A stretch of DNA of 64,000 nucleotides from Geothrix sp. GTDB lineage: Bacteria > Acidobacteriota > Holophagae > Holophagales > Holophagaceae. The notes beneath the pieces are model-generated. The model made no database searches. It saw only the letters and a list, made by a program, of their open reading frames with translations, and was not told the origin of the DNA. This document shows, piece after piece, positions 1 to 64,000 of this stretch. Within the stretch, counting starts at the first letter, position 1. Each line of letters starts with the position of its first letter. The stretch spans positions 62,001-126,000 of the forward strand of contig JAUXSE010000028.1 of NCBI GenBank assembly GCA_030681515.1. The letters are read 5' to 3'. Position numbers and translations under genes: made by a program.

Positions 1-2225
1 AGCACGCCGCGGTTCTGGGTGCAGACCTCGCCCCACAGCTCCTCGCCCTTTTCGCCGGTGCGTTCGCCCGCGATGAAGAAGGCGGGCTCGTAATCCCATT
101 CGCCCTTCAGCATCTTCAGCACATGGGGCGTGCCCATGGGTTCCAGCTCGCCGTTCTCTTCGTTGCCCACCAGCAGCAGGTTCACGGGGGGGTAGGGCGC
201 GCCCTTCCTGAGCGTGTCCTTCATCCACACCAGGTAGGTGGAGACCACGGTCTTCATATCCGCGGCGCCCCGCCCATACAGGTAGTCGCCCTGGATCCTC
301 GGCTCGAACTGGCTGTCGTCGGGATCGGGCTCCACCACGTCGAAGTGGCCGCAAAGCATGGCCGGGGCCCGCTCGCCGCCCGGGAAATGGGCCAGCACGG
401 CAGGGAAGGGGCCCTGATCGAAGCTGCGCACGGGCACGCCGTGGTTGCGCAGGTAGTCGTAGACGAAGGTGGCGGCGCGGTGGACTTCCGGCAGCCGCTC
501 CTCGGGGCAGGCGGTGACGCTGGGGATGCGCACCAGGCGCTGGGACAGGGCCAGGATCTCGGCGGTCTTGTCGGGGTATTCCGCATCCACCAGGGACTCG
601 GGCCGCGGCTGGAAGCGCACGGGGGCCTGGGGATCCAGATGCACCTCGTCCCGGGCGCGCTCCAGGAAGTCCCGGAGCTTGCCCTCTTCCAGGCCCAGAT
701 CGGCCAGGTGGGCGGTGATGGTTTCCACGTCATCCAGTACCTGGCTCTTTCGGGCCTCGGCCAGTTCCACCAGCAGTGATGGCGGCACGATCTCCGAGGT
801 GCCCAGTTTCGCCTTCAGCCGCTGGCGGATCTTTTCAGCGGTGCTGGGGGCGCCCGCGGCCAGGTCGCGCAGGGGCTGGAGGTCGTCCCAGAAACCGAGG
901 GCTTCGGCGAGGGGGCGCAGCTCCTGCAGCGTCCACTCGAGGAAGGCGCCCAGGGCCACGGGCTTGGCGGTGAGCGGATCCTCGATGACGGCGCGCAGCC
1001 CTTCCCGGGCGGCCAGGTCCTCGTTGCGGCGGGCGCGATGGATGTCCTCGGCGTCGTAGCGGAAGCCCCGGGCGAAGCCGGGATCGGCGTAGAAGCGCAG
1101 CAGGAGCAGGTGTTTCAGCGTGAGGTTGGCCACGTCCAGGGCCAGGTCATGCCCGGGATCATCCGTGCGCACCTCCACGCGGGCCATGGGCAGGTCAATG
1201 CGGGCGAAGAGGTTCTGGCGCTCGATCTGCGCGGCCATGTCCTCGACATTCCGGGTCTCCCCGGCGGCGAAGAGGCCCCGGGCGTAGATATCGTGCAGCT
1301 GATCGCTGGTGACCTGGATGAGGCGTTCCACGGGCTCGGCCTGGGAGCGGGCGCGCACGGGGATCCAGTTGTTGTTGCCGAAGCGCACGCCGCGGCGCAC
1401 CAGATCGTAGGACAGGCGCAGGTAGTCGGCATGGCTGCGGTTCAGATCCGGCACGTCGAGGGCGGGCGGGTTCGGGAAGGTGAGGTTGCGCACGGATTCA
1501 TGGGGCGTGAGCCGCACGACGGGCTGGCCGTGCTCCTCCGAGGCCTGGAGCGGCGTGCTGGCGCTGGTGGCGATGAAAAGCGACGCGAAGGCGCGCATGA
1601 GGCGCGTGCCCGTGATGTAGACCTGGTTCTTGTAGTCGTCCAGATGGTGGTCGCCGCGCTCGGAGGCGGGCAGATGCATGAAGTCCCAGGCCAGCATGGG
1701 CTCGGGCAGGCTGAGGTTGGAGTGGGTGCCCGCCGTGGCCAGTTCGGTGCCGTACATCTCGACGCAGCGCTGGAGGTAGCGGCGCTTGGCCAGGTGCCAG
1801 GACTCGGGCACGGAATCGGGGCCGATCCCGGGGAGTACGAGCAGGTTGCCGTGCCAGTAGTGGAGCGGCTCTCCGAAGCTGCGTCCGGCTTTCGCCAGGG
1901 CGTTGATGAGGGCCGCCTCCAGCAGGCGCCCTTCGTACACCGCGCCCTTGGGCGTGTGGTAGGGCCGCGTGACCCACTCGATCATCCAGTGGAAGACTTC
2001 AAGCTGGTGGTACTCCTCCGTCCAGGGCGACAGCACCTTGGTGCGCAGGTGATCCACGAAGGACATGCGATCGGGTCCGGTGCCCACGGTGAGCAGCGGC
2101 CGGAACTGGGGATCCACCAGGTTCCATTCCAGTTCCAGCCCGCAGAGGCCGCCCGAGGGGCGGGTCTCCAGCGCCGTCTGCCGAGCCAGCTGGAACTTCT
2201 CGACAAAGGCATTCAGGTCGAACAC
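1..2225 (-). CDS. Glutamate-cysteine ligase-like / M20 peptidase fusion (3' end cut by window edge)
   Basis: An open frame runs from a GTG at 2225 off the left edge, giving 741 residues with no stop. Residues 1 to about 420 resemble the glutamate-cysteine ligase (GCS2-like carboxylate-amine ligase) fold, with an early GLELEWNLVD segment and a later GTHSNLSLPEP segment; this assignment is moderate. From about residue 555 it is clearly an M20 (ArgE/DapE-type) metallopeptidase: HFD at 627-629, GRGAADMK near 651-658 and NEENGE at 688-693 supply the expected zinc ligands and catalytic glutamate. The start overlaps the stop of the upstream aminotransferase by one base (TAGTG), so translation is probably coupled. 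A ligase joined to a peptidase is unusual; the substrate is unknown. The missing end should hold the remaining M20 ligand. Confidence 0.85.
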   Translation of the reverse strand, partial: MFDLNAFVEKFQLARQTALETRPSGGLCGLELEWNLVDPQFRPLLTVGTGPDRMSFVDHLRTKVLSPWTEEYHQLEVFHWMIEWVTRPYHTPKGAVYEGRLLEAALINALAKAGRSFGEPLHYWHGNLLVLPGIGPDSVPESWHLAKRRYLQRCVEMYGTELATAGTHSNLSLPEPMLAWDFMHLPASERGDHHLDDYKNQVYITGTRLMRAFASLFIATSASTPLQASEEHGQPVVRLTPHESVRNLTFPNPPALDVPDLNRSHADYLRLSYDLVRRGVRFGNNNWIPVRARSQAEPVERLIQVTSDQLHDIYARGLFAAGETRNVEDMAAQIERQNLFARIDLPMARVEVRTDDPGHDLALDVANLTLKHLLLLRFYADPGFARGFRYDAEDIHRARRNEDLAAREGLRAVIEDPLTAKPVALGAFLEWTLQELRPLAEALGFWDDLQPLRDLAAGAPSTAEKIRQRLKAKLGTSEIVPPSLLVELAEARKSQVLDDVETITAHLADLGLEEGKLRDFLERARDEVHLDPQAPVRFQPRPESLVDAEYPDKTAEILALSQRLVRIPSVTACPEERLPEVHRAATFVYDYLRNHGVPVRSFDQGPFPAVLAHFPGGERAPAMLCGHFDVVEPDPDDSQFEPRIQGDYLYGRGAADMKTVVSTYLVWMKDTLRKGAPYPPVNLLLVGNEENGELEPMGTPHVLKMLKGEWDYEPAFFIAGERTGEKGEELWGEVCTQNRGV

Positions 2226-3535
2226 TAGCCCTCCAGGCTCTTGAGGGCCTCGACCAGCCGCTCGGCGGCGCCCTGGGTGCGTTCGGGGGGGGTGGCGTAG
2301 GAGAAGCGGAGCCACTCGGCGCCGTAGGGGCTGAAGAAGGCGCCGGGCACCACGGCCACGCCGTGGTTCTCGGCGAGGTGCTGGCCCAGGGGCTCGGTAT
2401 CGGCCCAGCCCTTGGCCTTCAGCGCATCGGCGACGTGGATGAAGGCGTAGTAGCCCTGGCCGATGATGTGGGTGAGGCCCTGGGCTTTCAGGAACTCCCG
2501 CAGCCAGGCCCGGCTGGCGCGGGTGGGGCCCGTGATGGGCGCGGCGGCGGCCTGGAAGCCCTGCTCGTAGGCGGCCATGGCCACGGCCAGACTGAAGAAG
2601 GAGGGGATCACCGTGTGCGAAGCCTGGGCCACGATGGTCTTGGCGACTTCGGCATCCGCCAGCAGGTGGCCGTTGCGGATGTTGGAGCCGCCCAGGCTCT
2701 TGGTGATGCCGTCCAGCACCATGAGGCGCTTGCGCAGGACCGGATCAAAGGCCCGCAGCAGCGCGTTCACGTCGTAGGGTTCGCCATCGCCCACGGCATG
2801 GTACATCCAGTCGAAGAGCACGAAGGCCACGCCGGCCTCCAGGGCGGCCCGGGCCAGGACGATCTGGCGCTCCAGCGTGAGCGTCTGGCCCGTGGGATTG
2901 TCCGGGCTGGTGATGACGAGGCCCGCCACCTTGCGCCCCGATTTGGCTGCTTCGCTGACGCAGGCGCGGAGGCCCTCTTCCGAATAGGCCCAGCCCTCCT
3001 CGGCGCGGCCCGGGGCCCACATCACATTGGCGCCGATGCCGTACGGGCCCCAGTTGTAGCTGATCCAGGGCATGCGGCTCACTACGATCACATCGCCCTG
3101 GCGGCCATGGCCGAGGGCCAGCATGGCCTGGTAGGCCTTCTGCAGGCCATCGCGGCCGCCCTGGGTGCCGATGACATTGGCCGCGCCCCAGCCCGTGTCC
3201 GGCGCCAGCTTCCAGTAGGTCTCGGCCACGATCCTGCGGTAGGCCTCGGTGCCGAAGGGCATGTCGTAGGCGGTGCCGTGCTGCTTCTGCAGCTCGAAGG
3301 CGCGGTCCAGCAGGGCCTCGGGCACGCCCGGCAGCGAGGCGCCGCCATCGCCCTGGCTGGCGTCGAAGACCGGCACGCCGGGCTGTTTCTCCTGGAACAC
3401 CTTCAGCGACTTGTTGATGAGGAACATGCGCGAAGCGGGGATCGGCAGGAGCCGTCCCAGGTGATCGCCCACGGGGACGAGGTTCGCCTCGGGCACGGCG
3501 AAGGCGGGGGTCTCGGGGGAGAGCAGACTTGACAC
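2225..3535 (-). CDS. PLP-dependent aminotransferase, class I/II (fold type I)
   Basis: This 436-residue protein has the fold-type-I signature: PDNPTG at 211-216, an FDWMYH segment at 241-246 and the Schiff-base lysine K279 in DGITKSLGGSN. I chose the GTG at 3535 because GGAGGA lies just upstream; a GTG at 3565 would add ten residues without a better ribosome site. The stop overlaps the GTG start of the ligase-M20 fusion, so the two form one operon and probably serve one pathway acting on an amino or keto acid. The exact substrate cannot be read from the sequence. Confidence 0.92.
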   Translation of the reverse strand: MSSLLSPETPAFAVPEANLVPVGDHLGRLLPIPASRMFLINKSLKVFQEKQPGVPVFDASQGDGGASLPGVPEALLDRAFELQKQHGTAYDMPFGTEAYRRIVAETYWKLAPDTGWGAANVIGTQGGRDGLQKAYQAMLALGHGRQGDVIVVSRMPWISYNWGPYGIGANVMWAPGRAEEGWAYSEEGLRACVSEAAKSGRKVAGLVITSPDNPTGQTLTLERQIVLARAALEAGVAFVLFDWMYHAVGDGEPYDVNALLRAFDPVLRKRLMVLDGITKSLGGSNIRNGHLLADAEVAKTIVAQASHTVIPSFFSLAVAMAAYEQGFQAAAAPITGPTRASRAWLREFLKAQGLTHIIGQGYYAFIHVADALKAKGWADTEPLGQHLAENHGVAVVPGAFFSPYGAEWLRFSYATPPERTQGAAERLVEALKSLEG

Positions 3536-3700
3536 GGTTCCTCCCGATAAGGAAATGTCGCCCACCGCTTAGAGTTGGGACGACAAGGCTCCAACCCAGA
3601 TTAGCATTCGGGACTGTCGGCTCAATTTACAATCATTGATGAATGGCTCATGACGATGATTGCCATCGCGCGCCGAGGCGGGAACCCTGCCCCGATCGTT
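3536..3700. other. Intergenic spacer upstream of the aminotransferase
   Basis: This short AT-richer gap separates the stop of the Ig-domain lipoprotein gene from the aminotransferase start. It should carry the aminotransferase promoter on the minus strand. A weak inverted repeat (CAATCAT at 3630-3636 and ATGATTG at 3656-3662) is visible. I see no convincing gene. Confidence 0.4.
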
Positions 3701-5659
3701 CTATCGGTACACGCGCGCCCAGAGGCCCGCCGCCAATGGGGTATCGGCCTGCTCGAACCACACCACAACGGCCCCGCCATCGGCATTGGCGGAAATCTTG
3801 GGCTGATGCCCTGAGCCAGTCAAGACATAGGCGGCGGCGTTGCTCATGAAGTTGACCGGTGGAGCCCACACGCCTGTCGCGGTGCTGAAATGCGCACCCC
3901 ACACTTCGTAACGACTGCCGTTGCCGACGACATGCTGACGCCAAACCGCAATGGCATTGCCCTTGGCATCAACAGCCACCTGAGGGGCCGCGCCACGCGG
4001 CGCCGTGGGGGGCTGAACCGCCATCGGGCCGCTCCATGTCCCCGTGGCCGCGACAAAGCGATTGGCCAGCACGCCCAGGCTGGCGCCGCCAGCATCTCCT
4101 TCGTTCCACACCACCATCGTATTGCCATTGTCATCGGCGGCCACTTGGGGTTCATAGGCTGATTTGGTTCCGTCGTTGAGCATGAAGGGCGCGCTCCAGG
4201 CCTTGCTGATGGCATCGAGTTGGGTGGCGAAAACGGTTGGGCGATTGCCCACATTCTGCTGCCACACGGCGATCGCGTTGCCGTTGGCATCGGCAGCCAC
4301 CCGAATCGGCAATACCGAATCGGCATCTGCGGATATCTTCACCGGAGTGCTCCAACCGGTACCGGCACTGAGACTGGCCCACAAAGAACTCATGTAGCGT
4401 CCACTCGCAGCCGGTTCGAGCCAGGTCATCACCACCTGGCCATTCGCCGCAACGGCGACTTGCGGCGAGTTGCTTGGACTGTTGCCTACGGTCATCGCCG
4501 CGCTCCAGACGCCCGCCGAGTCGGAGCGTGCAGCCCACACGCGATGATTGGTATCTGGAAGCGTGAAAACCACCGTTGTCGCGCCGTCCGGAGCCAGCGC
4601 AACCTGCGGACCATAGGCACGGCCAAAAACAACATCCCCATCAAGCCTTTGCGGGACCGCCCACGCACCACCGAACCGATTGGCGATGATCTGGTTGCCA
4701 CCGCCACTGACAGCTGTGGTCTGGGAGAATGTCGCCACGGCCGTGCCGCCCGGTGTCATCGCGATCTGTGGCTGGATGGCGTTGCCAATCGGGCCGTCAA
4801 TCGGTGCCGCCGTACTCCACGAGCCACCTGCTGCATAGCGGCGGGCCAACACCGCGTTGCGTGGGTCGGGAAGGATCTCCCGCCACACGCTGATCGCGTT
4901 CCCCGCCGAATCAATCACGACCTGTGGATCGCTGGGCAGGCTATTGCTCGGGTCGTTGGCAAAATTGATGCGCACGGCATCGCTCCAGGTTTTGCCAACC
5001 GCCATCACCGTCAACAGCGCCGCTGTGCTGCTCATCGTGCCGGCTGGGTTATGGATATCAACGGCAAACGATGCGCCATTATCGCCGATGACGGTTCCGG
5101 GGATGGTGTAGCTGGGATTTGTCGCACCCGCGATGACGGTGCCGTTGCGTTTCCATTGAAAGCTGACCGGTGCCGTGCCGCCGCTGATCACCACTGAAAA
5201 AGTGGCCGGGGCATTGGCGATGACGGTGACATTGGCTGGCTGAGTGGCAATGGCAGGCGCGAGGGGCGTGACGGTAAGCAGCGCGTTGCTGCTGACCACA
5301 CTGCCAACCGCGTTGGACACGCGCACCGATACCTGACTGGCGTTGAACCCGTATGGCGCGACCAGCGTCAGGGCTGGACTCTTGGCGCCCGCCACCCCTG
5401 CAGCGTCCACCAAATCCAGGCCATCGCGTCGCCATTGGTACGCCAGTGGCGCGTCGCCGGTTGCGGTCACATTAAAGTTGGCACTGGACCCATCTGCAAC
5501 CACGACGGCGCTGGGTTGGGCCGCAATGGCCGGCGGCACTGCTGGCACCGGGGCCGGTGCACCACCACCGCCACCGCCGCCGCAGGCCGATAGCAAGCCG
5601 ATGATGAGAACCAAGGCAACGCCGAGGGGCTTGCGGAACATCTCACGCTGCTGGTTCAT
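3701..5659 (-). CDS. Secreted lipoprotein with two Ig-like domains and propeller-like repeats
   Basis: The 652-residue product starts at the ATG at 5659, which has AGGAGG upstream; the longer open frame to 5800 is unlikely. Residues 1-25 form a lipoprotein signal peptide ending in the lipobox LLSAC, followed by a run of glycines. Two Ig-like domains follow (about 45-140 and 140-230), each ending in an LLTV strand. The rest is built of degenerate repeats of the type PQVAVDAKGNAIAVWRQ, spaced as in a beta-propeller of sugar- or surface-binding proteins. No catalytic motif is visible. It lies just downstream of a second large lipoprotein gene. Base composition is less GC-rich than neighbours, so acquisition by transfer is possible. 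Likely role: cell-surface binding or adhesion. Confidence 0.85.
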   Translation of the reverse strand: MNQQREMFRKPLGVALVLIIGLLSACGGGGGGGAPAPVPAVPPAIAAQPSAVVVADGSSANFNVTATGDAPLAYQWRRDGLDLVDAAGVAGAKSPALTLVAPYGFNASQVSVRVSNAVGSVVSSNALLTVTPLAPAIATQPANVTVIANAPATFSVVISGGTAPVSFQWKRNGTVIAGATNPSYTIPGTVIGDNGASFAVDIHNPAGTMSSTAALLTVMAVGKTWSDAVRINFANDPSNSLPSDPQVVIDSAGNAISVWREILPDPRNAVLARRYAAGGSWSTAAPIDGPIGNAIQPQIAMTPGGTAVATFSQTTAVSGGGNQIIANRFGGAWAVPQRLDGDVVFGRAYGPQVALAPDGATTVVFTLPDTNHRVWAARSDSAGVWSAAMTVGNSPSNSPQVAVAANGQVVMTWLEPAASGRYMSSLWASLSAGTGWSTPVKISADADSVLPIRVAADANGNAIAVWQQNVGNRPTVFATQLDAISKAWSAPFMLNDGTKSAYEPQVAADDNGNTMVVWNEGDAGGASLGVLANRFVAATGTWSGPMAVQPPTAPRGAAPQVAVDAKGNAIAVWRQHVVGNGSRYEVWGAHFSTATGVWAPPVNFMSNAAAYVLTGSGHQPKISANADGGAVVVWFEQADTPLAAGLWARVYR

Positions 5660-5796
5660 GCAACCTCCTGGAATGGGCTTGAGAACTTGGTTCATCGCTT
5701 CAGTCCGCCACCGGGTGTTCCAGAATCGCGAAGAGGACCCCGCCGGTGGGGGCTGTGCCGGTTCGGCCGGAGCACCTACGAAGGCTGAGCCACGGT

Positions 5797-8673
5797 TCAC
5801 TGAATCGTGCCGGTAGTGGTGATGGACCAGGGAAATACCCCCGCCGCCACAGTGCCGATGATGGTGAGCGCCCCGGTGCTGGGGTTGATGCTGTAGGCCC
5901 AGACATCCTTGGAACTGTTATTCGCCACGTAAGCGAACTGGCCAGAGGGCTCGATGGTGACGGCAATGGGATCCGTCCCAGCCGCCTGATTGCCAAGGCT
6001 GGTAAGCGCGCCAGTGCTTGGGTTGATGCTGTAGGCCAAAACGTTGTTGGAGGAAAAATCAGCCACGTATACGAACTTGCCGGAGGGGTCTACCGTGATG
6101 GAACGAGGATAGATGCCCGCGGACACAACACCGACCGTGATGAGCGCCCCGGTACTGGCCTGGATGCGGTAGGCCGCGACAGTTTCAGAGCCGGCATTGG
6201 CTACGTAGGCGAACTGGCCGGAGGGGTCTACGGTGATGGAACCAGGATAGATGCCCGGCGCCACAACACCGACGAAAGTAAGCGCACCGGTATTGGCATT
6301 GATGCTGTAGGCCGAGACAGCATAGTCTACGTAACTCACAACATAGGCGAACCTGCCGGAAGGGTCGACGGTGACGGAGACGGGAGATGTCCCCGCTGCC
6401 ACGGGCCCACCGATGCTGGTGAGCGACCCGGTACTGGCATTGATGCGGTAGGCCCAGACGGTGTCGGAGACGTAGTTTGCCACATAGGCGAACCGGCCTG
6501 AGGGGTCCACGGTTATGGAATTGGCACCGTTGCCCGCCGCCACCTCACTGACGCCTGTGAGTGCCCCGGTGCTGGGATTGATGCTAAAGACCGAGACCGA
6601 ATTGGAACCGTAATTCGCCACATAGGCGAAATGGCCAGCGGGAGCGACAGTGACATCGCGGGAACCAATCCCCGCCGCCACGGCACCGGCACCGGTCAGT
6701 GAGCCGGTGCTTGGGTTGATGGTAAAGGCGGCAATAGAGGATCCACTCACAACGTAGGCAAACTTCGGTGTGTAGCTCACCGCCGCTGTGCCCTTGGTCA
6801 TGGCCATGGCGAAGTTGCCGCTGCGACCGGCCACCGTGCCTAGGGCGCTCAAGGCCCCGGTACTTGCGTTGATGCGATAGGACGAAACAGTGCCTGAGGT
6901 GATATTGACCACATACGTGAATTGACTGGAAGGATCGACGGTGATGGAACCGGGATTGGTGCCCGCCGGCACCGCTCCCACGCTGGTGAGTGCGCCAGTG
7001 GTGGGATTGATGCCGTAGGCCGAAACATCGTTAGACATGTAGTTTGCCACGTAGGCAAACTTGCCTGTCAAGTCGACCGTAACGGAAACGGGGCTGGTGC
7101 CGGCCGCCACGGCTGTACCGATGCTGGTCAACACTCCGGTGCTGGCATCGAGGCTGTAGGCTGAAACATTGTTGGAGCCAAAATTCGCCACATAGGCAAA
7201 CTTACCGGCAGGATCGAAGGTCACGGAACTGGGATTGCTGCCTGTCGCCACATCCGTGCCGACATGGGTCAGGACGCCGGTGCTGGCGTTGATGCTGTAG
7301 GCCCAGACGGTGTCGGAGCCGTAGTTTGCCACGTAGGCAAACTTGCCCGAGGGGTGGACGCTTACGGAATTGGGAGCATTTCCGGCTGCCACGGCCTCAC
7401 CGATGCTGGTCAAGATTCCGGTGCTGGGGTTGATGCTGAAGGCCGAGACATCATGGGATCCGTAATTGGCCACGTAGGCGAATCTACCGGCAGGGTCCAC
7501 CGTAACGGAATGGGGATTGGTCCCCGTCGCCACGGTTACATCGACGCCGGTCAGCGCGCCGGTGCTGGCATTGATGGAATAGGCCCAGACATCGTTGGAG
7601 GCAGCATTGGCCACGTAGGCGAATTTGCCGGAAGGATCAACCGTCACGGCATAGGGTTGGTTCCCCGCCAGCACATAACCGTTGTGGCGCAATTGACCCG
7701 TGCTCGCGTTCACCGTGTAACTGGAAACGGTGTTGTCGCCGTAATTAGCCACATAGGCAAAGCGCGGTACTGGGGTGTTGACGGTGAGGGTCAGCGTCGC
7801 CGTGGTGCTGCCCCCGCCGTTCGAGGCAGTCACCGTGTAGGCGGCAGAGGCCGCCAATGACGACGGGGTGCCAGTGATGACTCCGTTGACGGGATCCACT
7901 GCGAGGCCCGTGGGAAGGTCGGGGTCCACGGCATACAAGGCGACGGGGCCTCCGGAATGGGTGGGGGCGTTTTCGGCGATGGGGGTTCCCACCGTGTAGG
8001 TGGCCGTGGGGAAGGCGTAGGCGAGACCGCTGGGGGGTTGATCGTTCACCGAGATGGAGAGGGCTGCCGTGGTGCTGCCGCCGCTGTTCGTGGCGGTGAC
8101 CATGTAGGTGGCCGTGGACGCCGGAGTGGTGGGAATTCCAGATAGGGCCCCACTGACAGGATCCAAGGTGAGACCCAACGGCAGGGCCGGACTCACCCCG
8201 TAGGAAACGACCACGCCTCCGGCATGGGTGGGTGTGTTGGGTACGATGGCCATTCCCACGGGGTAGGTGGCGGAGGCGGTGCCGTAGAGCAGATTCGTCG
8301 GCGGGGCATCGTTCACGGTGAGGGAGAGGGCCGCCGTCGTGCTGCCGCCGCCGTTGGAGGCGGTGACGGTGTAGGTGGCTGAGGGCGCAAGGGCCGTCGG
8401 TGTACCGCCCAGGCTACCCGTGGTGGCATTCAAGGCCAGGCCCGCCGGTAGGGCGGGCGCAATGCCGTAGGCGGTGACGGCACCCCCACCATGGCTTGCC
8501 GTGTTGGCGATGATGGCGGTGCCTATGGTGTAGACCGCGGGGTTGGTGGTGTAGACGAGGGCGGAAGGGGGCGGCGTAGGCGTGGGCGTGGGGTTGGCCG
8601 ACCCACCGCCCCCACCCCCGCAGGCGAAAAGCAGGAGGGTGAGGGCTGGGCAGAGCAGGAAGGGGTATCGCAT
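5797..8673 (-). CDS. Secreted lipoprotein: three Ig-like (putative Ig) domains plus 14 YVTN-type propeller blades
   Basis: The product is 958 residues from the ATG at 8673, preceded by GAGGAG. It begins with a lipobox (LLLFAC) and a glycine run, then three roughly 90-residue Ig-like domains of the cadherin-like, bacterial putative-Ig kind. From about residue 300 come 14 copies of a 47-residue repeat with the pattern FAYVANYGSNTVSAYSIN..STGALT..GTNP.SVTVDPSG, typical of lactonase/YVTN beta-propellers. After blade seven the pattern is broken by about 20 unrelated residues before blade eight, consistent with two seven-bladed propellers. At DNA level this is a 141-bp tandem repeat. Function is probably surface ligand binding; no enzyme residues are evident. 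Confidence 0.88.
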   Translation of the reverse strand: MRYPFLLCPALTLLLFACGGGGGGSANPTPTPTPPPSALVYTTNPAVYTIGTAIIANTASHGGGAVTAYGIAPALPAGLALNATTGSLGGTPTALAPSATYTVTASNGGGSTTAALSLTVNDAPPTNLLYGTASATYPVGMAIVPNTPTHAGGVVVSYGVSPALPLGLTLDPVSGALSGIPTTPASTATYMVTATNSGGSTTAALSISVNDQPPSGLAYAFPTATYTVGTPIAENAPTHSGGPVALYAVDPDLPTGLAVDPVNGVITGTPSSLAASAAYTVTASNGGGSTTATLTLTVNTPVPRFAYVANYGDNTVSSYTVNASTGQLRHNGYVLAGNQPYAVTVDPSGKFAYVANAASNDVWAYSINASTGALTGVDVTVATGTNPHSVTVDPAGRFAYVANYGSHDVSAFSINPSTGILTSIGEAVAAGNAPNSVSVHPSGKFAYVANYGSDTVWAYSINASTGVLTHVGTDVATGSNPSSVTFDPAGKFAYVANFGSNNVSAYSLDASTGVLTSIGTAVAAGTSPVSVTVDLTGKFAYVANYMSNDVSAYGINPTTGALTSVGAVPAGTNPGSITVDPSSQFTYVVNITSGTVSSYRINASTGALSALGTVAGRSGNFAMAMTKGTAAVSYTPKFAYVVSGSSIAAFTINPSTGSLTGAGAVAAGIGSRDVTVAPAGHFAYVANYGSNSVSVFSINPSTGALTGVSEVAAGNGANSITVDPSGRFAYVANYVSDTVWAYRINASTGSLTSIGGPVAAGTSPVSVTVDPSGRFAYVVSYVDYAVSAYSINANTGALTFVGVVAPGIYPGSITVDPSGQFAYVANAGSETVAAYRIQASTGALITVGVVSAGIYPRSITVDPSGKFVYVADFSSNNVLAYSINPSTGALTSLGNQAAGTDPIAVTIEPSGQFAYVANNSSKDVWAYSINPSTGALTIIGTVAAGVFPWSITTTGTIQ
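5887..7770 (-). repeat. 141-bp tandem repeats encoding 14 propeller blades
   Basis: The repeat unit encodes 47 residues. Copies vary at roughly every third to fifth codon, so they are old enough to have diverged but similar enough to recombine. The pattern is interrupted once, near 6730-6830, between copies seven and eight counted from the N-terminus. Confidence 0.85.
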
Positions 8674-8886
8674 GGGGTTCTCCTCGAAGCGGGGACCTCG
8701 GCCCATTTTTAGGGCAAATGGAAAAGGCCAATGGGTCCGGTTCCGCCATAATCCACCTGGTCCGGAATGGTGTTTTTAAGGCATTACTGATTGATCGCAT
8801 CTCCCTCGATTCGCCGAGGCTTTCTTCCCGAGCCCATGAGCTTCGCGGGTGCAATCTGCCTGCTTCCGGGGCAAGATGATCTATCC

Positions 8887-10341
8887 ATGCGACCCACGGA
8901 ATTCGTCCTCCACCTTCCCGAGGGCGGCACCTCGCCGATCTACCTGTGCGTCGCCGCCGCCCTGGGCCGGGCCATCAAGGCTGGCGCCTTGGCCCCGGGG
9001 GATCCCCTTCCGGGCACACGGGCCCTGGCTGATCAACTGGGCGTGAACCGCAAGACGGTGATCGCGGCCTTCGAGGAACTGGAAATCGAAGGCTGGGTGG
9101 AATCCAGGGCCAGCAGCGGCACCTTCGTGGCAGCGCTCGTTCCGGCGTCCTGGCCGGGGCATTGGGATCCGAACCTTCCCCATGAGTCGCCGGATTTTGA
9201 ACTGATGACCCAGCTCACTCCGTTGAGCGAGACAGCCCAGGGAGTGATGGATTTCCGGGACGGCCTTCCCGACCCACGCCTGCTGCCGGTGGACGCCCTT
9301 GCCCAGGCCTACCACAGGGCGTTGCGACGGCGGGAAGGCGCACTGATGCACGTCGGGGAGATCCAGGGCGAGGCGGGCTACCGCCGGGCCATCTCATCCT
9401 GGCTTGGCGAACGTCGAGGCATACTTCTCGGCCCCGAAGGAATACTCTCCACGGGCGGGAGCACCCAGGGCCTGGAACTGCTGGTGCGGGCCTTCGTCAA
9501 AGATGGTGGTGTGGTGGCCATGGAAAGGCCCGGCAGTCCGGCCATGCGGGAGGCCATCCTCCGGACAGGTGTGGAGGTCCTGGGCTTGCCGGTCGATTCC
9601 GGTGGTCTCGTATTGGAATCGCTCGAATCCATCCTTGGAAGGGTTCCCATCCGCCTGCTCTATCTGACACCCCACCACCAGTTCCCAACGGGAGTCACGC
9701 TGGCCCCCGAGCGCCGCGTGCAGCTCATGGATTGGGCTGCTCAACATCGCTTTGTGGTGGTGGAGGATGATGGGGACTTCGAGTTCCATGTCGGGGCCCG
9801 GCCGCCCCTGCCCATGGCCGCTCAGGATCCCAAGGGTAGGGTCATCACCCTGGGATCCTTCAGCCGGCTCCTTGCGCCAGGCCTGAGGCTGGGGTTCATC
9901 GCGGCTCAGCCTGCCCTCGTCGAGAAACTGGCACGCCTCCGTCAGCGGCTGGATCTCTACGGGGACCGGGTGATGGAACGCGCGGTGGGCGATCTCCTGC
10001 GTGGTGGCGAGCTGCCGCGCTTCATCCGGAAAGCGCGACTGGCCTATCAAGCGCGGCGGGAGCATATCCTTGAACGCCTCTCGGCCTGGCCGGGGGCCAG
10101 GTTTGATCGGCATGGAGGTCTGGGGATCTGGATTCAATGGGATGGGGATTGGGGCATGGGCCCTTGGCTGAAAGCCTGCGCGGCCCGCTCCCTGCGCCTT
10201 TCTCCCGGAACGGCCTATGACCCGTCGGGGACCCTGGTGAATGCCCTGAGGCTTGGTTTTGGCGGCCATTCCAAGGTTGAAATCGACCAGGCCCTGGATC
10301 TCATGGAACAACTGGCCCCCTGGCGGCGGGGCGGTGGTTGA
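8887..10341 (+). CDS. MocR/PdxR-type regulator (GntR HTH + aminotransferase-like domain) with altered PLP site
   Basis: This 484-residue protein has an N-terminal GntR winged helix-turn-helix (about 15-82; LPGTRALADQLGVNRKTV) joined to a fold-type-I aminotransferase domain (about 120-480), the MocR architecture. The start at 8887 fits the family N-terminus, though no strong ribosome site precedes it. Three PLP-pocket positions are changed: the motif usually TFSK, with the Schiff-base lysine, reads SFSR (R327); the usual EDDYDSE reads EDDGDFE, losing the tyrosine (G296); and TPSHQFPTG reads TPHHQFPTG. If PLP is bound it cannot form the normal internal aldimine. It is divergent from the propeller lipoprotein gene, and its 3' end overlaps the convergent kinase gene by 41 bp. 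Confidence 0.88.
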   Translation: MRPTEFVLHLPEGGTSPIYLCVAAALGRAIKAGALAPGDPLPGTRALADQLGVNRKTVIAAFEELEIEGWVESRASSGTFVAALVPASWPGHWDPNLPHESPDFELMTQLTPLSETAQGVMDFRDGLPDPRLLPVDALAQAYHRALRRREGALMHVGEIQGEAGYRRAISSWLGERRGILLGPEGILSTGGSTQGLELLVRAFVKDGGVVAMERPGSPAMREAILRTGVEVLGLPVDSGGLVLESLESILGRVPIRLLYLTPHHQFPTGVTLAPERRVQLMDWAAQHRFVVVEDDGDFEFHVGARPPLPMAAQDPKGRVITLGSFSRLLAPGLRLGFIAAQPALVEKLARLRQRLDLYGDRVMERAVGDLLRGGELPRFIRKARLAYQARREHILERLSAWPGARFDRHGGLGIWIQWDGDWGMGPWLKACAARSLRLSPGTAYDPSGTLVNALRLGFGGHSKVEIDQALDLMEQLAPWRRGGG

Positions 10342-12799
10342 GCTGTTCCACCAGATCATCGTAGATCCGCCTTTCAGCCACCTTCATGCGCGGCTCCAGG
10401 GGGTGGAACGCAGCCATCTCCGCCTTCTCCGTTGGAAGGTTGGCGCGATAGCCTGCCCTGGCAAGGGCGACCATGGCCGTCAGCTCGGATTCCGCCGGCT
10501 CGCCCCGCTGAAGGGCTGCCCGCGCCGACAGGGCATGGGCATAGAAGCGGAGCCCCTGGGTGAAGGCAGGGTTCTCTCCCGTTTCCGCGAGGCGTATGAG
10601 CCAGGGCTCACACCGCATTAAATCGGGCCGGGGATCCTTCCCTTGTGCCATGGCATGTCCGGCGCGATTCAAATGGATGCGAACGGCGGTCCCGATGGCC
10701 CATCCGGCCCAGGGGGTGGTCTGGCGCCCGTAGGCCGCCAGATGCGCTTCGGCCGTAGACCAGCAAGGTTCCGGATCTTGCCCACAAGAGGCCCGCCAGA
10801 CCCCGAGGCGCCGCTGGGTTTCTGCGAGGAAACGCAAGGCCCGACCCTCTGGCTGGATCTGATCGAGGATCCGGAAGGCCTCCAGGGATGCCTGGAGGGC
10901 GGATTCAGGGGAGCCTCCCCCTTGTTCCGCGAGGTGGGCCTTCGCGAATCCAAGCAGGCCCTTGGATTCGTAAAGGGCTGGATCGCTGCGGGAGATATCC
11001 AAGGCCATGCCCAGGGTGCGTTCAAAGATATCCACCGCCCGGCCAGCCTGGCCGAAATCCTCTGCTTCCAGGTGGCGCTGGACTTGGCCATCCCAAATCT
11101 CGCAGAGTAGTTTGAGGGTCCAGTGCCGCCAGGGCTCGGGGGGCACGGTCAAAGCGTTGTAGCCGATTCGATAGGCCTCCTCAGTCCGCACCTCCAGCAG
11201 GGCCAGGAGCACACCCACGGAAGCATCCCCGGGCCGTGCCACCGCCACCCGGCGAAGGGCCACCAGGGCCTGAATCTTCCGACTCTCATCACTCATTCCC
11301 GGAGAGGGGCTGGGGTTGAGGAAATAGCGAAGGGCGCGGATAGCTCCCAGTCCTTCATCCAATTCGATGGACTGGAGTCCGGTCCGCTCCGCCCTTTCAA
11401 AGGCTTCGAGAGCAGCATCGTACTCGAAAAGCAGCAGGTGAGCCTTGCCCAGAGCCAGATTGCCTGGCCCTTCAGCGGCGGGGCCAAGGCTTCGGATGGA
11501 AGCATTGAGGTCCGCCATGCGCGCCCGGGTTTGAGCCAGTTCGGAACGGCGGTCATGGAGAGGGGCCATATGGGAGAGGTTGACGAGAGAAACGACCTCT
11601 TGAAGCTCCTGGCCATAGCGAGTGGCCATCGCCGATCGTCGGCGATCCTGCCAGCTGCGAAAAGCCAGCCCTCCCAGGATGACTGCGGCCACTGCGGCGA
11701 CGATAGCGGTAGTGGGGTGACGGCGCGTGAGGAGCCGGCTCAGGTACAGCGGCGTATGCCGCCGCACGGAGAGGGGCTCATGGGCCAGGAACCGGCGGAG
11801 ATCCTGCCCCAAGCTGGCAGCGCTCGCATAGCGGGCCGCGGGGGCTCCGGCCATGGCCTTCTGGGCGATGAAGAGCAGATCCTTCGGGATATCCGGGCCT
11901 GCCGGTACCGATGCTTCTTCTGGGGGCCTGTTCGTGAGCAGCATGAAAAGCATGACTCCAAGGCTGTACACGTCACTGCGTCCGTCCACCTCGGCATCGG
12001 AGCGGAGCTGCTCCGGGCTGGCGAAAGGCAGGGTTCCCAGGCCTCGGGGGCGCATTCCCTGGCCTGATCGCAGGCCCAGGCCGAAATCGGCCACCAGCGC
12101 CCGCCACTCCCCCTCTGGCCCACGCTCCAGGAGAATATTCGCGGGCTTGAGATCGAGGTGTACAAGGCCTTCCTGGTGTACAGCGGCGATACCCTCGCTG
12201 ACTTCCGCCAAGAGGCGCACCTTGGTCGCCAGATCCAGGGTGTCCTTGAGCTTTTGGAGGGTTCCACCCTCCACCCAATGCATGGCGAGGAAGGGCTGTC
12301 CTTCGAGGAATCCGAGATCGTGGATGGGCCGGATCGCCGGATGCTTGATCCTGCCCAGATGTCGAGCTTCTTCCTGCAGGCGTCCTTGCTGCACCCTATC
12401 CCAACGGGGAAACTTCAGGGCCACCCAACGCTCCAGCAGGTTGTCCCAGGCCTTGTAGACCCGTCCTTCTCCGCCACTTCCCACCATTTCTACACGGCCA
12501 TACCGGGTCCAATCATGGCGGGGTGCGGGACTGGTTTCATCCCCACCGGGGGAATCGTCTTCAGGCGGGAGGGAAAGGTTCCCAGTGGATGGGTCGTTCT
12601 GGAGCAGCTCCCTCATCAGATCGCGAACCACGGCGGGTTCCAGATCTCCGCGCTCAAGGAACCATTGCACCCGGGGTCCCCAGACCGCAGTATCCACATC
12701 CCCCGGAAGCGCTTCTGCGCTATGAAAGGCCTCTGGCGTCAAGTGCCCCCTGGCCAAGGCCAAGTCGAGCAGGCGGGATTGGAGATCTAGAATATGCAT
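10301..12799 (-). CDS. Membrane Ser/Thr protein kinase with C-terminal helical-repeat domain
   Basis: The 832-residue protein is a Hanks-type kinase. The glycine loop GSGGEGRVY is at 107-115, the ATP lysine in VALKF at 129, the catalytic loop HLDLKPAN at 214-221 and DFG at 238-240; the APE motif reads SPE. The arginine of the usual HRD is leucine, so it is a non-RD kinase, generally not controlled by activation-loop phosphorylation. A single membrane helix lies at about 363-380, followed by some 450 residues of alanine-rich helices resembling TPRs, presumably periplasmic. The start MHILDL at 12799 lies outside the decarboxylase gene; a far longer open frame reading into that gene is spurious. 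It stands alone, with no adjacent phosphatase. Confidence 0.9.
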   Translation of the reverse strand: MHILDLQSRLLDLALARGHLTPEAFHSAEALPGDVDTAVWGPRVQWFLERGDLEPAVVRDLMRELLQNDPSTGNLSLPPEDDSPGGDETSPAPRHDWTRYGRVEMVGSGGEGRVYKAWDNLLERWVALKFPRWDRVQQGRLQEEARHLGRIKHPAIRPIHDLGFLEGQPFLAMHWVEGGTLQKLKDTLDLATKVRLLAEVSEGIAAVHQEGLVHLDLKPANILLERGPEGEWRALVADFGLGLRSGQGMRPRGLGTLPFASPEQLRSDAEVDGRSDVYSLGVMLFMLLTNRPPEEASVPAGPDIPKDLLFIAQKAMAGAPAARYASAASLGQDLRRFLAHEPLSVRRHTPLYLSRLLTRRHPTTAIVAAVAAVILGGLAFRSWQDRRRSAMATRYGQELQEVVSLVNLSHMAPLHDRRSELAQTRARMADLNASIRSLGPAAEGPGNLALGKAHLLLFEYDAALEAFERAERTGLQSIELDEGLGAIRALRYFLNPSPSPGMSDESRKIQALVALRRVAVARPGDASVGVLLALLEVRTEEAYRIGYNALTVPPEPWRHWTLKLLCEIWDGQVQRHLEAEDFGQAGRAVDIFERTLGMALDISRSDPALYESKGLLGFAKAHLAEQGGGSPESALQASLEAFRILDQIQPEGRALRFLAETQRRLGVWRASCGQDPEPCWSTAEAHLAAYGRQTTPWAGWAIGTAVRIHLNRAGHAMAQGKDPRPDLMRCEPWLIRLAETGENPAFTQGLRFYAHALSARAALQRGEPAESELTAMVALARAGYRANLPTEKAEMAAFHPLEPRMKVAERRIYDDLVEQLNHRPAARGPVVP

Positions 12800-12843
12800 G
12801 GGCGAGAGGCTAAGTATTCCAAGCCGTTCGGATCGTGTTGAAC

Positions 12844-14259
12844 CTAAGGGGCGTCTGCGGCCGCGTTCAGCGCCGCCCACAGCGCCTCGACATGGTGTCG
12901 CTCGGTGGTTTCGGCGCCGATGCTCACGCGGAGCATCTGCTTCCCCTTGAGCATGGAGGGCGTCAGGTAGGCTTTGCCGCTGTCGTTGATGCGGCGGGCG
13001 ATATCGAGGTTGTGGGTGGCGAGCTCGGCCTCGTTGAGGCCGAGTTGCGTGTGCCGAAGGCACACGGTTTGTAATGGCACGGGGGCCATGATCTCCCAGT
13101 CGGGCGCCTGGTCTACCTGTTCCTTCAGCCACTGGGCGTTCTCCAGGTCGCGGCGCAGGCGGGCCTGCAGGCCCTCCACGCCCACGTCCATGAGGTAGAA
13201 CCACAGCTTGAGCGCCCGGAAGCGGCGGCCCAGCTGGATGTGCCAGTCGCGGAAGTTGCTCACCTGGCCGTCCTGGGCCGTGCGCAGGTAGCTGGGGTTG
13301 GTGCTCATGACCCGGATGAGGTGCTGGGGATCGCGCACGTAGTAGGCGCTGAGGTCGAAGCCCACGCCCATCCACTTGTGGGGGTTGAACACCAGGCTGT
13401 CGGCCCGTTCCGCGCCCTCCCACATCCAGCGGCATTCCGGCAGCACCATGGCCGTGCCCGCCAGGGCCGCGTCCACGTGCAGCCATAGGCCGTGCTTTTC
13501 GGCCAGGTCCGCCATGGCGCCGACAGGATCCAGCGCCGTGGTGCCCGTGGTGCCCACGGCGGCGACCAGGGCGCAGGGCCGCAGGCCGATTTCCAGATCC
13601 TTCTCGATGGCGGCCTGGAGCAGATCCAGGCGGAGGGCGTGGTGGTCGTCCGTGGGGATGAGGCGGAGGAAGCTGCGGCCGAAGCCCGCCAGCAGCGCGG
13701 CCTTTTCGATGGAGCTGTGGCCCTGGTCCGAGGCGTAGACCACCAGGGGCGACTCGCCGCTCTGGAGTCCTTCCGTGTTCTGGGCGAAGCCGGAAACCTT
13801 CTCCCGGGCGCAGAGCAGGGCGGTGAAGGTGGCGGTGCTGGCGGTGTCGTGGATGACGCCGGTGAAGGCGGGGCTGAGGCCCACCATCTGGCGGAGCCAG
13901 TCCATGACCACTTCCTCCACTTCCGTGGCGGCGGGGCTGGTCTGCCAGCTCATGCCCTGGGCGCCCAAGCCAGAAGAAGCAAGGTCGCCGAGGATTGATG
14001 CGTAACTGGTGTTGCTGGGGAAGTAGGCAAAAAAGGATGGATGATTCCAGTGGGTGATGCCGGGCAGCACATCGCGCTCCAGGGCCGCCAGGGCCTGAGC
14101 CATGCGCCCCCCGTGTTGCGGTGGATGGTCCGGGAAGGCGGCCCGGATCTCACCGGGCTTGGCTTGGCTCATCACGGGGAGGCGCTCCAGACCTTCGCGG
14201 TAGTCCGCGATCCAGTCCACGAGCTGGTAACCGAGGCGGCGGAAGTCGTTGTGGTCCAT
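12844..14259 (-). CDS. Aromatic-L-amino-acid decarboxylase family (group II PLP decarboxylase)
   Basis: This 471-residue enzyme has group II decarboxylase hallmarks: an N-terminal FRRLGYQLVDWIADY, HDTAST at 137-142, the ring-stacking histidine H181, HVDAALAG at 261-268 with D263 facing the pyridine nitrogen, and the Schiff-base lysine K295 in NPHKW. It probably decarboxylates tryptophan, tyrosine, DOPA or a related amino acid in the cytoplasm. I chose the ATG at 14259, which matches the family N-terminus; an ATG at 14268 is equally possible, and the frame up to 14364 is not supported. Its upstream region abuts the toxin-antitoxin operator, from which it diverges. Confidence 0.92.
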   Translation of the reverse strand: MDHNDFRRLGYQLVDWIADYREGLERLPVMSQAKPGEIRAAFPDHPPQHGGRMAQALAALERDVLPGITHWNHPSFFAYFPSNTSYASILGDLASSGLGAQGMSWQTSPAATEVEEVVMDWLRQMVGLSPAFTGVIHDTASTATFTALLCAREKVSGFAQNTEGLQSGESPLVVYASDQGHSSIEKAALLAGFGRSFLRLIPTDDHHALRLDLLQAAIEKDLEIGLRPCALVAAVGTTGTTALDPVGAMADLAEKHGLWLHVDAALAGTAMVLPECRWMWEGAERADSLVFNPHKWMGVGFDLSAYYVRDPQHLIRVMSTNPSYLRTAQDGQVSNFRDWHIQLGRRFRALKLWFYLMDVGVEGLQARLRRDLENAQWLKEQVDQAPDWEIMAPVPLQTVCLRHTQLGLNEAELATHNLDIARRINDSGKAYLTPSMLKGKQMLRVSIGAETTERHHVEALWAALNAAADAP

Positions 14260-14353
14260 GCCGACCATTGTGCCGGAACCAGATCGCTGCGCGATCTGGT
14301 TGTGTGAAAAGCGGTAGGGAGGCCTCATCCCTCTCCGGGGCTTGCTTTCTGAC

Positions 14354-14378
14354 TTTGAAATCATAAAATGATTTCAAA
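14354..14378. promoter_or_regulatory. Perfect inverted-repeat operator upstream of the toxin-antitoxin pair
   Basis: TTTGAAATCAT at 14354-14364 and its exact complement ATGATTTCAAA at 14368-14378 are separated by AAA. This 25-bp palindrome ends just before the antitoxin ribosome site, where ribbon-helix-helix antitoxins usually bind to repress their own operon. Confidence 0.75.
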
Positions 14379-14388
14379 GGGAGGATTC

Positions 14389-14655
14389 ATGTTCAGCACC
14401 ACGCTCCGTCTTGACGACGACCTGGGGCGCTTCCTGCGGGAGGCGGCGGAGGCTCATGCCATGAGCGTGAACGGATGGGTGGCGGAATTGTTGAGGCGAG
14501 AGCGGGTGGCCGCGGCCCGGCGGAAGCTGGCCGGGGACTGGGCGGCCTACGGGAAGGACGCCGAGGCCCAGGATGTGGCCTATGCCTTCCCGGCTCAGGC
14601 CGAAGTGGCCGCAGAGCCCCGCCGGCGAAGCTACAAGTCGCGGAAGGCGAAATGA
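14389..14655 (+). CDS. mazE: Ribbon-helix-helix antitoxin (MazE-like)
   Basis: The 88-residue protein opens with a ribbon strand (FSTTLRLDD) and two helices typical of ribbon-helix-helix DNA-binding antitoxins, then a basic flexible tail that would wrap the toxin. The ATG at 14389 has GGGAGGA four bases upstream and is preferred over the ATG at 14368, which lies inside the operator palindrome. Its TGA stop overlaps the toxin start (ATGA), the usual arrangement for toxin-antitoxin pairs. The symbol is given by role, not by close resemblance to E. coli MazE. Confidence 0.82.
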   Translation: MFSTTLRLDDDLGRFLREAAEAHAMSVNGWVAELLRRERVAAARRKLAGDWAAYGKDAEAQDVAYAFPAQAEVAAEPRRRSYKSRKAK

Positions 14656-15011
14656 CCAGCGATCTTCCGAAGTGCAGCCGGGGCGAGATCTGGCTGCTGG
14701 ACTGGAATCCGCGGCGGGGCTCGGAGCAGGGTGGCTTCCGGCCCGGCATCATCCTCCAGTCCGATCTCGGCAACCATGCCGAGGGTGCCCGCACCACCGT
14801 GGTGGTCCCGCTCACGACGCAGGGTCGCGCCTATGCCTTCTACGTCCCGATCCCGAAGGGGAAGGAGAATGGCCTACCCACGGATTCCTGGGCCAACACC
14901 ACCCAGGTCTTCACCGTGGACAAGTCGCGGCTCGCCAAGCGTCTCGGCAAGGCCACGCCAAGCCAGATGAAGGCTTTGGCCCTGGCCATTCAGGCGGTTC
15001 TTGATTTCTAG
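14652..15011 (+). CDS. mazF: MazF/PemK-type mRNA interferase toxin
   Basis: The 119-residue protein shows the MazF/PemK pattern: RGEIWLLDWNPRRGSEQGGFRP at the N-terminus, TTVVVPLTTQ in the centre and the conserved QVFTVDKSRL strand. MazF-family toxins cleave mRNA at short sequences when the antitoxin is degraded. It overlaps the antitoxin by four bases. A hairpin spans its stop codon and the stop of the convergent carbonic anhydrase gene. Confidence 0.92.
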   Translation: MTSDLPKCSRGEIWLLDWNPRRGSEQGGFRPGIILQSDLGNHAEGARTTVVVPLTTQGRAYAFYVPIPKGKENGLPTDSWANTTQVFTVDKSRLAKRLGKATPSQMKALALAIQAVLDF

Positions 15012-15035
15012 CAAAAGCGCGCAGCGATTTTGCTA
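15009..15035. terminator. Bidirectional terminator hairpin
   Basis: TAGCAAAA at 15009-15016 and TTTTGCTA at 15028-15035 form a perfect 8-bp stem that contains both stop codons of the convergent mazF and carbonic anhydrase genes. A-rich and T-rich arms make it usable in both directions. Confidence 0.6.
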
Positions 15036-15782
15036 GTGGTGCGCCTGCGGCGCGGGCATCACCGAAATGGGCTTGAAGAACTGCACCTTCCCGCTGGCCA
15101 GGTTGTAGACGGCGGGCACCACCCAGAGCTTCCCGGCGACGGTGAGGTCGCGCAGCAGGGTGGAGCGGTCGAGCATGGCCTGGGCCTGGCGGCGGGCATT
15201 GGCCTCTTCCAGGCGGGCTCCGTGGGCCTTGGCGTCCTCGTTGGGAGCCTGGGGCGTGCTTTCCAGCAGGCCCGCCATGCCGGCCTGAAGGGACCAGAGG
15301 TTCCCCGGCAGGGGTTGGCCATGGGCCTCGCGCACGGCCTTCACGGCGCCGCAGCTGGAATGGCCCATGAGGACGACGAGCTTGGACCCCAGGTGCTCGA
15401 CGGCATACTCCACCGAGGCGATGCCCTGCGTGTCTGGAGCGTTGCCAGCCTCGCGGATGGTGAAGAGGCGGCCCGCCTCCTGATCGAAGAGCAGGGCATC
15501 GGGCACGCGGCTGTCCGAGCAGGTGATGACCACCGCAAAGGGGGCCTGTCCACCCGTGAGGGCGGCCCGCATGGCGGCGTCGTGTCCGGTGTCGAGGGTG
15601 CGGACCCGCTTTCCAGCCACGAAGCGGGCGTTGCCCGCACCGAGCTCGGTGAGGGCCGCGCCGGGGCTATTGGGCATATCCGCCGCATGGGCGGGAGCCT
15701 TGGCCTTGGCGGGCTGGGCCGGATGCTCCTCGGCCCCGAGGGCGAGGGCGGTCGCGAGGATCAGGATGGGCACGAGGCGCAT
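15033..15782 (-). CDS. Periplasmic beta-carbonic anhydrase
   Basis: The 249-residue protein interconverts CO2 and bicarbonate. The zinc and active-site motifs are CSDSRV (C88, D90, R92) and GHSSCGA (H141, C144). A signal peptide covers the first 17 or so residues (MRLVPILILATALALGA), so it acts in the periplasm. The ATG at 15782 has AGGAG upstream; the frame extends further but without a better start. It lies downstream of the cytochrome b gene on the same strand, separated by a strong hairpin, so it may be transcribed separately. Confidence 0.93.
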   Translation of the reverse strand: MRLVPILILATALALGAEEHPAQPAKAKAPAHAADMPNSPGAALTELGAGNARFVAGKRVRTLDTGHDAAMRAALTGGQAPFAVVITCSDSRVPDALLFDQEAGRLFTIREAGNAPDTQGIASVEYAVEHLGSKLVVLMGHSSCGAVKAVREAHGQPLPGNLWSLQAGMAGLLESTPQAPNEDAKAHGARLEEANARRQAQAMLDRSTLLRDLTVAGKLWVVPAVYNLASGKVQFFKPISVMPAPQAHH

Positions 15783-15796
15783 GGGAACTCCTGAGA

Positions 15797-15820
15797 GGGG
15801 CCCCCCGGACAGGGGGCCCC
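15797..15820 (-). terminator. GC-rich hairpin between cytochrome b and carbonic anhydrase
   Basis: GGGGCCCCC (15797-15805) and GGGGGCCCC (15812-15820) form a perfect 9-bp stem with a six-base loop. It sits after the cytochrome b stop and directly before the carbonic anhydrase ribosome site. It has no U-run, so it could act as a processing or attenuation hairpin rather than a classic terminator. Confidence 0.45.
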
Positions 15821-15864
15821 TTATCATGGGATGGACTTGCCTCTTTGGACCCAGAAAAGGGCTC

Positions 15865-16488
15865 CTATGCCTCGTCGAAGTACTCATCATCATGAATGTC
15901 TTCCCAGCCCGTGATCATCGCCTTGATGTTGGTCAGGGGCGTATGCCCGGTGGTGGTCAGGTAGACGTGGCCCACGAGGAAGGCCACCAGGCCGAAGGCG
16001 CCAAGGACATGGATGACCGCGATGAACCAGAGGGAGGAAGGGGACCACCCCAGCGCGTGTTGCAGGTTCGGGTAGAAGTAGTACAGGGCGCCCGTGGTGG
16101 CCTGCACGGGGATGATCAGCACCTTGAAGCCCAGGTAGGCCAACCTCTGGAGGGGGTTCAGCTTGGCCATGCGGTGCTTCTTCACGGGGTGGGGCACTCC
16201 CTTGAAGATCCCCGTGAGGTAGAAACCGATCATTTCGCGGAGGAATTTCCGGGTGGGGATGTACTGGCGCCATTCGCCGGTGGTGATGTGCCAGAAGACG
16301 GCGAAGACGATGAGGGTCATCAGGGCCACGGCGAGGACGTTGTGCAGCGAGACGGCCCTCTGGAAACCGAAGAGGTGGATTCCCAGGCCCCGGATCTCGA
16401 ACCCGGTCAGCATCAGCACGATGATCAGCAGGGCCTGGGCCCAGTGCCAGATGCGTTCAAACGTTTCATACAGGACGATGCGTCGCAT
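15865..16488 (-). CDS. Membrane cytochrome b (di-heme, Ni/Fe-hydrogenase or formate dehydrogenase gamma type)
   Basis: The 207-residue protein has four hydrophobic helices with histidines suited to bind two b hemes (WHW near residue 15, H49, H67, and a distal pair in VIHVLGAF and GHVYL). Such subunits pass electrons between the quinone pool and a periplasmic redox partner. Eight bases separate it from the octaheme cytochrome gene upstream, and its ribosome site TAGGAGCC includes that gene's stop codon, so the two are almost certainly co-translated partners. Confidence 0.88.
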   Translation of the reverse strand: MRRIVLYETFERIWHWAQALLIIVLMLTGFEIRGLGIHLFGFQRAVSLHNVLAVALMTLIVFAVFWHITTGEWRQYIPTRKFLREMIGFYLTGIFKGVPHPVKKHRMAKLNPLQRLAYLGFKVLIIPVQATTGALYYFYPNLQHALGWSPSSLWFIAVIHVLGAFGLVAFLVGHVYLTTTGHTPLTNIKAMITGWEDIHDDEYFDEA

Positions 16489-16496
16489 GATGGCTC

Positions 16497-18107
16497 CTAG
16501 TGCCGCACGTGAAGGTAGCGAATGAGGCCGTGGACGCCCACGCCGAGGATGGTGAGGAGGACCATGCCGAGTCCGAGGGCATCCACGCCGGTTCCCCGGT
16601 CGCGACCCAGGAGGTAGAACCCGGGGATATTGGCCAGCCGGCCCTTCTGGCTATGGCACTCGGTGCAGGCGAGGGCCTGTTCCTTGGGGGCGACCATGTG
16701 GGTGATGGGCCACAGCATGGAGGTCTTCACGAAGCCGTACTTTCCGCTGTAGGGAAGCTCGGCTGTCTCCATGCCCATCTTGATGGCGACATCCCAGTTC
16801 CAGTCACCCCAGTAGGCGCCGGAACCCTTGGGGCCCGCGGTGTAGGGGGCCACGAACTTGTTCAGGACCGTATCGTAGGGCTGGGTGCCTTCATGGAACT
16901 TGAAGGGCCAGATTTTCGCGTTGGGATCGGCATAGGAACCCTCGGGGGGATTCAGGACGACCTTGCCATCCGCGGGAATGGCGAAGGAGTCTGTCAGCCG
17001 GAGGAACTTGAGGTTGCCGTTGTACCAGACATAGGCCGGCTTGACGTCCCGCTGCCAGACCATCTCTCCGTGCTTGGTGGCATAGGTCTCGTACCCCTTG
17101 GCGTCCTTTTCCTTGTAGGCCTTCCCGTCCTTCAGGCGGCCCGCCGTGGCCCAGTCCCAGGAGAGGTTGGTGGGAAGGTCCCCCCGCGCGAAGGCGGGGA
17201 TGTGGCAGGTCTGGCAGGCGACCTTCTGGTAGTGGCGGTTCAGGATGTACGACTGGTGGGGCGAATCCGTATGGCAGGAGGCGCAGGACATCCGGGACAC
17301 GCTCTCACCCGGGTATTTGGGCTCCTCGCGGCGATCCGCCGGGATGACATAGTTGGGGCCGGCGATCTTGTGCGCGTCGGACGTGTGGCAATCCACGCAA
17401 TCCATGCCCGCGCCCTGCTTGGACATGTGCACGTCCAGGGTACGGGGGGCCTTCAGGATGCTGTTGTCCAGGTCCCCGTGCTTGGTCGCATCCCCTCCGC
17501 CGCCGAAGAAATGGCAGGCGCCACAATTCCTGTTGGTGGGCGCTCCGACCTTCTGGGCCAGCTCCGCCAATGGAATGCCAGGATTCGGAAAGCCGGCCTT
17601 CTCCTTTTCATAGTCTCCCGTGGTGTCGTGGCAGACCAGGCAGTCCACGTTTTCCTGCCGGGTGAAATCGAAGGTCTTGTCCTTGAATCCGTAGCCGGCG
17701 TGGCAGCGGGCGCAGGATTCGGTGTTCCCGCCGATGATGGCGATGCAGTAGTTGTTCACCAGGTGGGTGGATTTTCCGAAACCGTCCTTCCCGTCCTTGG
17801 CGACATTCCAGGTCCAGTGGGACGTGGCCATGACCTGCTCCGCCGCCTTGGTGTGGCAGGTGAGGCAGGCCCTGGTCACCGCGGGGCCGTCACCATCCTT
17901 GAACGGTCCCTGGAGGATCTTGAACTTGCTGTGATCCGCCGTCAGGCGGCGGTTCTTGGCGGTATGGAGATCCGTGTAGGAACCGTGGCCCCTGTGGGGG
18001 GGTTCGACCGGCTGCTGGGCCCGGCCCAAGGCGAGCGGGAGGACCAGGAGACCGGCCAGGGCCTGGAAAACCCTCCTCAGGGATGGTTTTCTGGGTGGAT
18101 GAAGCAT
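16497..18107 (-). CDS. Octaheme c-type cytochrome, tetrathionate-reductase (OTR)-like family
   Basis: The 536-residue protein has eight CXXCH sites: 81-85, 132-136, 156-160, 195-199, 237-241, 275-279, 298-302 and 481-485. Spacing, with a long heme-free stretch before the last heme, fits the OTR-like octaheme family, whose Shewanella member reduces tetrathionate, nitrite and hydroxylamine in vitro. A signal peptide occupies about residues 10-30. A C-terminal membrane helix (about 508-528) would anchor it in the inner membrane beside the cytochrome b encoded next. The ATG at 18107 has AGGAG upstream. The physiological substrate is not decidable from the sequence. Confidence 0.92.
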   Translation of the reverse strand: MLHPPRKPSLRRVFQALAGLLVLPLALGRAQQPVEPPHRGHGSYTDLHTAKNRRLTADHSKFKILQGPFKDGDGPAVTRACLTCHTKAAEQVMATSHWTWNVAKDGKDGFGKSTHLVNNYCIAIIGGNTESCARCHAGYGFKDKTFDFTRQENVDCLVCHDTTGDYEKEKAGFPNPGIPLAELAQKVGAPTNRNCGACHFFGGGGDATKHGDLDNSILKAPRTLDVHMSKQGAGMDCVDCHTSDAHKIAGPNYVIPADRREEPKYPGESVSRMSCASCHTDSPHQSYILNRHYQKVACQTCHIPAFARGDLPTNLSWDWATAGRLKDGKAYKEKDAKGYETYATKHGEMVWQRDVKPAYVWYNGNLKFLRLTDSFAIPADGKVVLNPPEGSYADPNAKIWPFKFHEGTQPYDTVLNKFVAPYTAGPKGSGAYWGDWNWDVAIKMGMETAELPYSGKYGFVKTSMLWPITHMVAPKEQALACTECHSQKGRLANIPGFYLLGRDRGTGVDALGLGMVLLTILGVGVHGLIRYLHVRH

Positions 18108-18200
18108 GATGTCTCCTGAACGCAGAGGGGTGGCAAGGAAGGTGGTGCCAATTGGCACCAGACCTCCCGGACTGGAAGGGCCGGGTTGGGGAGCCCTATA

Positions 18201-18668
18201 TCATTCGCCTGGCTTGGCCAGGCGATGGTGGGGCGACATGGCGGGGCGGATATCGAGAATGGGCGCGCCATCCTCGATATCCAGGCCCTCCACGTCTATG
18301 AGACCCCTTTCAGAGTCGAGTTCTACGACCCTGGCCCTCAGGAACTCGATGGGATTGGGACGCTCGACGGAGGAGGTCGCGAAGACCCCGGGGCCGCCGT
18401 CTCCGCCCTGGCAGGCATCCGTGGGTATCCGTCCCGAAGGGGCATGGTAGGTGATCACCCAGATCTCGAGGCCGCTGTACAGCCCCTGAAGCCCTGGAAG
18501 GTAGGGGTGAAACAGCTCCAGGGTGGCTCGTCCTTTGGGAATGAAATATTTGGAGATCCGCGCCCGTTTCCGCGGAGCCGCGTGGACGAGGCCGATGGGC
18601 CGGATGGTAAAGGCCACGGTCGGGACTGGGGTTCGATCCACGCTTTGGTCCATGTTGGGGTGAGTCAC
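18201..18668 (-). CDS. trmO: TrmO/TsaA-family protein (tRNA N6-methyl-threonylcarbamoyladenosine methyltransferase-like)
   Basis: The 155-residue protein matches the TsaA/TrmO beta-barrel family: RPIGLVHA at the start, then GVFATSSVERPNPIEFLRARV and GLDIEDGAPILDIRP. The family's E. coli member methylates t6A37 in tRNA using S-adenosylmethionine. The canonical GVFATRSP motif reads GVFATSSV here, so activity may differ. I prefer the GTG at 18668, which follows a GAGGTG ribosome site; an in-frame ATG lies at 18653. It sits 22 bases after the TroA-like gene and before the octaheme gene, an unexpected place for a tRNA enzyme. A hairpin (18206-18224) covers its last codons. Confidence 0.8.
   Translation of the reverse strand: MTHPNMDQSVDRTPVPTVAFTIRPIGLVHAAPRKRARISKYFIPKGRATLELFHPYLPGLQGLYSGLEIWVITYHAPSGRIPTDACQGGDGGPGVFATSSVERPNPIEFLRARVVELDSERGLIDVEGLDIEDGAPILDIRPAMSPHHRLAKPGE
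18206..18224 (-). terminator. Intra-operon hairpin at the trmO stop
   Basis: CGCCTGGC and GCCAGGCG form a perfect 8-bp stem with a TTG loop, overlapping the final codons of the TrmO-like gene. It lacks a U-run and may attenuate or stabilise the transcript before the octaheme gene. Confidence 0.4.
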
Positions 18669-18690
18669 GGTACACCTCGGGGTTTTCTGG

Positions 18691-19620
18691 TCACTGCCTG
18701 GCTTGGCCCTGGAGTGCCTTGACGAGGTTGTCGAACAGATCGCTGTAGGTGGAGGCGCCACGGATGCCCTCGATGGAGGAGGCGATCTCGACGACCTTCA
18801 GGTTGGAGCGCTCCCGGAAGGCCTCGGCATATTCCAGGGGCGTGTTCGGATCCACGAGGATGAGGTCTGCCTTCATTTCGCGGATGTGGGTGAGCAGTGC
18901 CTGCGGGCTCGGCAGTTCGCCAGGGGTCCCCTTGCAGACGACGAATTGCGGTCCGCCCATGGAGGAGAAGTTCTGCCATCCGCACTGGGCGCTGAAGACC
19001 CGCAGTCCGCGAAGGGGCTTCAGGGCGGCCTTCCAGCGGTCAATGTCCTTCGCCAGGGCCTTCTGGAAGGCCTCGGCGTTCGCCAGGAAGAGTGCCCGGC
19101 TGGCGGGCCTCAGCTCCCCCAGGCCCTTGGCGATGTGGCGCGCGACGAGGCCGCCGTTCTCCGGGTTCAGCCAGAAGAAGGGATCCCCGGCCGCGAATGC
19201 CGCGTTCACATAGCCGGAGCAGTCGGAGGTGGGCAGGTTGGTCCGCGCGGCCCCCTTGGAGACATCAATCCACTTGGGATCGCCGGTCTTCCGCACGGCG
19301 GTTCCGGCGGTCCGCAACACCGAGGAGATCGCGGCGGATTCGTTCAGGAAGCCCGTCCACACGATGGCCTCCGCACCGGCCAGGCGGGCCTTCGCCGTGG
19401 ATTCCACATTGAGATCGCTCCGGAGGATGCAGCCTTTGAAGAGGCTGACGGTCTCGACCTGGCCGCCCCCCACCGCCCTGACGATGGGCTCGATGTCTGC
19501 CACCCCCACGGCCACGGTGATCCGGCCCTCTTTCTGCGGGGCCGCGCCGAAGGCGAGCCCTCCCATGGCCAGGAACGCCAGGGCGATCCGCAAAGCTTGA
19601 TTCAATCCATGGGTCTTCAT
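18691..19620 (-). CDS. TroA/ZnuA-like solute-binding protein, metal ligands not conserved
   Basis: The 309-residue protein has a signal peptide (about 1-26) and the fold pattern of cluster A-I metal-binding proteins (GVADIEPIVRAVGG, LAGAEAIVWTGFLNE, DPFFWLNPENG, ADLILVDPNTP). In zinc and manganese binders the second and third stretches carry histidines, as in DPHxW. Here the positions read C64, F148 and SAQCGW (C213), so ordinary Zn/Mn binding looks lost; four cysteines (64, 134, 213, 229) remain. GGGAGG precedes the ATG at 19620. No ABC permease or ATPase is nearby. It is first in the run leading to TrmO-like, octaheme and cytochrome b genes. Confidence 0.8.
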   Translation of the reverse strand: MKTHGLNQALRIALAFLAMGGLAFGAAPQKEGRITVAVGVADIEPIVRAVGGGQVETVSLFKGCILRSDLNVESTAKARLAGAEAIVWTGFLNESAAISSVLRTAGTAVRKTGDPKWIDVSKGAARTNLPTSDCSGYVNAAFAAGDPFFWLNPENGGLVARHIAKGLGELRPASRALFLANAEAFQKALAKDIDRWKAALKPLRGLRVFSAQCGWQNFSSMGGPQFVVCKGTPGELPSPQALLTHIREMKADLILVDPNTPLEYAEAFRERSNLKVVEIASSIEGIRGASTYSDLFDNLVKALQGQARQ

Positions 19621-20028
19621 ATCAACCTCCCGGTTGTTTGGGGGTTCCCGGGTTCCGTCAAGGCAGACGCGGACTTCCTGCGCTGGAAAGCGGTCCCTGA
19701 ACCTCTTCTGGTGGCTTTGGAGATGCGGAGGCACGCCCGTTTGGGCGAACTCCCGGGTGATGGCAAACCCCTGCTTACGGTCCGGATGGACCGGCCTCGC
19801 GGACGCTGGGATGGCTTGGCTGAACGGATGCCGGGATGATCCGGGTCCAGGATCGCCGGAGGGCCATGGGGCTCATTCGGCATCACATGGAAGAGCAAGA
19901 AGGTTGCCAGTTTTTATAAAACAATATATATCAATATTTAAATATGAAAAATAAGGAGTTGATGACCCGGACATTGCAGAATGCAGAAGAATCCATGGGG
20001 CTGGCCCATGCAATTCGCACGAGTTCGC
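19621..20028. other. 408-bp regulatory gap with long leader and AT-rich upstream region
   Basis: This gap separates the sigma-54 activator stop from the TroA-like start. It holds the -24/-12 promoter at 19894-19909, an AT-rich block at 19910-19958 that could bend DNA between activator and promoter, and an inverted repeat CATGGG-GCTGG-CCCATG (19994-20010) that could be an activator site or the activator gene's terminator. The leader from promoter to start codon is about 260 nt and has no gene I can support. Confidence 0.6.
19894..19909 (-). promoter_or_regulatory. Sigma-54 (-24/-12) promoter for the redox operon
   Basis: On the minus strand the sequence reads TGGCAACCTTCTTGCT, against the consensus TGGCAC-N5-TTGCW. 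GG and GC are exactly ten bases apart, as sigma-54 requires. It points toward the TroA-like gene, and the next gene upstream is a sigma-54 activator. Confidence 0.75.
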
Positions 20029-21390
20029 TCAGGCGCGGCGGAGTTTCCGCCAGAGGGTGGTGGTGTGGATGCCAAGGTCCCGGGCGGCGGCCGTGCGGTT
20101 CCCGCCATGCCGCTCCAGGGCGGCCTGGATCATCGCCCGCTCCTGGCTTTGCAGATCCTTGCCGGACCCCGGATCTCCTGCGGTGGGGGCGCCCGGAGAC
20201 AGGCCCTCGAAGGTCGAAGGCAGGTCTGCGGCCTGGATCTGATCCTGGCGGCAAAGCACGCAGGCGTGCTCCACGGCGTTCTCGAGCTCACGGATATTCC
20301 CAGGCCAGCTGTGGCGCATGAAACGGTCCATGGCCTCCGGGGTGAATCCCCGGATCGGCCTCCCGTGGAGCGCCACCTGCTTGTCCAGGAACCGTCTTGC
20401 CAGGGCGGGAATATCCTCCTTCCGTTCCCGAAGGGGGGGAATTGCAATCTGCATGACATTCAACCGGTAGTAGAGATCCTCCCGGAACCGGCCCTCCCTC
20501 ACCTCCGTGCGCAGATCGCGGTGGGTGGCGGCCACGAACCGGACATTGGCCTTGATGGAATCGCTGGATCCCAGGGGCTCGTAGGTCCGCTCCTGCAGCA
20601 CCCGGAGCAGGCGCACCTGGAGGGCCGGGGAGATATCGCCGATTTCATCCAGGAACAGCGTCCCGCTTTCCGCGGCGGCGATCCGCCCCTTGCGATCCCG
20701 CTTGGCGTCCGTGAAGGCCCCGGCCTTGTGCCCGAACAGCTCCGCTTCCAGCAGGGTGTCGGGAAGGGCGCCGCAGTTGAGGGTGATCAGCGGCTTGCGC
20801 GCCCGGGAACTCAATTCATGGATCGCCCGGGCCATGAGCTCCTTCCCCGTCCCGCTCTCCCCCTGGAGGAGGACGGTGCTGTCGCTCTGGGCGATGAGGG
20901 GCAGCAGCTTGAAGATCTCCCACATCCGGTGATTGGCGGAGGTCATGTGATGGAAGGTGGATCGGCCCTCCGCGGCCTTCCGCAGCTCTTCCACGAGCGT
21001 CAGATCCCGGAAGGACTCGACGCCCCCGACCACGTCTCCGGAATGGTTCCGCAACAGGGCGGTACTCACGCTGATGGACACCTTCCGCCGGGCGGTGGTG
21101 TGGATGTTCACCTGCTTGTTGATCAGGGGCGATCCCGTGGCCATGGTCTCCTTGAGCGCACAGGCCCCCTCGCAGATGTCGGCGTTGAAAACCTTCCAGC
21201 AGTGCTGCCCCAGGGCCGCCTCGGGCGATATGCCGATGATCTCGGCCGCGGCCCGGTTGAAGGAGGTGATCCGGAAATCCTCGTCCACGGTGAACACGCC
21301 ATCGTTGATGGAATCCAGGATGGTGCGCAGGTCCGACGAAAGGTTGTCTGAGGCTGCCCCCGCCGCGCCCTTCCTGGAGAAGTACTTCAT
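20029..21390 (-). CDS. PAS-domain sigma-54-dependent transcriptional activator (NtrC type)
   Basis: The 453-residue protein has a PAS domain (about 22-130) with a cysteine cluster (C64, C73, C77 in HCWKVFNADICEGAC), an AAA+ domain with Walker A GESGTGKE (177-184) and Walker B LFLDEIGD (246-253), and a C-terminal Fis-type helix-turn-helix. The sigma-54 contact loop reads GAFTDA rather than GAFTGA, a tolerated variant. Having no receiver domain, it should sense its signal directly; the PAS cysteines suggest redox, heme or metal sensing. The ATG at 21390 is preceded by GGGGGA. The likely target is the promoter immediately downstream. Confidence 0.93.
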   Translation of the reverse strand: MKYFSRKGAAGAASDNLSSDLRTILDSINDGVFTVDEDFRITSFNRAAAEIIGISPEAALGQHCWKVFNADICEGACALKETMATGSPLINKQVNIHTTARRKVSISVSTALLRNHSGDVVGGVESFRDLTLVEELRKAAEGRSTFHHMTSANHRMWEIFKLLPLIAQSDSTVLLQGESGTGKELMARAIHELSSRARKPLITLNCGALPDTLLEAELFGHKAGAFTDAKRDRKGRIAAAESGTLFLDEIGDISPALQVRLLRVLQERTYEPLGSSDSIKANVRFVAATHRDLRTEVREGRFREDLYYRLNVMQIAIPPLRERKEDIPALARRFLDKQVALHGRPIRGFTPEAMDRFMRHSWPGNIRELENAVEHACVLCRQDQIQAADLPSTFEGLSPGAPTAGDPGSGKDLQSQERAMIQAALERHGGNRTAAARDLGIHTTTLWRKLRRA

Positions 21391-21875
21391 GGTTCCCCCT
21401 GCCATTGCATTATGCATGGGTTATGTATGAACGGGTGGTGATCTGTACGGGAGCAGGTAGCCCAATCGCCCGTTGGGATGCCCAAGAATACCGCTTGGTC
21501 TGATGTCTTCCCTGGGGGGAGAATGATGGTTCCTGGTTATCGGCATAACTCAGCCAGAAAAGACCACCACGAATGGCACGAATACACCCTGCGGGCGCAG
21601 GCAGTTCACGAAGGCGCGCCTTCCCGTCCTGGGCCATCCCTTTGTGGGCGGCGGCCCGAGCGGTCCCCAAAAAGCCGTCCGGGCCGCCGCCCACAAAGCC
21701 GGTCGCGCTCTGCGCGTCCGGGGGCCAAAGGCCCGGATGACCCGCATCGGTATGTGCGGGCTGTCTTCGTGCCCTTGTCATTGCTCTTGGTGTCCTTCGT
21801 GGAGATCTTGAAGAGCCTGCTGCAGGCTGAGTATGGCCGATAATCGGGTGATGGTTTTGTTGAGAGGAGCCAGGC
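21391..21875. other. 485-bp gap holding a long repeat-armed hairpin
   Basis: No gene is supported between the sigma-54 activator and OsmC. Most of the gap is occupied by a nested inverted-repeat structure (see 21563-21802). The rest should carry the activator's promoter on the minus strand and the OsmC promoter on the plus strand. Confidence 0.6.
21563..21802. repeat. Hairpin element A with 9-nt repeat arms and a perfect 19-bp inner stem
   Basis: The left arm carries CACGAATGG and CACGAATAC in tandem (21568-21585). The right arm, read in complement, carries CACGAAGGA, CACCAAGAG and CAATGACAA in the same 9-nt register. Between them CTTTGTGGGCGGCGGCCCG (21640-21658) is repeated exactly inverted at 21680-21698 across a 21-base loop, and a smaller stem follows at 21717-21736. 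Confidence 0.7.
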
Positions 21876-22274
21876 ATGGAGATGGTCATTGATTTCCCGG
21901 GGGGCGCGCGCGTGGACGCCCATTTCGGCGGGTTCACGGTCATGACGGATCAGTCGCCCCGGGGTGGGGGCGAGGGATCCGCGCCTGAGCCCTTCGCGCT
22001 CTTCCTCGCGTCCCTGGGCACCTGTGCCGGGATCTATGTGCTCAGCTTCTGCCAGCAGCGCGGCCTGCCCACCGAGGGCATCCGCCTCGTCCAGCGCATG
22101 GCCTTCGACCCCGCGACCGGAAAGCTCGACCGGGTGGACCTGGACATCCAGCTGCCCGCGGGATTTCCCGAGAAGTACCAGGAGGCGCTCATCCGCGCCG
22201 CCAATCAATGCGCCGTGAAAAAGCAGCTCGACAATCCCCCGGCCATCCAGGTGGTGACCTCGATCCAGGGCTAG
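21876..22274 (+). CDS. OsmC/Ohr-family protein
   Basis: The 132-residue protein has the OsmC pattern: cysteine C50 in LASLGTCAGIYVLSFCQQRG and C112 in ANQCAVKKQL, the pair that reduces hydroperoxides in OsmC/Ohr. Family members act as cytoplasmic thiol peroxidases. The exact subgroup is uncertain, as some small OsmC-like proteins have no proven peroxidase activity. GAGAGGAG lies upstream of the ATG. It is convergent with the MacB-like permease. Confidence 0.85.
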   Translation: MEMVIDFPGGARVDAHFGGFTVMTDQSPRGGGEGSAPEPFALFLASLGTCAGIYVLSFCQQRGLPTEGIRLVQRMAFDPATGKLDRVDLDIQLPAGFPEKYQEALIRAANQCAVKKQLDNPPAIQVVTSIQG

Positions 22275-22282
22275 GGACGCTG

Positions 22283-22471
22283 GGGGAGCTACTCGTAGCG
22301 GAGGGCCTCGATGGGGCGGGGCCCGCTCCGCGAGGCGAAGCCGAGTGGGAGGACGCGCCGGGGGCGCGTCCGATCGCGGGGGAGCAGGCGCCGTGCGTGA
22401 GACGAAGTCGAACGCCCAGGCGCAAGCCCATGGGCGATGGGGAGCTACTCGTAGCGGAGGGCCTCGATGGG
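22283..22471. repeat. 33-bp direct repeat of the permease gene's 3' end
   Basis: The sequence starting GGGGAGCTACTCGTAGCGG occurs at 22283-22315 and again, identically for 33 bases, at 22439-22471. The second copy is the real end of the MacB-like gene (its last codons and stop); the first copy lies downstream and non-coding. The 123 bases between them hold a perfect hairpin. Confidence 0.85.
22351..22371. terminator. Hairpin between convergent permease and OsmC genes
   Basis: GGACGCGCC and GGCGCGTCC form a perfect 9-bp stem with a GGG loop. It sits between two convergent genes and could stop transcription from either side, although it has no U-run. Confidence 0.45.
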
Positions 22472-23734
22472 ATCCTGCTTCGCGGCCTTCAGGGCGGGCC
22501 ACAGCCCGAAGATCAGCCCCACGGCCGTGCTGACGCCGAAGCCGAGGACGATGCTCCAGAGGGGCGCCGCGGCGGGGAAATCGAAGACCAGCCGCACCAG
22601 CATGGCGATGCCGAGCCCCGCCGCGATGCCAATGGCGCCGCCCACGCCCGTGAGCGCGACGGCCTCCACCAGGAACTGCATGGCGATGTCCTTGCGGGTG
22701 GCGCCCAGGGCCTTCCGCACGCCGATCTCCCGGGTGCGTTCCGTCACGGTCACCAGCATGATGTTCATCACGCCAACGCCACCCACCAGGAGGGCGATGC
22801 TGGCGATGAGGATCATGGCGCCCGCGATGCCGCCCGTGATGGCGCGGAAGGTCTCCAGCTGGCCCTCGCTGGTGAAGATGGCGAAATCGTTGGGGTCCTT
22901 GGCCTTCAGGCCCCGGCGGGTGCGCAGGATCGAGATGCCCTGGTCCATCATGGCCTGCATCTGCTTGGGATCCCTGGGAACCGTCGCGATGTGGATGGTG
23001 TCCCCGCTGCCGTTCTTCACATCGGGGAACATTTCATCAAAGGTGCTGAAGGGGATGAGCACGATGTTGTCCGCGCTTCCGCCGAGGAAGGAGCCCCGTT
23101 TTTCCAGCAGGCCGATGACCCGGAAGGCGACGCCGGAGATGAGCAGTTCCTGATTGATGGGATCCCGGTGGAACCAGAGCGCCTCGGCCACATCGGGTCC
23201 GATGACCGCCGTCCTCGCGGCGTGCGAGATGTCGGCGTCGGCGAAGAACCGGCCATCGGCGATCCCGGCATTGTTGGCGACCGGATAGTCCGGCACGACC
23301 CCGGCCAGGGTGGGACCGTTGGCCTCCTTCCCCTTGCGGTTCTTGAAGGTCGTGGAGGCGGCGAGGGCGGGCAGGGACAGGTAGCGTTCCGGGCTCACGG
23401 CCGCCGCCAGGGTGTTGAGGCGCTTGAGGGTCTGGGCATCCTCCAGGGTGAGGTTGCGGCGCCGGCGCTGTTCTTCCGGAGGCCCCGTGGGGCCCCCGCC
23501 GAAGCGGGGCTCGTACTTCTGATACTGCACCAGGGTGGTGCCGAAACTGGAGAAGGCGCCCGTGATGGCGTCGTTGAACCCGGCCACGAAGCTCACCATG
23601 GCGATCACCGTGGCCACCCCCGACACGATGCCCAGCAGCGTCAGGAAGCTTCGCAGCCGCTGGACGAGGATGGAGCGGAACGCGAAGCGGATGTTCTCGA
23701 TGCCCAGGCTGCGGAGGGAGGAACGGCTCTTCAT
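22445..23734 (-). CDS. MacB-like ABC transporter permease (second of pair)
   Basis: The 429-residue protein follows the MacB/FtsX permease plan: an N-terminal membrane helix (FAFRSILVQRLRSFLTLLGIVSG), a large periplasmic MacB core domain (about 60-290) and three C-terminal helices, with the conserved loop RTREIGVRKALGA near residue 340. It has no ATP-binding domain. Nine bases separate it from a second permease gene upstream, so the two may form a heterodimer working with the adaptor protein encoded first in the operon. Confidence 0.92.
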   Translation of the reverse strand: MKSRSSLRSLGIENIRFAFRSILVQRLRSFLTLLGIVSGVATVIAMVSFVAGFNDAITGAFSSFGTTLVQYQKYEPRFGGGPTGPPEEQRRRRNLTLEDAQTLKRLNTLAAAVSPERYLSLPALAASTTFKNRKGKEANGPTLAGVVPDYPVANNAGIADGRFFADADISHAARTAVIGPDVAEALWFHRDPINQELLISGVAFRVIGLLEKRGSFLGGSADNIVLIPFSTFDEMFPDVKNGSGDTIHIATVPRDPKQMQAMMDQGISILRTRRGLKAKDPNDFAIFTSEGQLETFRAITGGIAGAMILIASIALLVGGVGVMNIMLVTVTERTREIGVRKALGATRKDIAMQFLVEAVALTGVGGAIGIAAGLGIAMLVRLVFDFPAAAPLWSIVLGFGVSTAVGLIFGLWPALKAAKQDPIEALRYE

Positions 23735-23743
23735 GGCAGCGGC

Positions 23744-24973
<1,230 letters not shown>

Positions 24974-24978
24974 CCGAG

Positions 24979-26202
24979 TCAGCCCTTCTTTTCGTCCTTC
25001 TTCTTGCTCTTGTCCTCGTGGACGCGCTCGCCGCCCTTCAGGTCCCTGATCACGCGGAAGGGACCCGTGATGACGGTTTCGCCGCCCTTGAGGCCGTCGA
25101 GAACCTCCACGTTCAGGTCGCCCATGAGGCCCGTCTTGACCGGCGCGAATTGGGTCTTGCCTTCCTTGGTGAGGAGCCACACGCCCTCTTCATCCCTCGG
25201 GGCCCCGGCCTTGGGGGTCTCGCCCGGCTTGGGCTTGATCTCGCGGGTCACCAGGGACTGGATGGGGAGGGCCAAGGCCTGGTCGCGGCTGCCGGTGAAA
25301 ACATCCGCCTGGGCGGAGAGGCCGGGCTTGATGGTGAGGGGCGGATTCTTGATCCACACCTTCACCTTGAACTTGATGGCCTCGTTGGCGCTGAGCTTCA
25401 GGATGGGGCTGCCGCCCACTTCGGTGACCTGCCCCTGGAAGGTCTGGTTGGGGTAGGCGTCAATGCGCACCTGGGCCTCCTGGCCCAGCTTCACGCTGGG
25501 GATGGAAGCCTCGTCCACTTCCATCTCCGCCTCGACCTTGCTCATGTCGGAGATGGTGAGCAGGATGGTGCCCGCCTGGTTCTGGACGCCGATCACCGCG
25601 GTCTCGCCCAGCTCGATGCGGCGGGCGGTGACCACGCCATCCATGGGGGCCTTGATGGTGGATTTCGCCAGGTAGATGGTGGCGTCCCGCAGTCCCGCCC
25701 GGCTCTGCTCATAGCGGCGCTGGGAGGCCTGGGTACTGGATTCGGTGGTGGTGAGGGCGGTGCGGAGCTGCTCGAAATCGGCCTGGGAGATGATGCCGGC
25801 CTGGCGGTTGGCCTCGGCCCGGGCGAAGTCGCTCTTCGCCTGCTGAAGCCGCGCCTTGGCGGATTCCCAGTCCTTGGCCGAGGCTTCCGAGGCGGCGGCC
25901 TGGGCATCGGCGGTGGCCCTGGAACGGGCTGGATCAATTTCCATGAGGAAGGCGCCGGCCTTGACCGCATCGCCCTCCTTCACCGCCAGCTTGGTGACCT
26001 GGCCCATGACGTTGGCGGAGATGTCCACCTTCTTCACCGCCTGCACCTTGCCGTTGGCACTGACCTTCGACTGGAGGTTTTCCCGTCCCACCGTGGCCAC
26101 CTGCACGCCGATGCCCTTATCCTTCAGGCCGGCGAGGCTCAGCCCGCCGATCAGGAGGACGGTCAGGCCTCCGCCGAGGATCCACCACTGCTTCCGCTTC
26201 AT
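24979..26202 (-). CDS. MacA/HlyD-type periplasmic adaptor protein
   Basis: The 407-residue protein has an N-terminal membrane anchor (about 7-26), a lipoyl-like domain split around a coiled-coil hairpin (about 95-185, rich in alanine, glutamine and glutamate), and beta-barrel domains. It bridges an inner-membrane transporter to an outer-membrane channel. The lysine-rich tail (KSKKKDEKKG) is unusual. GGGGAGG precedes the ATG. It is first in an operon with two MacB-like permeases; no ATPase or TolC gene accompanies them. Confidence 0.9.
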   Translation of the reverse strand: MKRKQWWILGGGLTVLLIGGLSLAGLKDKGIGVQVATVGRENLQSKVSANGKVQAVKKVDISANVMGQVTKLAVKEGDAVKAGAFLMEIDPARSRATADAQAAASEASAKDWESAKARLQQAKSDFARAEANRQAGIISQADFEQLRTALTTTESSTQASQRRYEQSRAGLRDATIYLAKSTIKAPMDGVVTARRIELGETAVIGVQNQAGTILLTISDMSKVEAEMEVDEASIPSVKLGQEAQVRIDAYPNQTFQGQVTEVGGSPILKLSANEAIKFKVKVWIKNPPLTIKPGLSAQADVFTGSRDQALALPIQSLVTREIKPKPGETPKAGAPRDEEGVWLLTKEGKTQFAPVKTGLMGDLNVEVLDGLKGGETVITGPFRVIRDLKGGERVHEDKSKKKDEKKG

Positions 26203-26348
26203 GTCAAAGGCCTCCCCTGGGGGCTACAGGTTTCTATGTTTCGCCGCTGGGGCCAAGGGGTTTAGTGGGCGGGCTGGTCGTAAATAAAAAAAATTTTCAT
26301 TGACGATACTGAATTTAATTAGAAAATAATTCTATCTGGAGTTGCCCC
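26203..26348. promoter_or_regulatory. AT-rich divergent promoter region
   Basis: This gap between the divergent adaptor and TonB-receptor genes contains a markedly AT-rich block (26279-26335). A TTGACG at 26300-26305 with AT-rich hexamers 17-19 bases further on is a plausible sigma-70 promoter for the receptor. Confidence 0.45.
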
Positions 26349-28742
26349 TTGCCTCGAATCGCCCAGCCTTCTGCTCTGGCCATCCTTCTGGCCGCAGGTC
26401 CCATCATGGCCGCCATCGCGAGCAGTGGTGTCGTCACGGGCCGGGTGGCCGATGATCAGGGACGGCCGGTGGCGGGGGCCACCCTGATCCTGTCGAACCC
26501 CGTCTCCGGATACCGCCAGAGGGTCCGCAGCGATGCCAAGGGATCCTTCACCTTCCAGAATGTCCCCTTCAATGCCTACCACCTGGATACCCAGGCCGCG
26601 GGGTTGCGGCCCGGCCACCTGGATGTGGATGTCCACAGCCAGCTGCCCCTGGTGGTGCCCGTGACCCTGAAGCCCGAGGGCGCGGTGGTGGTGGTCGAGG
26701 AGAACCTGCGCCTGGTGGAGGACCATCCCTCCACCCACCTGGACATTGACAAGAGCACCATCGAGCGCACCCCGGCGGCCGTCCAGAGCCGCGCCATGGA
26801 GAGCATCCTGCTCGCCACGCCGGGCTTCATCGCCGACGAGAACGGGCGCTTCCATTTCCGGGGCAGCCACGGCCAGATGACCTACGTGGTGGACGGCATC
26901 CCGGTGTCCGATCAGATGCATGCCACCTTCAGCAACAGCCTGGATCCCTCCCAGGTGGAAAGCCTGGAGGTCATCACCGGCGGCATCTCGGCGGAGTACG
27001 GCGGCAAGCCCGTGGTGGTGGTGAACATCACCACCAGGTCGGGCCTGGGCACGCCGGATGGATTCGAAGGCGAAGCCTCCTTCGGTGTGGCCCGGTTCAA
27101 CACTGCCGAAGCAGGCTTCAACGCGCGGGGCGGGAAGGACGCCTTCGGCTGGTTCGTGAGCGGCGCCGCCAGCGAAAGCGACCGTTTCCTGGATCCCGTC
27201 ACCTTCGAGAACCTGCACAACCACGGGAAGACGGGCCGGATCTTCTCGAGGTTCGACTGGATCCTGGGCAGCCAGGACACGATCCGATTCTCCCTTTCCG
27301 GCGGGCGCACGGACCGCGAGGTGGCGAACCTGGCCTCCCAGCAGGCCCGCGGCCAGGATCAGCGGGCGGCCACGTCGGACGTCAATGCGAGCCTGGCCTG
27401 GGCGCACCTCTTCAGCGCCAGCCAGAGCCTCGACGCGTCGGTGTTCTTCCGCACCTCGCGGGCGGAGCTGAAGCCCAGCGAGGCGCTGGCGGACGGCTTC
27501 ACGGCGGGCGGCCATCGCGACTTCCCCTACTGGGCGGAGCAGGACCGCACCCTGGACAACCTGGGCGTCCAGGTGTCATTCACCCAACAGTGGGGCCGGG
27601 GAAACCTGCTGAAGGCAGGGGTCCAGCGCATCGCCTTTCCCATCCACGAGCGGTTCAGCTTCGCCATCACGGACGACACCCTGGTGGCCGATCCGGCGGA
27701 CCCGCTGTATCCGTACTCGCCTTCCGGCGGCGGGAATCTGTTCCGCTTCGACGCGCGGCTCCGGCCCACGCTCACCTCGGCCTTCGTCCAGAACGATATC
27801 CATCTGGGCGCCTTCTTCCTGGCCCTGGGCCTGCGCCACGACGCCTACACCGTGGCGGATATCTCCGACAACCTGCTCCAGCCACGCCTGGGCCTCAGCT
27901 ACCGCGTGGACGCCACGGGCACGGTGCTGCGCGCCAGCTACGACCGCCTGATGATCCTGCGGGAACACGAGAACCTGGCCCTGTCCCTGTCCCAGCAGGC
28001 CTGGGATCTCGGTCCCAACGCGGGCACGCCCCGGCAGCCCCTCCGGCCCGAGCGCCAGCACTCGTACAGCTACGGCATCGAGCAGCAGCTGGGCAAGGCC
28101 GGGCGCCTCATGATCGAGTACTGGGAGAAGCAGAGCCGCAACGCCGGGGACAGCGCCCAGTTCCTGAATACCGGCGTGCTGTTTCCCGTGGGGGCGGATC
28201 GCGGCATCTTCCGCGGCATGAACCTGCGCCTGGATCTGGTGCCCGTGAACGGCTGGTCGGCCACCCTGAGCCTGGGCCGCACCCGGGCCATCTTCCAGGC
28301 CCCCCTGGTGGGCGGGCTTCAGCTGGAAGCGCCCGAGGCCGCGCCCGGCGAGCGGTTCCTCATTGACCACGACCAGAAGCTGAGCGCCCAGCTGGGCCTG
28401 CGTTTCGAGCGCGGGGGCTTCAATGCCCAGCTCATCGGCCGCTACGATTCGGGCCTGGTGGCGGCGGATCCCGCGGGGGCCGCCGGGAACCCGGACTACG
28501 CATTCGGCGTGCCCTATGTGCGCCTGGATTCCGAAGGGACCTGGCGCATCCAGCCCCGCACCACCTGGAACCTGAGCCTGGGCCAGGAATGGAGCCTGTC
28601 CGGGCGGCGGCGCCTAGCCCTGGGCCTGGACCTGCTGAACGCCACGGACGAGAAGGGCCTCTACAACTTCCTGAGCGTATTCGGCGGCACCCATGTGATC
28701 CCGCCGCGCACCCTGGCGGCGCGGGTGAAGTGGAAGTTCTGA
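26349..28742 (+). CDS. TonB-dependent receptor with carboxypeptidase-like N-terminal domain
   Basis: The 797-residue outer-membrane protein has a signal peptide (about 1-22), a carboxypeptidase-regulatory-like Ig domain (about 27-105; GRVADDQGRPVAGATL), a plug domain (about 115-235; YVVDGIPVSDQ, EVITGGISAEYGG) and a 22-strand barrel ending in VKWKF with the aromatic terminal residue needed for assembly. Such receptors import large or scarce ligands using TonB energy. The substrate is not evident. The start is a TTG at 26349 with GGAG upstream. It ends four bases from the stop of a convergent outer-membrane protein gene. Confidence 0.92.
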   Translation: MPRIAQPSALAILLAAGPIMAAIASSGVVTGRVADDQGRPVAGATLILSNPVSGYRQRVRSDAKGSFTFQNVPFNAYHLDTQAAGLRPGHLDVDVHSQLPLVVPVTLKPEGAVVVVEENLRLVEDHPSTHLDIDKSTIERTPAAVQSRAMESILLATPGFIADENGRFHFRGSHGQMTYVVDGIPVSDQMHATFSNSLDPSQVESLEVITGGISAEYGGKPVVVVNITTRSGLGTPDGFEGEASFGVARFNTAEAGFNARGGKDAFGWFVSGAASESDRFLDPVTFENLHNHGKTGRIFSRFDWILGSQDTIRFSLSGGRTDREVANLASQQARGQDQRAATSDVNASLAWAHLFSASQSLDASVFFRTSRAELKPSEALADGFTAGGHRDFPYWAEQDRTLDNLGVQVSFTQQWGRGNLLKAGVQRIAFPIHERFSFAITDDTLVADPADPLYPYSPSGGGNLFRFDARLRPTLTSAFVQNDIHLGAFFLALGLRHDAYTVADISDNLLQPRLGLSYRVDATGTVLRASYDRLMILREHENLALSLSQQAWDLGPNAGTPRQPLRPERQHSYSYGIEQQLGKAGRLMIEYWEKQSRNAGDSAQFLNTGVLFPVGADRGIFRGMNLRLDLVPVNGWSATLSLGRTRAIFQAPLVGGLQLEAPEAAPGERFLIDHDQKLSAQLGLRFERGGFNAQLIGRYDSGLVAADPAGAAGNPDYAFGVPYVRLDSEGTWRIQPRTTWNLSLGQEWSLSGRRRLALGLDLLNATDEKGLYNFLSVFGGTHVIPPRTLAARVKWKF

Positions 28743-28746
28743 GCGG

Positions 28747-29574
28747 CTACTTCAGGAAGGGATGCTCCAGGCTGAGGTAGAGGAAGATGGCCGTCTCACC
28801 GCGGCTGGGGCCCACGCCGATGGGGATGGCGAGTCCGGGCACGATCTGAAGCCCGCCGGGGAAGGTCCAGGCCCCGCGCAGGCCCGGCGAGATGAAGGCG
28901 CTCTGGGTGGGCTGGCGCAGGCCCGGGCCGGCCACGATATCGCCGCTGGTGTAGGCGAATTCCACCAGGAGGTTCAGGTCCTGGCGGGCCAGCCATACGA
29001 GGCTCTGGCAAATGTTGGTGGTGCCGATGTCGGCGCAGTTGCCGAGCAGATCCTTGGCGTGGGGTGTGTGGGTGTAGCCCAGATTCATGTGCGTGACGAA
29101 GGCATCGCCCAGCGCCACGCTGAGTGGCAGGTTCACCTGGATTCCGAGGTTGCCGTTGCCGCGGCCCGCGTTGTGATTGCCCGTGGGCAGGAGCAGGGAG
29201 AGGCGCGGCGCGAAGGCCACCACCGACGCGCCATCCCCGAGGGCCTGGTACCGGTAGTTCAGCGCCAGATCCCCTAGGCCGCGGCGCCCTCCATCCGGAG
29301 AGGAGGCCAGCCGCTGCACCGGCGCGGTGAGACTCACCTGATGGCGCTGGCCGCCCCAGGGCCATTCCTCGGTGAAGGTGTAGACCCAGTCCCCGCTGCG
29401 CTGGAGGCGCGAGAAGGTCTGGATGTGCTGGATGACGCCCGCTTCCTGGTTGTAGGCCTCCTCGAGGAGGAAGGAGTTGTCCTGGATGGGGAGGGGGCGG
29501 GCGGGTTCCTGGGCGCCCAGGGGGACTCCCAGGACCAGGAGGAAGCAGAGGGGGAAGGGCGGGAAGCAGTTCAT
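28747..29574 (-). CDS. Outer-membrane transport-like protein (Phenol_MetA_deg-like family)
   Basis: The product is 275 residues with a signal peptide (about 1-22, ending VPLGAQ) and repeated amphipathic beta-strands with aromatic ends, closing in FLYLSLEHPFLK. The pattern LSLLLPTGN..G.GNGNLGIQVNLPLSV resembles the family annotated as putative MetA-pathway or transporter outer-membrane proteins. Such genes often lie beside metal RND systems, as here. Start choice is uncertain: ATG at 29574 places a Fur-like palindrome just upstream, ATG at 29595 places it inside the gene. Confidence 0.75.
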   Translation of the reverse strand: MNCFPPFPLCFLLVLGVPLGAQEPARPLPIQDNSFLLEEAYNQEAGVIQHIQTFSRLQRSGDWVYTFTEEWPWGGQRHQVSLTAPVQRLASSPDGGRRGLGDLALNYRYQALGDGASVVAFAPRLSLLLPTGNHNAGRGNGNLGIQVNLPLSVALGDAFVTHMNLGYTHTPHAKDLLGNCADIGTTNICQSLVWLARQDLNLLVEFAYTSGDIVAGPGLRQPTQSAFISPGLRGAWTFPGGLQIVPGLAIPIGVGPSRGETAIFLYLSLEHPFLK

Positions 29575-29579
29575 GGAAC

Positions 29580-29594
29580 TGATTCTCAGTATCA
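29580..29594. promoter_or_regulatory. Fur/Zur-like 7-1-7 palindrome
   Basis: TGATTCT-C-AGTATCA (read here on the plus strand) matches the TGATAAT-N-ATTATCA iron-regulator consensus at 11 of 14 positions. It lies directly before the 29574 start of the outer-membrane protein gene. Confidence 0.4.
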
Positions 29595-29610
29595 TTTAGC
29601 TTCAACACAA

Positions 29611-29657
29611 CCCCCTCACTCCGGGACGTGACGGGGGTCACTCCCGGAGTGAGGGGG
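29611..29657 (-). terminator. Strong terminator-like hairpin after the Czc-type operon
   Basis: CCCCCTCACTCCGGGA (29611-29626) and its exact complement (29642-29657) make a 16-bp stem with a 15-base loop that can itself pair. On the minus strand it follows the RND pump stop and leads into a TTGTGTT stretch. Confidence 0.7.
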
Positions 29658-29672
29658 GGTACTCCAGCGGGT

Positions 29673-32600
29673 TCAGGGGGTGCCGTGCGTCAGTCCCCGG
29701 CGCTTGCCCATCCACTCATAGAAGCCGGGGAGGACCAGCAGGGTGAACAGGGTGGAGGTGACGAGTCCGCCGATCATCACGATGGCCAGGGGCCGCTCCA
29801 GCTCGCTGCCGCCGAACCCGAGCATCATGGGCAGGAGGCCCAGGATGGCGGCGCCGGCGGTCATCAGCTTGGGACGCACGCGGCCCAGACTGGCCTCCAG
29901 CACGGACTGCCTGAGCGACAGGCCCGAGGCGTAGAGCTCCTTGGTCTGCGTGATGAGCACCAGGCTGTTCTGCACGGCCACGCCGAAGAGGCCGATCATG
30001 CCGACGATGGAACTGACGTTCCAGGTCTCGCCCGCCAGCCAGAGGCTGAACAGCCCGCCCGCGAAGGCATTGGGCAGGGTGGCCAGCACGACCACCACCT
30101 CCCACCACCGGTTGAGGGCCACATAGAGCAGGCCCACCACGATGCCCAGGGCGACGGCGATGGCGATGAGGAGGCGCTGCTGGGTTTCGCGGGCCTCCTC
30201 GATCTTGCCGCCCAGCTTCACGATGGTGCCCTTGGGCAGCGCGTACGAGGCCAGGAGGGCGTCCACCTGCTTGGCCGCACCACCGAGGTCGCCCTCGGTG
30301 CGAAGGTTCAGGGCCAGGCGCCGCTGGGCGGATTCCCGGCGGATCATGCTGGGCGTGGTGGATTCCTCGAAACGCACCACCTGGCCCAGCTCCAGCACCC
30401 GGCCATCGTCCAGCACCAGGGGCAGACGCTGGAGCCGCTCAGGCGTGACCTCGCCGGCGATCTGGAACTTCACCACCCGTCCGATGCGCTGGGGGCCATC
30501 GTAGCGGGGGGAGACCTCGATGCCCTGGAGCGCCGCCTGCAGCGTCTTGAGCAGGAGGGGCCTCGGCACGCCGAGCTGGCGGAGGGCGAGATCGTCCACC
30601 TTCACCTGCCACTTGGGAAGGGGGCCCCCGGTATCCGGCGTGACGGACCTGATCCCCGGCAGTTCGGACAGCTTCTTCCGCAGATCGGGCTCGATGGCCT
30701 CCAGGGCCGCCATGTCCGGATTGAAGAGTTTCACCTGCAGATCGGCGGGGGTGCCGCCGAGGCCTTCGGAGATCTTCATGTTCATGGGGGTGGTCAGTTC
30801 CACGGGGTAGGGCATCTCCTCCGCGAGGGCGCCCAGGGCCGCCTCGACCTTCTTGGGATTCGCGCCCTTCTCCAGCAGCACGAGGATATCGCTGGAATAG
30901 TGCGGCATCGGGTCCTCGGTGGCATCGCCCCGTCCCGTGCGGCGGTAGTAGTCCTTCACGCCGGGCACCTGCCGGATGCGCCGGCCGAGGATCTTGTTGC
31001 CCTGGTCGACCGCTTCGAGGCTGGTTTCCGCAGGGAAGTTGGGCGTGAGGATGTAGGCGCCTTCATCCAGGCTCGGCAGGAAGTTGCTGCCCAGGCCCAG
31101 GGCCAGCACGACGCTGGCGGCGGTGATCGTGGCGGCCACGGCCAGCAGCTTGGCGCCGTGGCTCAGGGCCCAGGTCAAGGCGGGGCGGTAGACCTCCTTC
31201 AACCGGGTGACGAAGCGGGGCTCCTCCAGCACGGTATCCGGGGGCAGGAACCGCTCCACCAGCGTGGGCACCAGGGTGAAGCTCAGGATGAGGCTGAGCG
31301 TCATGGCGGATCCCACGGCCACGGCCAGGGGCGCGTACAGCTTTCCCGCCACGCCGCCGATGGCCAGCAGCGGAATGAACACCGCGAGAATCACCAGCAC
31401 GGCGATGAGGATGGGGATGCCCACCTCGGCGGCGGCGGCCACGAGGGTGGCACGGCGGGAGGCGGGGTCGGAGCTGTGGGCCTGGTGCAGCCGGTGGGTG
31501 AGGTTCTCCACCATGATGACGCCCGCATCCACCAGCAGGCCCACGGAGATGGCGAGGCCGCCGAGGGTGAGCGCGTTCAGGCCCAGGCCCATGAGCCGGA
31601 GGGGGATCGCCGCGCCGAGGGTGGCCAGGGGCAGGAGGATGATGACGATCAGCGCCGCGCGCAGGTTGCCCAGCAGCACCACGAGCACCAGGCCCACGAA
31701 AGCGCCGCCGATCAGCAGCGCCAGGGTGACGCCGCTGAGGGCATGGCTCACGAACGCGCCCTGGTCGTAGAACATCTCCAGCTTCATGCCTTCGGGCAGG
31801 CCCTTCCGGAGCTCCGGCAGGGCTTCGCGCACGGCCCGGGCGGTGCTGAGGGCCTCGGCCGTGGGCTGCTTCACCACCCGGAGCGACACGGACTCGGCGC
31901 CCCGGTAGGTGGACAGGCCGCGGCGGAAGCCCGAGCCCTCCCGCACATCCGCCACCTCGCCCAGGAACACGGTGCCGCGCTGGGTCTGGATGGGCAGCTT
32001 CCGGAGCTCGTCGGGCGTGGGCGCGGCACTGCCCAGGGTGACGAACCAGCCCTTGTCCTGCAGTTCGAGGATGCCGGCGCCGCCGTCCTGATCGCTGCCC
32101 TCCAGGGCCTCCATGGCCCTTCCGAGGGGAACGCCCAGCAGGCGCATGCGGTCGGGCCGGAGCAGCACCTGGATCTGTCTCGCCTCGCCGCCCAGGGCCT
32201 CCACCCGCGCCACGCCGGACACGGCCTGGAGCCGGGGGACGATCACCTTCACGGCCTGGTCCCGGAGGGCCACCGGGCCCACCGCGGGCCCGATGAGCAC
32301 GAGCTCCTGGATCTCCTGCAGGCGGCCCGCGGCGCTGGTCACCAGGGGGGACTGGGTGCCGGGGGGGAAGCCGCCCATGATGGCCGACAGCCGCTCGCCC
32401 ACCAGCTGGCGGGAGCGCCAGGGATCGGTGCCATCCTCGAAGGCGATGATCACCTGCACCAGGCCGGCCTGAACCGTGCTGATCACGCGCTTGACGCCCG
32501 GCAGGCCGCCCAGGGCTTGTTCCAGCGGCTGGGCCACGGCCAGCTCCAGTTCCGCCGCGGAACGCCCGGGGCTCTGGATGAGCAGCTGGAGCGAAGGCAG

Positions 32601-32750
32601 GGACAGATCCGGGATCAGGTCGCGCTTGAGGCTGAGGAAGGTGAGCGTCCCGGTGAAGGCCAGCAGCAGGGTGGCCCCGAGAACCAGGCCCCGCTTGGGC
32701 AGGAGCCAGGTGAACCAGCGCGTCAGCAGGGAAGGCTTGCCGCTACTCAT
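29673..32750 (-). CDS. RND efflux pump, heavy-metal efflux (CzcA/CusA-like) family
   Basis: The 1025-residue inner-membrane protein has 12 membrane helices in two halves, each with a large periplasmic loop, the RND layout. Helix 4 carries ISVGLLVDAGVIMVEN, matching the heavy-metal-efflux signature with its proton-relay aspartate. The porter region lacks the methionine clusters seen in the Cus-type pump later in the window, so a divalent cation or a different substrate is more likely than copper. It overlaps the adaptor gene by eight bases and is the last gene of a TolC-adaptor-pump operon. Confidence 0.92.
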   Translation of the reverse strand: MSSGKPSLLTRWFTWLLPKRGLVLGATLLLAFTGTLTFLSLKRDLIPDLSLPSLQLLIQSPGRSAAELELAVAQPLEQALGGLPGVKRVISTVQAGLVQVIIAFEDGTDPWRSRQLVGERLSAIMGGFPPGTQSPLVTSAAGRLQEIQELVLIGPAVGPVALRDQAVKVIVPRLQAVSGVARVEALGGEARQIQVLLRPDRMRLLGVPLGRAMEALEGSDQDGGAGILELQDKGWFVTLGSAAPTPDELRKLPIQTQRGTVFLGEVADVREGSGFRRGLSTYRGAESVSLRVVKQPTAEALSTARAVREALPELRKGLPEGMKLEMFYDQGAFVSHALSGVTLALLIGGAFVGLVLVVLLGNLRAALIVIILLPLATLGAAIPLRLMGLGLNALTLGGLAISVGLLVDAGVIMVENLTHRLHQAHSSDPASRRATLVAAAAEVGIPILIAVLVILAVFIPLLAIGGVAGKLYAPLAVAVGSAMTLSLILSFTLVPTLVERFLPPDTVLEEPRFVTRLKEVYRPALTWALSHGAKLLAVAATITAASVVLALGLGSNFLPSLDEGAYILTPNFPAETSLEAVDQGNKILGRRIRQVPGVKDYYRRTGRGDATEDPMPHYSSDILVLLEKGANPKKVEAALGALAEEMPYPVELTTPMNMKISEGLGGTPADLQVKLFNPDMAALEAIEPDLRKKLSELPGIRSVTPDTGGPLPKWQVKVDDLALRQLGVPRPLLLKTLQAALQGIEVSPRYDGPQRIGRVVKFQIAGEVTPERLQRLPLVLDDGRVLELGQVVRFEESTTPSMIRRESAQRRLALNLRTEGDLGGAAKQVDALLASYALPKGTIVKLGGKIEEARETQQRLLIAIAVALGIVVGLLYVALNRWWEVVVVLATLPNAFAGGLFSLWLAGETWNVSSIVGMIGLFGVAVQNSLVLITQTKELYASGLSLRQSVLEASLGRVRPKLMTAGAAILGLLPMMLGFGGSELERPLAIVMIGGLVTSTLFTLLVLPGFYEWMGKRRGLTHGTP

Positions 32751-33870
32751 CGCCGCCTCCCGACTTGAGGCGCATCAGCTTGGACTTGAGCAGGTAGGCG
32801 CCTTCCGTGAAGACCTTCCCGCCGGCGGGCAGGCCATCGAGCACCAGGGTGTCGCGGGCCACGTCGGGCCCCCGCTTGACGGGGCGGAAGCGGGCGAGGT
32901 CGCCCTCCTTGAGGAACACGCCCCAGACGCCGTCAATCTGCTGAAGGGCCGAAGAGGGCACCAGGACGCCCTGTCCCACGGGCACCTGCACCTCCAGGGG
33001 CGTGCCGGGCAGGGGAAGGGGCGCGCCGGACAGGCGCATCCGGTAGGTCAGGCGGCGGGTCATGTCGCCCATGGTCGAGGGGAGGCCCACGATCTCGCCC
33101 CGCCAGGTGCGGCCTTCATCGCGGACGACCGCGCGGCTGCCGAGCTTCCATGCGCCGGGGGCCGGGGGGGGGAGTTCCACCAGCGCCAGGGAGGCCGAGG
33201 CGGCCTGGAAGGTCCCCAGTTCCTCATTCATGGCCACGCCCTGGCCCAGCTGGGCCTTCCAGGCGGACACGGTCCCGGCGCTGGGGGCGCGGAGCACGAA
33301 GGTGCCGTCGGCCTGCTCGGGGGCCACGCCCCGGGCCTGGAGGGAGATGCGGGCGGATTCCGCCTCGGCGCTGGCGCTGGCCTGTTCCGCCTCGGCCAGG
33401 TCCAGGTCCCTCCGGGCCCCGGCCTGGGCCGCCGCGAGGCGCTGTTCCCGGGCCAGGTCCGCCTGGGTGCGCTTGAGGCGGGCCTGGGCGGTGAGCCATT
33501 TCGACTTGAGATCGGCCAGTTCCGGACTGCGGAGCGTGAGCAGCTGCGCGCCCTTGGCGACGGGGCGGCCCGGCGCGGCCGGGGCGGTGGCGACGATGCC
33601 ACTCACCGGGGCCGTGAGGATGGCCCGGGCGGATTCATCCCCGGCAGCCTCGGCGGGGAACCAGACCTGGAGGGTCGCGGACGCGGGAACATCCACGGTG
33701 TGCAGGCCTTCCTGGATGCTCTTCAGGGGCACGGCGCCCCCATCGGGCAACTGGGCCTGGGTTTTCGGGGCTTCGGCCGGGGGCTCGGACTTGCAGGCCT
33801 GGAGGCCCAGGAGGGCTCCGGCCGCCAGGAGGATGGGCAGCGCGGCAGGGTGAAGGCGGAAGGGGGTCAT
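32743..33870 (-). CDS. Periplasmic adaptor lipoprotein of the Czc-type system
   Basis: The 375-residue protein begins with a lipoprotein signal peptide and lipobox (LGLQAC at about 21-26), then a barrel-sandwich domain (PVSGIVATAPAAPGRPVAKGAQL), a helical hairpin (about 115-180) and beta-barrel domains. It links the RND pump to the outer-membrane channel. It overlaps the channel gene by four bases (ATGA) and the pump gene by eight, so the three are translationally coupled. Confidence 0.9.
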   Translation of the reverse strand: MTPFRLHPAALPILLAAGALLGLQACKSEPPAEAPKTQAQLPDGGAVPLKSIQEGLHTVDVPASATLQVWFPAEAAGDESARAILTAPVSGIVATAPAAPGRPVAKGAQLLTLRSPELADLKSKWLTAQARLKRTQADLAREQRLAAAQAGARRDLDLAEAEQASASAEAESARISLQARGVAPEQADGTFVLRAPSAGTVSAWKAQLGQGVAMNEELGTFQAASASLALVELPPPAPGAWKLGSRAVVRDEGRTWRGEIVGLPSTMGDMTRRLTYRMRLSGAPLPLPGTPLEVQVPVGQGVLVPSSALQQIDGVWGVFLKEGDLARFRPVKRGPDVARDTLVLDGLPAGGKVFTEGAYLLKSKLMRLKSGGGDE

Positions 33871-35072
33871 CGGGCATCTCCAAGGGTCAGCAGATCGAGT
33901 TCAGCGGCGAGGGCATGGGCTTCGCGGAGGCGCTGGAAGGAGGCGCTTTCGGCCTCCAGCAGCTGGCGGCGGAGCAGCAGGGCGTCCGAGGGGCGTTCCC
34001 GGCCTTCCCGCAGCCGCGTATCCACGGCCTTCAGCGCCGCGTCGAAGCCGCGGGCCGCTGAGGTGTCGCCAAAGGTGCGCAGCCGGGTGAAGGCGGTCTG
34101 GAACCTGGATTCCAGCTGGAAGGCAGTGGATTCGGCCTCCCGGGCCAGGGCATGGCGACCCGTGGTCTTTTCGCGATTCTGGGCGCTGATCTCTCCGGGA
34201 CGGGGCAGGCGGAAGGCCACGCCCAGCCGGGTGATGCGCTCATCGCCTTCCGAGGCGTAGCTGCCCTTCAGGCTCCAGCGGGAGGTCTTCAGGGCCTGAT
34301 CGAGCTCGAAGGAGGTGCGGTCGGCGGCGTTCCGGTCCGCCAGGGCCCTCCGCATCAGGCTTTTCTGGAAGGCCTCGCTGAGGCCCTCAGGGGCAGGCAG
34401 CGTGGGCGTCCCGGGTTCGGCGAGGGGCAGCGGTTCCGGGGGCAGGTTGGCCAGGGCGCGCAGGGCGGCCCAGGTCTCGCTGGCCCGGCGCTGGGCCTCG
34501 CCGAGATCCATGCGGAGGCGCAGGAGGTCGCCGCGGACCAGGTCCGCCTGGTAGGCGGGATCCGCGCCGGAGTCCACCCGGGCCTGGGCCACGCGCACCC
34601 AGGTTTCGGTGAGGGTGATCTGGGAACCGCGAAGGCCCAGCTGGGCCTCGGCCAGCCAGGCGTCGAGGTAGGCCAGGCGCAGGCGATGGCGGGCCTCCGC
34701 CCGGGCCAGGGCCAGCAGGGACCCCTGGGCCCGGTCGAGGCTGTCCCGGGCGCCGGAGCGCACGGAAGGCGCCAGCAGCAGGGGGGCGTCCACCTGGGCC
34801 ACCTTGTCGGTGCTGGTGGACCCGGGGCCGTTGCGCCGGCCCGCCTCGGCGGTGAGGGTGGGCGCCTCGCGCAGGATCCCGCCGGTGGCGGCCAACTGGC
34901 GGTGCCGGGCCGCCAGATCCGCCTCAAGACGGAGCAGGACGGGGTCGGAGCTGGCCCGGGCCAGCAGGGCCTCGTAGGTCAGGGCCTCGTGGGCCGGGGA
35001 CGGGGTGGGAAGTTCCTGGGCCTGGACGCTCAGCGCGCAGGCCAAGGCCCAGGGGAGAAGGGCTCTGGTCAT
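33867..35072 (-). CDS. TolC/CzcC-family outer-membrane efflux protein
   Basis: The 401-residue protein has a signal peptide (about 1-19, ending VQAQ) and two long alanine-, arginine- and leucine-rich coiled-coil regions typical of outer-membrane factors that form trimeric tunnels. The ATG at 35072 has GAGGAA upstream. It is the first clear gene of the Czc-type operon and may be preceded by the small protein at 35151-35510. Confidence 0.9.
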   Translation of the reverse strand: MTRALLPWALACALSVQAQELPTPSPAHEALTYEALLARASSDPVLLRLEADLAARHRQLAATGGILREAPTLTAEAGRRNGPGSTSTDKVAQVDAPLLLAPSVRSGARDSLDRAQGSLLALARAEARHRLRLAYLDAWLAEAQLGLRGSQITLTETWVRVAQARVDSGADPAYQADLVRGDLLRLRMDLGEAQRRASETWAALRALANLPPEPLPLAEPGTPTLPAPEGLSEAFQKSLMRRALADRNAADRTSFELDQALKTSRWSLKGSYASEGDERITRLGVAFRLPRPGEISAQNREKTTGRHALAREAESTAFQLESRFQTAFTRLRTFGDTSAARGFDAALKAVDTRLREGRERPSDALLLRRQLLEAESASFQRLREAHALAAELDLLTLGDAR

Positions 35073-35150
35073 CGGTTCCTCGTGGGTCATCACATGAATC
35101 CCGGGCGGGGGCCGGGTGGGTGGGATCGCGAACGGGCGATCAGATCATGG

Positions 35151-35510
35151 TCAGGCGAGCATCCGGGGAGGGGCCTTGATGGGCTGGGGATGGGCGGAGC
35201 AGGTGGGACCGGTCTGGGCCACGGAATAGGTGCGCGCCGGCAGCGCCAGGGGCAGGCGGGGCAGGTCGGGCAGGGGGGGCACGGGGCAGCCGTGGTTGCA
35301 GAAGAAGTGGCAGCCGGCCACCCCGTCGCCGGTCTGGCCTTCGGCGTAGATGAAGGGATCCAGTCCCAGTACGACGGCCGCGCCGCCGGGGGGGATGGCC
35401 ACCTCCGCCAATCCCGAATGCCAGGCCGCATGGACCAGGTACACCAGGGCCAGGGTCAGCATCAGGCTGGCCGAGGCACGCTTGAGGATCCGGTTCAGGC
35501 TGAGGGTCAT
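35151..35510 (-). CDS. Small exported Cys/His-containing protein, unknown function
   Basis: The 119-residue product has a hydrophobic N-terminal segment (about 12-30) that may be a signal anchor. In the middle is a compact CHFFCNHGC motif, and the C-terminal half is proline-rich with one more cysteine. I do not recognise a family. It lies 78 bases upstream of the outer-membrane channel gene on the same strand, so it is probably the first gene of the metal-efflux operon, where a periplasmic metal-binding or sensing role is plausible. Confidence 0.6.
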   Translation of the reverse strand: MTLSLNRILKRASASLMLTLALVYLVHAAWHSGLAEVAIPPGGAAVVLGLDPFIYAEGQTGDGVAGCHFFCNHGCPVPPLPDLPRLPLALPARTYSVAQTGPTCSAHPQPIKAPPRMLA

Positions 35511-35677
35511 TGAATGTCCAGGGAACGACTATATCGAAATTTGGCTACCAGAACCAACGGATCTTCATGGATGGACAAAGGTTGAGGCAAAAAGGCAGCG
35601 GCCCTGGAGGTCATCAGAAAAGCATCGGGATACTTAGTGATACGATGGCATGTCCTTACGACCTGTCTGGAGACTCC

Positions 35678-37759
35678 ATGCAACCCCGTTCCCTGGCCCT
35701 ATCCCTCCTGGCCCTCGCGTTGGCCGGTACATCCCTTCGTGCTGACGAAGGCATGTGGACCTTCGACAACCTGCCCACGAAGCAGATCCAGGCCCATTTC
35801 GGCTGGGCGCCGGACCAGGCCTGGCTGGATCATGTGCGCCTTTCCTCGCTGCGCTTCCCCGGCGGTTCCGGCTCCTTCGTGAGCAGGGACGGCCTGGTGC
35901 TCACCAACCATCATGTGGGCCGCGGCTGGATCCAGCGCGTGAGCAGCAGGGACACCGACTATGTGAAGAACGGCTTCGCCGCCGCCACCCGGGAGCAGGA
36001 GATCAAGGTGCCGGGCCTGGAGCTGATGACCCTCATGGCCATGGAGAATGTCACGGATCGCCTGGCCAGGCTGGAGAAGGCCGGCACGCCCGAAAAGCAG
36101 GCCCTGAAGCTCCGCGAGATCGAGATCGAGAAGATCAAGAAGGAGATGCAGGAGAAGAGCGGCCTCACCTGCGAGCACGTCACCCTCTACCAGGGCGGCG
36201 AACACTGGATCTACAGCTACAAGAAGCACACCGACGTGCGCCTGGTCTTCGCGCCCGAACAGCAGGTCGCCTTCTTCGGCGGCGATCCCGACAACTTCAC
36301 CTTCCCCCGGCACAACCTGGACTTCTCCATCTTCCGGGTCTACGAGAACGGCCAGCCCTACCAGCCCAAGGACTTCCTCAAATGGACGGAAACGGGCCTC
36401 AAGGCCGGTGACCTCACCTTCGTGACCGGACATCCGGGCCGCACCAACCGCCAGGACACCCTGGCCCAGATGCACTACTCCCGCGACTTCGCCATCCCCA
36501 TGCGCCTCAAGGCCATGGAGCGCCGCAAGGCCGCCATGGTCGAGTACGCCAAGCTCTCCCCCGAAGCCTCGCGTCAGGTCAGCACCCAGATCTTCGGCAT
36601 CGAGAACAGCCTCAAGGCCACCACGGGCTACTGGTCCGGCCTGAAGGACAAGGCGGCCATGGCCCGCATCGAAGCCGCCGAAAAGGATCTGCGCGCCAAG
36701 GTGGCCAAGGATCCCAAGCTGACGGCCGCAGCGGGTCAGAGCTGGGCCAGGATCGAGCAGGCCACCCAGATCGCCAAGGGCATGGCCAAGGAAAGCATGA
36801 GCGTGGGCACGGCCGGCTCCACCCTGCTGGGCTACGCCCTGGCCCTGGTGCGCATCGCGGATGAAGAGACCCTGCCCAGCGAAAAGCGCCTGCCCGAGTA
36901 CAGCGACGCGAACCTGAAGACCGCCAGAACGCGACTGGGCATCCCCACACCCTTCTACAAGGAGCAGGAAGCCTTCATGTTCACCAGGGGCCTTGAGGAC
37001 GCTGCCCGGGAACTGGGCCCGAAGCATCCTTTCGTGAAGGCCATGCTGGGCGGCAAGTCCCCCGCCGAGGTCGCCAAGGCCGCGGTGGAAGGCTCGAAGC
37101 TGAGCGACCCCGAAGCCCGCAAGGCCCTGCTGGCCGGCGGGAAGAAGGCCATCGCCGAAAGCACGGACCCGATGATCGCCCTGGCGAAGAAGCTGGACCC
37201 CATCGGCCGCGAGCTTCGCAAGAAGCAGGAAGACCAGGTGGCGAGCGTGATCACCGAGCAGGGCACCCGCATCGCCAAGGCCCGCTTCGCCATCTACGGC
37301 AAGAACACCTACCCCGACGCCACCTTCACCCTCCGGCTCTCCTACGGCGCCGTGGCCGAGTACCCCGCCAACGGCACCCTGATCCAGCCCTTCACCACCT
37401 TCGGCGGCCTCTTCGACCGCTACGACGGCTGGGGCGGCAACGCGGCCAAGGCCCACCGCGGCGACTGGAGCCTGCCCCAGCGCTGGGTGGAGAAGCGGGG
37501 CGCGCTGGATGCTTCGGTGCCCTTCAACTTCGTCCACAAGGCAGACATCATCGGCGGCAATTCCGGTTCGCCCGTCATTGACCGGAAGGGCGAACTGGTG
37601 GGTCTCATCTTCGACGGCAACATCGAAAGCCTGCCCGGCAACTACTTCTACGACGAGGCCGTGAACCGCGCCGTCTCGGTGGATGCCCGCGCCATCGTCC
37701 ACGCCCTGGACAAGGTCTACGGCGCCACGGGGCTCGTGGCCGAGCTGACCGGCAAGTAA
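35678..37759 (+). CDS. S46-family dipeptidyl-peptidase (DPP7/DPP11-like), paralogue 1
   Basis: The 693-residue exported serine peptidase removes dipeptides from peptide N-termini in the periplasm. After a signal peptide (about 1-22) comes EGMWTFDNLP, typical of S46. The active site shows TNHHVGRG (His 78/79), GGDPDNFTFPRHNLDFSIFRVY with the catalytic aspartate region, and GGNSGSPV with Ser629. Eighteen residues past this serine, where DPP11 has an arginine for acidic P1 and DPP7 a glycine, this protein has glycine, suggesting preference for hydrophobic P1. GGAG precedes the ATG. A second S46 gene follows after a hairpin element. Confidence 0.93.
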   Translation: MQPRSLALSLLALALAGTSLRADEGMWTFDNLPTKQIQAHFGWAPDQAWLDHVRLSSLRFPGGSGSFVSRDGLVLTNHHVGRGWIQRVSSRDTDYVKNGFAAATREQEIKVPGLELMTLMAMENVTDRLARLEKAGTPEKQALKLREIEIEKIKKEMQEKSGLTCEHVTLYQGGEHWIYSYKKHTDVRLVFAPEQQVAFFGGDPDNFTFPRHNLDFSIFRVYENGQPYQPKDFLKWTETGLKAGDLTFVTGHPGRTNRQDTLAQMHYSRDFAIPMRLKAMERRKAAMVEYAKLSPEASRQVSTQIFGIENSLKATTGYWSGLKDKAAMARIEAAEKDLRAKVAKDPKLTAAAGQSWARIEQATQIAKGMAKESMSVGTAGSTLLGYALALVRIADEETLPSEKRLPEYSDANLKTARTRLGIPTPFYKEQEAFMFTRGLEDAARELGPKHPFVKAMLGGKSPAEVAKAAVEGSKLSDPEARKALLAGGKKAIAESTDPMIALAKKLDPIGRELRKKQEDQVASVITEQGTRIAKARFAIYGKNTYPDATFTLRLSYGAVAEYPANGTLIQPFTTFGGLFDRYDGWGGNAAKAHRGDWSLPQRWVEKRGALDASVPFNFVHKADIIGGNSGSPVIDRKGELVGLIFDGNIESLPGNYFYDEAVNRAVSVDARAIVHALDKVYGATGLVAELTGK

Positions 37760-37774
37760 GAAGATTCGGCTTTT

Positions 37775-37862
37775 AACCGCAGATGACGCAGATTGCGTAG
37801 ATGAAATGACTCTCACCGGATGTGTGGTTTCATATCTGCGTCATCTGCGTCATCTGCGGTTT
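37775..37862. repeat. Hairpin element B with 9-nt repeat arms
   Basis: The left arm (37775-37808) carries three copies of a 9-nt unit, CGCAGATGA, CGCAGATTG and CGTAGATGA. The right arm (37831-37862) carries the complement of about three copies, so 19 bases pair perfectly and further bases pair with few mismatches across a short loop. It lies between the two S46 genes. Confidence 0.8.
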
Positions 37863-37887
37863 CATAATTCTGGTTTCTGGAGTTCCC

Positions 37888-39957
37888 ATGCGCCTCTCCG
37901 CCCTGGTTCTGCTGCTCGCCCTGCCCGCGCTGCGCGCGGACGAGGGCATGTGGACCTTCGACAACATCCCCGTCCAGAAGATCAAGGCGAAGTACGGCGT
38001 GGACCTCGACGCCGCCTGGTTGAAGCGGCTGCGACTGGCCACGGTGCGTTTCCCGGGCGGGACCGGCGCCTTCGTGAGCCGGGAAGGCCTGGTGGTGACG
38101 AACCACCATGTGGGCCGCGGGGCCATCGCCCAGGTATCCAGCGCCAAGGCCGACCTCGTGAAGGACGGCTTCGCCGCCGCCACCCGGGCCGAGGAGGTCA
38201 AGGTTCCGGGTCTGGAGCTGATGATGCTGGTCTCCACGGAGGATGTGACGGCCCGGGTGAACGGCGCCGTGAAGCCCGGCACCGCCGACAAGGACGCCCT
38301 CGTGGCCAGGCGCAACGCCCTGGGCGAGCTGCGCCGGGCGGAGGAGGCGGCGACGGGCCTGACCTGCGAGCCCGTGACCCTCTACCAGGGCGGCGAGTAC
38401 TGGCTCTACCGCTACAGGAAATTCAGCGACGTGCGCCTGGTCGCCGCCCCTGAATTGCAGGTGGCGGCCTTCGGCGGCGATCCCGACAACTACACCTACC
38501 CACGCCACAACCTGGATTTCGCCCTGTTCCGCGTCTACGAGAACGGCCAGCCCTACAAGCCCGAGGCCATCCTGCCCTTCAGCGCAAAGGGCGTCGCCAT
38601 GGACGAGCTGACCTTCATCTCGGGCCATCCCGGCTCCACCTACCGCCAGCAGACCCACGCCCAGATGGTGTATGCCCGCGACACCGGCATTCCCTTCCAG
38701 CTCCGGTCCATGACCCGCCAGAAGGTAGCCCTGCAGGCCCTGTCAGCCACCTCGCCGGAAGCCCATCGCATCGCTGCCGAGGCCATCTACGGCATCGAGA
38801 ATGGCTTCAAGCGGCTCAGTGGGCAGCTGCTGGGTCTCGCCAAGCCCGAAAATCTCCGCAAAGTGGAAGACGCCGAAAGGGCCCTGAAAGCCGCCGTGGC
38901 GAAGGATCCCGCCCAGCAGGCCCGGGTGGGTGGCAGCTGGGATCGCGTGGCCCAGGCGGTGGCCCGTCAGAAGGCCCTGCTGAGGGAGTCGTCCCATGTG
39001 GGCGCGGGCCGCGTGGCGCTGCTGGGACACGCGCTCACCCTGGTGCGCCTCCCCGGCGAGGAGGCCAAGCCCTCGGCAGAGCGGCTCATGGAATTCAGCG
39101 ATGGCAACCTCAAGGCCACCAAGGCGCGGGTGCTGGCGCCCCGGCCCGTGCAGAAGCTCGTTGACGCCACGCTGCTGGCCGCGGGGTTGCAGGAGGCCAG
39201 GGAGGATCTCGGCGCCGATCATCCCTTCGTGCAGGCCATGTTGGGCGGCCAGTCGCCGGAGGCCGTGGCCAAGGCCGCCGTGGAAGGATCGAAGCTGGAT
39301 GATCCCGCCGTGCGGAAGCAGCTCGCGGAGGGCGGCAGGGCGGCCCTGGACGCCAGCTCCGACCCCATGATCCTGCTCGCGAAGCAGCTCGATCCCTTCA
39401 ACCGGGCCGTGCGCAAGCAGGTGGAGGACGAGGTCACCAGCGTGTTCACGGAACACGGTGGGCGCATCGCCGAAGCCCGCTTCAAGGCCTTCGGCAAGAC
39501 ACTCTATCCCGACGCCACCTTCACCCTGCGCCTGGGCTACGGCCCCGTGGCCACCTACGCCAACGGCACCGGCACCAAGGCCCAGCCCTTCACCACCTAC
39601 ATGGGCATGTACGACCGGCACCTGGGCTGGGGCGGCAATGCCGCCGCCGCGGAAGCGGGCGCCTGGACGCTACCCCAGCGATGGCTGGACCGGCAGGGGC
39701 AGCTGGATCTCACGACCCCCTTCAACTTCATCTACGCCTGCGACACCGTGGGTGGCAACAGCGGCAGTCCCGTGGTGAATGTGAAGGGCGAGTTCGTGGG
39801 CATCAATTTTGACAGCGTGTTCGAAGGGCAGGGCGGCTACTACGTCTACGACCCCGACACCAAGCGCGCCGTGGCCACGGACGCCCGCGCCATCCTCGAA
39901 GCCCTGCGCAGGATCATGGATGCGGGTCATCTCGTGACCGAGTTGACCGGAAAGTAG
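37888..39957 (+). CDS. S46-family dipeptidyl-peptidase, paralogue 2
   Basis: The 689-residue protein is a clear paralogue of the preceding S46 peptidase, with signal peptide, EGMWTFDNIP, TNHHVGRG, GGDPDNYTYPRHNLDFALFRVY and GGNSGSPV (Ser625). The specificity position 18 residues after the serine is Ser643 rather than glycine, so its P1 preference may differ. GGAG lies before the ATG at 37888; part of element B falls in the upstream frame extension, which is therefore not coding. Tandem duplication followed by divergence is likely. Confidence 0.93.
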   Translation: MRLSALVLLLALPALRADEGMWTFDNIPVQKIKAKYGVDLDAAWLKRLRLATVRFPGGTGAFVSREGLVVTNHHVGRGAIAQVSSAKADLVKDGFAAATRAEEVKVPGLELMMLVSTEDVTARVNGAVKPGTADKDALVARRNALGELRRAEEAATGLTCEPVTLYQGGEYWLYRYRKFSDVRLVAAPELQVAAFGGDPDNYTYPRHNLDFALFRVYENGQPYKPEAILPFSAKGVAMDELTFISGHPGSTYRQQTHAQMVYARDTGIPFQLRSMTRQKVALQALSATSPEAHRIAAEAIYGIENGFKRLSGQLLGLAKPENLRKVEDAERALKAAVAKDPAQQARVGGSWDRVAQAVARQKALLRESSHVGAGRVALLGHALTLVRLPGEEAKPSAERLMEFSDGNLKATKARVLAPRPVQKLVDATLLAAGLQEAREDLGADHPFVQAMLGGQSPEAVAKAAVEGSKLDDPAVRKQLAEGGRAALDASSDPMILLAKQLDPFNRAVRKQVEDEVTSVFTEHGGRIAEARFKAFGKTLYPDATFTLRLGYGPVATYANGTGTKAQPFTTYMGMYDRHLGWGGNAAAAEAGAWTLPQRWLDRQGQLDLTTPFNFIYACDTVGGNSGSPVVNVKGEFVGINFDSVFEGQGGYYVYDPDTKRAVATDARAILEALRRIMDAGHLVTELTGK

Positions 39958-39961
39958 ATTC

Positions 39962-40378
39962 ATGGATCTCTACTTCTCCTGCTCACTCACCGGCGGGCGC
40001 CAGGATCAGCCGGTGTATGCAGCGATGGTGGCGCACCTTCAGGGCCTCGGCCATCACGTGTTGACGGCGCATCTGGCATCCGAATCCGTGCTGGCCGCGG
40101 ATGGCGGGTTGTCACCGGAGGCCATCTTCGCGAGGGACACGGCTTGGCTCCGTGGATGCGACGCGGTCATCGCGGAAGTGAGCACCCCTTCCCACGGCGT
40201 GGGCTTCGAGATCGCCTGCGCCCTGGCGCAGGGCAAACCCGTGCTCTGCCTGGCCCGGGAAGGCGTCCGCGTCAGCAAGATGCTCACGGGCATCCGGCAG
40301 GCCGGGTTCGAGTTCCGGACCTACCGCGCCCCCGGTGAAGCCCATGGCCACATGGAGGCCTTCCTGGCGCGATACTAG
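39962..40378 (+). CDS. Nucleoside 2-deoxyribosyltransferase / DNPH1-like protein
   Basis: The 138-residue protein matches the Rcl/DNPH1 and nucleoside deoxyribosyltransferase fold: YFSCSLTGGRQDQPVYAAMV at the start, then WLRGCDAVIAEVSTPSHGVGFEIACALAQGKPVLCL with the conserved glutamates of the active site. DNPH1 hydrolyses deoxynucleoside 5'-monophosphates to base and deoxyribose phosphate, so a nucleotide-salvage or clean-up role is likely. It begins four bases after the S46 stop and may be co-transcribed with it. Confidence 0.88.
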   Translation: MDLYFSCSLTGGRQDQPVYAAMVAHLQGLGHHVLTAHLASESVLAADGGLSPEAIFARDTAWLRGCDAVIAEVSTPSHGVGFEIACALAQGKPVLCLAREGVRVSKMLTGIRQAGFEFRTYRAPGEAHGHMEAFLARY

Positions 40379-40403
40379 CGCCAGCTTCTCCAGGGAGGAC
40401 GCC

Positions 40404-41474
40404 ATGTCCGATGCCGGTACCACCCGCCGTGATCTCTTCAAGCTGGGCGCCGCCACGGCCGCCGGACTCATCGCCACCCGGCTGGGCGCGGTGGAAGTCA
40501 ATGAGCCCGTGGCGCTGAAGCCCGCGCCGAAGGCCCCCTTCAACCCGGCCACGGCTGCCTCCATGCCCACCCGCAACCTGGGGCGGACAGGCCTCCATGT
40601 GGGCCTCTTCAGCCTCGGTGGCCAGGCGGCCATAGAAAAGCCGAACAATGAAACAGCGGCCATCCCTCTCATCGAGCGGGCCCTGGATCTGGGCGTGAAC
40701 TATCTGGATACCTCGGCGAGGTACGGCGGCGAGGCCCGCTGGAGCGAGCAGTACTTCGGGCAGGTCATGAAGCGGCGGCGCAGGGAAGCCTTCCTCGCCA
40801 CCAAGACCCACGACCGCACGGCGGATGGTTCCCTGCGGATTTTGGAGACTTCCCTGAAGCTGCTGCAAACGGATCATGTGGACCTCTGGCAGCTCCACGC
40901 CATGAGCACCATGAAGGATGTGGACGATGTCTGCGCCAAGGGCGGCGCCCTCGAAGCGTTCCAGAAGGCCCGGGACCAGAAGCTGGTGCGCTTCCTGGGC
41001 CTCAGTGGCCATACGGATCCCGAGGTGCTGGCCGAGGCCATCCGCCGCTTCCCCTTCGACTGCCTGCTCATGGTCCTCAACGCGGCGGACACCTGGCACC
41101 TGCCCTTCCAGAAGACCCTGCTGCCCCTGGCCGTGGAAAAGGAGATGGGCATCATCGGCATGAAGATCCCCGCCCGGGGCCGCATCCTCGAAGGCGTCCC
41201 GCCGCCGTCCCCCGACAAGCAGCGGGGCACAGCGAAGCACGACCGCCCCGGCACCCTCACCATGAAGGAGGCCATGCGCTACTCCCTGTCCCACCCCGTG
41301 AGCACCGTCATCATCGGCGTGGACACCATCGCCCAGCTGGAAGAGAACGTCCGCATCGCCCGGGAGTTTCTGCCGTTCAATGCAACCCAGCTTGAGGCCA
41401 TGGAACAGAAAGTGAAGCCCATCTACGGGCAGGCCAACTGGTACAAGCGGGATGCCCCGGCGAATCCGAAGTAA
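40404..41474 (+). CDS. Tat-exported aldo/keto reductase
   Basis: The 356-residue protein carries a twin-arginine signal (TTRRDLFKLGAATAAGLIA), so it is exported folded, probably with its nicotinamide cofactor. The reductase domain begins near residue 52 (MPTRNLGRTGLHVGLFSLGG) and shows the aldo/keto reductase residues: aspartate and tyrosine in YLDTSARYGG, lysine in ATKTHDR and histidine in LWQLHAMS. CAGGGAGG lies upstream of the ATG. The substrate is unknown. Confidence 0.9.
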   Translation: MSDAGTTRRDLFKLGAATAAGLIATRLGAVEVNEPVALKPAPKAPFNPATAASMPTRNLGRTGLHVGLFSLGGQAAIEKPNNETAAIPLIERALDLGVNYLDTSARYGGEARWSEQYFGQVMKRRRREAFLATKTHDRTADGSLRILETSLKLLQTDHVDLWQLHAMSTMKDVDDVCAKGGALEAFQKARDQKLVRFLGLSGHTDPEVLAEAIRRFPFDCLLMVLNAADTWHLPFQKTLLPLAVEKEMGIIGMKIPARGRILEGVPPPSPDKQRGTAKHDRPGTLTMKEAMRYSLSHPVSTVIIGVDTIAQLEENVRIAREFLPFNATQLEAMEQKVKPIYGQANWYKRDAPANPK

Positions 41475-41637
41475 GAAGAAATCGGGCGGATGAGATCTTG
41501 TAGCAATATGGGGCGGATCGCGCCATGGTGGTGCTGAGCGTGAACATGACCTTTGGAAATGGCAGCGCTTGGCAAAGCCCAGAAGCCTGCGAGTCACTTC
41601 CTCGACGGAGTGGCACGAAAGGATGGCGAGGGTGACG

Positions 41638-42732
41638 ATGAATGAGCAAGAGACTCAACCGAAGGCTACACCTGTGGTGAACGACTTGGAGTCACGAGCC
41701 CACATCCAGTTGCTCGTATTGATCGTGGCCATCTCCCTCGGCATCTACCTCTGCTACCGGATGATCCTGCCATTTCTCCCAGCACTCGTCTGGGCTCTGA
41801 CGCTGGCGATCTTGTTCACGCCCTTCCACCGGTGGCTGGAGTCCAAACTGAAACGCGCCAACCTGGCGGCTGCGGTCTCTGTGCTGGTGGTGGGTTTGAT
41901 CGTGGCCGTCCCGGCAACCTTTCTGGGGCAGCGGCTCATCGTGGAATCAGCCAGAGGCGCAGACATCGTCAAGACGAAGGTCGAAACCGGCGAATGGCGA
42001 CGTGCCATCGAAGCGCAGCCGCGCCTGGCGCCGCTCGCTGGCTGGATCGAACAGCAGGTGGACCTGCCGGGGGCGGTCAAGTCGATCGCCACGTGGCTGA
42101 CCACCACCGCTGGGTCCATCGTGAAGGGATCCTTGATCCAGGTGATCGGCTTTTGCCTCACCTTCTATCTGCTTTTCTATTTCCAGCGCGACCGTCATGC
42201 GGCGCTCAGGTCGCTGCGGTTTTTGTCTCCACTCTCGGAAGCGGAAATGGATCGGTTGTTCGGTCGGGTCGAAGATACCGTTTATGCCACGGTTTACGGA
42301 ACGCTGGCCGTCTCCGCCGTGCAGGGTCTCCTGGGCGGCCTGATGTTCTGGTGGCTGGGCCTGTCGGCCCCGTTGCTTTGGGGCATGGTGATGGCGGTGC
42401 TGGCCGTGGTACCGGTGTTTGGCGCCTTTATCATCTGGGTTCCTGCGGCCTGCTTCCTGGCGCTGGAAGGCAGCTGGGGGAAGGCCCTGATCCTCACCCT
42501 GTGGGGCGGTGTGATCGTCGGTGGGATCGACAACCTGCTTCTACCCATCCTGGTGGGGAACCGGCTGAAACTTCACACCATCCTGGCCTTCTTGTCGGTG
42601 ATCGGCGGGTTGATGGTGTTCGGTCCGTCCGGCCTCATCCTCGGGCCCATCGTGCTAACGATCACCACGGTGCTTCTGGAATTCTGGCGCCATCGAGCCG
42701 TGGATCCATCCATCGGGGAGATGCCTTCCTGA
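41638..42732 (+). CDS. AI-2E/PerM-family membrane protein
   Basis: The 364-residue protein has about eight hydrophobic helices with the family's central amphipathic region and a C-terminal signature (VVPVFGAFIIWVPAACFL, GIDNLLLPILVGNRLKLHTILAF, GPSGLILGPIVL). Members are annotated as AI-2 exporters or Na+/H+ antiporters; function varies. The ATG at 41638 follows GAGGGTGACG. The 163-bp gap upstream shows no gene and presumably holds its promoter. Confidence 0.9.
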   Translation: MNEQETQPKATPVVNDLESRAHIQLLVLIVAISLGIYLCYRMILPFLPALVWALTLAILFTPFHRWLESKLKRANLAAAVSVLVVGLIVAVPATFLGQRLIVESARGADIVKTKVETGEWRRAIEAQPRLAPLAGWIEQQVDLPGAVKSIATWLTTTAGSIVKGSLIQVIGFCLTFYLLFYFQRDRHAALRSLRFLSPLSEAEMDRLFGRVEDTVYATVYGTLAVSAVQGLLGGLMFWWLGLSAPLLWGMVMAVLAVVPVFGAFIIWVPAACFLALEGSWGKALILTLWGGVIVGGIDNLLLPILVGNRLKLHTILAFLSVIGGLMVFGPSGLILGPIVLTITTVLLEFWRHRAVDPSIGEMPS

Positions 42733-42763
42733 CCCACAGCGTCGTGGATGGAAGGATGATCCG

Positions 42764-42781
42764 CTGGCGGCTCCCCGCCAG
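42764..42781. terminator. Hairpin between convergent genes
   Basis: CTGGCGG and CCGCCAG form a perfect 7-bp stem with a CTCC loop between the stops of the PerM-type gene and the nitrilase. It may act as a bidirectional terminator. Confidence 0.5.
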
Positions 42782-42784
42782 GGT

Positions 42785-43579
42785 TTACAGCAGAGGGTAG
42801 AGGTCCGTTCGCCGATCCTTCAGCGCCGGAAACCGCTCCCGCCAGGCCCGCAGCTGGTCCAGATTGATGTCACCGAGCACCAGCCCTTCGGTGGCATCAC
42901 CCATTGCGACCACTTCGCCGAAGGCATCGTGGATGGCGGATCGGCCGGGGTAGTCCAGGCCCTGCGGATCCCGGCCCACGCGATTGACGCCACACACGGC
43001 CATCTGGTTTTCGATGGCCCGGGCGGCCAGGAGGGTGGACCAGGCGGAGATGCGCCGTGCAGGCCAGTTGGCGGGCACGAAGACCACTTCGGCGCCCCTG
43101 GCGGCCAGGGCGCGGAAGGGTTCGGGGAAGCGCAGGTCGTAGCAGATCTGCAGGCCACAGGGGATGCCATCCACCTCGAAGAGGGGGCACTCCGTTCCGC
43201 CGGTGTAGTGCCGGTTCTCCTCGCCGTAGGAGAACGGGTGGAGCTTGCGGTAGATCGCCACCAAGGATCCATCCGGGGCGGTGACGAAGGCCGCGTTGCG
43301 GGGATGGGGGGCGTGGGTTTCGACGGCCGAGCCCACGAGGTAGAGGCCGAACTCCCGCGAGAGCGCCGCCAGGGCCTCGGTGGTGGGGCCGGGCAGGGCT
43401 TCCGCGAAGGGCTCGGGCGCCATGGTGAAGCCCAGGGTAAAGAGTTCCGGGAAGACCGCCACCCGGGCCCCCGCTCCGGCGGCTTGGGCCACGAAGCCCC
43501 GGGCCCGGGCGAGGTTCGTCGCGGGATCCTGCCAGAGGGTGGCCTGCTGGATCAGGGCGACGCGGAGGGTCGTGGACAT
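42785..43579 (-). CDS. Nitrilase-superfamily carbon-nitrogen hydrolase (omega-amidase-like)
   Basis: The 264-residue enzyme has the catalytic Glu-Lys-Cys triad: E45 in FPELFTLGF, K112 in YRKLHPF and C146 in QICYDLRFPE. These contexts resemble the Nit2/YafV omega-amidase branch, which hydrolyses alpha-ketoglutaramate and similar amides, though other small amides are possible. The ATG at 43579 fits the family N-terminus; the 655-residue open frame beyond it is antisense to the peroxidase gene. It is divergent from the di-heme peroxidase gene. Confidence 0.9.
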   Translation of the reverse strand: MSTTLRVALIQQATLWQDPATNLARARGFVAQAAGAGARVAVFPELFTLGFTMAPEPFAEALPGPTTEALAALSREFGLYLVGSAVETHAPHPRNAAFVTAPDGSLVAIYRKLHPFSYGEENRHYTGGTECPLFEVDGIPCGLQICYDLRFPEPFRALAARGAEVVFVPANWPARRISAWSTLLAARAIENQMAVCGVNRVGRDPQGLDYPGRSAIHDAFGEVVAMGDATEGLVLGDINLDQLRAWRERFPALKDRRTDLYPLL

Positions 43580-43684
43580 GAGGGTATCCCGGGGACGGAA
43601 GGCGCAGCGCGAGCCTCCGCCATGATCCCATCCTGACAAGTCCCGGCTGCTCCTTCTACACTGCTGGAATCCCACGAGGCTGAC

Positions 43685-44995
43685 ATGCGCGTTGAGGTGG
43701 TACTCCTGCCCTTGCTCCTGACCCTGGCTCCTGGCCTGGGCGCGGCCGACAGGCCCCGGCCCGGGGGGGATGTGGCGACGGTCCGGCTGCTGGAGGATCC
43801 CGCGCTGCAGCGCCTGGGGGAGCGGCTGTTCATGGACGCCCGCCTGTCGCGCCCGGAGGGCCAGGCCTGCGCGGCCTGCCATGATGCGGCCTCGGGGTGG
43901 TCCGGGGCCGACCACGAGAAGAACCTGGCCAGCGGCATCTACCCCGGCGCCGTGCCCGAGCGCTTCGGCAACCGGCGGCCCACCACGGCGGCCTATTCCA
44001 CCTACAGCCCGGTCCTCCACGCGAAGCTGGACGACGGCGAGATCCTCTTCGTGGGCGGGGCCTTCTGGGACGGCCGCGCCACGGGCCACCTGCTCGGGAA
44101 CCCTGCCGCGGACCAGGCCCAGGGGCCCTTCCTCAACCCCGTGGAACACAATCTCCCGGATGCCGGGACCGTTGTGCGGCTCGTGGAATCGGGGCCCGAC
44201 GCGGACCTGTTCCGGCAGGCCTGGAAGACCCATGGCGTGGACGCGCCTTCCGGCGAAGCGACCCGGCGGAAGTTCGGACTCGTCGCCCTGGCCCTGGCGG
44301 CCTTCCAGCACTCGCCCGCGGTCAGTCCCTTCACTTCCAAATACGACGCCTACCTGCGCGGACAGGTCCGGCTGTCGCCGGTGGAGCTGCGGGGGAAGAC
44401 GGTCTTCGAGGGCAAGGGGAAGTGCGCGGATTGCCATCCGAACCGGAAGGGGCCGGGCGGAGTCATGCCGCTCTTCACGGACTTCACCTACGACAACCTG
44501 GGCTTCCCCGCCAATCCGGAGAACCCCTGGTACCGCATGGGGCCGGAGCTGAATCCGGCGGGAGCGGCCTGGGTGGATCTGGGCCTGGCGGCGACCCTGG
44601 AGACCCTCCCCCAGTACGCCCGGCTGGCCCCGTCCCACCTCGGGAAGCACCGGGTTCCGACCCTCCGGAACGTGGACAGGCGCCCCCACCCGGGCTTCGT
44701 GAAGGCCTACGGGCACAACGGGTACTTCAAGAGCCTGGAGGCGGTGGTCCACTTCTACAACACCCGGGATGTGCTGCCTCCGCCGGAGGCGGTGGCCCAG
44801 CCGCGCCCCGGCGAGAACTGCTGGCCCCGCCCGGAGGTGGCGGTGAACCTGAACCGCGAGGAACTGGGCGACCTCAAGCTGAGTCCCGCGGAGGAGGCGG
44901 CCCTGGTGGCCTTCATGCGCACCCTGTCGGATGGCTACCTTCCCCCGCGGTCGAAGCCCGTTCCCCGGTTGGCCGCGCGGTCTAGCCGGCGCTGA
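43685..44995 (+). CDS. Di-heme cytochrome c peroxidase / MauG-family protein
   Basis: The 436-residue periplasmic protein has a signal peptide (about 1-21) and two heme c sites, CAACH (62-66) and CADCH (247-251), in the spacing of bacterial di-heme peroxidases. These reduce hydrogen peroxide or, in MauG relatives, oxidise partner proteins. Further family segments are visible (FWDGRA, NPVEH, VPTLRNVDRRPHPGFVKAYGHNGYF with distal ligands). GAGGCTGAC precedes the ATG. It probably takes electrons from a small periplasmic cytochrome encoded elsewhere. Confidence 0.92.
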   Translation: MRVEVVLLPLLLTLAPGLGAADRPRPGGDVATVRLLEDPALQRLGERLFMDARLSRPEGQACAACHDAASGWSGADHEKNLASGIYPGAVPERFGNRRPTTAAYSTYSPVLHAKLDDGEILFVGGAFWDGRATGHLLGNPAADQAQGPFLNPVEHNLPDAGTVVRLVESGPDADLFRQAWKTHGVDAPSGEATRRKFGLVALALAAFQHSPAVSPFTSKYDAYLRGQVRLSPVELRGKTVFEGKGKCADCHPNRKGPGGVMPLFTDFTYDNLGFPANPENPWYRMGPELNPAGAAWVDLGLAATLETLPQYARLAPSHLGKHRVPTLRNVDRRPHPGFVKAYGHNGYFKSLEAVVHFYNTRDVLPPPEAVAQPRPGENCWPRPEVAVNLNREELGDLKLSPAEEAALVAFMRTLSDGYLPPRSKPVPRLAARSSRR

Positions 44996-45055
44996 CCGGC
45001 CCGGCCCTCCGGGGTGAATCCCTGTTCCCGATCGTCGGCCTGCCGCCGCCTGGCA

Positions 45056-46123
45056 TCAGGCCCGGAAGCGCAGGGGGTCCAGGGGGCCCGCGGTGGCGGT
45101 CCGCAGGTAGCAGGCCGCCCCCAGGGCCCCCACGGCCAGCCCGCTGGTCATGCCGTGGCCGCCGAGGCCCGCGGACCAGAACAGCCGTGGATTCCAGGGA
45201 TCCCATCCGAGGACGAAGCGGCGGTCCGGGCTGAAGGTACGCAGGCCGGTCCAGTACCGCGTGACGGGGCGCTCCGCCAGGTGTGGGGCCAGCTCCCGCA
45301 GGCTGGCGAAGAGACCTTCGAGCACGGCGGGATCCGTATCCGGCTGGCGTCCCCGGGGCGGGAGCGGCACCGGGACTTCCTCACAGGGGCACATGAGCAG
45401 GCCGCCGCTTTCGGGGCGCAGGTAGAAGGGACGATCCACCCACCAGGCCCAGGGTTCGTGCTGGGGATGGCTGGCGCCACTCCACACCAGCGAGCGGCGC
45501 AGGGGCGTGAAGGCGATCCGCGAGCCCGCCATCGCGCCCAGTTCCCCGGCCCAGGCTCCAGCGGCGATGGCCAGGGCCTTCACGCGCAGCAGGCCGCGGT
45601 CCGTGTCCAGATCAAAGCCCGCGTCCGTGGGCCGCAGGCCGAGCACGGCGCAGCCGAAACGCAGGTCCGCGCCCCCGGCGCGGGCCCCCTCCGCGCAGGC
45701 GCGGAGCAGGCCCGCGATGTCTATGACGCCGTCGCCGGGAATGGCCAGATGCCCGGCGGCCTTCAGGCCGGGCAGGGGGATGCCTTCGCCGCGGCGGACC
45801 GCCACGCCGTGCCGCGCGGCCTCGGCCTCGAAGGCGTCCAGCGGGCCGGGTTCCGCACTCGCCAGCAGGCCGCCGTTGGCGGTCATCAGGCCCGTCTCGG
45901 CCAGGCGGCGGCGGCCTTCCACGGCCAGGGCCGTGTGTTCGTCCCGGCCCGTGAGGCTCCGGGCGATGGCGGCGTTGTGGCCGCTGGCGTAGGTGCCGGG
46001 CTGATCCTCCCGCTCCAGGAGAACGATGCCCCGCTGGCCGGCCCGGGCCAGGTGGCAGGCGAGGCCCAGCCCCGCGATGCCCCCGCCGATGATCGCCAGT
46101 TCCGCCGTTTCAACCGTGCCCAT
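45056..46123 (-). CDS. FAD-dependent oxidoreductase of the DAO (glycine oxidase / D-amino-acid dehydrogenase) family
   Basis: The 355-residue protein has an N-terminal FAD-binding GGGIAGLGLACHLARAG motif with the acidic end of strand 2 (LLERED) and a C-terminal GLGGHGMTSGLAVG that closes the FAD site. The layout fits single-domain amine and D-amino-acid oxidases or dehydrogenases. It stands alone between a convergent peroxidase gene and the divergent Cus operon. The substrate cannot be assigned. Confidence 0.9.
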   Translation of the reverse strand: MGTVETAELAIIGGGIAGLGLACHLARAGQRGIVLLEREDQPGTYASGHNAAIARSLTGRDEHTALAVEGRRRLAETGLMTANGGLLASAEPGPLDAFEAEAARHGVAVRRGEGIPLPGLKAAGHLAIPGDGVIDIAGLLRACAEGARAGGADLRFGCAVLGLRPTDAGFDLDTDRGLLRVKALAIAAGAWAGELGAMAGSRIAFTPLRRSLVWSGASHPQHEPWAWWVDRPFYLRPESGGLLMCPCEEVPVPLPPRGRQPDTDPAVLEGLFASLRELAPHLAERPVTRYWTGLRTFSPDRRFVLGWDPWNPRLFWSAGLGGHGMTSGLAVGALGAACYLRTATAGPLDPLRFRA

Positions 46124-46207
46124 GGCTCCATGCTACCGAACCCTCCTGGATCCGCCGGGACGGAACCTGGGCGCCGACCTGCCGGGACCTGGAGCAAGGA
46201 TTGACTG

Positions 46208-46234
46208 TTGACACAGGGGAAGCGCGCCTATGAT
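46208..46234 (+). promoter_or_regulatory. Possible sigma-70 promoter of the Cus operon
   Basis: TTGACA (46208-46213) and TATGAT (46229-46234) are both near-perfect hexamers. The spacer is 15 bases, shorter than ideal, so an activator may be needed. It would start transcription just before the GTG start at 46254. Confidence 0.4.
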
Positions 46235-46253
46235 GGGGGATCCGGAGACCTCT

Positions 46254-46664
46254 GTGCGGATCCTCCTGCACGCCATCCTCGCCCCCATCCTTGGCCTTGG
46301 TCTGCTCCTGGGCAGCCTGGGCAGCTTGGCTGCGGACCGGGCGCCGGTGCAGGGCCAGGCGCCTGAATCCTGCTGCTGCGGCACGCCCGCGGGCATGGAG
46401 GATCGCTGCCCCTGCCCCAGGCCCGAAGGGAACCGGGGGCCATCGCGCGGAACCTGCAACGAACGTCCGGCCGTGGTCGCGTCCCAGGCCGCCCCTCGCA
46501 AGGGTGAGCAGGGACGGCGGCGCACGGAATCCAGGCCCGGGCCGGCGATGTGGGCTGGTGCCGCCGTTGTCACCAGCGTCGAGACGGGGATCAGCTTTGT
46601 CACCCGCGGCCGCGACCCTGATCTGGGGCGGCATCTCGCGCGTCTGAGCACGCTCCGGGTCTGA
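46254..46664 (+). CDS. Small exported Cys-rich protein at the head of the Cus operon
   Basis: The 136-residue product begins with a signal peptide (RILLHAILAPILGLGLLLGSLGSLAAD). A dense cysteine segment follows, CCCGTPAGMEDRCPCP, with another cysteine about 15 residues later; the rest is polar and low in complexity. I do not recognise a family. GGAG lies six bases before the GTG at 46254, and the -10 hexamer overlaps the alternative ATG at 46230, favouring the GTG. Position upstream of a Cu/Ag efflux system suggests a periplasmic metal-binding protein. Confidence 0.65.
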   Translation: MRILLHAILAPILGLGLLLGSLGSLAADRAPVQGQAPESCCCGTPAGMEDRCPCPRPEGNRGPSRGTCNERPAVVASQAAPRKGEQGRRRTESRPGPAMWAGAAVVTSVETGISFVTRGRDPDLGRHLARLSTLRV

Positions 46665-46734
46665 TCCGGGACTGAGCGAAAGCCCCGCCCGCCTTCGAGC
46701 GGGCCGCCGCTTCTTTCCCCTTCCGGAGATCTCC

Positions 46735-48123
46735 ATGCGCATGCTGATGCGCCTGGCCCCGGCCCTGGTGCTCCTCGCGCCGGGCCTGGCCCAGGCCCCT
46801 GTTCCTGAACCTTCCAATTCCGATTCCGATCCCGTCCTGGCGGCGCTGTTGCGCGAGGCCCTGGCGGTGCATCCCGATGTCCAGCGGGCCGACGCGGCCG
46901 TGCGGATGGATCAGGAGCGCATCCCGCAGGCGGGGGTGCTGCCGGATCCCACCCTCTCCCTGGGCATCCAGAACGACGGCTTCAAGCGCATCGAGGTGGG
47001 CCGCATGGAGACGAGCTTCTACAGCGTCGCCTTCACCCAGCCGCTGCCCTGGCCCGGTAAGCGTGGGCTCCGCAAGGAAGTGGCCGCCCTCAGCGTGGAT
47101 GTGTCCGAGGGCGCCCGCTCCCGGATCCAGATGGGCCTGGAGGCCGATGTGCGGCGCGGCTACGCGGCCCTGCTGCTGGTCCGCGGGCAGAAGCAGCTGC
47201 TGGACCAGCAGGCGGTCTTCCTGGAACAGGCCGAGCGCCTGGCCCGCACCCGCTACGAAGTGGGGCAGGGCAGCCAGGGCGATCTGCTGCGGGCCCAGCT
47301 GGAGCGCACGCGCCTCCAGCTGGCGGCCTGGGCCCTGGCGGCGGAGGAACAGTCGGTTCTCGCGGCCCTGAACCGCCTGCGCCAGCGCGATCCGGCGGAT
47401 CCCATCGCCACCACGGCGGCGCTGGCGGATCTGCCGGAGCCCGCCCTGCTCGCGCCCGAGCAGGTAGAGGCCCGGAGCCCCGAGCTGGCCAGCGCCCGCG
47501 CGGGCGTGCGGCAGGCCGGGAAGCTGCTGGAGCTGGCAAAGCTGGACCGCCGGCCGGATTTCGCCGTCACTGCCGGCATCATGCCCCGGGGCGGCCTGGA
47601 GCCCATGTGGCAGGTGGGCTTGGGCATCTCGCTGCCCATCTACGGCCGCCACAAGCAGCAGCGCGCCGTGGCCGAGCACGAGCAGCACCGCCGCGGCCAG
47701 GGCGCCGAAGTGGAATCCGTGCGCACCCTGCTGCGCCAGCGCACGGAGGAACGCGGCATCCAGATCCAGACCCTGCGCCGCACCCGGGAGCTCTTCCGCG
47801 AGGGCCTGCTGGTGCAGAGCGAAGCCACCTTCAAGGCCGCCCTGGCCCAGTACGAATCGGGCCGCGCCCCCTTCCTCGGCGCCCTGGAGGCCCTCAATGG
47901 CTGGGTGGGCGATCAGGGCGCCTACCTGCAGACCCTGGCCCAGCTCCAGGCCCAGCACATCGCGTTGCGCGAGGCCGCCCTCGGTCCCACGGCCCCCATC
48001 ACCGGCGGGTCCCTGGCCTCCGCCGGCCCCTCCTCCAGTGCCACCGCGCCGACCGCTGCGAACCCCACCGCCAAGGCCCCGGGCAAGGCCCAGGCCAGCG
48101 GCCCTGCCATGACATCCATGTGA
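46735..48123 (+). CDS. cusC: Outer-membrane efflux protein of the Cus-type system (CusC-like)
   Basis: The 462-residue protein has a signal peptide (about 1-20) and two outer-membrane-factor repeats rich in coiled coil (about 90-200 and 270-400), with the TolC-family segment YSVAFTQPLPWPGKR before the first. The last 45 residues are a low-complexity Ala/Pro/Ser/Thr tail, an odd addition. It lies 13 bases before the adaptor gene and forms the outer-membrane exit of the efflux complex. Confidence 0.9.
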   Translation: MRMLMRLAPALVLLAPGLAQAPVPEPSNSDSDPVLAALLREALAVHPDVQRADAAVRMDQERIPQAGVLPDPTLSLGIQNDGFKRIEVGRMETSFYSVAFTQPLPWPGKRGLRKEVAALSVDVSEGARSRIQMGLEADVRRGYAALLLVRGQKQLLDQQAVFLEQAERLARTRYEVGQGSQGDLLRAQLERTRLQLAAWALAAEEQSVLAALNRLRQRDPADPIATTAALADLPEPALLAPEQVEARSPELASARAGVRQAGKLLELAKLDRRPDFAVTAGIMPRGGLEPMWQVGLGISLPIYGRHKQQRAVAEHEQHRRGQGAEVESVRTLLRQRTEERGIQIQTLRRTRELFREGLLVQSEATFKAALAQYESGRAPFLGALEALNGWVGDQGAYLQTLAQLQAQHIALREAALGPTAPITGGSLASAGPSSSATAPTAANPTAKAPGKAQASGPAMTSM

Positions 48124-48136
48124 ACCGGAGCTGACC

Positions 48137-49576
48137 ATGCTTGACGAACCGATCGAAACGACCCCCACCCGCCCCTCGCGGATCCGCGCCCTCGGCCTGA
48201 TGGCCCTGGGGCTCATCGCCGGCATCGGCGGCACGCTGCTCCTGCGCCCCGGCGTGAAGGGGGACCCCGGCCACGGCGCCGCCACCGCCCCGGCCCCGAA
48301 GAAGCAGATGTACCAGTGCCCCATGCATCCGCAGATCATCCTGGATCACGAAGGCACCTGCCCCATCTGCGGCATGACCCTGGTGGCCATGGAAAGCGAC
48401 GCCCCCAGGGACACGGGGAAGCCCGTCTTCTACCGTTCCCCCATGAACCCGAGCCTGACGTCCCAGGTTCCCATGAAGGATGAGATGGGCATGGACTATG
48501 TGCCGGTCTACGAGGGGGAACTCGAGGGCGAAGGCACGGGACTTGATACCCACGCGGCGGTGAAGATTGATCACGAGCGCCAGCAGCTCATCGGCCTCCG
48601 GACGGAGAAGGTGGCCGAGGGGACCGTGAGCGGGGAGTTCCGCTCGGTCGGCCGGGTGGCCGTGGACGAAACCCGGGTCCGCAAGGTGAACGTAAAGGTG
48701 GAGGGCTTCGTCGAGAAGCTCTTCGTGGATTTCGTCGGGAAGCCCGTGGCCCGGGGCCAGGCCCTGTTCAGCCTCTACAGTCCCGAATTCGTCAGCGCCC
48801 AGCGGGAGTACCTGCTGGCCCTCCAGACCCAGAAGGCCCTGTCGGGCGGCTCGCTGCAGGACAGCGGCGGCGAGCTGCTGGAGGCCGCGCGGCGGCGGCT
48901 CACCCTCTGGGATGTGCCGAAGGAGGCCATCGAACATCTGGAGAACACGGGCGAAGTCCAGCGGGCCCTCACGCTGCGCAGCCCCATCTCGGGCGTGGTG
49001 ACGGTGAAGAATGTGGTGGAGGGCGCCCGCATCACGCCGGCCGACATCCCCTTCGAGATCACGGATCTGAGCCGGGTCTGGGTGCTGGTGGATGTCTACG
49101 AGGCCGAGCTGGGCCGCGCCAAGGTGGGCATGCCCGCGGATCTGACGATCCAGTCCGCCCCCGGGAAGGCCTTCAAGGGGCGGGTCGCCTTCGTGGATCC
49201 CGTCCTGGATCCCAGAACCCGCACCGTCAAGGCCCGCCTGGAATTCGCGAACCCCGTGGGCGAGCTCAAGCCGGAGATGTTCGGGGAAGTGCTGCTCAAG
49301 GGCCAGGGGCGCAGGGGCCTGATCATCCCCCTGGACGCCGTGCTGGATGCCGGCACCTCCAAGGTGGCCTTCGTGGCGCTGGGGGACGGCAAGTTCGAAC
49401 CCCGCGAGATCACCACCGGCACCACGGTCGGCGAAAAGGTGGAGATCCGGTCGGGACTGAAGGTGGGCGAGGACGTCGTCGTCCGCGCCAACTTCCTGGT
49501 GGATTCCGAATCCCGCTTGAAGGCGGCCCTGGCCCATCTGACCCAGAAATCGAAAATCCAGGGAGAGGCACGATGA
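48137..49576 (+). CDS. cusB: Cus-type adaptor with N-terminal heavy-metal-binding domain (CusB-like)
   Basis: The 479-residue protein has a membrane anchor (about 18-37), then a heavy-metal-binding domain (about 55-85; YQCPMHP and CPICGMTLV) and a second, degenerate copy that keeps methionines but no cysteines (YRSPMNPSLTSQVPMKDEMGMDYVPVY). A barrel-sandwich hybrid, helical hairpin and beta-barrel domains complete the adaptor. In CusB the N-terminal methionines receive Cu(I) or Ag(I) and pass it to the pump. The pump gene starts 226 bases downstream, after a hairpin element. Confidence 0.93.
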   Translation: MLDEPIETTPTRPSRIRALGLMALGLIAGIGGTLLLRPGVKGDPGHGAATAPAPKKQMYQCPMHPQIILDHEGTCPICGMTLVAMESDAPRDTGKPVFYRSPMNPSLTSQVPMKDEMGMDYVPVYEGELEGEGTGLDTHAAVKIDHERQQLIGLRTEKVAEGTVSGEFRSVGRVAVDETRVRKVNVKVEGFVEKLFVDFVGKPVARGQALFSLYSPEFVSAQREYLLALQTQKALSGGSLQDSGGELLEAARRRLTLWDVPKEAIEHLENTGEVQRALTLRSPISGVVTVKNVVEGARITPADIPFEITDLSRVWVLVDVYEAELGRAKVGMPADLTIQSAPGKAFKGRVAFVDPVLDPRTRTVKARLEFANPVGELKPEMFGEVLLKGQGRRGLIIPLDAVLDAGTSKVAFVALGDGKFEPREITTGTTVGEKVEIRSGLKVGEDVVVRANFLVDSESRLKAALAHLTQKSKIQGEAR

Positions 49577-49625
49577 ACATAGACCCCATGCCCTTGCGAA
49601 GCGCCTCAAGGCAGGAAAAGAAAAG

Positions 49626-49725
49626 TAGCCACAAAGAACACAAAGGGCACAAAGGGCACAAAGGAAGGGCAATGACTGTGTTCCTGAACCAGGCACCTTT
49701 GTGTTCTTTGTGCCCTCTGTGGCTA
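49626..49725. repeat. Hairpin element C with 9-nt repeat arms, inside the Cus operon
   Basis: The left arm (49626-49664) has CACAAAGAA, CACAAAGGG, CACAAAGGG and CACAAAGG in tandem. The right arm (49696-49725) is the complement of CACAGAGGG, CACAAAGAA and CACAAAGG. The arms pair over about 30 bases with a loop near 30 nt. It lies between the co-directional adaptor and pump genes. Confidence 0.85.
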
Positions 49726-49802
49726 GGATCTTTTTGGTTTGTGACGGCCTTTAGAAGTTCACATGGCACCCCGCAGAATGTGGCTATGCAGGAGGATGCG
49801 GC

Positions 49803-52800
49803 ATGAGCGCACATGTGGGCTACGACCCCGAACACCCGACTTTCCTCCAGCGGATCATCCGCTTCTCGGCGGAGAACCGATGGCTGGTGATGGCCGCCTC
49901 GGTGGTGATGATCGTCATGTCCTTCTGGACCATGCGGAACATCCCGCTGGATGCCCTGCCGGATCTCAGCGACACCCAGGTGATCGTCTACAGCAAGTGG
50001 GACCGGAGCCCGGACATCATCGAGGACCAGGTGACCTACCCCATCGTCACCGCGCTGCTCGGAGCCCCGAAGGTGAAGGCGGTGCGGGCCCTTTCCGACT
50101 TCGGATTCTCCTATGTCTATGTGATCTACGAGGACGGCACGGACATCTACTGGGCCCGATCCCGGACCCTGGAGTACCTCAGCAAGATCACCTCCAGCCT
50201 GCCCCCGGGCGTCACGCCCGTCATCGGCCCTGACGCCACCTCCGTGGGCTGGGTCTACCAGTACGCCCTGGTGGACCGCAGCGGGAAGCACAGCCTCGAC
50301 GAGATGCGATCCCTGCAGGACTGGTTCCTCCGCTACGCCATCCAGGCCACGCCCGGCGTGGCGGAAGTGGCCACGGTGGGCGGGCAGGCCAGGCAGTTCC
50401 AGGTCCAGCTCAATCCCAACAAGATGGCGGCCTACAGGATCCCCATCGAAACCGTCATCGGGGCCGTGAAATCCGCCAATTCGGAAGTGGGGGGACGCCT
50501 GGTGGAGTACAGCGGGCGCGAGTACATGGTCCGGGGCCGAGGGTATGTGAAGACCACCCAGGATCTCGAACAGGCGGTGCTCAAGGCCGAAAACGGCACG
50601 CCCATCCGGTTGAAGGAGATCGCCACCGTCACCCTGGGGCCTGAGATGCGCCGGGGGCTCGCGGACCTGGACGGCCAGGGCGACGTGGTGGGCGGCATCG
50701 TGGTGATGCGCCAGGGCGAGAACGCCCTGAACGTGATTGACCGCGTGAAGGCGAAGATCAAGGACCTGAAGCAGGGGCTTCCCGAAGGCGTGGAAGTGGT
50801 CCCGGTCTATGACCGCTCCGAACTGATCCACAACGCCATCAAGACCGTGAAGCACAAGCTCATCGAGGAGATGATCGTCGTTTCCATCATCATCCTGCTC
50901 TTCCTGTGGCACATCCCATCGGCCATCGTGCCCATCATCACGATCCCCGTGAGCGTGGCGCTGGCCTTCATCCCGCTTTACGGGATCGGGCAGAACGCCA
51001 ACCTCATGAGCCTCGCCGGCATCGCCATCTCCATCGGCGTGCTGGTGGACGGGGCCATCGTCGAGGTGGAGAACGCCTACAAGAAGATCGAGAAATGGAT
51101 TGAGGCGGGAAAACCCGGGAGTTTCTACGAGGTCCGACTGGAGGCTCTGATGGAAGTCGGTCCGAGCGTCTTCTTCTCCCTGCTGGTGGTGGCGGTGAGC
51201 TTCCTGCCCATCTTCACCCTGATGGATCAGGAGGGGCGGCTGTTCAAGCCCCTGGCCTACTCCAAGAACTTCGCCATGGGCATCGCCGCGTTCCTGGCGC
51301 TGACCCTGGATCCGGCCATGCGCATGCTCTTCGCGCGGGTGGAGCCTTTCACCTTCAAGCCGAAGTGGCTGGCGTGGACGGCCACCCAGTTCGCCGTCGG
51401 GAAGTACTACGCGGAGGAAAAGCATCCCATCAGCGTCTTCCTCCACCGGATCTACGAGCCGCCCTGCCGCTTTGTGGTGAAGCACGCCAAGGCCACCATC
51501 GCCGTGGCCGTGCTGCTGGTGCTGGGCACGATCCCGGCATTCATGAGCCTGGGCAGCGAGTTCATGCCGCCCTTGAACGAGGGGACGCTGCTCTACATGC
51601 CCTCGACCTTGCCCGGCCTCAGCCAGACCGAGGCCCAGCGCATCCTGCAAGTGCAGGACCGCCTGATCCGCACCGTGCCCGAGGTCTACCGTGTGTTTGG
51701 CAAGGCGGGCCGCGCCGACACCGCCACGGATCCGGCCCCCTTCTCCATGATGGAGACGGTGATCGTCCTCAAGCCCGAGGAGCAGTGGCGCGAGAAGCCG
51801 CGCTGGTTCAGTTCCTGGGCCCCGGATTTCCTGAAATCCGTGCTCCGTCCCTTCTGGCGGGACCGGATCACGCAGGAAGACATCGTGGCCGAACTGGATC
51901 GCGTGGTGAAGCTCCCGGCCATTCCCAACGCCTGGACCATGCCCATCAAGGCCCGGCTCGACATGCTCAGCACCGGCATCCGCACCCCCGTCGGCCTCAA
52001 GATCAACGGCGCGGATCTGGAGACCATCCAGAAAGTCGCCGTGGACGCCGAGCGCATCCTCCAGGGCGTGCCCGGCACCCGCAGCGCCTTCGCGGAACGC
52101 ACGGCCCAGGGCTACTTCCTGGACTTCGTGCTGAAGCGGGAGCAGCTCGCCCGCTACGGGCTCAGCGTGGAGCAGGCCAACATGCTGGTGATGACCGCCA
52201 TCGGCGGCGATAACCAAAGCACGGTCTTCGACGGCCGGGCCCGCTATCCGGTGAACGTGCGCTACGCCCGCGACTACCGGGAAAGCCCCGAGGCCCTGAA
52301 CCGGGTGCTCATTCCCACTCCGGGAGGCGCCCTGATCCCCATGGAGGAGATCGCGGACCTGAAGTGGGCCACCGGTCCCGCCATGATCCGCGACGAGAAC
52401 GGCCAGATGAACGGCTACGTGCTGGTGGACTTCGATACCTCGAAGATTGACGTGGGCACCTACGTCCAGCACGCCAAGGCCGCCGTCGAGAAGGAGCTGA
52501 AGCTGCCCGCGGGCTACAGCCTCACCTGGTCCGGGCAGTACGAAAACATGATCCGGGTGAAGGAACGCCTGAAGCTCATCCTGCCCATCACGCTGGTGCT
52601 GATCTTCGGGCTGCTCTATGCCAACACCAAGAGCGCCTTCAAGGCCTCCATCGTTATGCTGGCGGTGCCCTTCAGCGCCATCGGGGCCTTCTGGCTGCTC
52701 TGGGGGCTGGACTACAACATGAGCATCGCCGTGTGGGTGGGCCTCATCGCGCTCATGGGCCTCGACGCGGAAACCGGCGTGTTCATGCTGCTCTTCCTGG

Positions 52801-53108
52801 ACCTCAGCCATGACGAGGCCAAGCGGGAAGGCCGGTTGAACACCGATGGCGACCTGGTCGAGGCCATCATCCACGGGGCCGTGAAGCGCGTGCGCCCCAA
52901 GGCCATGACCGTGGCCGCCGCCTTCATGGGCCTGCTCCCCATCATGTGGAGCACCGGCACCGGCGCCGATGTCATGAAGCGCATCGCGGCCCCCATGGTG
53001 GGTGGCCTGGCCACCAGCTTCCTGCTGGAACTGCTGGTTTATCCCGCGATCTATTACCTGTGGAAGAAGCGTTCTCTTTTCCCTGCTCAGGCTTCTGTCG
53101 AAGCCTGA
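49803..53108 (+). CDS. cusA: Cus-type Cu(I)/Ag(I) RND efflux pump (CusA-like)
   Basis: The 1101-residue protein has the RND 12-helix plan with helix-4 signature SIGVLVDGAIVEVENAYKK. Methionine-bearing stretches in the porter cleft match CusA metal sites (EFMPPLNEG, PFSMMETVIVLKP, TMPIKARLDMLSTGIRTPVG), so it should expel monovalent copper or silver from periplasm and cytoplasm. The adaptor is encoded upstream and a YHS protein downstream. The ATG at 49803 has GGAGGATGCGGC in front. Confidence 0.94.
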   Translation: MSAHVGYDPEHPTFLQRIIRFSAENRWLVMAASVVMIVMSFWTMRNIPLDALPDLSDTQVIVYSKWDRSPDIIEDQVTYPIVTALLGAPKVKAVRALSDFGFSYVYVIYEDGTDIYWARSRTLEYLSKITSSLPPGVTPVIGPDATSVGWVYQYALVDRSGKHSLDEMRSLQDWFLRYAIQATPGVAEVATVGGQARQFQVQLNPNKMAAYRIPIETVIGAVKSANSEVGGRLVEYSGREYMVRGRGYVKTTQDLEQAVLKAENGTPIRLKEIATVTLGPEMRRGLADLDGQGDVVGGIVVMRQGENALNVIDRVKAKIKDLKQGLPEGVEVVPVYDRSELIHNAIKTVKHKLIEEMIVVSIIILLFLWHIPSAIVPIITIPVSVALAFIPLYGIGQNANLMSLAGIAISIGVLVDGAIVEVENAYKKIEKWIEAGKPGSFYEVRLEALMEVGPSVFFSLLVVAVSFLPIFTLMDQEGRLFKPLAYSKNFAMGIAAFLALTLDPAMRMLFARVEPFTFKPKWLAWTATQFAVGKYYAEEKHPISVFLHRIYEPPCRFVVKHAKATIAVAVLLVLGTIPAFMSLGSEFMPPLNEGTLLYMPSTLPGLSQTEAQRILQVQDRLIRTVPEVYRVFGKAGRADTATDPAPFSMMETVIVLKPEEQWREKPRWFSSWAPDFLKSVLRPFWRDRITQEDIVAELDRVVKLPAIPNAWTMPIKARLDMLSTGIRTPVGLKINGADLETIQKVAVDAERILQGVPGTRSAFAERTAQGYFLDFVLKREQLARYGLSVEQANMLVMTAIGGDNQSTVFDGRARYPVNVRYARDYRESPEALNRVLIPTPGGALIPMEEIADLKWATGPAMIRDENGQMNGYVLVDFDTSKIDVGTYVQHAKAAVEKELKLPAGYSLTWSGQYENMIRVKERLKLILPITLVLIFGLLYANTKSAFKASIVMLAVPFSAIGAFWLLWGLDYNMSIAVWVGLIALMGLDAETGVFMLLFLDLSHDEAKREGRLNTDGDLVEAIIHGAVKRVRPKAMTVAAAFMGLLPIMWSTGTGADVMKRIAAPMVGGLATSFLLELLVYPAIYYLWKKRSLFPAQASVEA

Positions 53109-53136
53109 GATAATCACAACCTTTCAAGGAGCCCCC

Positions 53137-53376
53137 ATGTTCCACACCGCCCTGCTCAGCCTCGCCATCCTCGCCGCCCCGGCGGCCGAAAAGGCCAAGC
53201 CCGCCACCAACACCAAGGATCCGGTCTGCAAGATGACCGTGGATGCGAAGTCCGCCACCGCGGCCGTGCGGGGCCGGGAGTACCGCGTGTGCAGCAAGCA
53301 CTGCGGCACCGTGCTCCAGAAGGATCCGGACAAGTACCTGGAGAAGGACGGCAGCGTGAAGGCCGAGAAGAAGTAG
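53137..53376 (+). CDS. Small exported YHS-domain protein
   Basis: The 79-residue protein has a signal peptide (about 1-15) and one YHS domain: DPVCKMTVDAKSATAAVRGREYRVCSKHCGTVLQKDPDKYL, with cysteines suited to bind a metal ion. YHS domains accompany copper and heavy-metal transport systems. AAGGAG precedes the ATG, and the gene lies 28 bases after the pump, closing the operon. A role as periplasmic copper chaperone is inference. Confidence 0.85.
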   Translation: MFHTALLSLAILAAPAAEKAKPATNTKDPVCKMTVDAKSATAAVRGREYRVCSKHCGTVLQKDPDKYLEKDGSVKAEKK

Positions 53377-53402
53377 AGAGCGCCCTGCTTTTCACCTGAG
53401 CA

Positions 53403-53430
53403 AATCGTGGCGGCCCAGGCCGCCTCGATT
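53403..53430. terminator. Bidirectional terminator between Cus operon and nudL
   Basis: AATCG-T-GGCGGCC and GGCCGCC-T-CGATT make a 13-position stem with one mismatch and a very short loop between two convergent genes. GC-core and AT-ends suit termination in both directions. Confidence 0.55.
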
Positions 53431-53447
53431 CGCTGTGGGAAAGACCT

Positions 53448-54065
53448 TCAGGCCAGGCCGCGCAGAATATCCAGCCAGGCCTTGAGCACGAAGGCCGTGG
53501 CGCCCCAGAGGGGGGCCTGGGGCAGTTCCAGGCGCGGCACATCGAGGGCCAGGCCGTGGCGTTCCAGGCGCTGGATGGTCCAGGGGGCCTCCATCAGCGG
53601 GGCCAGGGGCAGCATGAGGGCCTGTTCCAGTTCGTGGTCCAGGCGGAACCGCGGCTCGGGCTGTTCCCACCGGAAGAACACCGGCGTGAAGCGCACCCGG
53701 GCCTTGGCGACGCCATCGGGGAAGCAGCCCAGTTCCCAGAGGCCCTCGGTCACGCCGATCTCCTCGGCCACCTCCCGCCGGGCCGTGGCGGGCAGGTCGC
53801 GGTCCCGGGGCTCCGCCATGCCGCCGGGGAAGGCGATCTCGCCCGGATGATGGGGCGCGCCGAAGCCCCGCTGGACCAGCACGATCTTCCGGGCCCCCGC
53901 CGGATCGCCCCACAGGATCACGCCCACGGCGGCCCGGCGGGAATCCTCGGGGATGCGGGCGCTGAGCTTGTGCGGATCCAGCCCCAGTTGCGGAAGGCGC
54001 AGGCTTTCCCCGATGCGGGGCCAGGGCACCGGCGGCCCGTCGTCGGGGGGGCGCCAGGGGTTCAT
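53448..54065 (-). CDS. nudL: NUDIX hydrolase, CoA pyrophosphatase (NudL-like)
   Basis: The 205-residue protein has the Nudix box as GGMAEPRDRDLPATARREVAEEIGV, containing the REVxEEIG metal-binding helix, with the preceding segment HHPGEIAFPGG that is typical of the CoA-diphosphatase (NudL) subfamily. It would split CoA into phosphopantetheine and ADP. Its start overlaps the stop of rel by four bases (ATGA), so the two are coupled. Confidence 0.85.
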   Translation of the reverse strand: MNPWRPPDDGPPVPWPRIGESLRLPQLGLDPHKLSARIPEDSRRAAVGVILWGDPAGARKIVLVQRGFGAPHHPGEIAFPGGMAEPRDRDLPATARREVAEEIGVTEGLWELGCFPDGVAKARVRFTPVFFRWEQPEPRFRLDHELEQALMLPLAPLMEAPWTIQRLERHGLALDVPRLELPQAPLWGATAFVLKAWLDILRGLA

Positions 54066-56287
54066 TTCACTTTCCCGAACACCGACCCCTTCACGCGCTC
54101 GACGGTGTAGACGCCGCGGATGCGCCGGAGGCCGGCCATCAGTTCGACGAGATGGGCGCGGTCGCGGGCCCGCAGGGCGATGTGGAAGAGGCCCGAGCCC
54201 TCCTCGGTGGCGGATCCGTGGAACCGCTGCACATTGATGCCCACCCGCTGGATGCCTTCGGAAATGGCGGCCACCATGCCGGGACGATCCTCGGTGGTGA
54301 GGGCGATCTCCGTATCGTAGAGCTCGGTGCCGTGCTTGCCCCAGGCCACGCTCACGCGGCGTTCGGGATGCAGGGTGCCGGTGTTGAGCTGGGGGCAGTC
54401 CGCGCGGTGGATGGCAGTGCCCCGCGCGCGGGTGATGTAGCCCACCACCTCGTCGCCCCAGATGGGCTTGCAGCAGGCCGCCAGGGAGTAGAGGATGCCC
54501 GTGGTGTCGCCCACCACGACGGAATCCGAAAGATTCGAGGTGTTCTCCTTGGGCCGGCCGCGCTCGGGCTCGGGCACCAGGGGTTCGATGAGCTTGTGCA
54601 CCGTGAGGCGGCCGAAGCCCAGGGCCGCGTAGGCCGCGTCCCAGTTGGCGAGCTTGAGTTCGGCCAGCCTCGCGTTGAGCGTGGCGTGGGATTCGGAATC
54701 ATCCAGGCGCACGCCCATGTGGCGGGCCTCCCGCTCCAGGCGTTCGCGGCCCAGGGTGATGGCGTGGGCGCGCTCCTCCTCGCGGATGAAGGCCTGGATG
54801 CGGCTCTTGGCGCCCGCGGATTTCACGAAGCCCAGCCAGTCGCGGCTGGGCTTGTGATCCAGGCGGGTGAGGATCTCCACGCGGTCGCCGTTCTGAAGCA
54901 TGTGCTTGAGCGGCACGATGCGGCCGTTCACCTTGGCGCCCACGCAGCGGTGGCCCACCTGGGTGTGGATGGCGTAGGCGAAATCCACCGGCGTGCTGTT
55001 CTCCACCAGGCTGCGCAGGTCGCCCTTGGGCGTGAAGACCTGGATGCGGTTGAAGGTCAGCTCGCCCCGCAGATTGGCCACCAGTTCGCGGCTGTCCTGG
55101 GCATCCTGGTGCAACTCCACCATGCGGCGCAGGAAGGACACCTGGTTGATCTCCAGGCGGTTGGCGATGCGGCCGTCCTTGTAGGTCCAGTGGCTGGCGA
55201 TGCCGGCCTCGGCGTGCAGGTGCATCTCCTCCGTGCGGATCTGCACCTCGAAGAGGTCGCCCGAGCCCATCAGCACCGTGGTGTGGATGCTCTGGTAGCC
55301 GTTTTCCTTGGGCAGGCTGATGTAGTCCTTGAACTTGCCCGGCACGGGTTTGAAGAGGCCGTGCACGAGGCCCAGGGCCGTGTAGCAGCTGGCGCGGTCC
55401 GGGCAGATGATGCGGTAGGCCAGCCAGTCGTGGATATCGTCGAACCCCTTGGCCTGGGCGCCCATTTTCTTCCAGATGCCGTAGAGGTGCTTGATGCGGC
55501 CGTACACCTGGGCCTGGATGCCCTGCTGGCGGAGGATCGCCTGGAGCGACCCGTGGATCTCCTGGATGGTGGCCGACAGCTTGGCGCGCTTGCGCTCCAC
55601 CGCTTCGAGCAGGCTCGCGTACTGTTCGGGCTCCAACTGGCGGAAGGCCAGGTCCTCCAGTTCGAGCCGGACCACGCCCATGCCCAGGCGGTTGGCCAGG
55701 GGCGCGTAGAGCTCCAGGGTTTCGCGCGAGATCCGGCGGCGCTTGTCCTCGTCCATGACGCCCAGGGTCTTCATGTTGTGCAGGCGGTCCGCCAGCTTCA
55801 CCAGCAGCACGCGCACATCCTTGCCCATGGCCACCAGCAGCTTGCGGACATTCTCGGCGTTGAGCAGGTGCCGGTCCGTGAAGGCCAGCTTGCTCATCTT
55901 GGTGAGCCCGTCCACGATCTCGGCGATCTCCTCGCCGAACTGGGCCTTTACCTGGGCCTGGGTCATCAGCGTGTCTTCCACCACGTCGTGCAGCATCCCG
56001 CAGGCCACGCTCGCGGCGTCCAGCCGCCAGTCCGCCAGGCTCTGGGCCACGGCCAGGGGGTGGAAGAAGTAGGGCTCCCCGCTCTTCCGGATCTGGGTGG
56101 CGTGCATGTCCCGGCCCACGGTGAAGGCCCGGTGCAGCAGGGCGATGTCGCCGTTGGGATGGTGCTGGAGGAAGGCCGCCTTCACGCGGTCGAAGGCCCC
56201 CTCCTGCGTCAGACAGGCCTCATCCCCGCAAGCCGAGCCTTCCCCCTCACGGAGGACGAGCTCCGGGGCTTTCCCAGACACGGCCAT
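54062..56287 (-). CDS. rel: Bifunctional (p)ppGpp synthetase/hydrolase (Rel/SpoT family)
   Basis: The 741-residue protein has the full long-RSH order: HD hydrolase domain (about 40-200; HDVVED at 100-105), synthetase domain (about 240-370; KFKDYISLPKENGYQSIHT), TGS (about 410-475; VFTPKGDLRSLVENSTPVDFAYAIHT), helical and zinc-finger-like region with AACCKP, and a C-terminal ACT domain. It makes and degrades the alarmone (p)ppGpp in response to starvation. The HD residues and RxKH segment are intact, so both activities are expected. The ATG at 56287 is the best family start. Confidence 0.95.
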   Translation of the reverse strand: MAVSGKAPELVLREGEGSACGDEACLTQEGAFDRVKAAFLQHHPNGDIALLHRAFTVGRDMHATQIRKSGEPYFFHPLAVAQSLADWRLDAASVACGMLHDVVEDTLMTQAQVKAQFGEEIAEIVDGLTKMSKLAFTDRHLLNAENVRKLLVAMGKDVRVLLVKLADRLHNMKTLGVMDEDKRRRISRETLELYAPLANRLGMGVVRLELEDLAFRQLEPEQYASLLEAVERKRAKLSATIQEIHGSLQAILRQQGIQAQVYGRIKHLYGIWKKMGAQAKGFDDIHDWLAYRIICPDRASCYTALGLVHGLFKPVPGKFKDYISLPKENGYQSIHTTVLMGSGDLFEVQIRTEEMHLHAEAGIASHWTYKDGRIANRLEINQVSFLRRMVELHQDAQDSRELVANLRGELTFNRIQVFTPKGDLRSLVENSTPVDFAYAIHTQVGHRCVGAKVNGRIVPLKHMLQNGDRVEILTRLDHKPSRDWLGFVKSAGAKSRIQAFIREEERAHAITLGRERLEREARHMGVRLDDSESHATLNARLAELKLANWDAAYAALGFGRLTVHKLIEPLVPEPERGRPKENTSNLSDSVVVGDTTGILYSLAACCKPIWGDEVVGYITRARGTAIHRADCPQLNTGTLHPERRVSVAWGKHGTELYDTEIALTTEDRPGMVAAISEGIQRVGINVQRFHGSATEEGSGLFHIALRARDRAHLVELMAGLRRIRGVYTVERVKGSVFGKVK

Positions 56288-56400
56288 GTTTGAGTGTCGC
56301 GCAGGACCCCCCTGGATGCCAGACGGAAATACGGGAGCCACAGAAGATACTGGACTTGAACGGGGGTTCGGAAGTTGCGAGCCGATTTTTGCATGAGAAA

Positions 56401-56433
56401 TTGAAAATTCGGAATCAATATCCGAACTTTCAA
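56401..56433. promoter_or_regulatory. 33-bp palindromic operator before the DUF4143 ATPase
   Basis: TTGAAAATTCGGA (56401-56413) and the complement of TTGAAAGTTCGGA (56421-56433) form 13-base arms with one mismatch and a seven-base centre. The right arm ends 14 bases before the ATG, next to a TATTAT hexamer. It is most likely a repressor site; no regulator gene is adjacent. Confidence 0.6.
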
Positions 56434-56447
56434 GATATTATTTAAAC

Positions 56448-57593
56448 ATGCTCGCGCGCCCCGCCTTCCTGGAACACCTGCATACCGCCGCGAAGCGGTC
56501 GCCCATCACCGCGTTGCTGGGTCCGCGCCAGTGTGGAAAGACCACGCTGGCGCGCCTTTTTGCCGAAGGGAGGCAGGCAGCCTTCTTTGACATGGAGTCG
56601 GTGGCGGACCAGCGGCGGTTGCAGAATCCGGAATTGGCCCTGGGGGAGCTTGAGGGGCTTGTGGTGCTGGACGAGATCCAGGCCGTTCCATCGCTCCTCC
56701 CGGTGCTGCGCGGGCTGGTGGACCGCCCGGACCAGAAGGCGCAGTTCCTCATCCTCGGCAGCGCCTCTCCCCACCTCATCCGGCAGGCCTCGGAGACGCT
56801 GGCCGGACGCGTGGAGTTCGTCGAACTGTCGGGTTTCGATCTCTCAGAAACAGGATCAGCCGCCCTGAATGGCCTCTGGCTGCGGGGCGGATTCCCGCGC
56901 GCCTTCCTGGCAGCTTCTGACGGGGACAGCTTCGCGTGGCGCGAAGGGTTCGTGCGGACCTACCTGGAGCGCGACATCCCGCAGCTCGGGTTCCGGATCC
57001 CAGCCCCTGCCCTGCGGCGGTTCTGGACCATGCTGGCCCACTATCATGGCCAGACCTGGAACGCCTCGGAACTGGCCCGAGCCCTGGGCCTGTCAGACAA
57101 GACCGTGCGGAGCTACCTGGATATCCTCACGGGCACCTTCATGGTCCGTCAGGTCCAGCCCTGGTTCGAGAACCTCGGGAAACGCCAGGTCAAGGCTCCG
57201 AAGGTCTATTTCCGCGACTCTGGACTCCTGCACCACCTGATGGACATCTCCACCCGCCATCACCTGTTGGGTCATCCCAGGGTGGGCGCATCCTGGGAAG
57301 GCTTCGCCGTGGAGCAGGTGCTGCGGGCCTTCGGGCCCTCCGAACCCTACTTCTGGTCCACCCATGGGGGTGCCGAACTGGATCTGGTCTTCCAGCATCA
57401 GGGCAAGCGCCTCGGTTTCGAGATCAAGTTCACGGAGGCCCCGAAGACGACCGTCTCCATGCGAACCGCCCGTGCCGACCTCAAGCTGGATCACCTGTAC
57501 GTGGTCCATCCCGGACAGCACGCCTTCCCCATGGAACCCGGCATCACGGCGGTGCCCCTCTCCCAGGTTCAGGCATTGCCCGCCCGTTCCTAG
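56448..57593 (+). CDS. AAA-type ATPase with DUF4143 C-terminal domain
   Basis: The 381-residue protein has Walker A LLGPRQCGKTT (23-33) and Walker B LVVLDEIQ (69-76), a winged-helix middle region (SELARALGLSDKTVRSYLDIL) and the DUF4143 C-terminus with a nuclease-like GGAELDLVF..GKRLGFEIKFTE core resembling PD-(D/E)XK. These proteins are common, often horizontally spread, and of unclear function; links to toxin-antitoxin-like or defence roles have been suggested. No ribosome site precedes the ATG, and the -10-like TATTAT lies within 12 bases, so the transcript may be leaderless. Confidence 0.9.
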   Translation: MLARPAFLEHLHTAAKRSPITALLGPRQCGKTTLARLFAEGRQAAFFDMESVADQRRLQNPELALGELEGLVVLDEIQAVPSLLPVLRGLVDRPDQKAQFLILGSASPHLIRQASETLAGRVEFVELSGFDLSETGSAALNGLWLRGGFPRAFLAASDGDSFAWREGFVRTYLERDIPQLGFRIPAPALRRFWTMLAHYHGQTWNASELARALGLSDKTVRSYLDILTGTFMVRQVQPWFENLGKRQVKAPKVYFRDSGLLHHLMDISTRHHLLGHPRVGASWEGFAVEQVLRAFGPSEPYFWSTHGGAELDLVFQHQGKRLGFEIKFTEAPKTTVSMRTARADLKLDHLYVVHPGQHAFPMEPGITAVPLSQVQALPARS

Positions 57594-57907
57594 GGGTGCC
57601 CATCCGAAATACTCGTAACAAACGAATGCGGGTGGGCGCCACGTGGCAGGGGTCTGGGGGCATGGCAGTGCCCCCAGGGGGGTGACAGCCAGGACACGCA
57701 TCGCGTGCCCTGGCGCCAGAGGGGCTATGCCCCGATGCCCATAGATCCTGGCCAACGCATGTGTTGGCCAGGGGAAGTGCACCCCGCAGAGGTGCATTGG
57801 TACAAGTTCTTCAGGCGGGGTGCACTAGGGGTGCGCCTCGGCGCCTTTCCGTGACCATTGGCGGCCGTGTTTTGCATTTCATCCCGGTCCTGTCGGACAC
57901 TCGAAGC
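57594..57907. ncRNA. Array of six stem-loops, candidate structured RNA or repeat element
   Basis: This 314-bp gap has no supported gene. Consecutive stems are: 57598-57637 (9 bp with one wobble, enclosing a small inner hairpin); 57654-57677 (9 bp perfect); 57688-57714 (12 positions, one mismatch); 57721-57733 (5 bp); 57747-57772 (10 bp perfect); 57777-57825 (11 bp perfect, 27-base loop). A 10-bp palindrome GCCACGTGGC (57638-57647) lies between the first two. Little sequence is left unpaired until 57826. Whether it is transcribed is unknown, so the type is tentative. Confidence 0.55.
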
Positions 57908-58768
57908 ATGTCCCGCCGCTCCGCCCCCGCCGATGGACCCAGCTTCAAGGGCTGGACGCGCCCGGGCCCCGTGCCGCCGGGCGGGGTGGATCTGGAACCG
58001 GGCGAAACCCTGGATGGCCTCTGCGGGCACTGGCGCATCTTCCAGCTGGCCAAGGGCCACCGCTTCAGCGTGGATGATCTGGTGACGGCCTGGTACGGCA
58101 CCACCTGGTGCCCCCGGGCCGCTCGCATCGCCGATCTCGGCTCGGGCATCGGCAGCGTGGCCCTCCTGGCGGCCTGGCGCTGCCCCGGCGCCGTGGTGCA
58201 CACGGTGGAGGCCCAGGTGCAAAGCCTGCGCCTGGCCGCCAAGAGCATCGCCTACAACGGCCAGGAGGCCCGCGTCTTCCCGCGCCTGGGGGATCTCCGC
58301 GATCCCGGGCTGTTCGCCGGCGAAGCCCCCTTTGACCTGGTGCTGGGCACGCCGCCCTACTGGCCCGAGACCGACCGCCTGCCCGCCGCCCATCCCCAGG
58401 CCGTGCCCGCCCGGCTCGAAGTGCGCGGCGGCATCGCCGACTACGCCCAGGCCGCCGCCCGGCTCCTGGCCCCCGGTGGGCTCTTCGCCTGCGTCTTTCC
58501 CAACGATCAGCGGGACCGCGCCCTGGCGGCGCTGCGCGAGGCCGGCCTGCTCTGCCTTCACCGCCGCGAGATCGTCTTCAAGGACGGCGAACCCTACGGC
58601 CTCGATGTCTTCGCCGCCGGCCGCCGCCAGGACTACCCCGAGGACTTCGAGGCCACCGCCCAGTGCCCCGAAGTCGAAGCCCCCATCCTCATCCGCCGCG
58701 CCGACGGCACCGTGGATCCCGGCATCGCAAGGGTGAGACTCGCCCTGGGGTTCCCGCCGGGGGTGTGA
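57908..58768 (+). CDS. SAM-dependent methyltransferase (TrmN6/YfiC-like family)
   Basis: The 286-residue protein has a Rossmann methyltransferase core: motif I ADLGSGIGSVALL (about 74-86), an acidic strand-2 end (VEAQVQSLRLA) and a catalytic LGTPPYW in place of the NPPY seen in N6-adenine methyltransferases. This places it near the tRNA A37 and related small-domain methyltransferases. The N-to-T change is a departure from the usual motif, though some members vary there. The ATG at 57908 is chosen because the upstream frame runs through the hairpin array. A nearby ribosome site is not obvious. Confidence 0.85.
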   Translation: MSRRSAPADGPSFKGWTRPGPVPPGGVDLEPGETLDGLCGHWRIFQLAKGHRFSVDDLVTAWYGTTWCPRAARIADLGSGIGSVALLAAWRCPGAVVHTVEAQVQSLRLAAKSIAYNGQEARVFPRLGDLRDPGLFAGEAPFDLVLGTPPYWPETDRLPAAHPQAVPARLEVRGGIADYAQAAARLLAPGGLFACVFPNDQRDRALAALREAGLLCLHRREIVFKDGEPYGLDVFAAGRRQDYPEDFEATAQCPEVEAPILIRRADGTVDPGIARVRLALGFPPGV

Positions 58769-58826
58769 TGTCCCAAAATTGGGGAGCCCCTGACTCTGAT
58801 CCGATAAGCCCCCCGAGGGTCGAATC

Positions 58827-59594
58827 ATGGATCGAGGAAGTTTCCTGGGGGTGTTGCTGGGGGTGGTCCTGTTGGCGGTGGCCATCGGGATGGGGCCGAA
58901 TCCGCGGATCTTCTTCCATCCGGCCAGCACCATCGTGGTGGTGGGGGGGGTGATCGCGGCGACGATGATCCGCTTCCCGCTGGGGCACGTGAGCTACGCG
59001 TTCTCCATCGCGTCGCGGGCCTTCTTCACCCGGCCGCCGGAGACCCAGGACCTGGTGGGCCAGATCGTCGGCCTTTCCCAGCGGGCTCGGCGGGAGGGCC
59101 TGCTGAACATGGAGAAGTCCATGGACGTGGAGGGCTTCCTGGCCAAGGGGCTGCGCATGGTGGTGGACCGGGCCGAGCGGGAGCACATCCATGCCGTGCT
59201 GGCCCAGGAGCTGCGCGCCACCCAGGACCGCCACCACCAGGGCCAGGAGATCTTCCGCTTCATCGCCCTCAGCGCGCCGTCCTTCGGCATGGTGGGCACC
59301 CTCATCGGCATGGTGCAGCTCTTCGCCAGCATCAAGGATCCCTCCAGCATCGGCGGGGCCATGGCTCTGTCGCTGCTGTCCACGCTCTACGGCGCGGTCA
59401 TCGCCTACCTGCTGGCCATCCCCATCGCGGGGAAGCTGGAACTGCGCAGCCGGGAGGAGCTGCAGCTCAAGCAGATCATGATGGAGGGCGTGCTGGGCAT
59501 CCAGGCCGAGATCCATCCCATGGCCCTGGAGGCCCAGCTGCACGCGTTCCTGGCGCCCCGGGAGCGGGGCGAGGAGCGGCGGGCCCGTGGCTAG
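58827..59594 (+). CDS. motA: Flagellar motor stator protein MotA
   Basis: The 255-residue protein has the MotA layout: two N-terminal helices (about 8-25 and 35-52), a cytoplasmic loop of some 100 residues and two further helices (about 148-172 and 182-205) with the conserved APSFGMVGTLIGMVQLF. It forms the proton or sodium channel of the flagellar stator with MotB. GAGG lies upstream of the ATG. It overlaps motB by eight bases. No other flagellar gene is in the window. Confidence 0.92.
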   Translation: MDRGSFLGVLLGVVLLAVAIGMGPNPRIFFHPASTIVVVGGVIAATMIRFPLGHVSYAFSIASRAFFTRPPETQDLVGQIVGLSQRARREGLLNMEKSMDVEGFLAKGLRMVVDRAEREHIHAVLAQELRATQDRHHQGQEIFRFIALSAPSFGMVGTLIGMVQLFASIKDPSSIGGAMALSLLSTLYGAVIAYLLAIPIAGKLELRSREELQLKQIMMEGVLGIQAEIHPMALEAQLHAFLAPRERGEERRARG

Positions 59595-60273
59595 CCTTTC
59601 CCCGATCCGCTTCGCCCGGCGCAAGGCGGATCTGGAGTCGCTCTGGCTGATGACCTTCGCGGATCTGATGGTGCAGCTCATGGCCTTCTTCGCGCTGCTG
59701 TACTCGTTCTCCGTGGCGGACCAGACCAAGATGCAGCAGGCCGTCACCTCCATCCAGAAGGCCCTGGGCGTGCAGGCCCCACTCGTCCCTCCGCCGGCGG
59801 GGGACGGCATCCTGCCGGGTTCCACGGGCCTCGACCCCGCCAAGGCCGTGGATCTGGAGAAACTCCTCAACGCCGCCCAGGCCACCGAGGGGCCGGACGT
59901 GGGGTCGCGTCTGCGCTTCGTGAGCTTCCGGGGGGCGGTGCTCTTTGACGAGGGTGCCGCCAACCTCACGCCGGGCAGCGATGTCCTGCTGGTGCGTCTA
60001 TCGGTGCTGGCCACCCGCTACCAGGGCTTCACCCTGGTCTGCGAAGGCCATGCGGCGCCCGGCGAGCGGGGCCGGGGAGGCGATGCCCTGGATCTCAGCT
60101 CCCAGCGGGCCCTGGCGGCCCAGCGCTTCCTGGAGAAGCTGGGGCTCCCGCCCACGCGGCTGGCCTCCGAAGCCCGCGGCGACAGCCAGCCCGAAGGCGA
60201 GGGTGGCACCCCCGAAGGCCGCGCCCTCCAGCGCCGCGTCACCTTCCGGTTCCAGCGGGTGGCGGAGCGGTGA
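59587..60273 (+). CDS. motB: Flagellar motor stator protein MotB (OmpA-like domain)
   Basis: The 228-residue protein has one N-terminal helix (about 20-42) bearing the ion-carrying aspartate D26 in WLMTFADLMVQLMAFF, and a C-terminal OmpA-like domain (about 105-225) that binds peptidoglycan (FDEGAANLTPGSD, LDLSSQRALAAQRFL, LQRRVTFRF). The start is a GTG overlapping the motA stop region, so translation is coupled. The usual GHTD of OmpA-like domains reads EGHAAPGE here. Confidence 0.88.
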   Translation: MASLSPIRFARRKADLESLWLMTFADLMVQLMAFFALLYSFSVADQTKMQQAVTSIQKALGVQAPLVPPPAGDGILPGSTGLDPAKAVDLEKLLNAAQATEGPDVGSRLRFVSFRGAVLFDEGAANLTPGSDVLLVRLSVLATRYQGFTLVCEGHAAPGERGRGGDALDLSSQRALAAQRFLEKLGLPPTRLASEARGDSQPEGEGGTPEGRALQRRVTFRFQRVAER

Positions 60274-60304
60274 TCAGTCTGGAGTCTGGAGTCTGCAGCC
60301 CGGA

Positions 60305-61675
60305 CTACTGGAATCGCACGTCCGACTGCGCCAACGCGAACGCGAAGGTGGCCAGCGCGGCGGCGTTGTGGGCGAGGTCCTCCTTCTCCACCTTGTCGAA
60401 GGTATCGGCATGGGTGTGGTGGATGTCGAAGTAGTGCGTGGCGGCGTGCTCCATGCCGATGCCCGGGACCCCCTCGCCGACCATGGGACTCACATCCGCG
60501 CCGGAACCCCCCAGGCGGAAGGTGACGCCGAAGGGCTCCATGACCGTTCCTACCGCGCTTTTCAGCGCAGCCAACGCGGATGCCTTGGCTTCCGCGTCGG
60601 CCCCGCGCAGATCTAGGCTGAATCCCTTCACCCGCTCGCTGCCGGAATCGGTTTCCACGGCGGCGACGATATCCTTGAACTCGGCGCGGTGGGCGTCCCG
60701 GTAGGCCTTGCCGCCGCGCAGGCCGTTCTCCTCGTTGGTCCACAGCACCACCCGGAGGGTGCGGCGGGGCTTGAGGCCGAGGCTCTGGATGAGGCGCACG
60801 GCCTCCATGGCGATGACCGTGCCCGCGCCATCGTCCTGGGCGCCCTGGCCCACATCCCAGCTGTCCAGGTGGCCGCTGAGGATGATCACCTCCCCGGGCT
60901 TTTCCGTGCCCCGGATCTCGGCCACGACATTGGCGGAGGGCGCGTCCGGCAGGGTCCGCGCGCCCATCTCCAGCTTCATGCGGATGCGCTCGCCCCGCTG
61001 CTGCATGCGCCGCATCTGGGTGGAGGCCTCGATGGTGATGGCGGCCGTGGGGATCTTCGGGAAGGCGGGATCGTAGTCCATGGCGCCGGTGTGGGGCGTG
61101 TCCAGGCTCACGGGGCCCACGGAGCGCACCAGGGCCGCCACGGCGCCGCATTTCGCCGCGCGGGCCGCGCCATCGTGGCGGTAGACCACCGTGTGGCCGT
61201 AGCCCTTGAAGGGCACATCAAAGAGGACGATCTTTCCCTTCACGGATTCGCCAAGCTTTTCCAGCTCATCGAAGGAGCCCACCACCACCACGTCCGCCGT
61301 GAGTCCGCCCGGGGGCGTGCCCACGCTGCCGCCCAGGCCCAGGAGGTTCAGGCGATGCGGCGCGGGCAGCAGCAGTTCGGCGGATTCGTGGCCCCGCACC
61401 CAGTGGGGCACCATGACCGGCTCCGCGTGGACGTTGACGAGGCCCGCGGCCTTCAGGCGCGCCTGGGCCCAGGTGATGGCCTGGTCCAGCTGCGGGGAAC
61501 CGGACAGCCGATGTCCAATCCGGTCGCAGAGCCAGGCGAGATCCCCGTAGGCGCCGTGGGTGCGGAAGGCCTCGGCGCGGAGGTGATCGGAGGCCGTGCG
61601 AAGGGCCTCTGGAGACGATTGGGCGCCGAGGGTGGCAGCGGCGAGGCAGGCGAGTAGGCAGCGAGTGGGGTTCAT
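60305..61675 (-). CDS. Exported M28-family metallopeptidase with PA domain
   Basis: The 456-residue protein has a signal peptide (about 1-19), a protease-associated domain (about 110-235) inserted in the usual place and a two-zinc M28 peptidase domain. Metal and catalytic residues are all visible: H269 and D271 in SGHLDSWD, the aspartates of QDDGAG, glutamates in TNEENGL, the aspartate of ETDSG and a late histidine in HHTHADT. It is an aminopeptidase or carboxypeptidase-like enzyme of the periplasm, adding to the peptide-degrading set of this window. It lies downstream of the SnoaL-like gene on the same strand. Confidence 0.93.
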   Translation of the reverse strand: MNPTRCLLACLAAATLGAQSSPEALRTASDHLRAEAFRTHGAYGDLAWLCDRIGHRLSGSPQLDQAITWAQARLKAAGLVNVHAEPVMVPHWVRGHESAELLLPAPHRLNLLGLGGSVGTPPGGLTADVVVVGSFDELEKLGESVKGKIVLFDVPFKGYGHTVVYRHDGAARAAKCGAVAALVRSVGPVSLDTPHTGAMDYDPAFPKIPTAAITIEASTQMRRMQQRGERIRMKLEMGARTLPDAPSANVVAEIRGTEKPGEVIILSGHLDSWDVGQGAQDDGAGTVIAMEAVRLIQSLGLKPRRTLRVVLWTNEENGLRGGKAYRDAHRAEFKDIVAAVETDSGSERVKGFSLDLRGADAEAKASALAALKSAVGTVMEPFGVTFRLGGSGADVSPMVGEGVPGIGMEHAATHYFDIHHTHADTFDKVEKEDLAHNAAALATFAFALAQSDVRFQ

Positions 61676-61706
61676 GCCTCATCTTAATGGGTAAATCCGA
61701 AGCCGT

Positions 61707-62174
61707 TCAGGGCTTTTTTGCCAGGGCCTCGATCTGGGCCTTCACGGCCTCCATCAGGCCATTGGGGATGGGGACGCTGAGGTTGTACTGCTCGATGAGC
61801 CACCGATCCCTGGCCTGGATGAGCACACCCGTGCCCCGGCAGGGGCCGAGGTTGGGCGTGTCCAGGTCCTCGTCGAACCAGGCGGTACGGCCGTCCTTCG
61901 ACAGGCTGATGGCCCGCCGCGTAGCCTTGAAGGACCAGGCCTTGCCCCGCTGAAAGATAGGGTGGGCCCAGGCCTGGAAGGCGGCTTTGGTCCAGCGTTC
62001 CGATCCATCGGTACCCAGGAACACGGCGCCCTCAGCGAGGTGGCCGAAGTAGCGGCCCTCGTCGGCCTGGGCCGCCGCCAGGTGCCAGTCGTCCAGCACC
62101 GCGGCGATGACCCTTTCCGCAGGTGACTGGGCTGTGAGGGCGATGGTGGCACAGAACAGCAGGGTGAGGCGCAT
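61707..62174 (-). CDS. Exported SnoaL/DUF4440-like (NTF2-fold) protein
   Basis: The 155-residue protein has a short signal peptide (about 1-17) and the NTF2-like pattern of an N-terminal helix (VIAAVLDDWHLAAAQADEGRYFGHLAEGAVFLGTDGSERW) followed by strands ending in DRWLIEQYNLSVPIPN. Such proteins are small cone-shaped pockets with varied, mostly unknown roles. AAGGAG precedes the ATG. Thirty-one bases separate it from the M28 peptidase gene, so they may share a transcript. Confidence 0.82.
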   Translation of the reverse strand: MRLTLLFCATIALTAQSPAERVIAAVLDDWHLAAAQADEGRYFGHLAEGAVFLGTDGSERWTKAAFQAWAHPIFQRGKAWSFKATRRAISLSKDGRTAWFDEDLDTPNLGPCRGTGVLIQARDRWLIEQYNLSVPIPNGLMEAVKAQIEALAKKP

Positions 62175-62241
62175 GGAGGCACTCCTTCCTGCATCCTATC
62201 CGAGAGGCGCGCCTGACCCACCGTCCGCAGGACCGCAGGAC

Positions 62242-62271
62242 GGGGAGTCACCCTTGGAAGGGTGGCTCCCC
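62242..62271 (-). terminator. Hairpin after the SDR gene
   Basis: GGGGAGTCACCCTT and AAGGGTGGCTCCCC form a 14-bp stem with one G-U pair and a minimal loop, directly after the stop of the minus-strand SDR gene. It lacks a clear U-run. Confidence 0.55.
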
Positions 62272-62281
62272 GTGTGGAGGC

Positions 62282-63031
62282 TCAGGCGATGGCGAGCCCG
62301 CCATCCACGAACAGTTCTTCGCCAGTGATGAAGGAGGCATCGTCCGAGGCCAGGAATAGTGCGGCCTTGGCGACTTCATCATCCACGCCGAACCGGTGCA
62401 GGGGCACGCGCTGCTGCATGCTCAGTTCGAATCCAGCAAGGTCTTTGGCAGGCAGGCCGAGCTTGGAGTAGATCGGCGTGGCGATGGGCCCCGGTGCAAT
62501 GCTGTTAACTCGGATGCCCCGGGGGGCCCACTCGGCCGCGAGCACTCGGGCGAGCCCTGCCAGGCCAGCCTTCGAAGTGGTATACACAGCCGTGGAGGCG
62601 AATCCCCTCTGACCAGCTACGCTGGTCGTGAACAGGACGGAAGCTCCCTTGCCGAGCAGCGGCAAGGCCTTCTGGGCAAGGAAGAAAGGCCCCTTGAGGT
62701 TGACGTTCATGATGTCGTCCCAGTGGGCTTCATCCGCTGCCTCTGCTGGCAGGAAGTTGGCGATCCCCGCGTTCACGAAGAGCACGTCGATGCGGCCTGC
62801 GCGAGTTTTGAGTTCGGAGACCAAACGGTCCAGGTCTGGGAGTTTGCCACTGTCCGCCAGGATGAGTTCCACGTCCTTGGACAGGACCTTTCGCGCCTCA
62901 TCGAGGGTCTTAGGATTGCGTCCTGAGACGAACACCCGCGCACCTGCCTCGTGAAAGCGCTTGGCGGCCGCCAGACCGATGCCGGTGGTGCCACCGGTAA
63001 TGAGTGCGATTTTTCCATTGAGCTTGGCCAT
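62282..63031 (-). CDS. Short-chain dehydrogenase/reductase (SDR)
   Basis: The 249-residue enzyme is a classical SDR: TGGTTGIG cofactor motif at 12-19, NAG at 87-89, and the catalytic Ser137, Tyr150 and Lys154 (YTTSK). The residue after strand 2 (SGRNP) suggests NADP(H). GGAGG lies upstream of the ATG at 63031; the longer frame has no better start. A TetR-type palindrome precedes it. The substrate is unknown. Confidence 0.92.
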   Translation of the reverse strand: MAKLNGKIALITGGTTGIGLAAAKRFHEAGARVFVSGRNPKTLDEARKVLSKDVELILADSGKLPDLDRLVSELKTRAGRIDVLFVNAGIANFLPAEAADEAHWDDIMNVNLKGPFFLAQKALPLLGKGASVLFTTSVAGQRGFASTAVYTTSKAGLAGLARVLAAEWAPRGIRVNSIAPGPIATPIYSKLGLPAKDLAGFELSMQQRVPLHRFGVDDEVAKAALFLASDDASFITGEELFVDGGLAIA

Positions 63032-63051
63032 GAGACTCGGCCTCCATAAAA

Positions 63052-63067
63052 TGGAACAAATGTTCCA
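63052..63067. promoter_or_regulatory. TetR-type operator before the SDR gene
   Basis: TGGAACAAATGTTCCA is a perfect palindrome with 7-base arms and a two-base centre, of the form bound by many TetR-family repressors. It lies 20 bases upstream of the SDR start. No TetR gene is present in the window. Confidence 0.65.
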
Positions 63068-63157
63068 AAATTGTCCAAAAAAGATCACCCGAGATTCGAC
63101 ATCAGGAACCGTTTCCGTTTTGGGCACCCCCACCTTACGGAACCGGCTTTCCAGCCT

Positions 63158-63673
63158 TCAGATCGCCCCCGAAGAAGGCACGAGCTTCACACGGGTGGAG
63201 ACGGCATGCAGGGCGATCAGGTGGAGCATCTCGTTCACGGTGGTGCAGCAGTCGGGCAGGATCGTCACGCCGTAGGCTTCCGCCGCCTTCGAGATGGCGG
63301 TGTGGGTGACGCAGTTCTGGGTCATCATGCCGCACACTAGCAACTCAGTGACCTCCAGCCCCCTCAAGGTCTCCTCCAGAGTGGTTTGGTGGAAGCTGTC
63401 GGCGAAGGCCTTGACGACGACGGGCGCCTGCGCCGCCGCTGATCGAATCTGAGGATGGATCTCGACGCCCGGTGTCCCAGCGTTGAAGAAGGGCGAGATC
63501 CCATGGCTGCTATCAGCGACATGCTGAGTCAGGATGACGGGCATGCCCTTGGCGTTGGCCTTGGTAATGGCCTCCAATGTGTGTTCGAGCGCCGTCTCGG
63601 GATTCCACAGCGGGAAGGCCCCACCGGGGAAGTAGTCGTTCTGGAGGTCGATGACCAGCAGGGCCTTGCTCAT
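63158..63673 (-). CDS. Isochorismatase-family cysteine hydrolase
   Basis: The 171-residue enzyme has the Asp-Lys-Cys triad of the family: D9 in VIDLQNDY, K88 in VVVKAFADSF and C121 in MTQNCVTHTA. It hydrolyses a small amide or ester; nicotinamidase and YcaC-like roles are both possible. AGGAG precedes the ATG. It is divergent from a GlxA-type regulator gene, a frequent arrangement in which the regulator controls the hydrolase. Confidence 0.9.
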   Translation of the reverse strand: MSKALLVIDLQNDYFPGGAFPLWNPETALEHTLEAITKANAKGMPVILTQHVADSSHGISPFFNAGTPGVEIHPQIRSAAAQAPVVVKAFADSFHQTTLEETLRGLEVTELLVCGMMTQNCVTHTAISKAAEAYGVTILPDCCTTVNEMLHLIALHAVSTRVKLVPSSGAI

Positions 63674-63783
63674 GCCTTCTCCTCTTCAGGTCGCCCGACG
63701 ATCTTGGCGCAGAGCCCAGGTTAGGAAACCGGGCCGCAGGGACCCAGTGGCGTGAACGCCATTTTTAAGGTTAAATCAGCCAC

Positions 63784-64000
63784 ATGCCAACTTTGACCGC
63801 GCCGCTGACCGTCGCCATCCTGGCCTACCCGGGCGCCCAGGCTGCGGCCGTCCACGGACTGTTCGACTTGTTGAGCACCGCGAACCGCCTTGCCGCTGGT
63901 ATGGGCGAAACCTCGCGGTCCCTCGACGTGCTTGTTCTTTCGACGGAAGCGGACAGGTCGCCACTATCGGAGGTGCGCCTATCGGCCCTCATCCTCCCGC
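63784..64000 (+). CDS. GlxA-type AraC-family regulator, N-terminal DJ-1/PfpI domain (cut by window edge)
   Basis: The first 72 codons are present. They read as the start of a DJ-1/PfpI-like domain (VAILAYPGAQAAAVHGLFDLLSTANRL, then strand-like LDVLVLS and LSALILP), which in GlxA-type regulators is followed by an AraC helix-turn-helix. The C-terminal part lies outside the window, so the AraC portion is inference. An AAGG lies 12 bases before the ATG. It is divergent from the isochorismatase gene. Confidence 0.65.
   Translation, partial: MPTLTAPLTVAILAYPGAQAAAVHGLFDLLSTANRLAAGMGETSRSLDVLVLSTEADRSPLSEVRLSALILP

Follow-up and report, generated by a model that had tools for sequence, protein, structure and literature searches.

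The intergenic block at positions 57594-57907 of the window (the whole stretch of Geothrix sp. DNA that was analyzed, 64,000 nucleotides) is a mobile element. We are confident in classifying it as a non-autonomous miniature element (MITE) of the IS630/Tc1-mariner type, which would have been transposed in trans into the tetranucleotide CTAG and whose core is folded. The same core recurs in several phyla, where it is joined to other ends.

Structure of the element

The block had been predicted to contain six neighbouring stem-loops. All six (H1-H6) could be located, the pairing recurs in related copies, and the minimum free energy of the block (−169.3 kcal/mol) lies well below that of dinucleotide shuffles (−138.6 kcal/mol, sd 5.3; z −5.8); folding of the opposite strand gave z −4.9. 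H2, H5 and H6 are essentially perfect over 9-12 bp, and we agree that neither a single terminator nor a single REP unit would account for such an arrangement.

The natural unit extends from 57590 to 57828 (239 bp, counting the CTAG present at each boundary), while the 79 bases beyond it, up to 57907, are ordinary spacer ahead of the methyltransferase gene. The left CTAG (57590-57593), a copy of the target site, ends in the TAG with which the DUF4143 gene (56448-57593) terminates. It is followed on the plus strand by (i) H1, the left terminal hairpin (57593-57642), with its 5′ part forming the left terminal inverted repeat CTAGgGGTGCCCATCCGAAATACTCGTAACA, (ii) H2 (57654-57677; CTGGGGGCA..TGCCCCCAG), (iii) the core motif GGGGTGACAG (57679-57688), which is invariant in the genus alignment and common to several phyla, (iv) H3 (57688-57714), and (v) the core motif CGCCAGAGGGG together with H4 (57715-57737; GGGG..CCCC, the stem itself at 57721-57733), to which a basal CCA:TGG (or CCC:GGG) pairing is added in other copies. 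These are followed by an optional module (57738-57774) containing H5 (57747-57772; CCTGGCCAAC..GTTGGCCAGG), which most copies lack, by H6, the right terminal hairpin (57777-57825), with its 3′ part forming the terminal inverted repeat of that side, and by the right CTAG (57825-57828), the second copy of the target site. No transposase ORF is present in the window copy.

Dispersed copies and evidence of mobility

In the genome of origin (3.2 Mb, 66 contigs) 31 pieces matched the block, and about 20 dispersed copies are present. The copy number is a lower bound, because the repeat probably breaks the assembly; contigs C10, C17, C44, C45, C46, C48, C56 and C66 end in or near copies of the element. 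Copies were also found in 26 of 47 congeneric genomes, and as many as 18 matches were obtained in a single relative; G. limicola carries one (L351), and Geothrix and Holophagaceae are among the named records bearing the core. The length of 52 distinct copies ranged from 192 to 297 bp (mostly 198-208 bp for complete copies in the genus), and every complete copy had CTAG at both ends. The H5 module of the window copy recurs in two other genomes (G028 and G033), and a second optional module sits inside H2 in the genome of origin (L008), in G038 and in G044. A diverged subfamily (L023-L025) keeps the plan unchanged with different letters in the stems. Among the approximately 17 copies in genome G016 many are almost identical, which suggests recent amplification; two others (L161 and L162) are truncated within the loop of the left hairpin.

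The joined flanks of eleven copies were compared with the genus in a search for empty sites. An uninterrupted site with a single CTAG was detected for L024 in several relatives, for L023 in one relative, and for L010 in a paralogous stretch of its own genome, while the corresponding filled sites read CTAG-element-CTAG. The target is thus duplicated, although duplication of TA and of CTAG would give the identical sequence here. Copies L183 and L185 of G023 lie head to tail with one CTAG in common between them, the arrangement expected if CTAG is the target. These empty and filled sites, together with dispersed copies that have exact ends, bear out the involvement of a mobile element, one of several explanations offered in the original prediction. 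The genus flank search gave no empty site for the window copy, whose left end has moreover changed from CTAGTG to CTAGGG (T to G); this copy may therefore be inactive.

Terminal sequences and the putative transposase

A covariance model (R1) was built from the element's own ends only. In the genome of origin all 30 end matches of R1 belonged to short elements, and no autonomous copy was found. In ten relatives the model detected, beside copies of the element, a weak match in G041:C73 (E 0.001), obtained before any link to IS630 was known, which proved to be the end of an IS630 gene (locus L230). The unpaired R1 matches examined in these ten relatives were truncated or decayed copies; no autonomous copy sharing the hairpin ends was among them.

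A survey of IS630-type (DDE_3) genes followed, in which their flanks were compared. Autonomous IS630-family transposase genes of sister genomes proved to have ends matching the terminal ~30 bp of the element (CTAGTG..CGAAATAnCTGGATCA). At locus L228 the left end reads CTAGTGAAGGCCGCCAGAAATACCTGTAGCA and the right end, reverse-complemented, CTAGTGTAGGCCGTCAGAAATACATGTAAC, and loci L231 and L230 agree with this; R1 scores on these transposase ends ranged from E 5e-6 to 7e-4. Relatives of this transposase were located at 17 further loci, and in 13 of them CTAG with the same motif stands at the gene end (L273, counted among the 13, is the G041:C73 end once more); a similar IS630 end was found in another genus (L426). 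The transposase was assigned to NCBIfam transpos_IS630 with 252.8 bits (cut-off 100). A preference of IS630 for the TA within 5′-CTAG-3′ is the finding named in the title of Tenzen and Ohtsubo (1991), a reference cited in PMC2170065.

The element therefore shares with IS630-type MITEs inverted repeats common to an autonomous IS630 gene, insertion into TA/CTAG with duplication, and a short sequence devoid of a transposase. A partner IS630 in the same genome, which is usual but not strictly defining, was not found: elements with matching ends are present in G026, G033, G039, G041 and G365, whereas the single IS630 of the genome of origin has other ends. No DDE_3 gene was detected in G016, in the complete genome G137 or in the genomes of a second family (f5). 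The IS630 ends also lack the strong local hairpin seen at the ends of the MITE. As judged from the terminal sequences, the mover is very probably an IS630-type transposase. The proposal that the element moves through hairpins was not upheld, its ends matching instead those of a DDE (IS630) transposon with target duplication. Another transposase, DDE_Tnp_1 (PF01609), found in 20 of 47 genomes, was set aside after the IS630 ends had been matched.

Target site and stop codons

The tetranucleotide CTAG is rare in the window, with 18 occurrences against 197 expected from base composition (approx. 11-fold under-representation). For 27 of 31 usable insertion sites the TAG of the CTAG terminates, on one side or the other, a reading frame of 100 codons or more, with random positions already giving 59%. 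More discriminating were frames ending there from both sides, observed at 11 of 31 sites compared with 15 of 132 other CTAGs (11%; binomial P 4e-4) and with 5.7% of random positions (P 7e-7).

The element lands in CTAG, which is often a TAG stop, and here its left CTAG provides the stop codon of the DUF4143 gene. The earlier association with a horizontally spread ATPase family has no support: other copies adjoin genes of unrelated kinds, and in the present case the gene simply has its end at the CTAG target. Insertion re-creates the stop, and inserts at gene ends are therefore likely to be tolerated.

The pathway that we propose begins with an IS630 transposase acting in trans, which would recognise the inverted ends, excise the element by a cut-and-paste mechanism and insert it at the TA of CTAG, leaving CTAG on both sides. 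Given that CTAG is rare in these genomes and often forms a stop codon, gene ends are where inserts would arrive or persist, since duplication of the CTAG would restore the stop there; such insertion would permit spread without gene disruption. The folded core, as RNA or single-stranded DNA, would most likely serve either as a 3′-end or terminator-like shield for adjacent genes or to assist mobility.

Compensatory changes in the stems

In 23 copies 98.2% of the 44 predicted pairs were standard, and double changes occurred at 16 pairs; the covariation values were reached in 0 of 500 shuffles. This check, proposed with the original prediction, was therefore positive on the genus copies, and the related copies with compensatory changes that it had anticipated do exist. 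Letters change while pairing is kept, and the hairpins are maintained, although palindrome-correcting replication errors could be the cause of part of the covariation. Covariation is strongest in H3 (double changes at 7 of 9 pairs), an internal stem that a transposon end would not require. G-U exceeded A-C pair types by 18 to 8 when two columns were left out, a weak hint that the plus strand is the one that folds. In view of the conserved pairing, the core is possibly a structured RNA.

The core in other phyla

The GTDB species genomes were searched with the pattern GGGGTGACAGN{18,36}CGCCARAGGGG. At least 107 stretches matched, against a chance expectation of about ten by our own estimate, and the matches listed included Omnitrophota, Planctomycetota/Phycisphaerae, Clostridia, Marinamargulisbacteria, UBP18 and other Acidobacteriota. 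The continuation past H4 (CC.. and then ATGG), which was not forced by the pattern, was present in 66 of the copies examined, and H2 and H3 folded better than shuffles in 71 and 78 of 82 cases, respectively. With a model of the core, copies were detected in 21 of 396 sampled Acidobacteriota genomes, and in the second family (f5) CTAG again flanks them, their ends being CTAGTGTGCTGTC...

The core, H2-GGGGTGACAG-H3-CGCCAGAGGGG-H4-ATGG, is found as a multicopy repeat in Omnitrophota, Planctomycetota, Clostridia and other phyla, and there both the CTAG and the IS630 ends are missing. Most of the Omnitrophota and Planctomycetota copies follow a tRNA or tmRNA gene of the same strand at a distance of no more than about 110 bases, and their ends resemble the T-arm of tRNA. 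At L299, L305, L347, L349, L369 and similar loci the left end is a T-arm-like inverted repeat and the right end is a second copy of the 3′ part of the tRNA. Clostridia-type copies have other ends, and no fixed target duplication was readable in them. Among 92 distinct cores, the in-register positions of H3 show all four Watson-Crick pairs, with G-A/A-G mismatches occurring in addition at its positions 2 and 3. H4 varies at its base, from CCA:TGG to CCC:GGG.

These observations raise a second reading, which extends the first: the element may be a mobile structured RNA or single-stranded DNA defined by its core, which would borrow local ends or helpers lineage by lineage (those of IS630 in Acidobacteriota, tRNA-arm-like ones in the other groups). 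Multicopy occurrence in Acidobacteriota, Omnitrophota, Planctomycetota, Clostridia and others, the presence of compensatory changes in both H3 and H4 when phyla are compared, and placement at the ends of genes or tRNAs all speak for it, but no protein is consistently linked to the core, mobility is evident from empty sites in Acidobacteriota alone, and the pattern search favours its own motif. We put this reading forward tentatively, as possible rather than probable. With the same reserve, the core might represent a class of small folded mobile elements, so far undescribed and spanning several phyla, that settle at gene 3′ ends (TAG stops and tRNA/tmRNA ends), in which the RNA or ssDNA fold, and not the lineage-specific ends, would be the heritable machinery.

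The recurrence of the core across phyla with different ends would surprise a specialist. MITEs are usually thought to need their ends alone. An internal fold that is kept by compensatory change and that recurs with different ends makes a role of folded RNA or ssDNA testable, whether in assisting transposition or in shielding host genes from insertion; we infer a role either as a mobility aid or as a 3′ tail protecting adjacent genes. No Rfam 15 family scored above the gathering threshold in the window or in 14 diverse loci (loose thresholds gave chance-level hits only, e.g. terC, E 0.95), and the core thus differs from Rfam structured RNAs, which it resembles in its covarying multi-stem architecture. 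With the core seemingly absent from Rfam 15, such repeats are perhaps unannotated in many genomes. Viral contigs, plasmids and phages contained no match to the core, and a literature search on the motif letters and on CTAG-inserting repeats in these groups gave nothing relevant to it.

Relationship to known repeats

The IS630-type MITE described here may be compared with other IS630-family MITEs such as the pneumococcal RUP, which is likewise short and gene-less, with ends matching an IS630 element (IS630-Spn1-like; PMC3049150). It differs from RUP in being GC-rich, in its length (192-297 bp), in its five to seven hairpins with optional modules, and in a covarying core common to several phyla. 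Pneumococcal BOX elements are similarly modular, strongly folded and dispersed, with optional internal modules, but their ends are reported to be ISSpn2-like and not IS630-like, they occur in another host, and no link to the present element was found (PMC3049150). MITEPsy1 of Pseudomonas syringae is 100 bp long with ISPsy2-like ends, and the available part of its description mentions no multi-hairpin core (PMC3189936).

A REP/BIME element moved by a RAYT (a Y1 HUH transposase) would likewise place inverted pairs of tagged hairpins at the ends of genes, and each end of our element is indeed a tetranucleotide plus a hairpin in inverted orientation. The tag, however, is CTAG in all complete ends rather than GTAG or GGAG, the target is duplicated, and Y1_Tnp is absent from the genome of origin and present in only 5 of 47 genomes of the genus, mostly element-free ones. 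We consider this origin very improbable, and the suggested array of REP-like units has to be abandoned. An IS200/IS605-type palindrome element was rejected in view of the target duplication and the absence of a Y1 transposase. That the block is only a spacer made GC-rich by chance, or an ordinary cluster of terminators between the two genes, might be suggested by its GC-rich intergenic position at a gene end but can practically be dismissed given the folding z of −5.8, the dispersed copies with exact ends and the covariation not reached in any of 500 shuffles.

Other features of the IS630 elements

The IS630 element at L228 (G033:C376) contains a 139-aa passenger ORF (710-1129), which resembles a GxxExxY-type protein and adjoins a long inverted repeat (about 1193-1230 and 1290-1335). 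The different IS630 element of the genome of origin (L225; G000:C3:51370-54792), with ends AACATAGCGTC.., appears to interrupt a gene, possibly a restriction-specificity gene.
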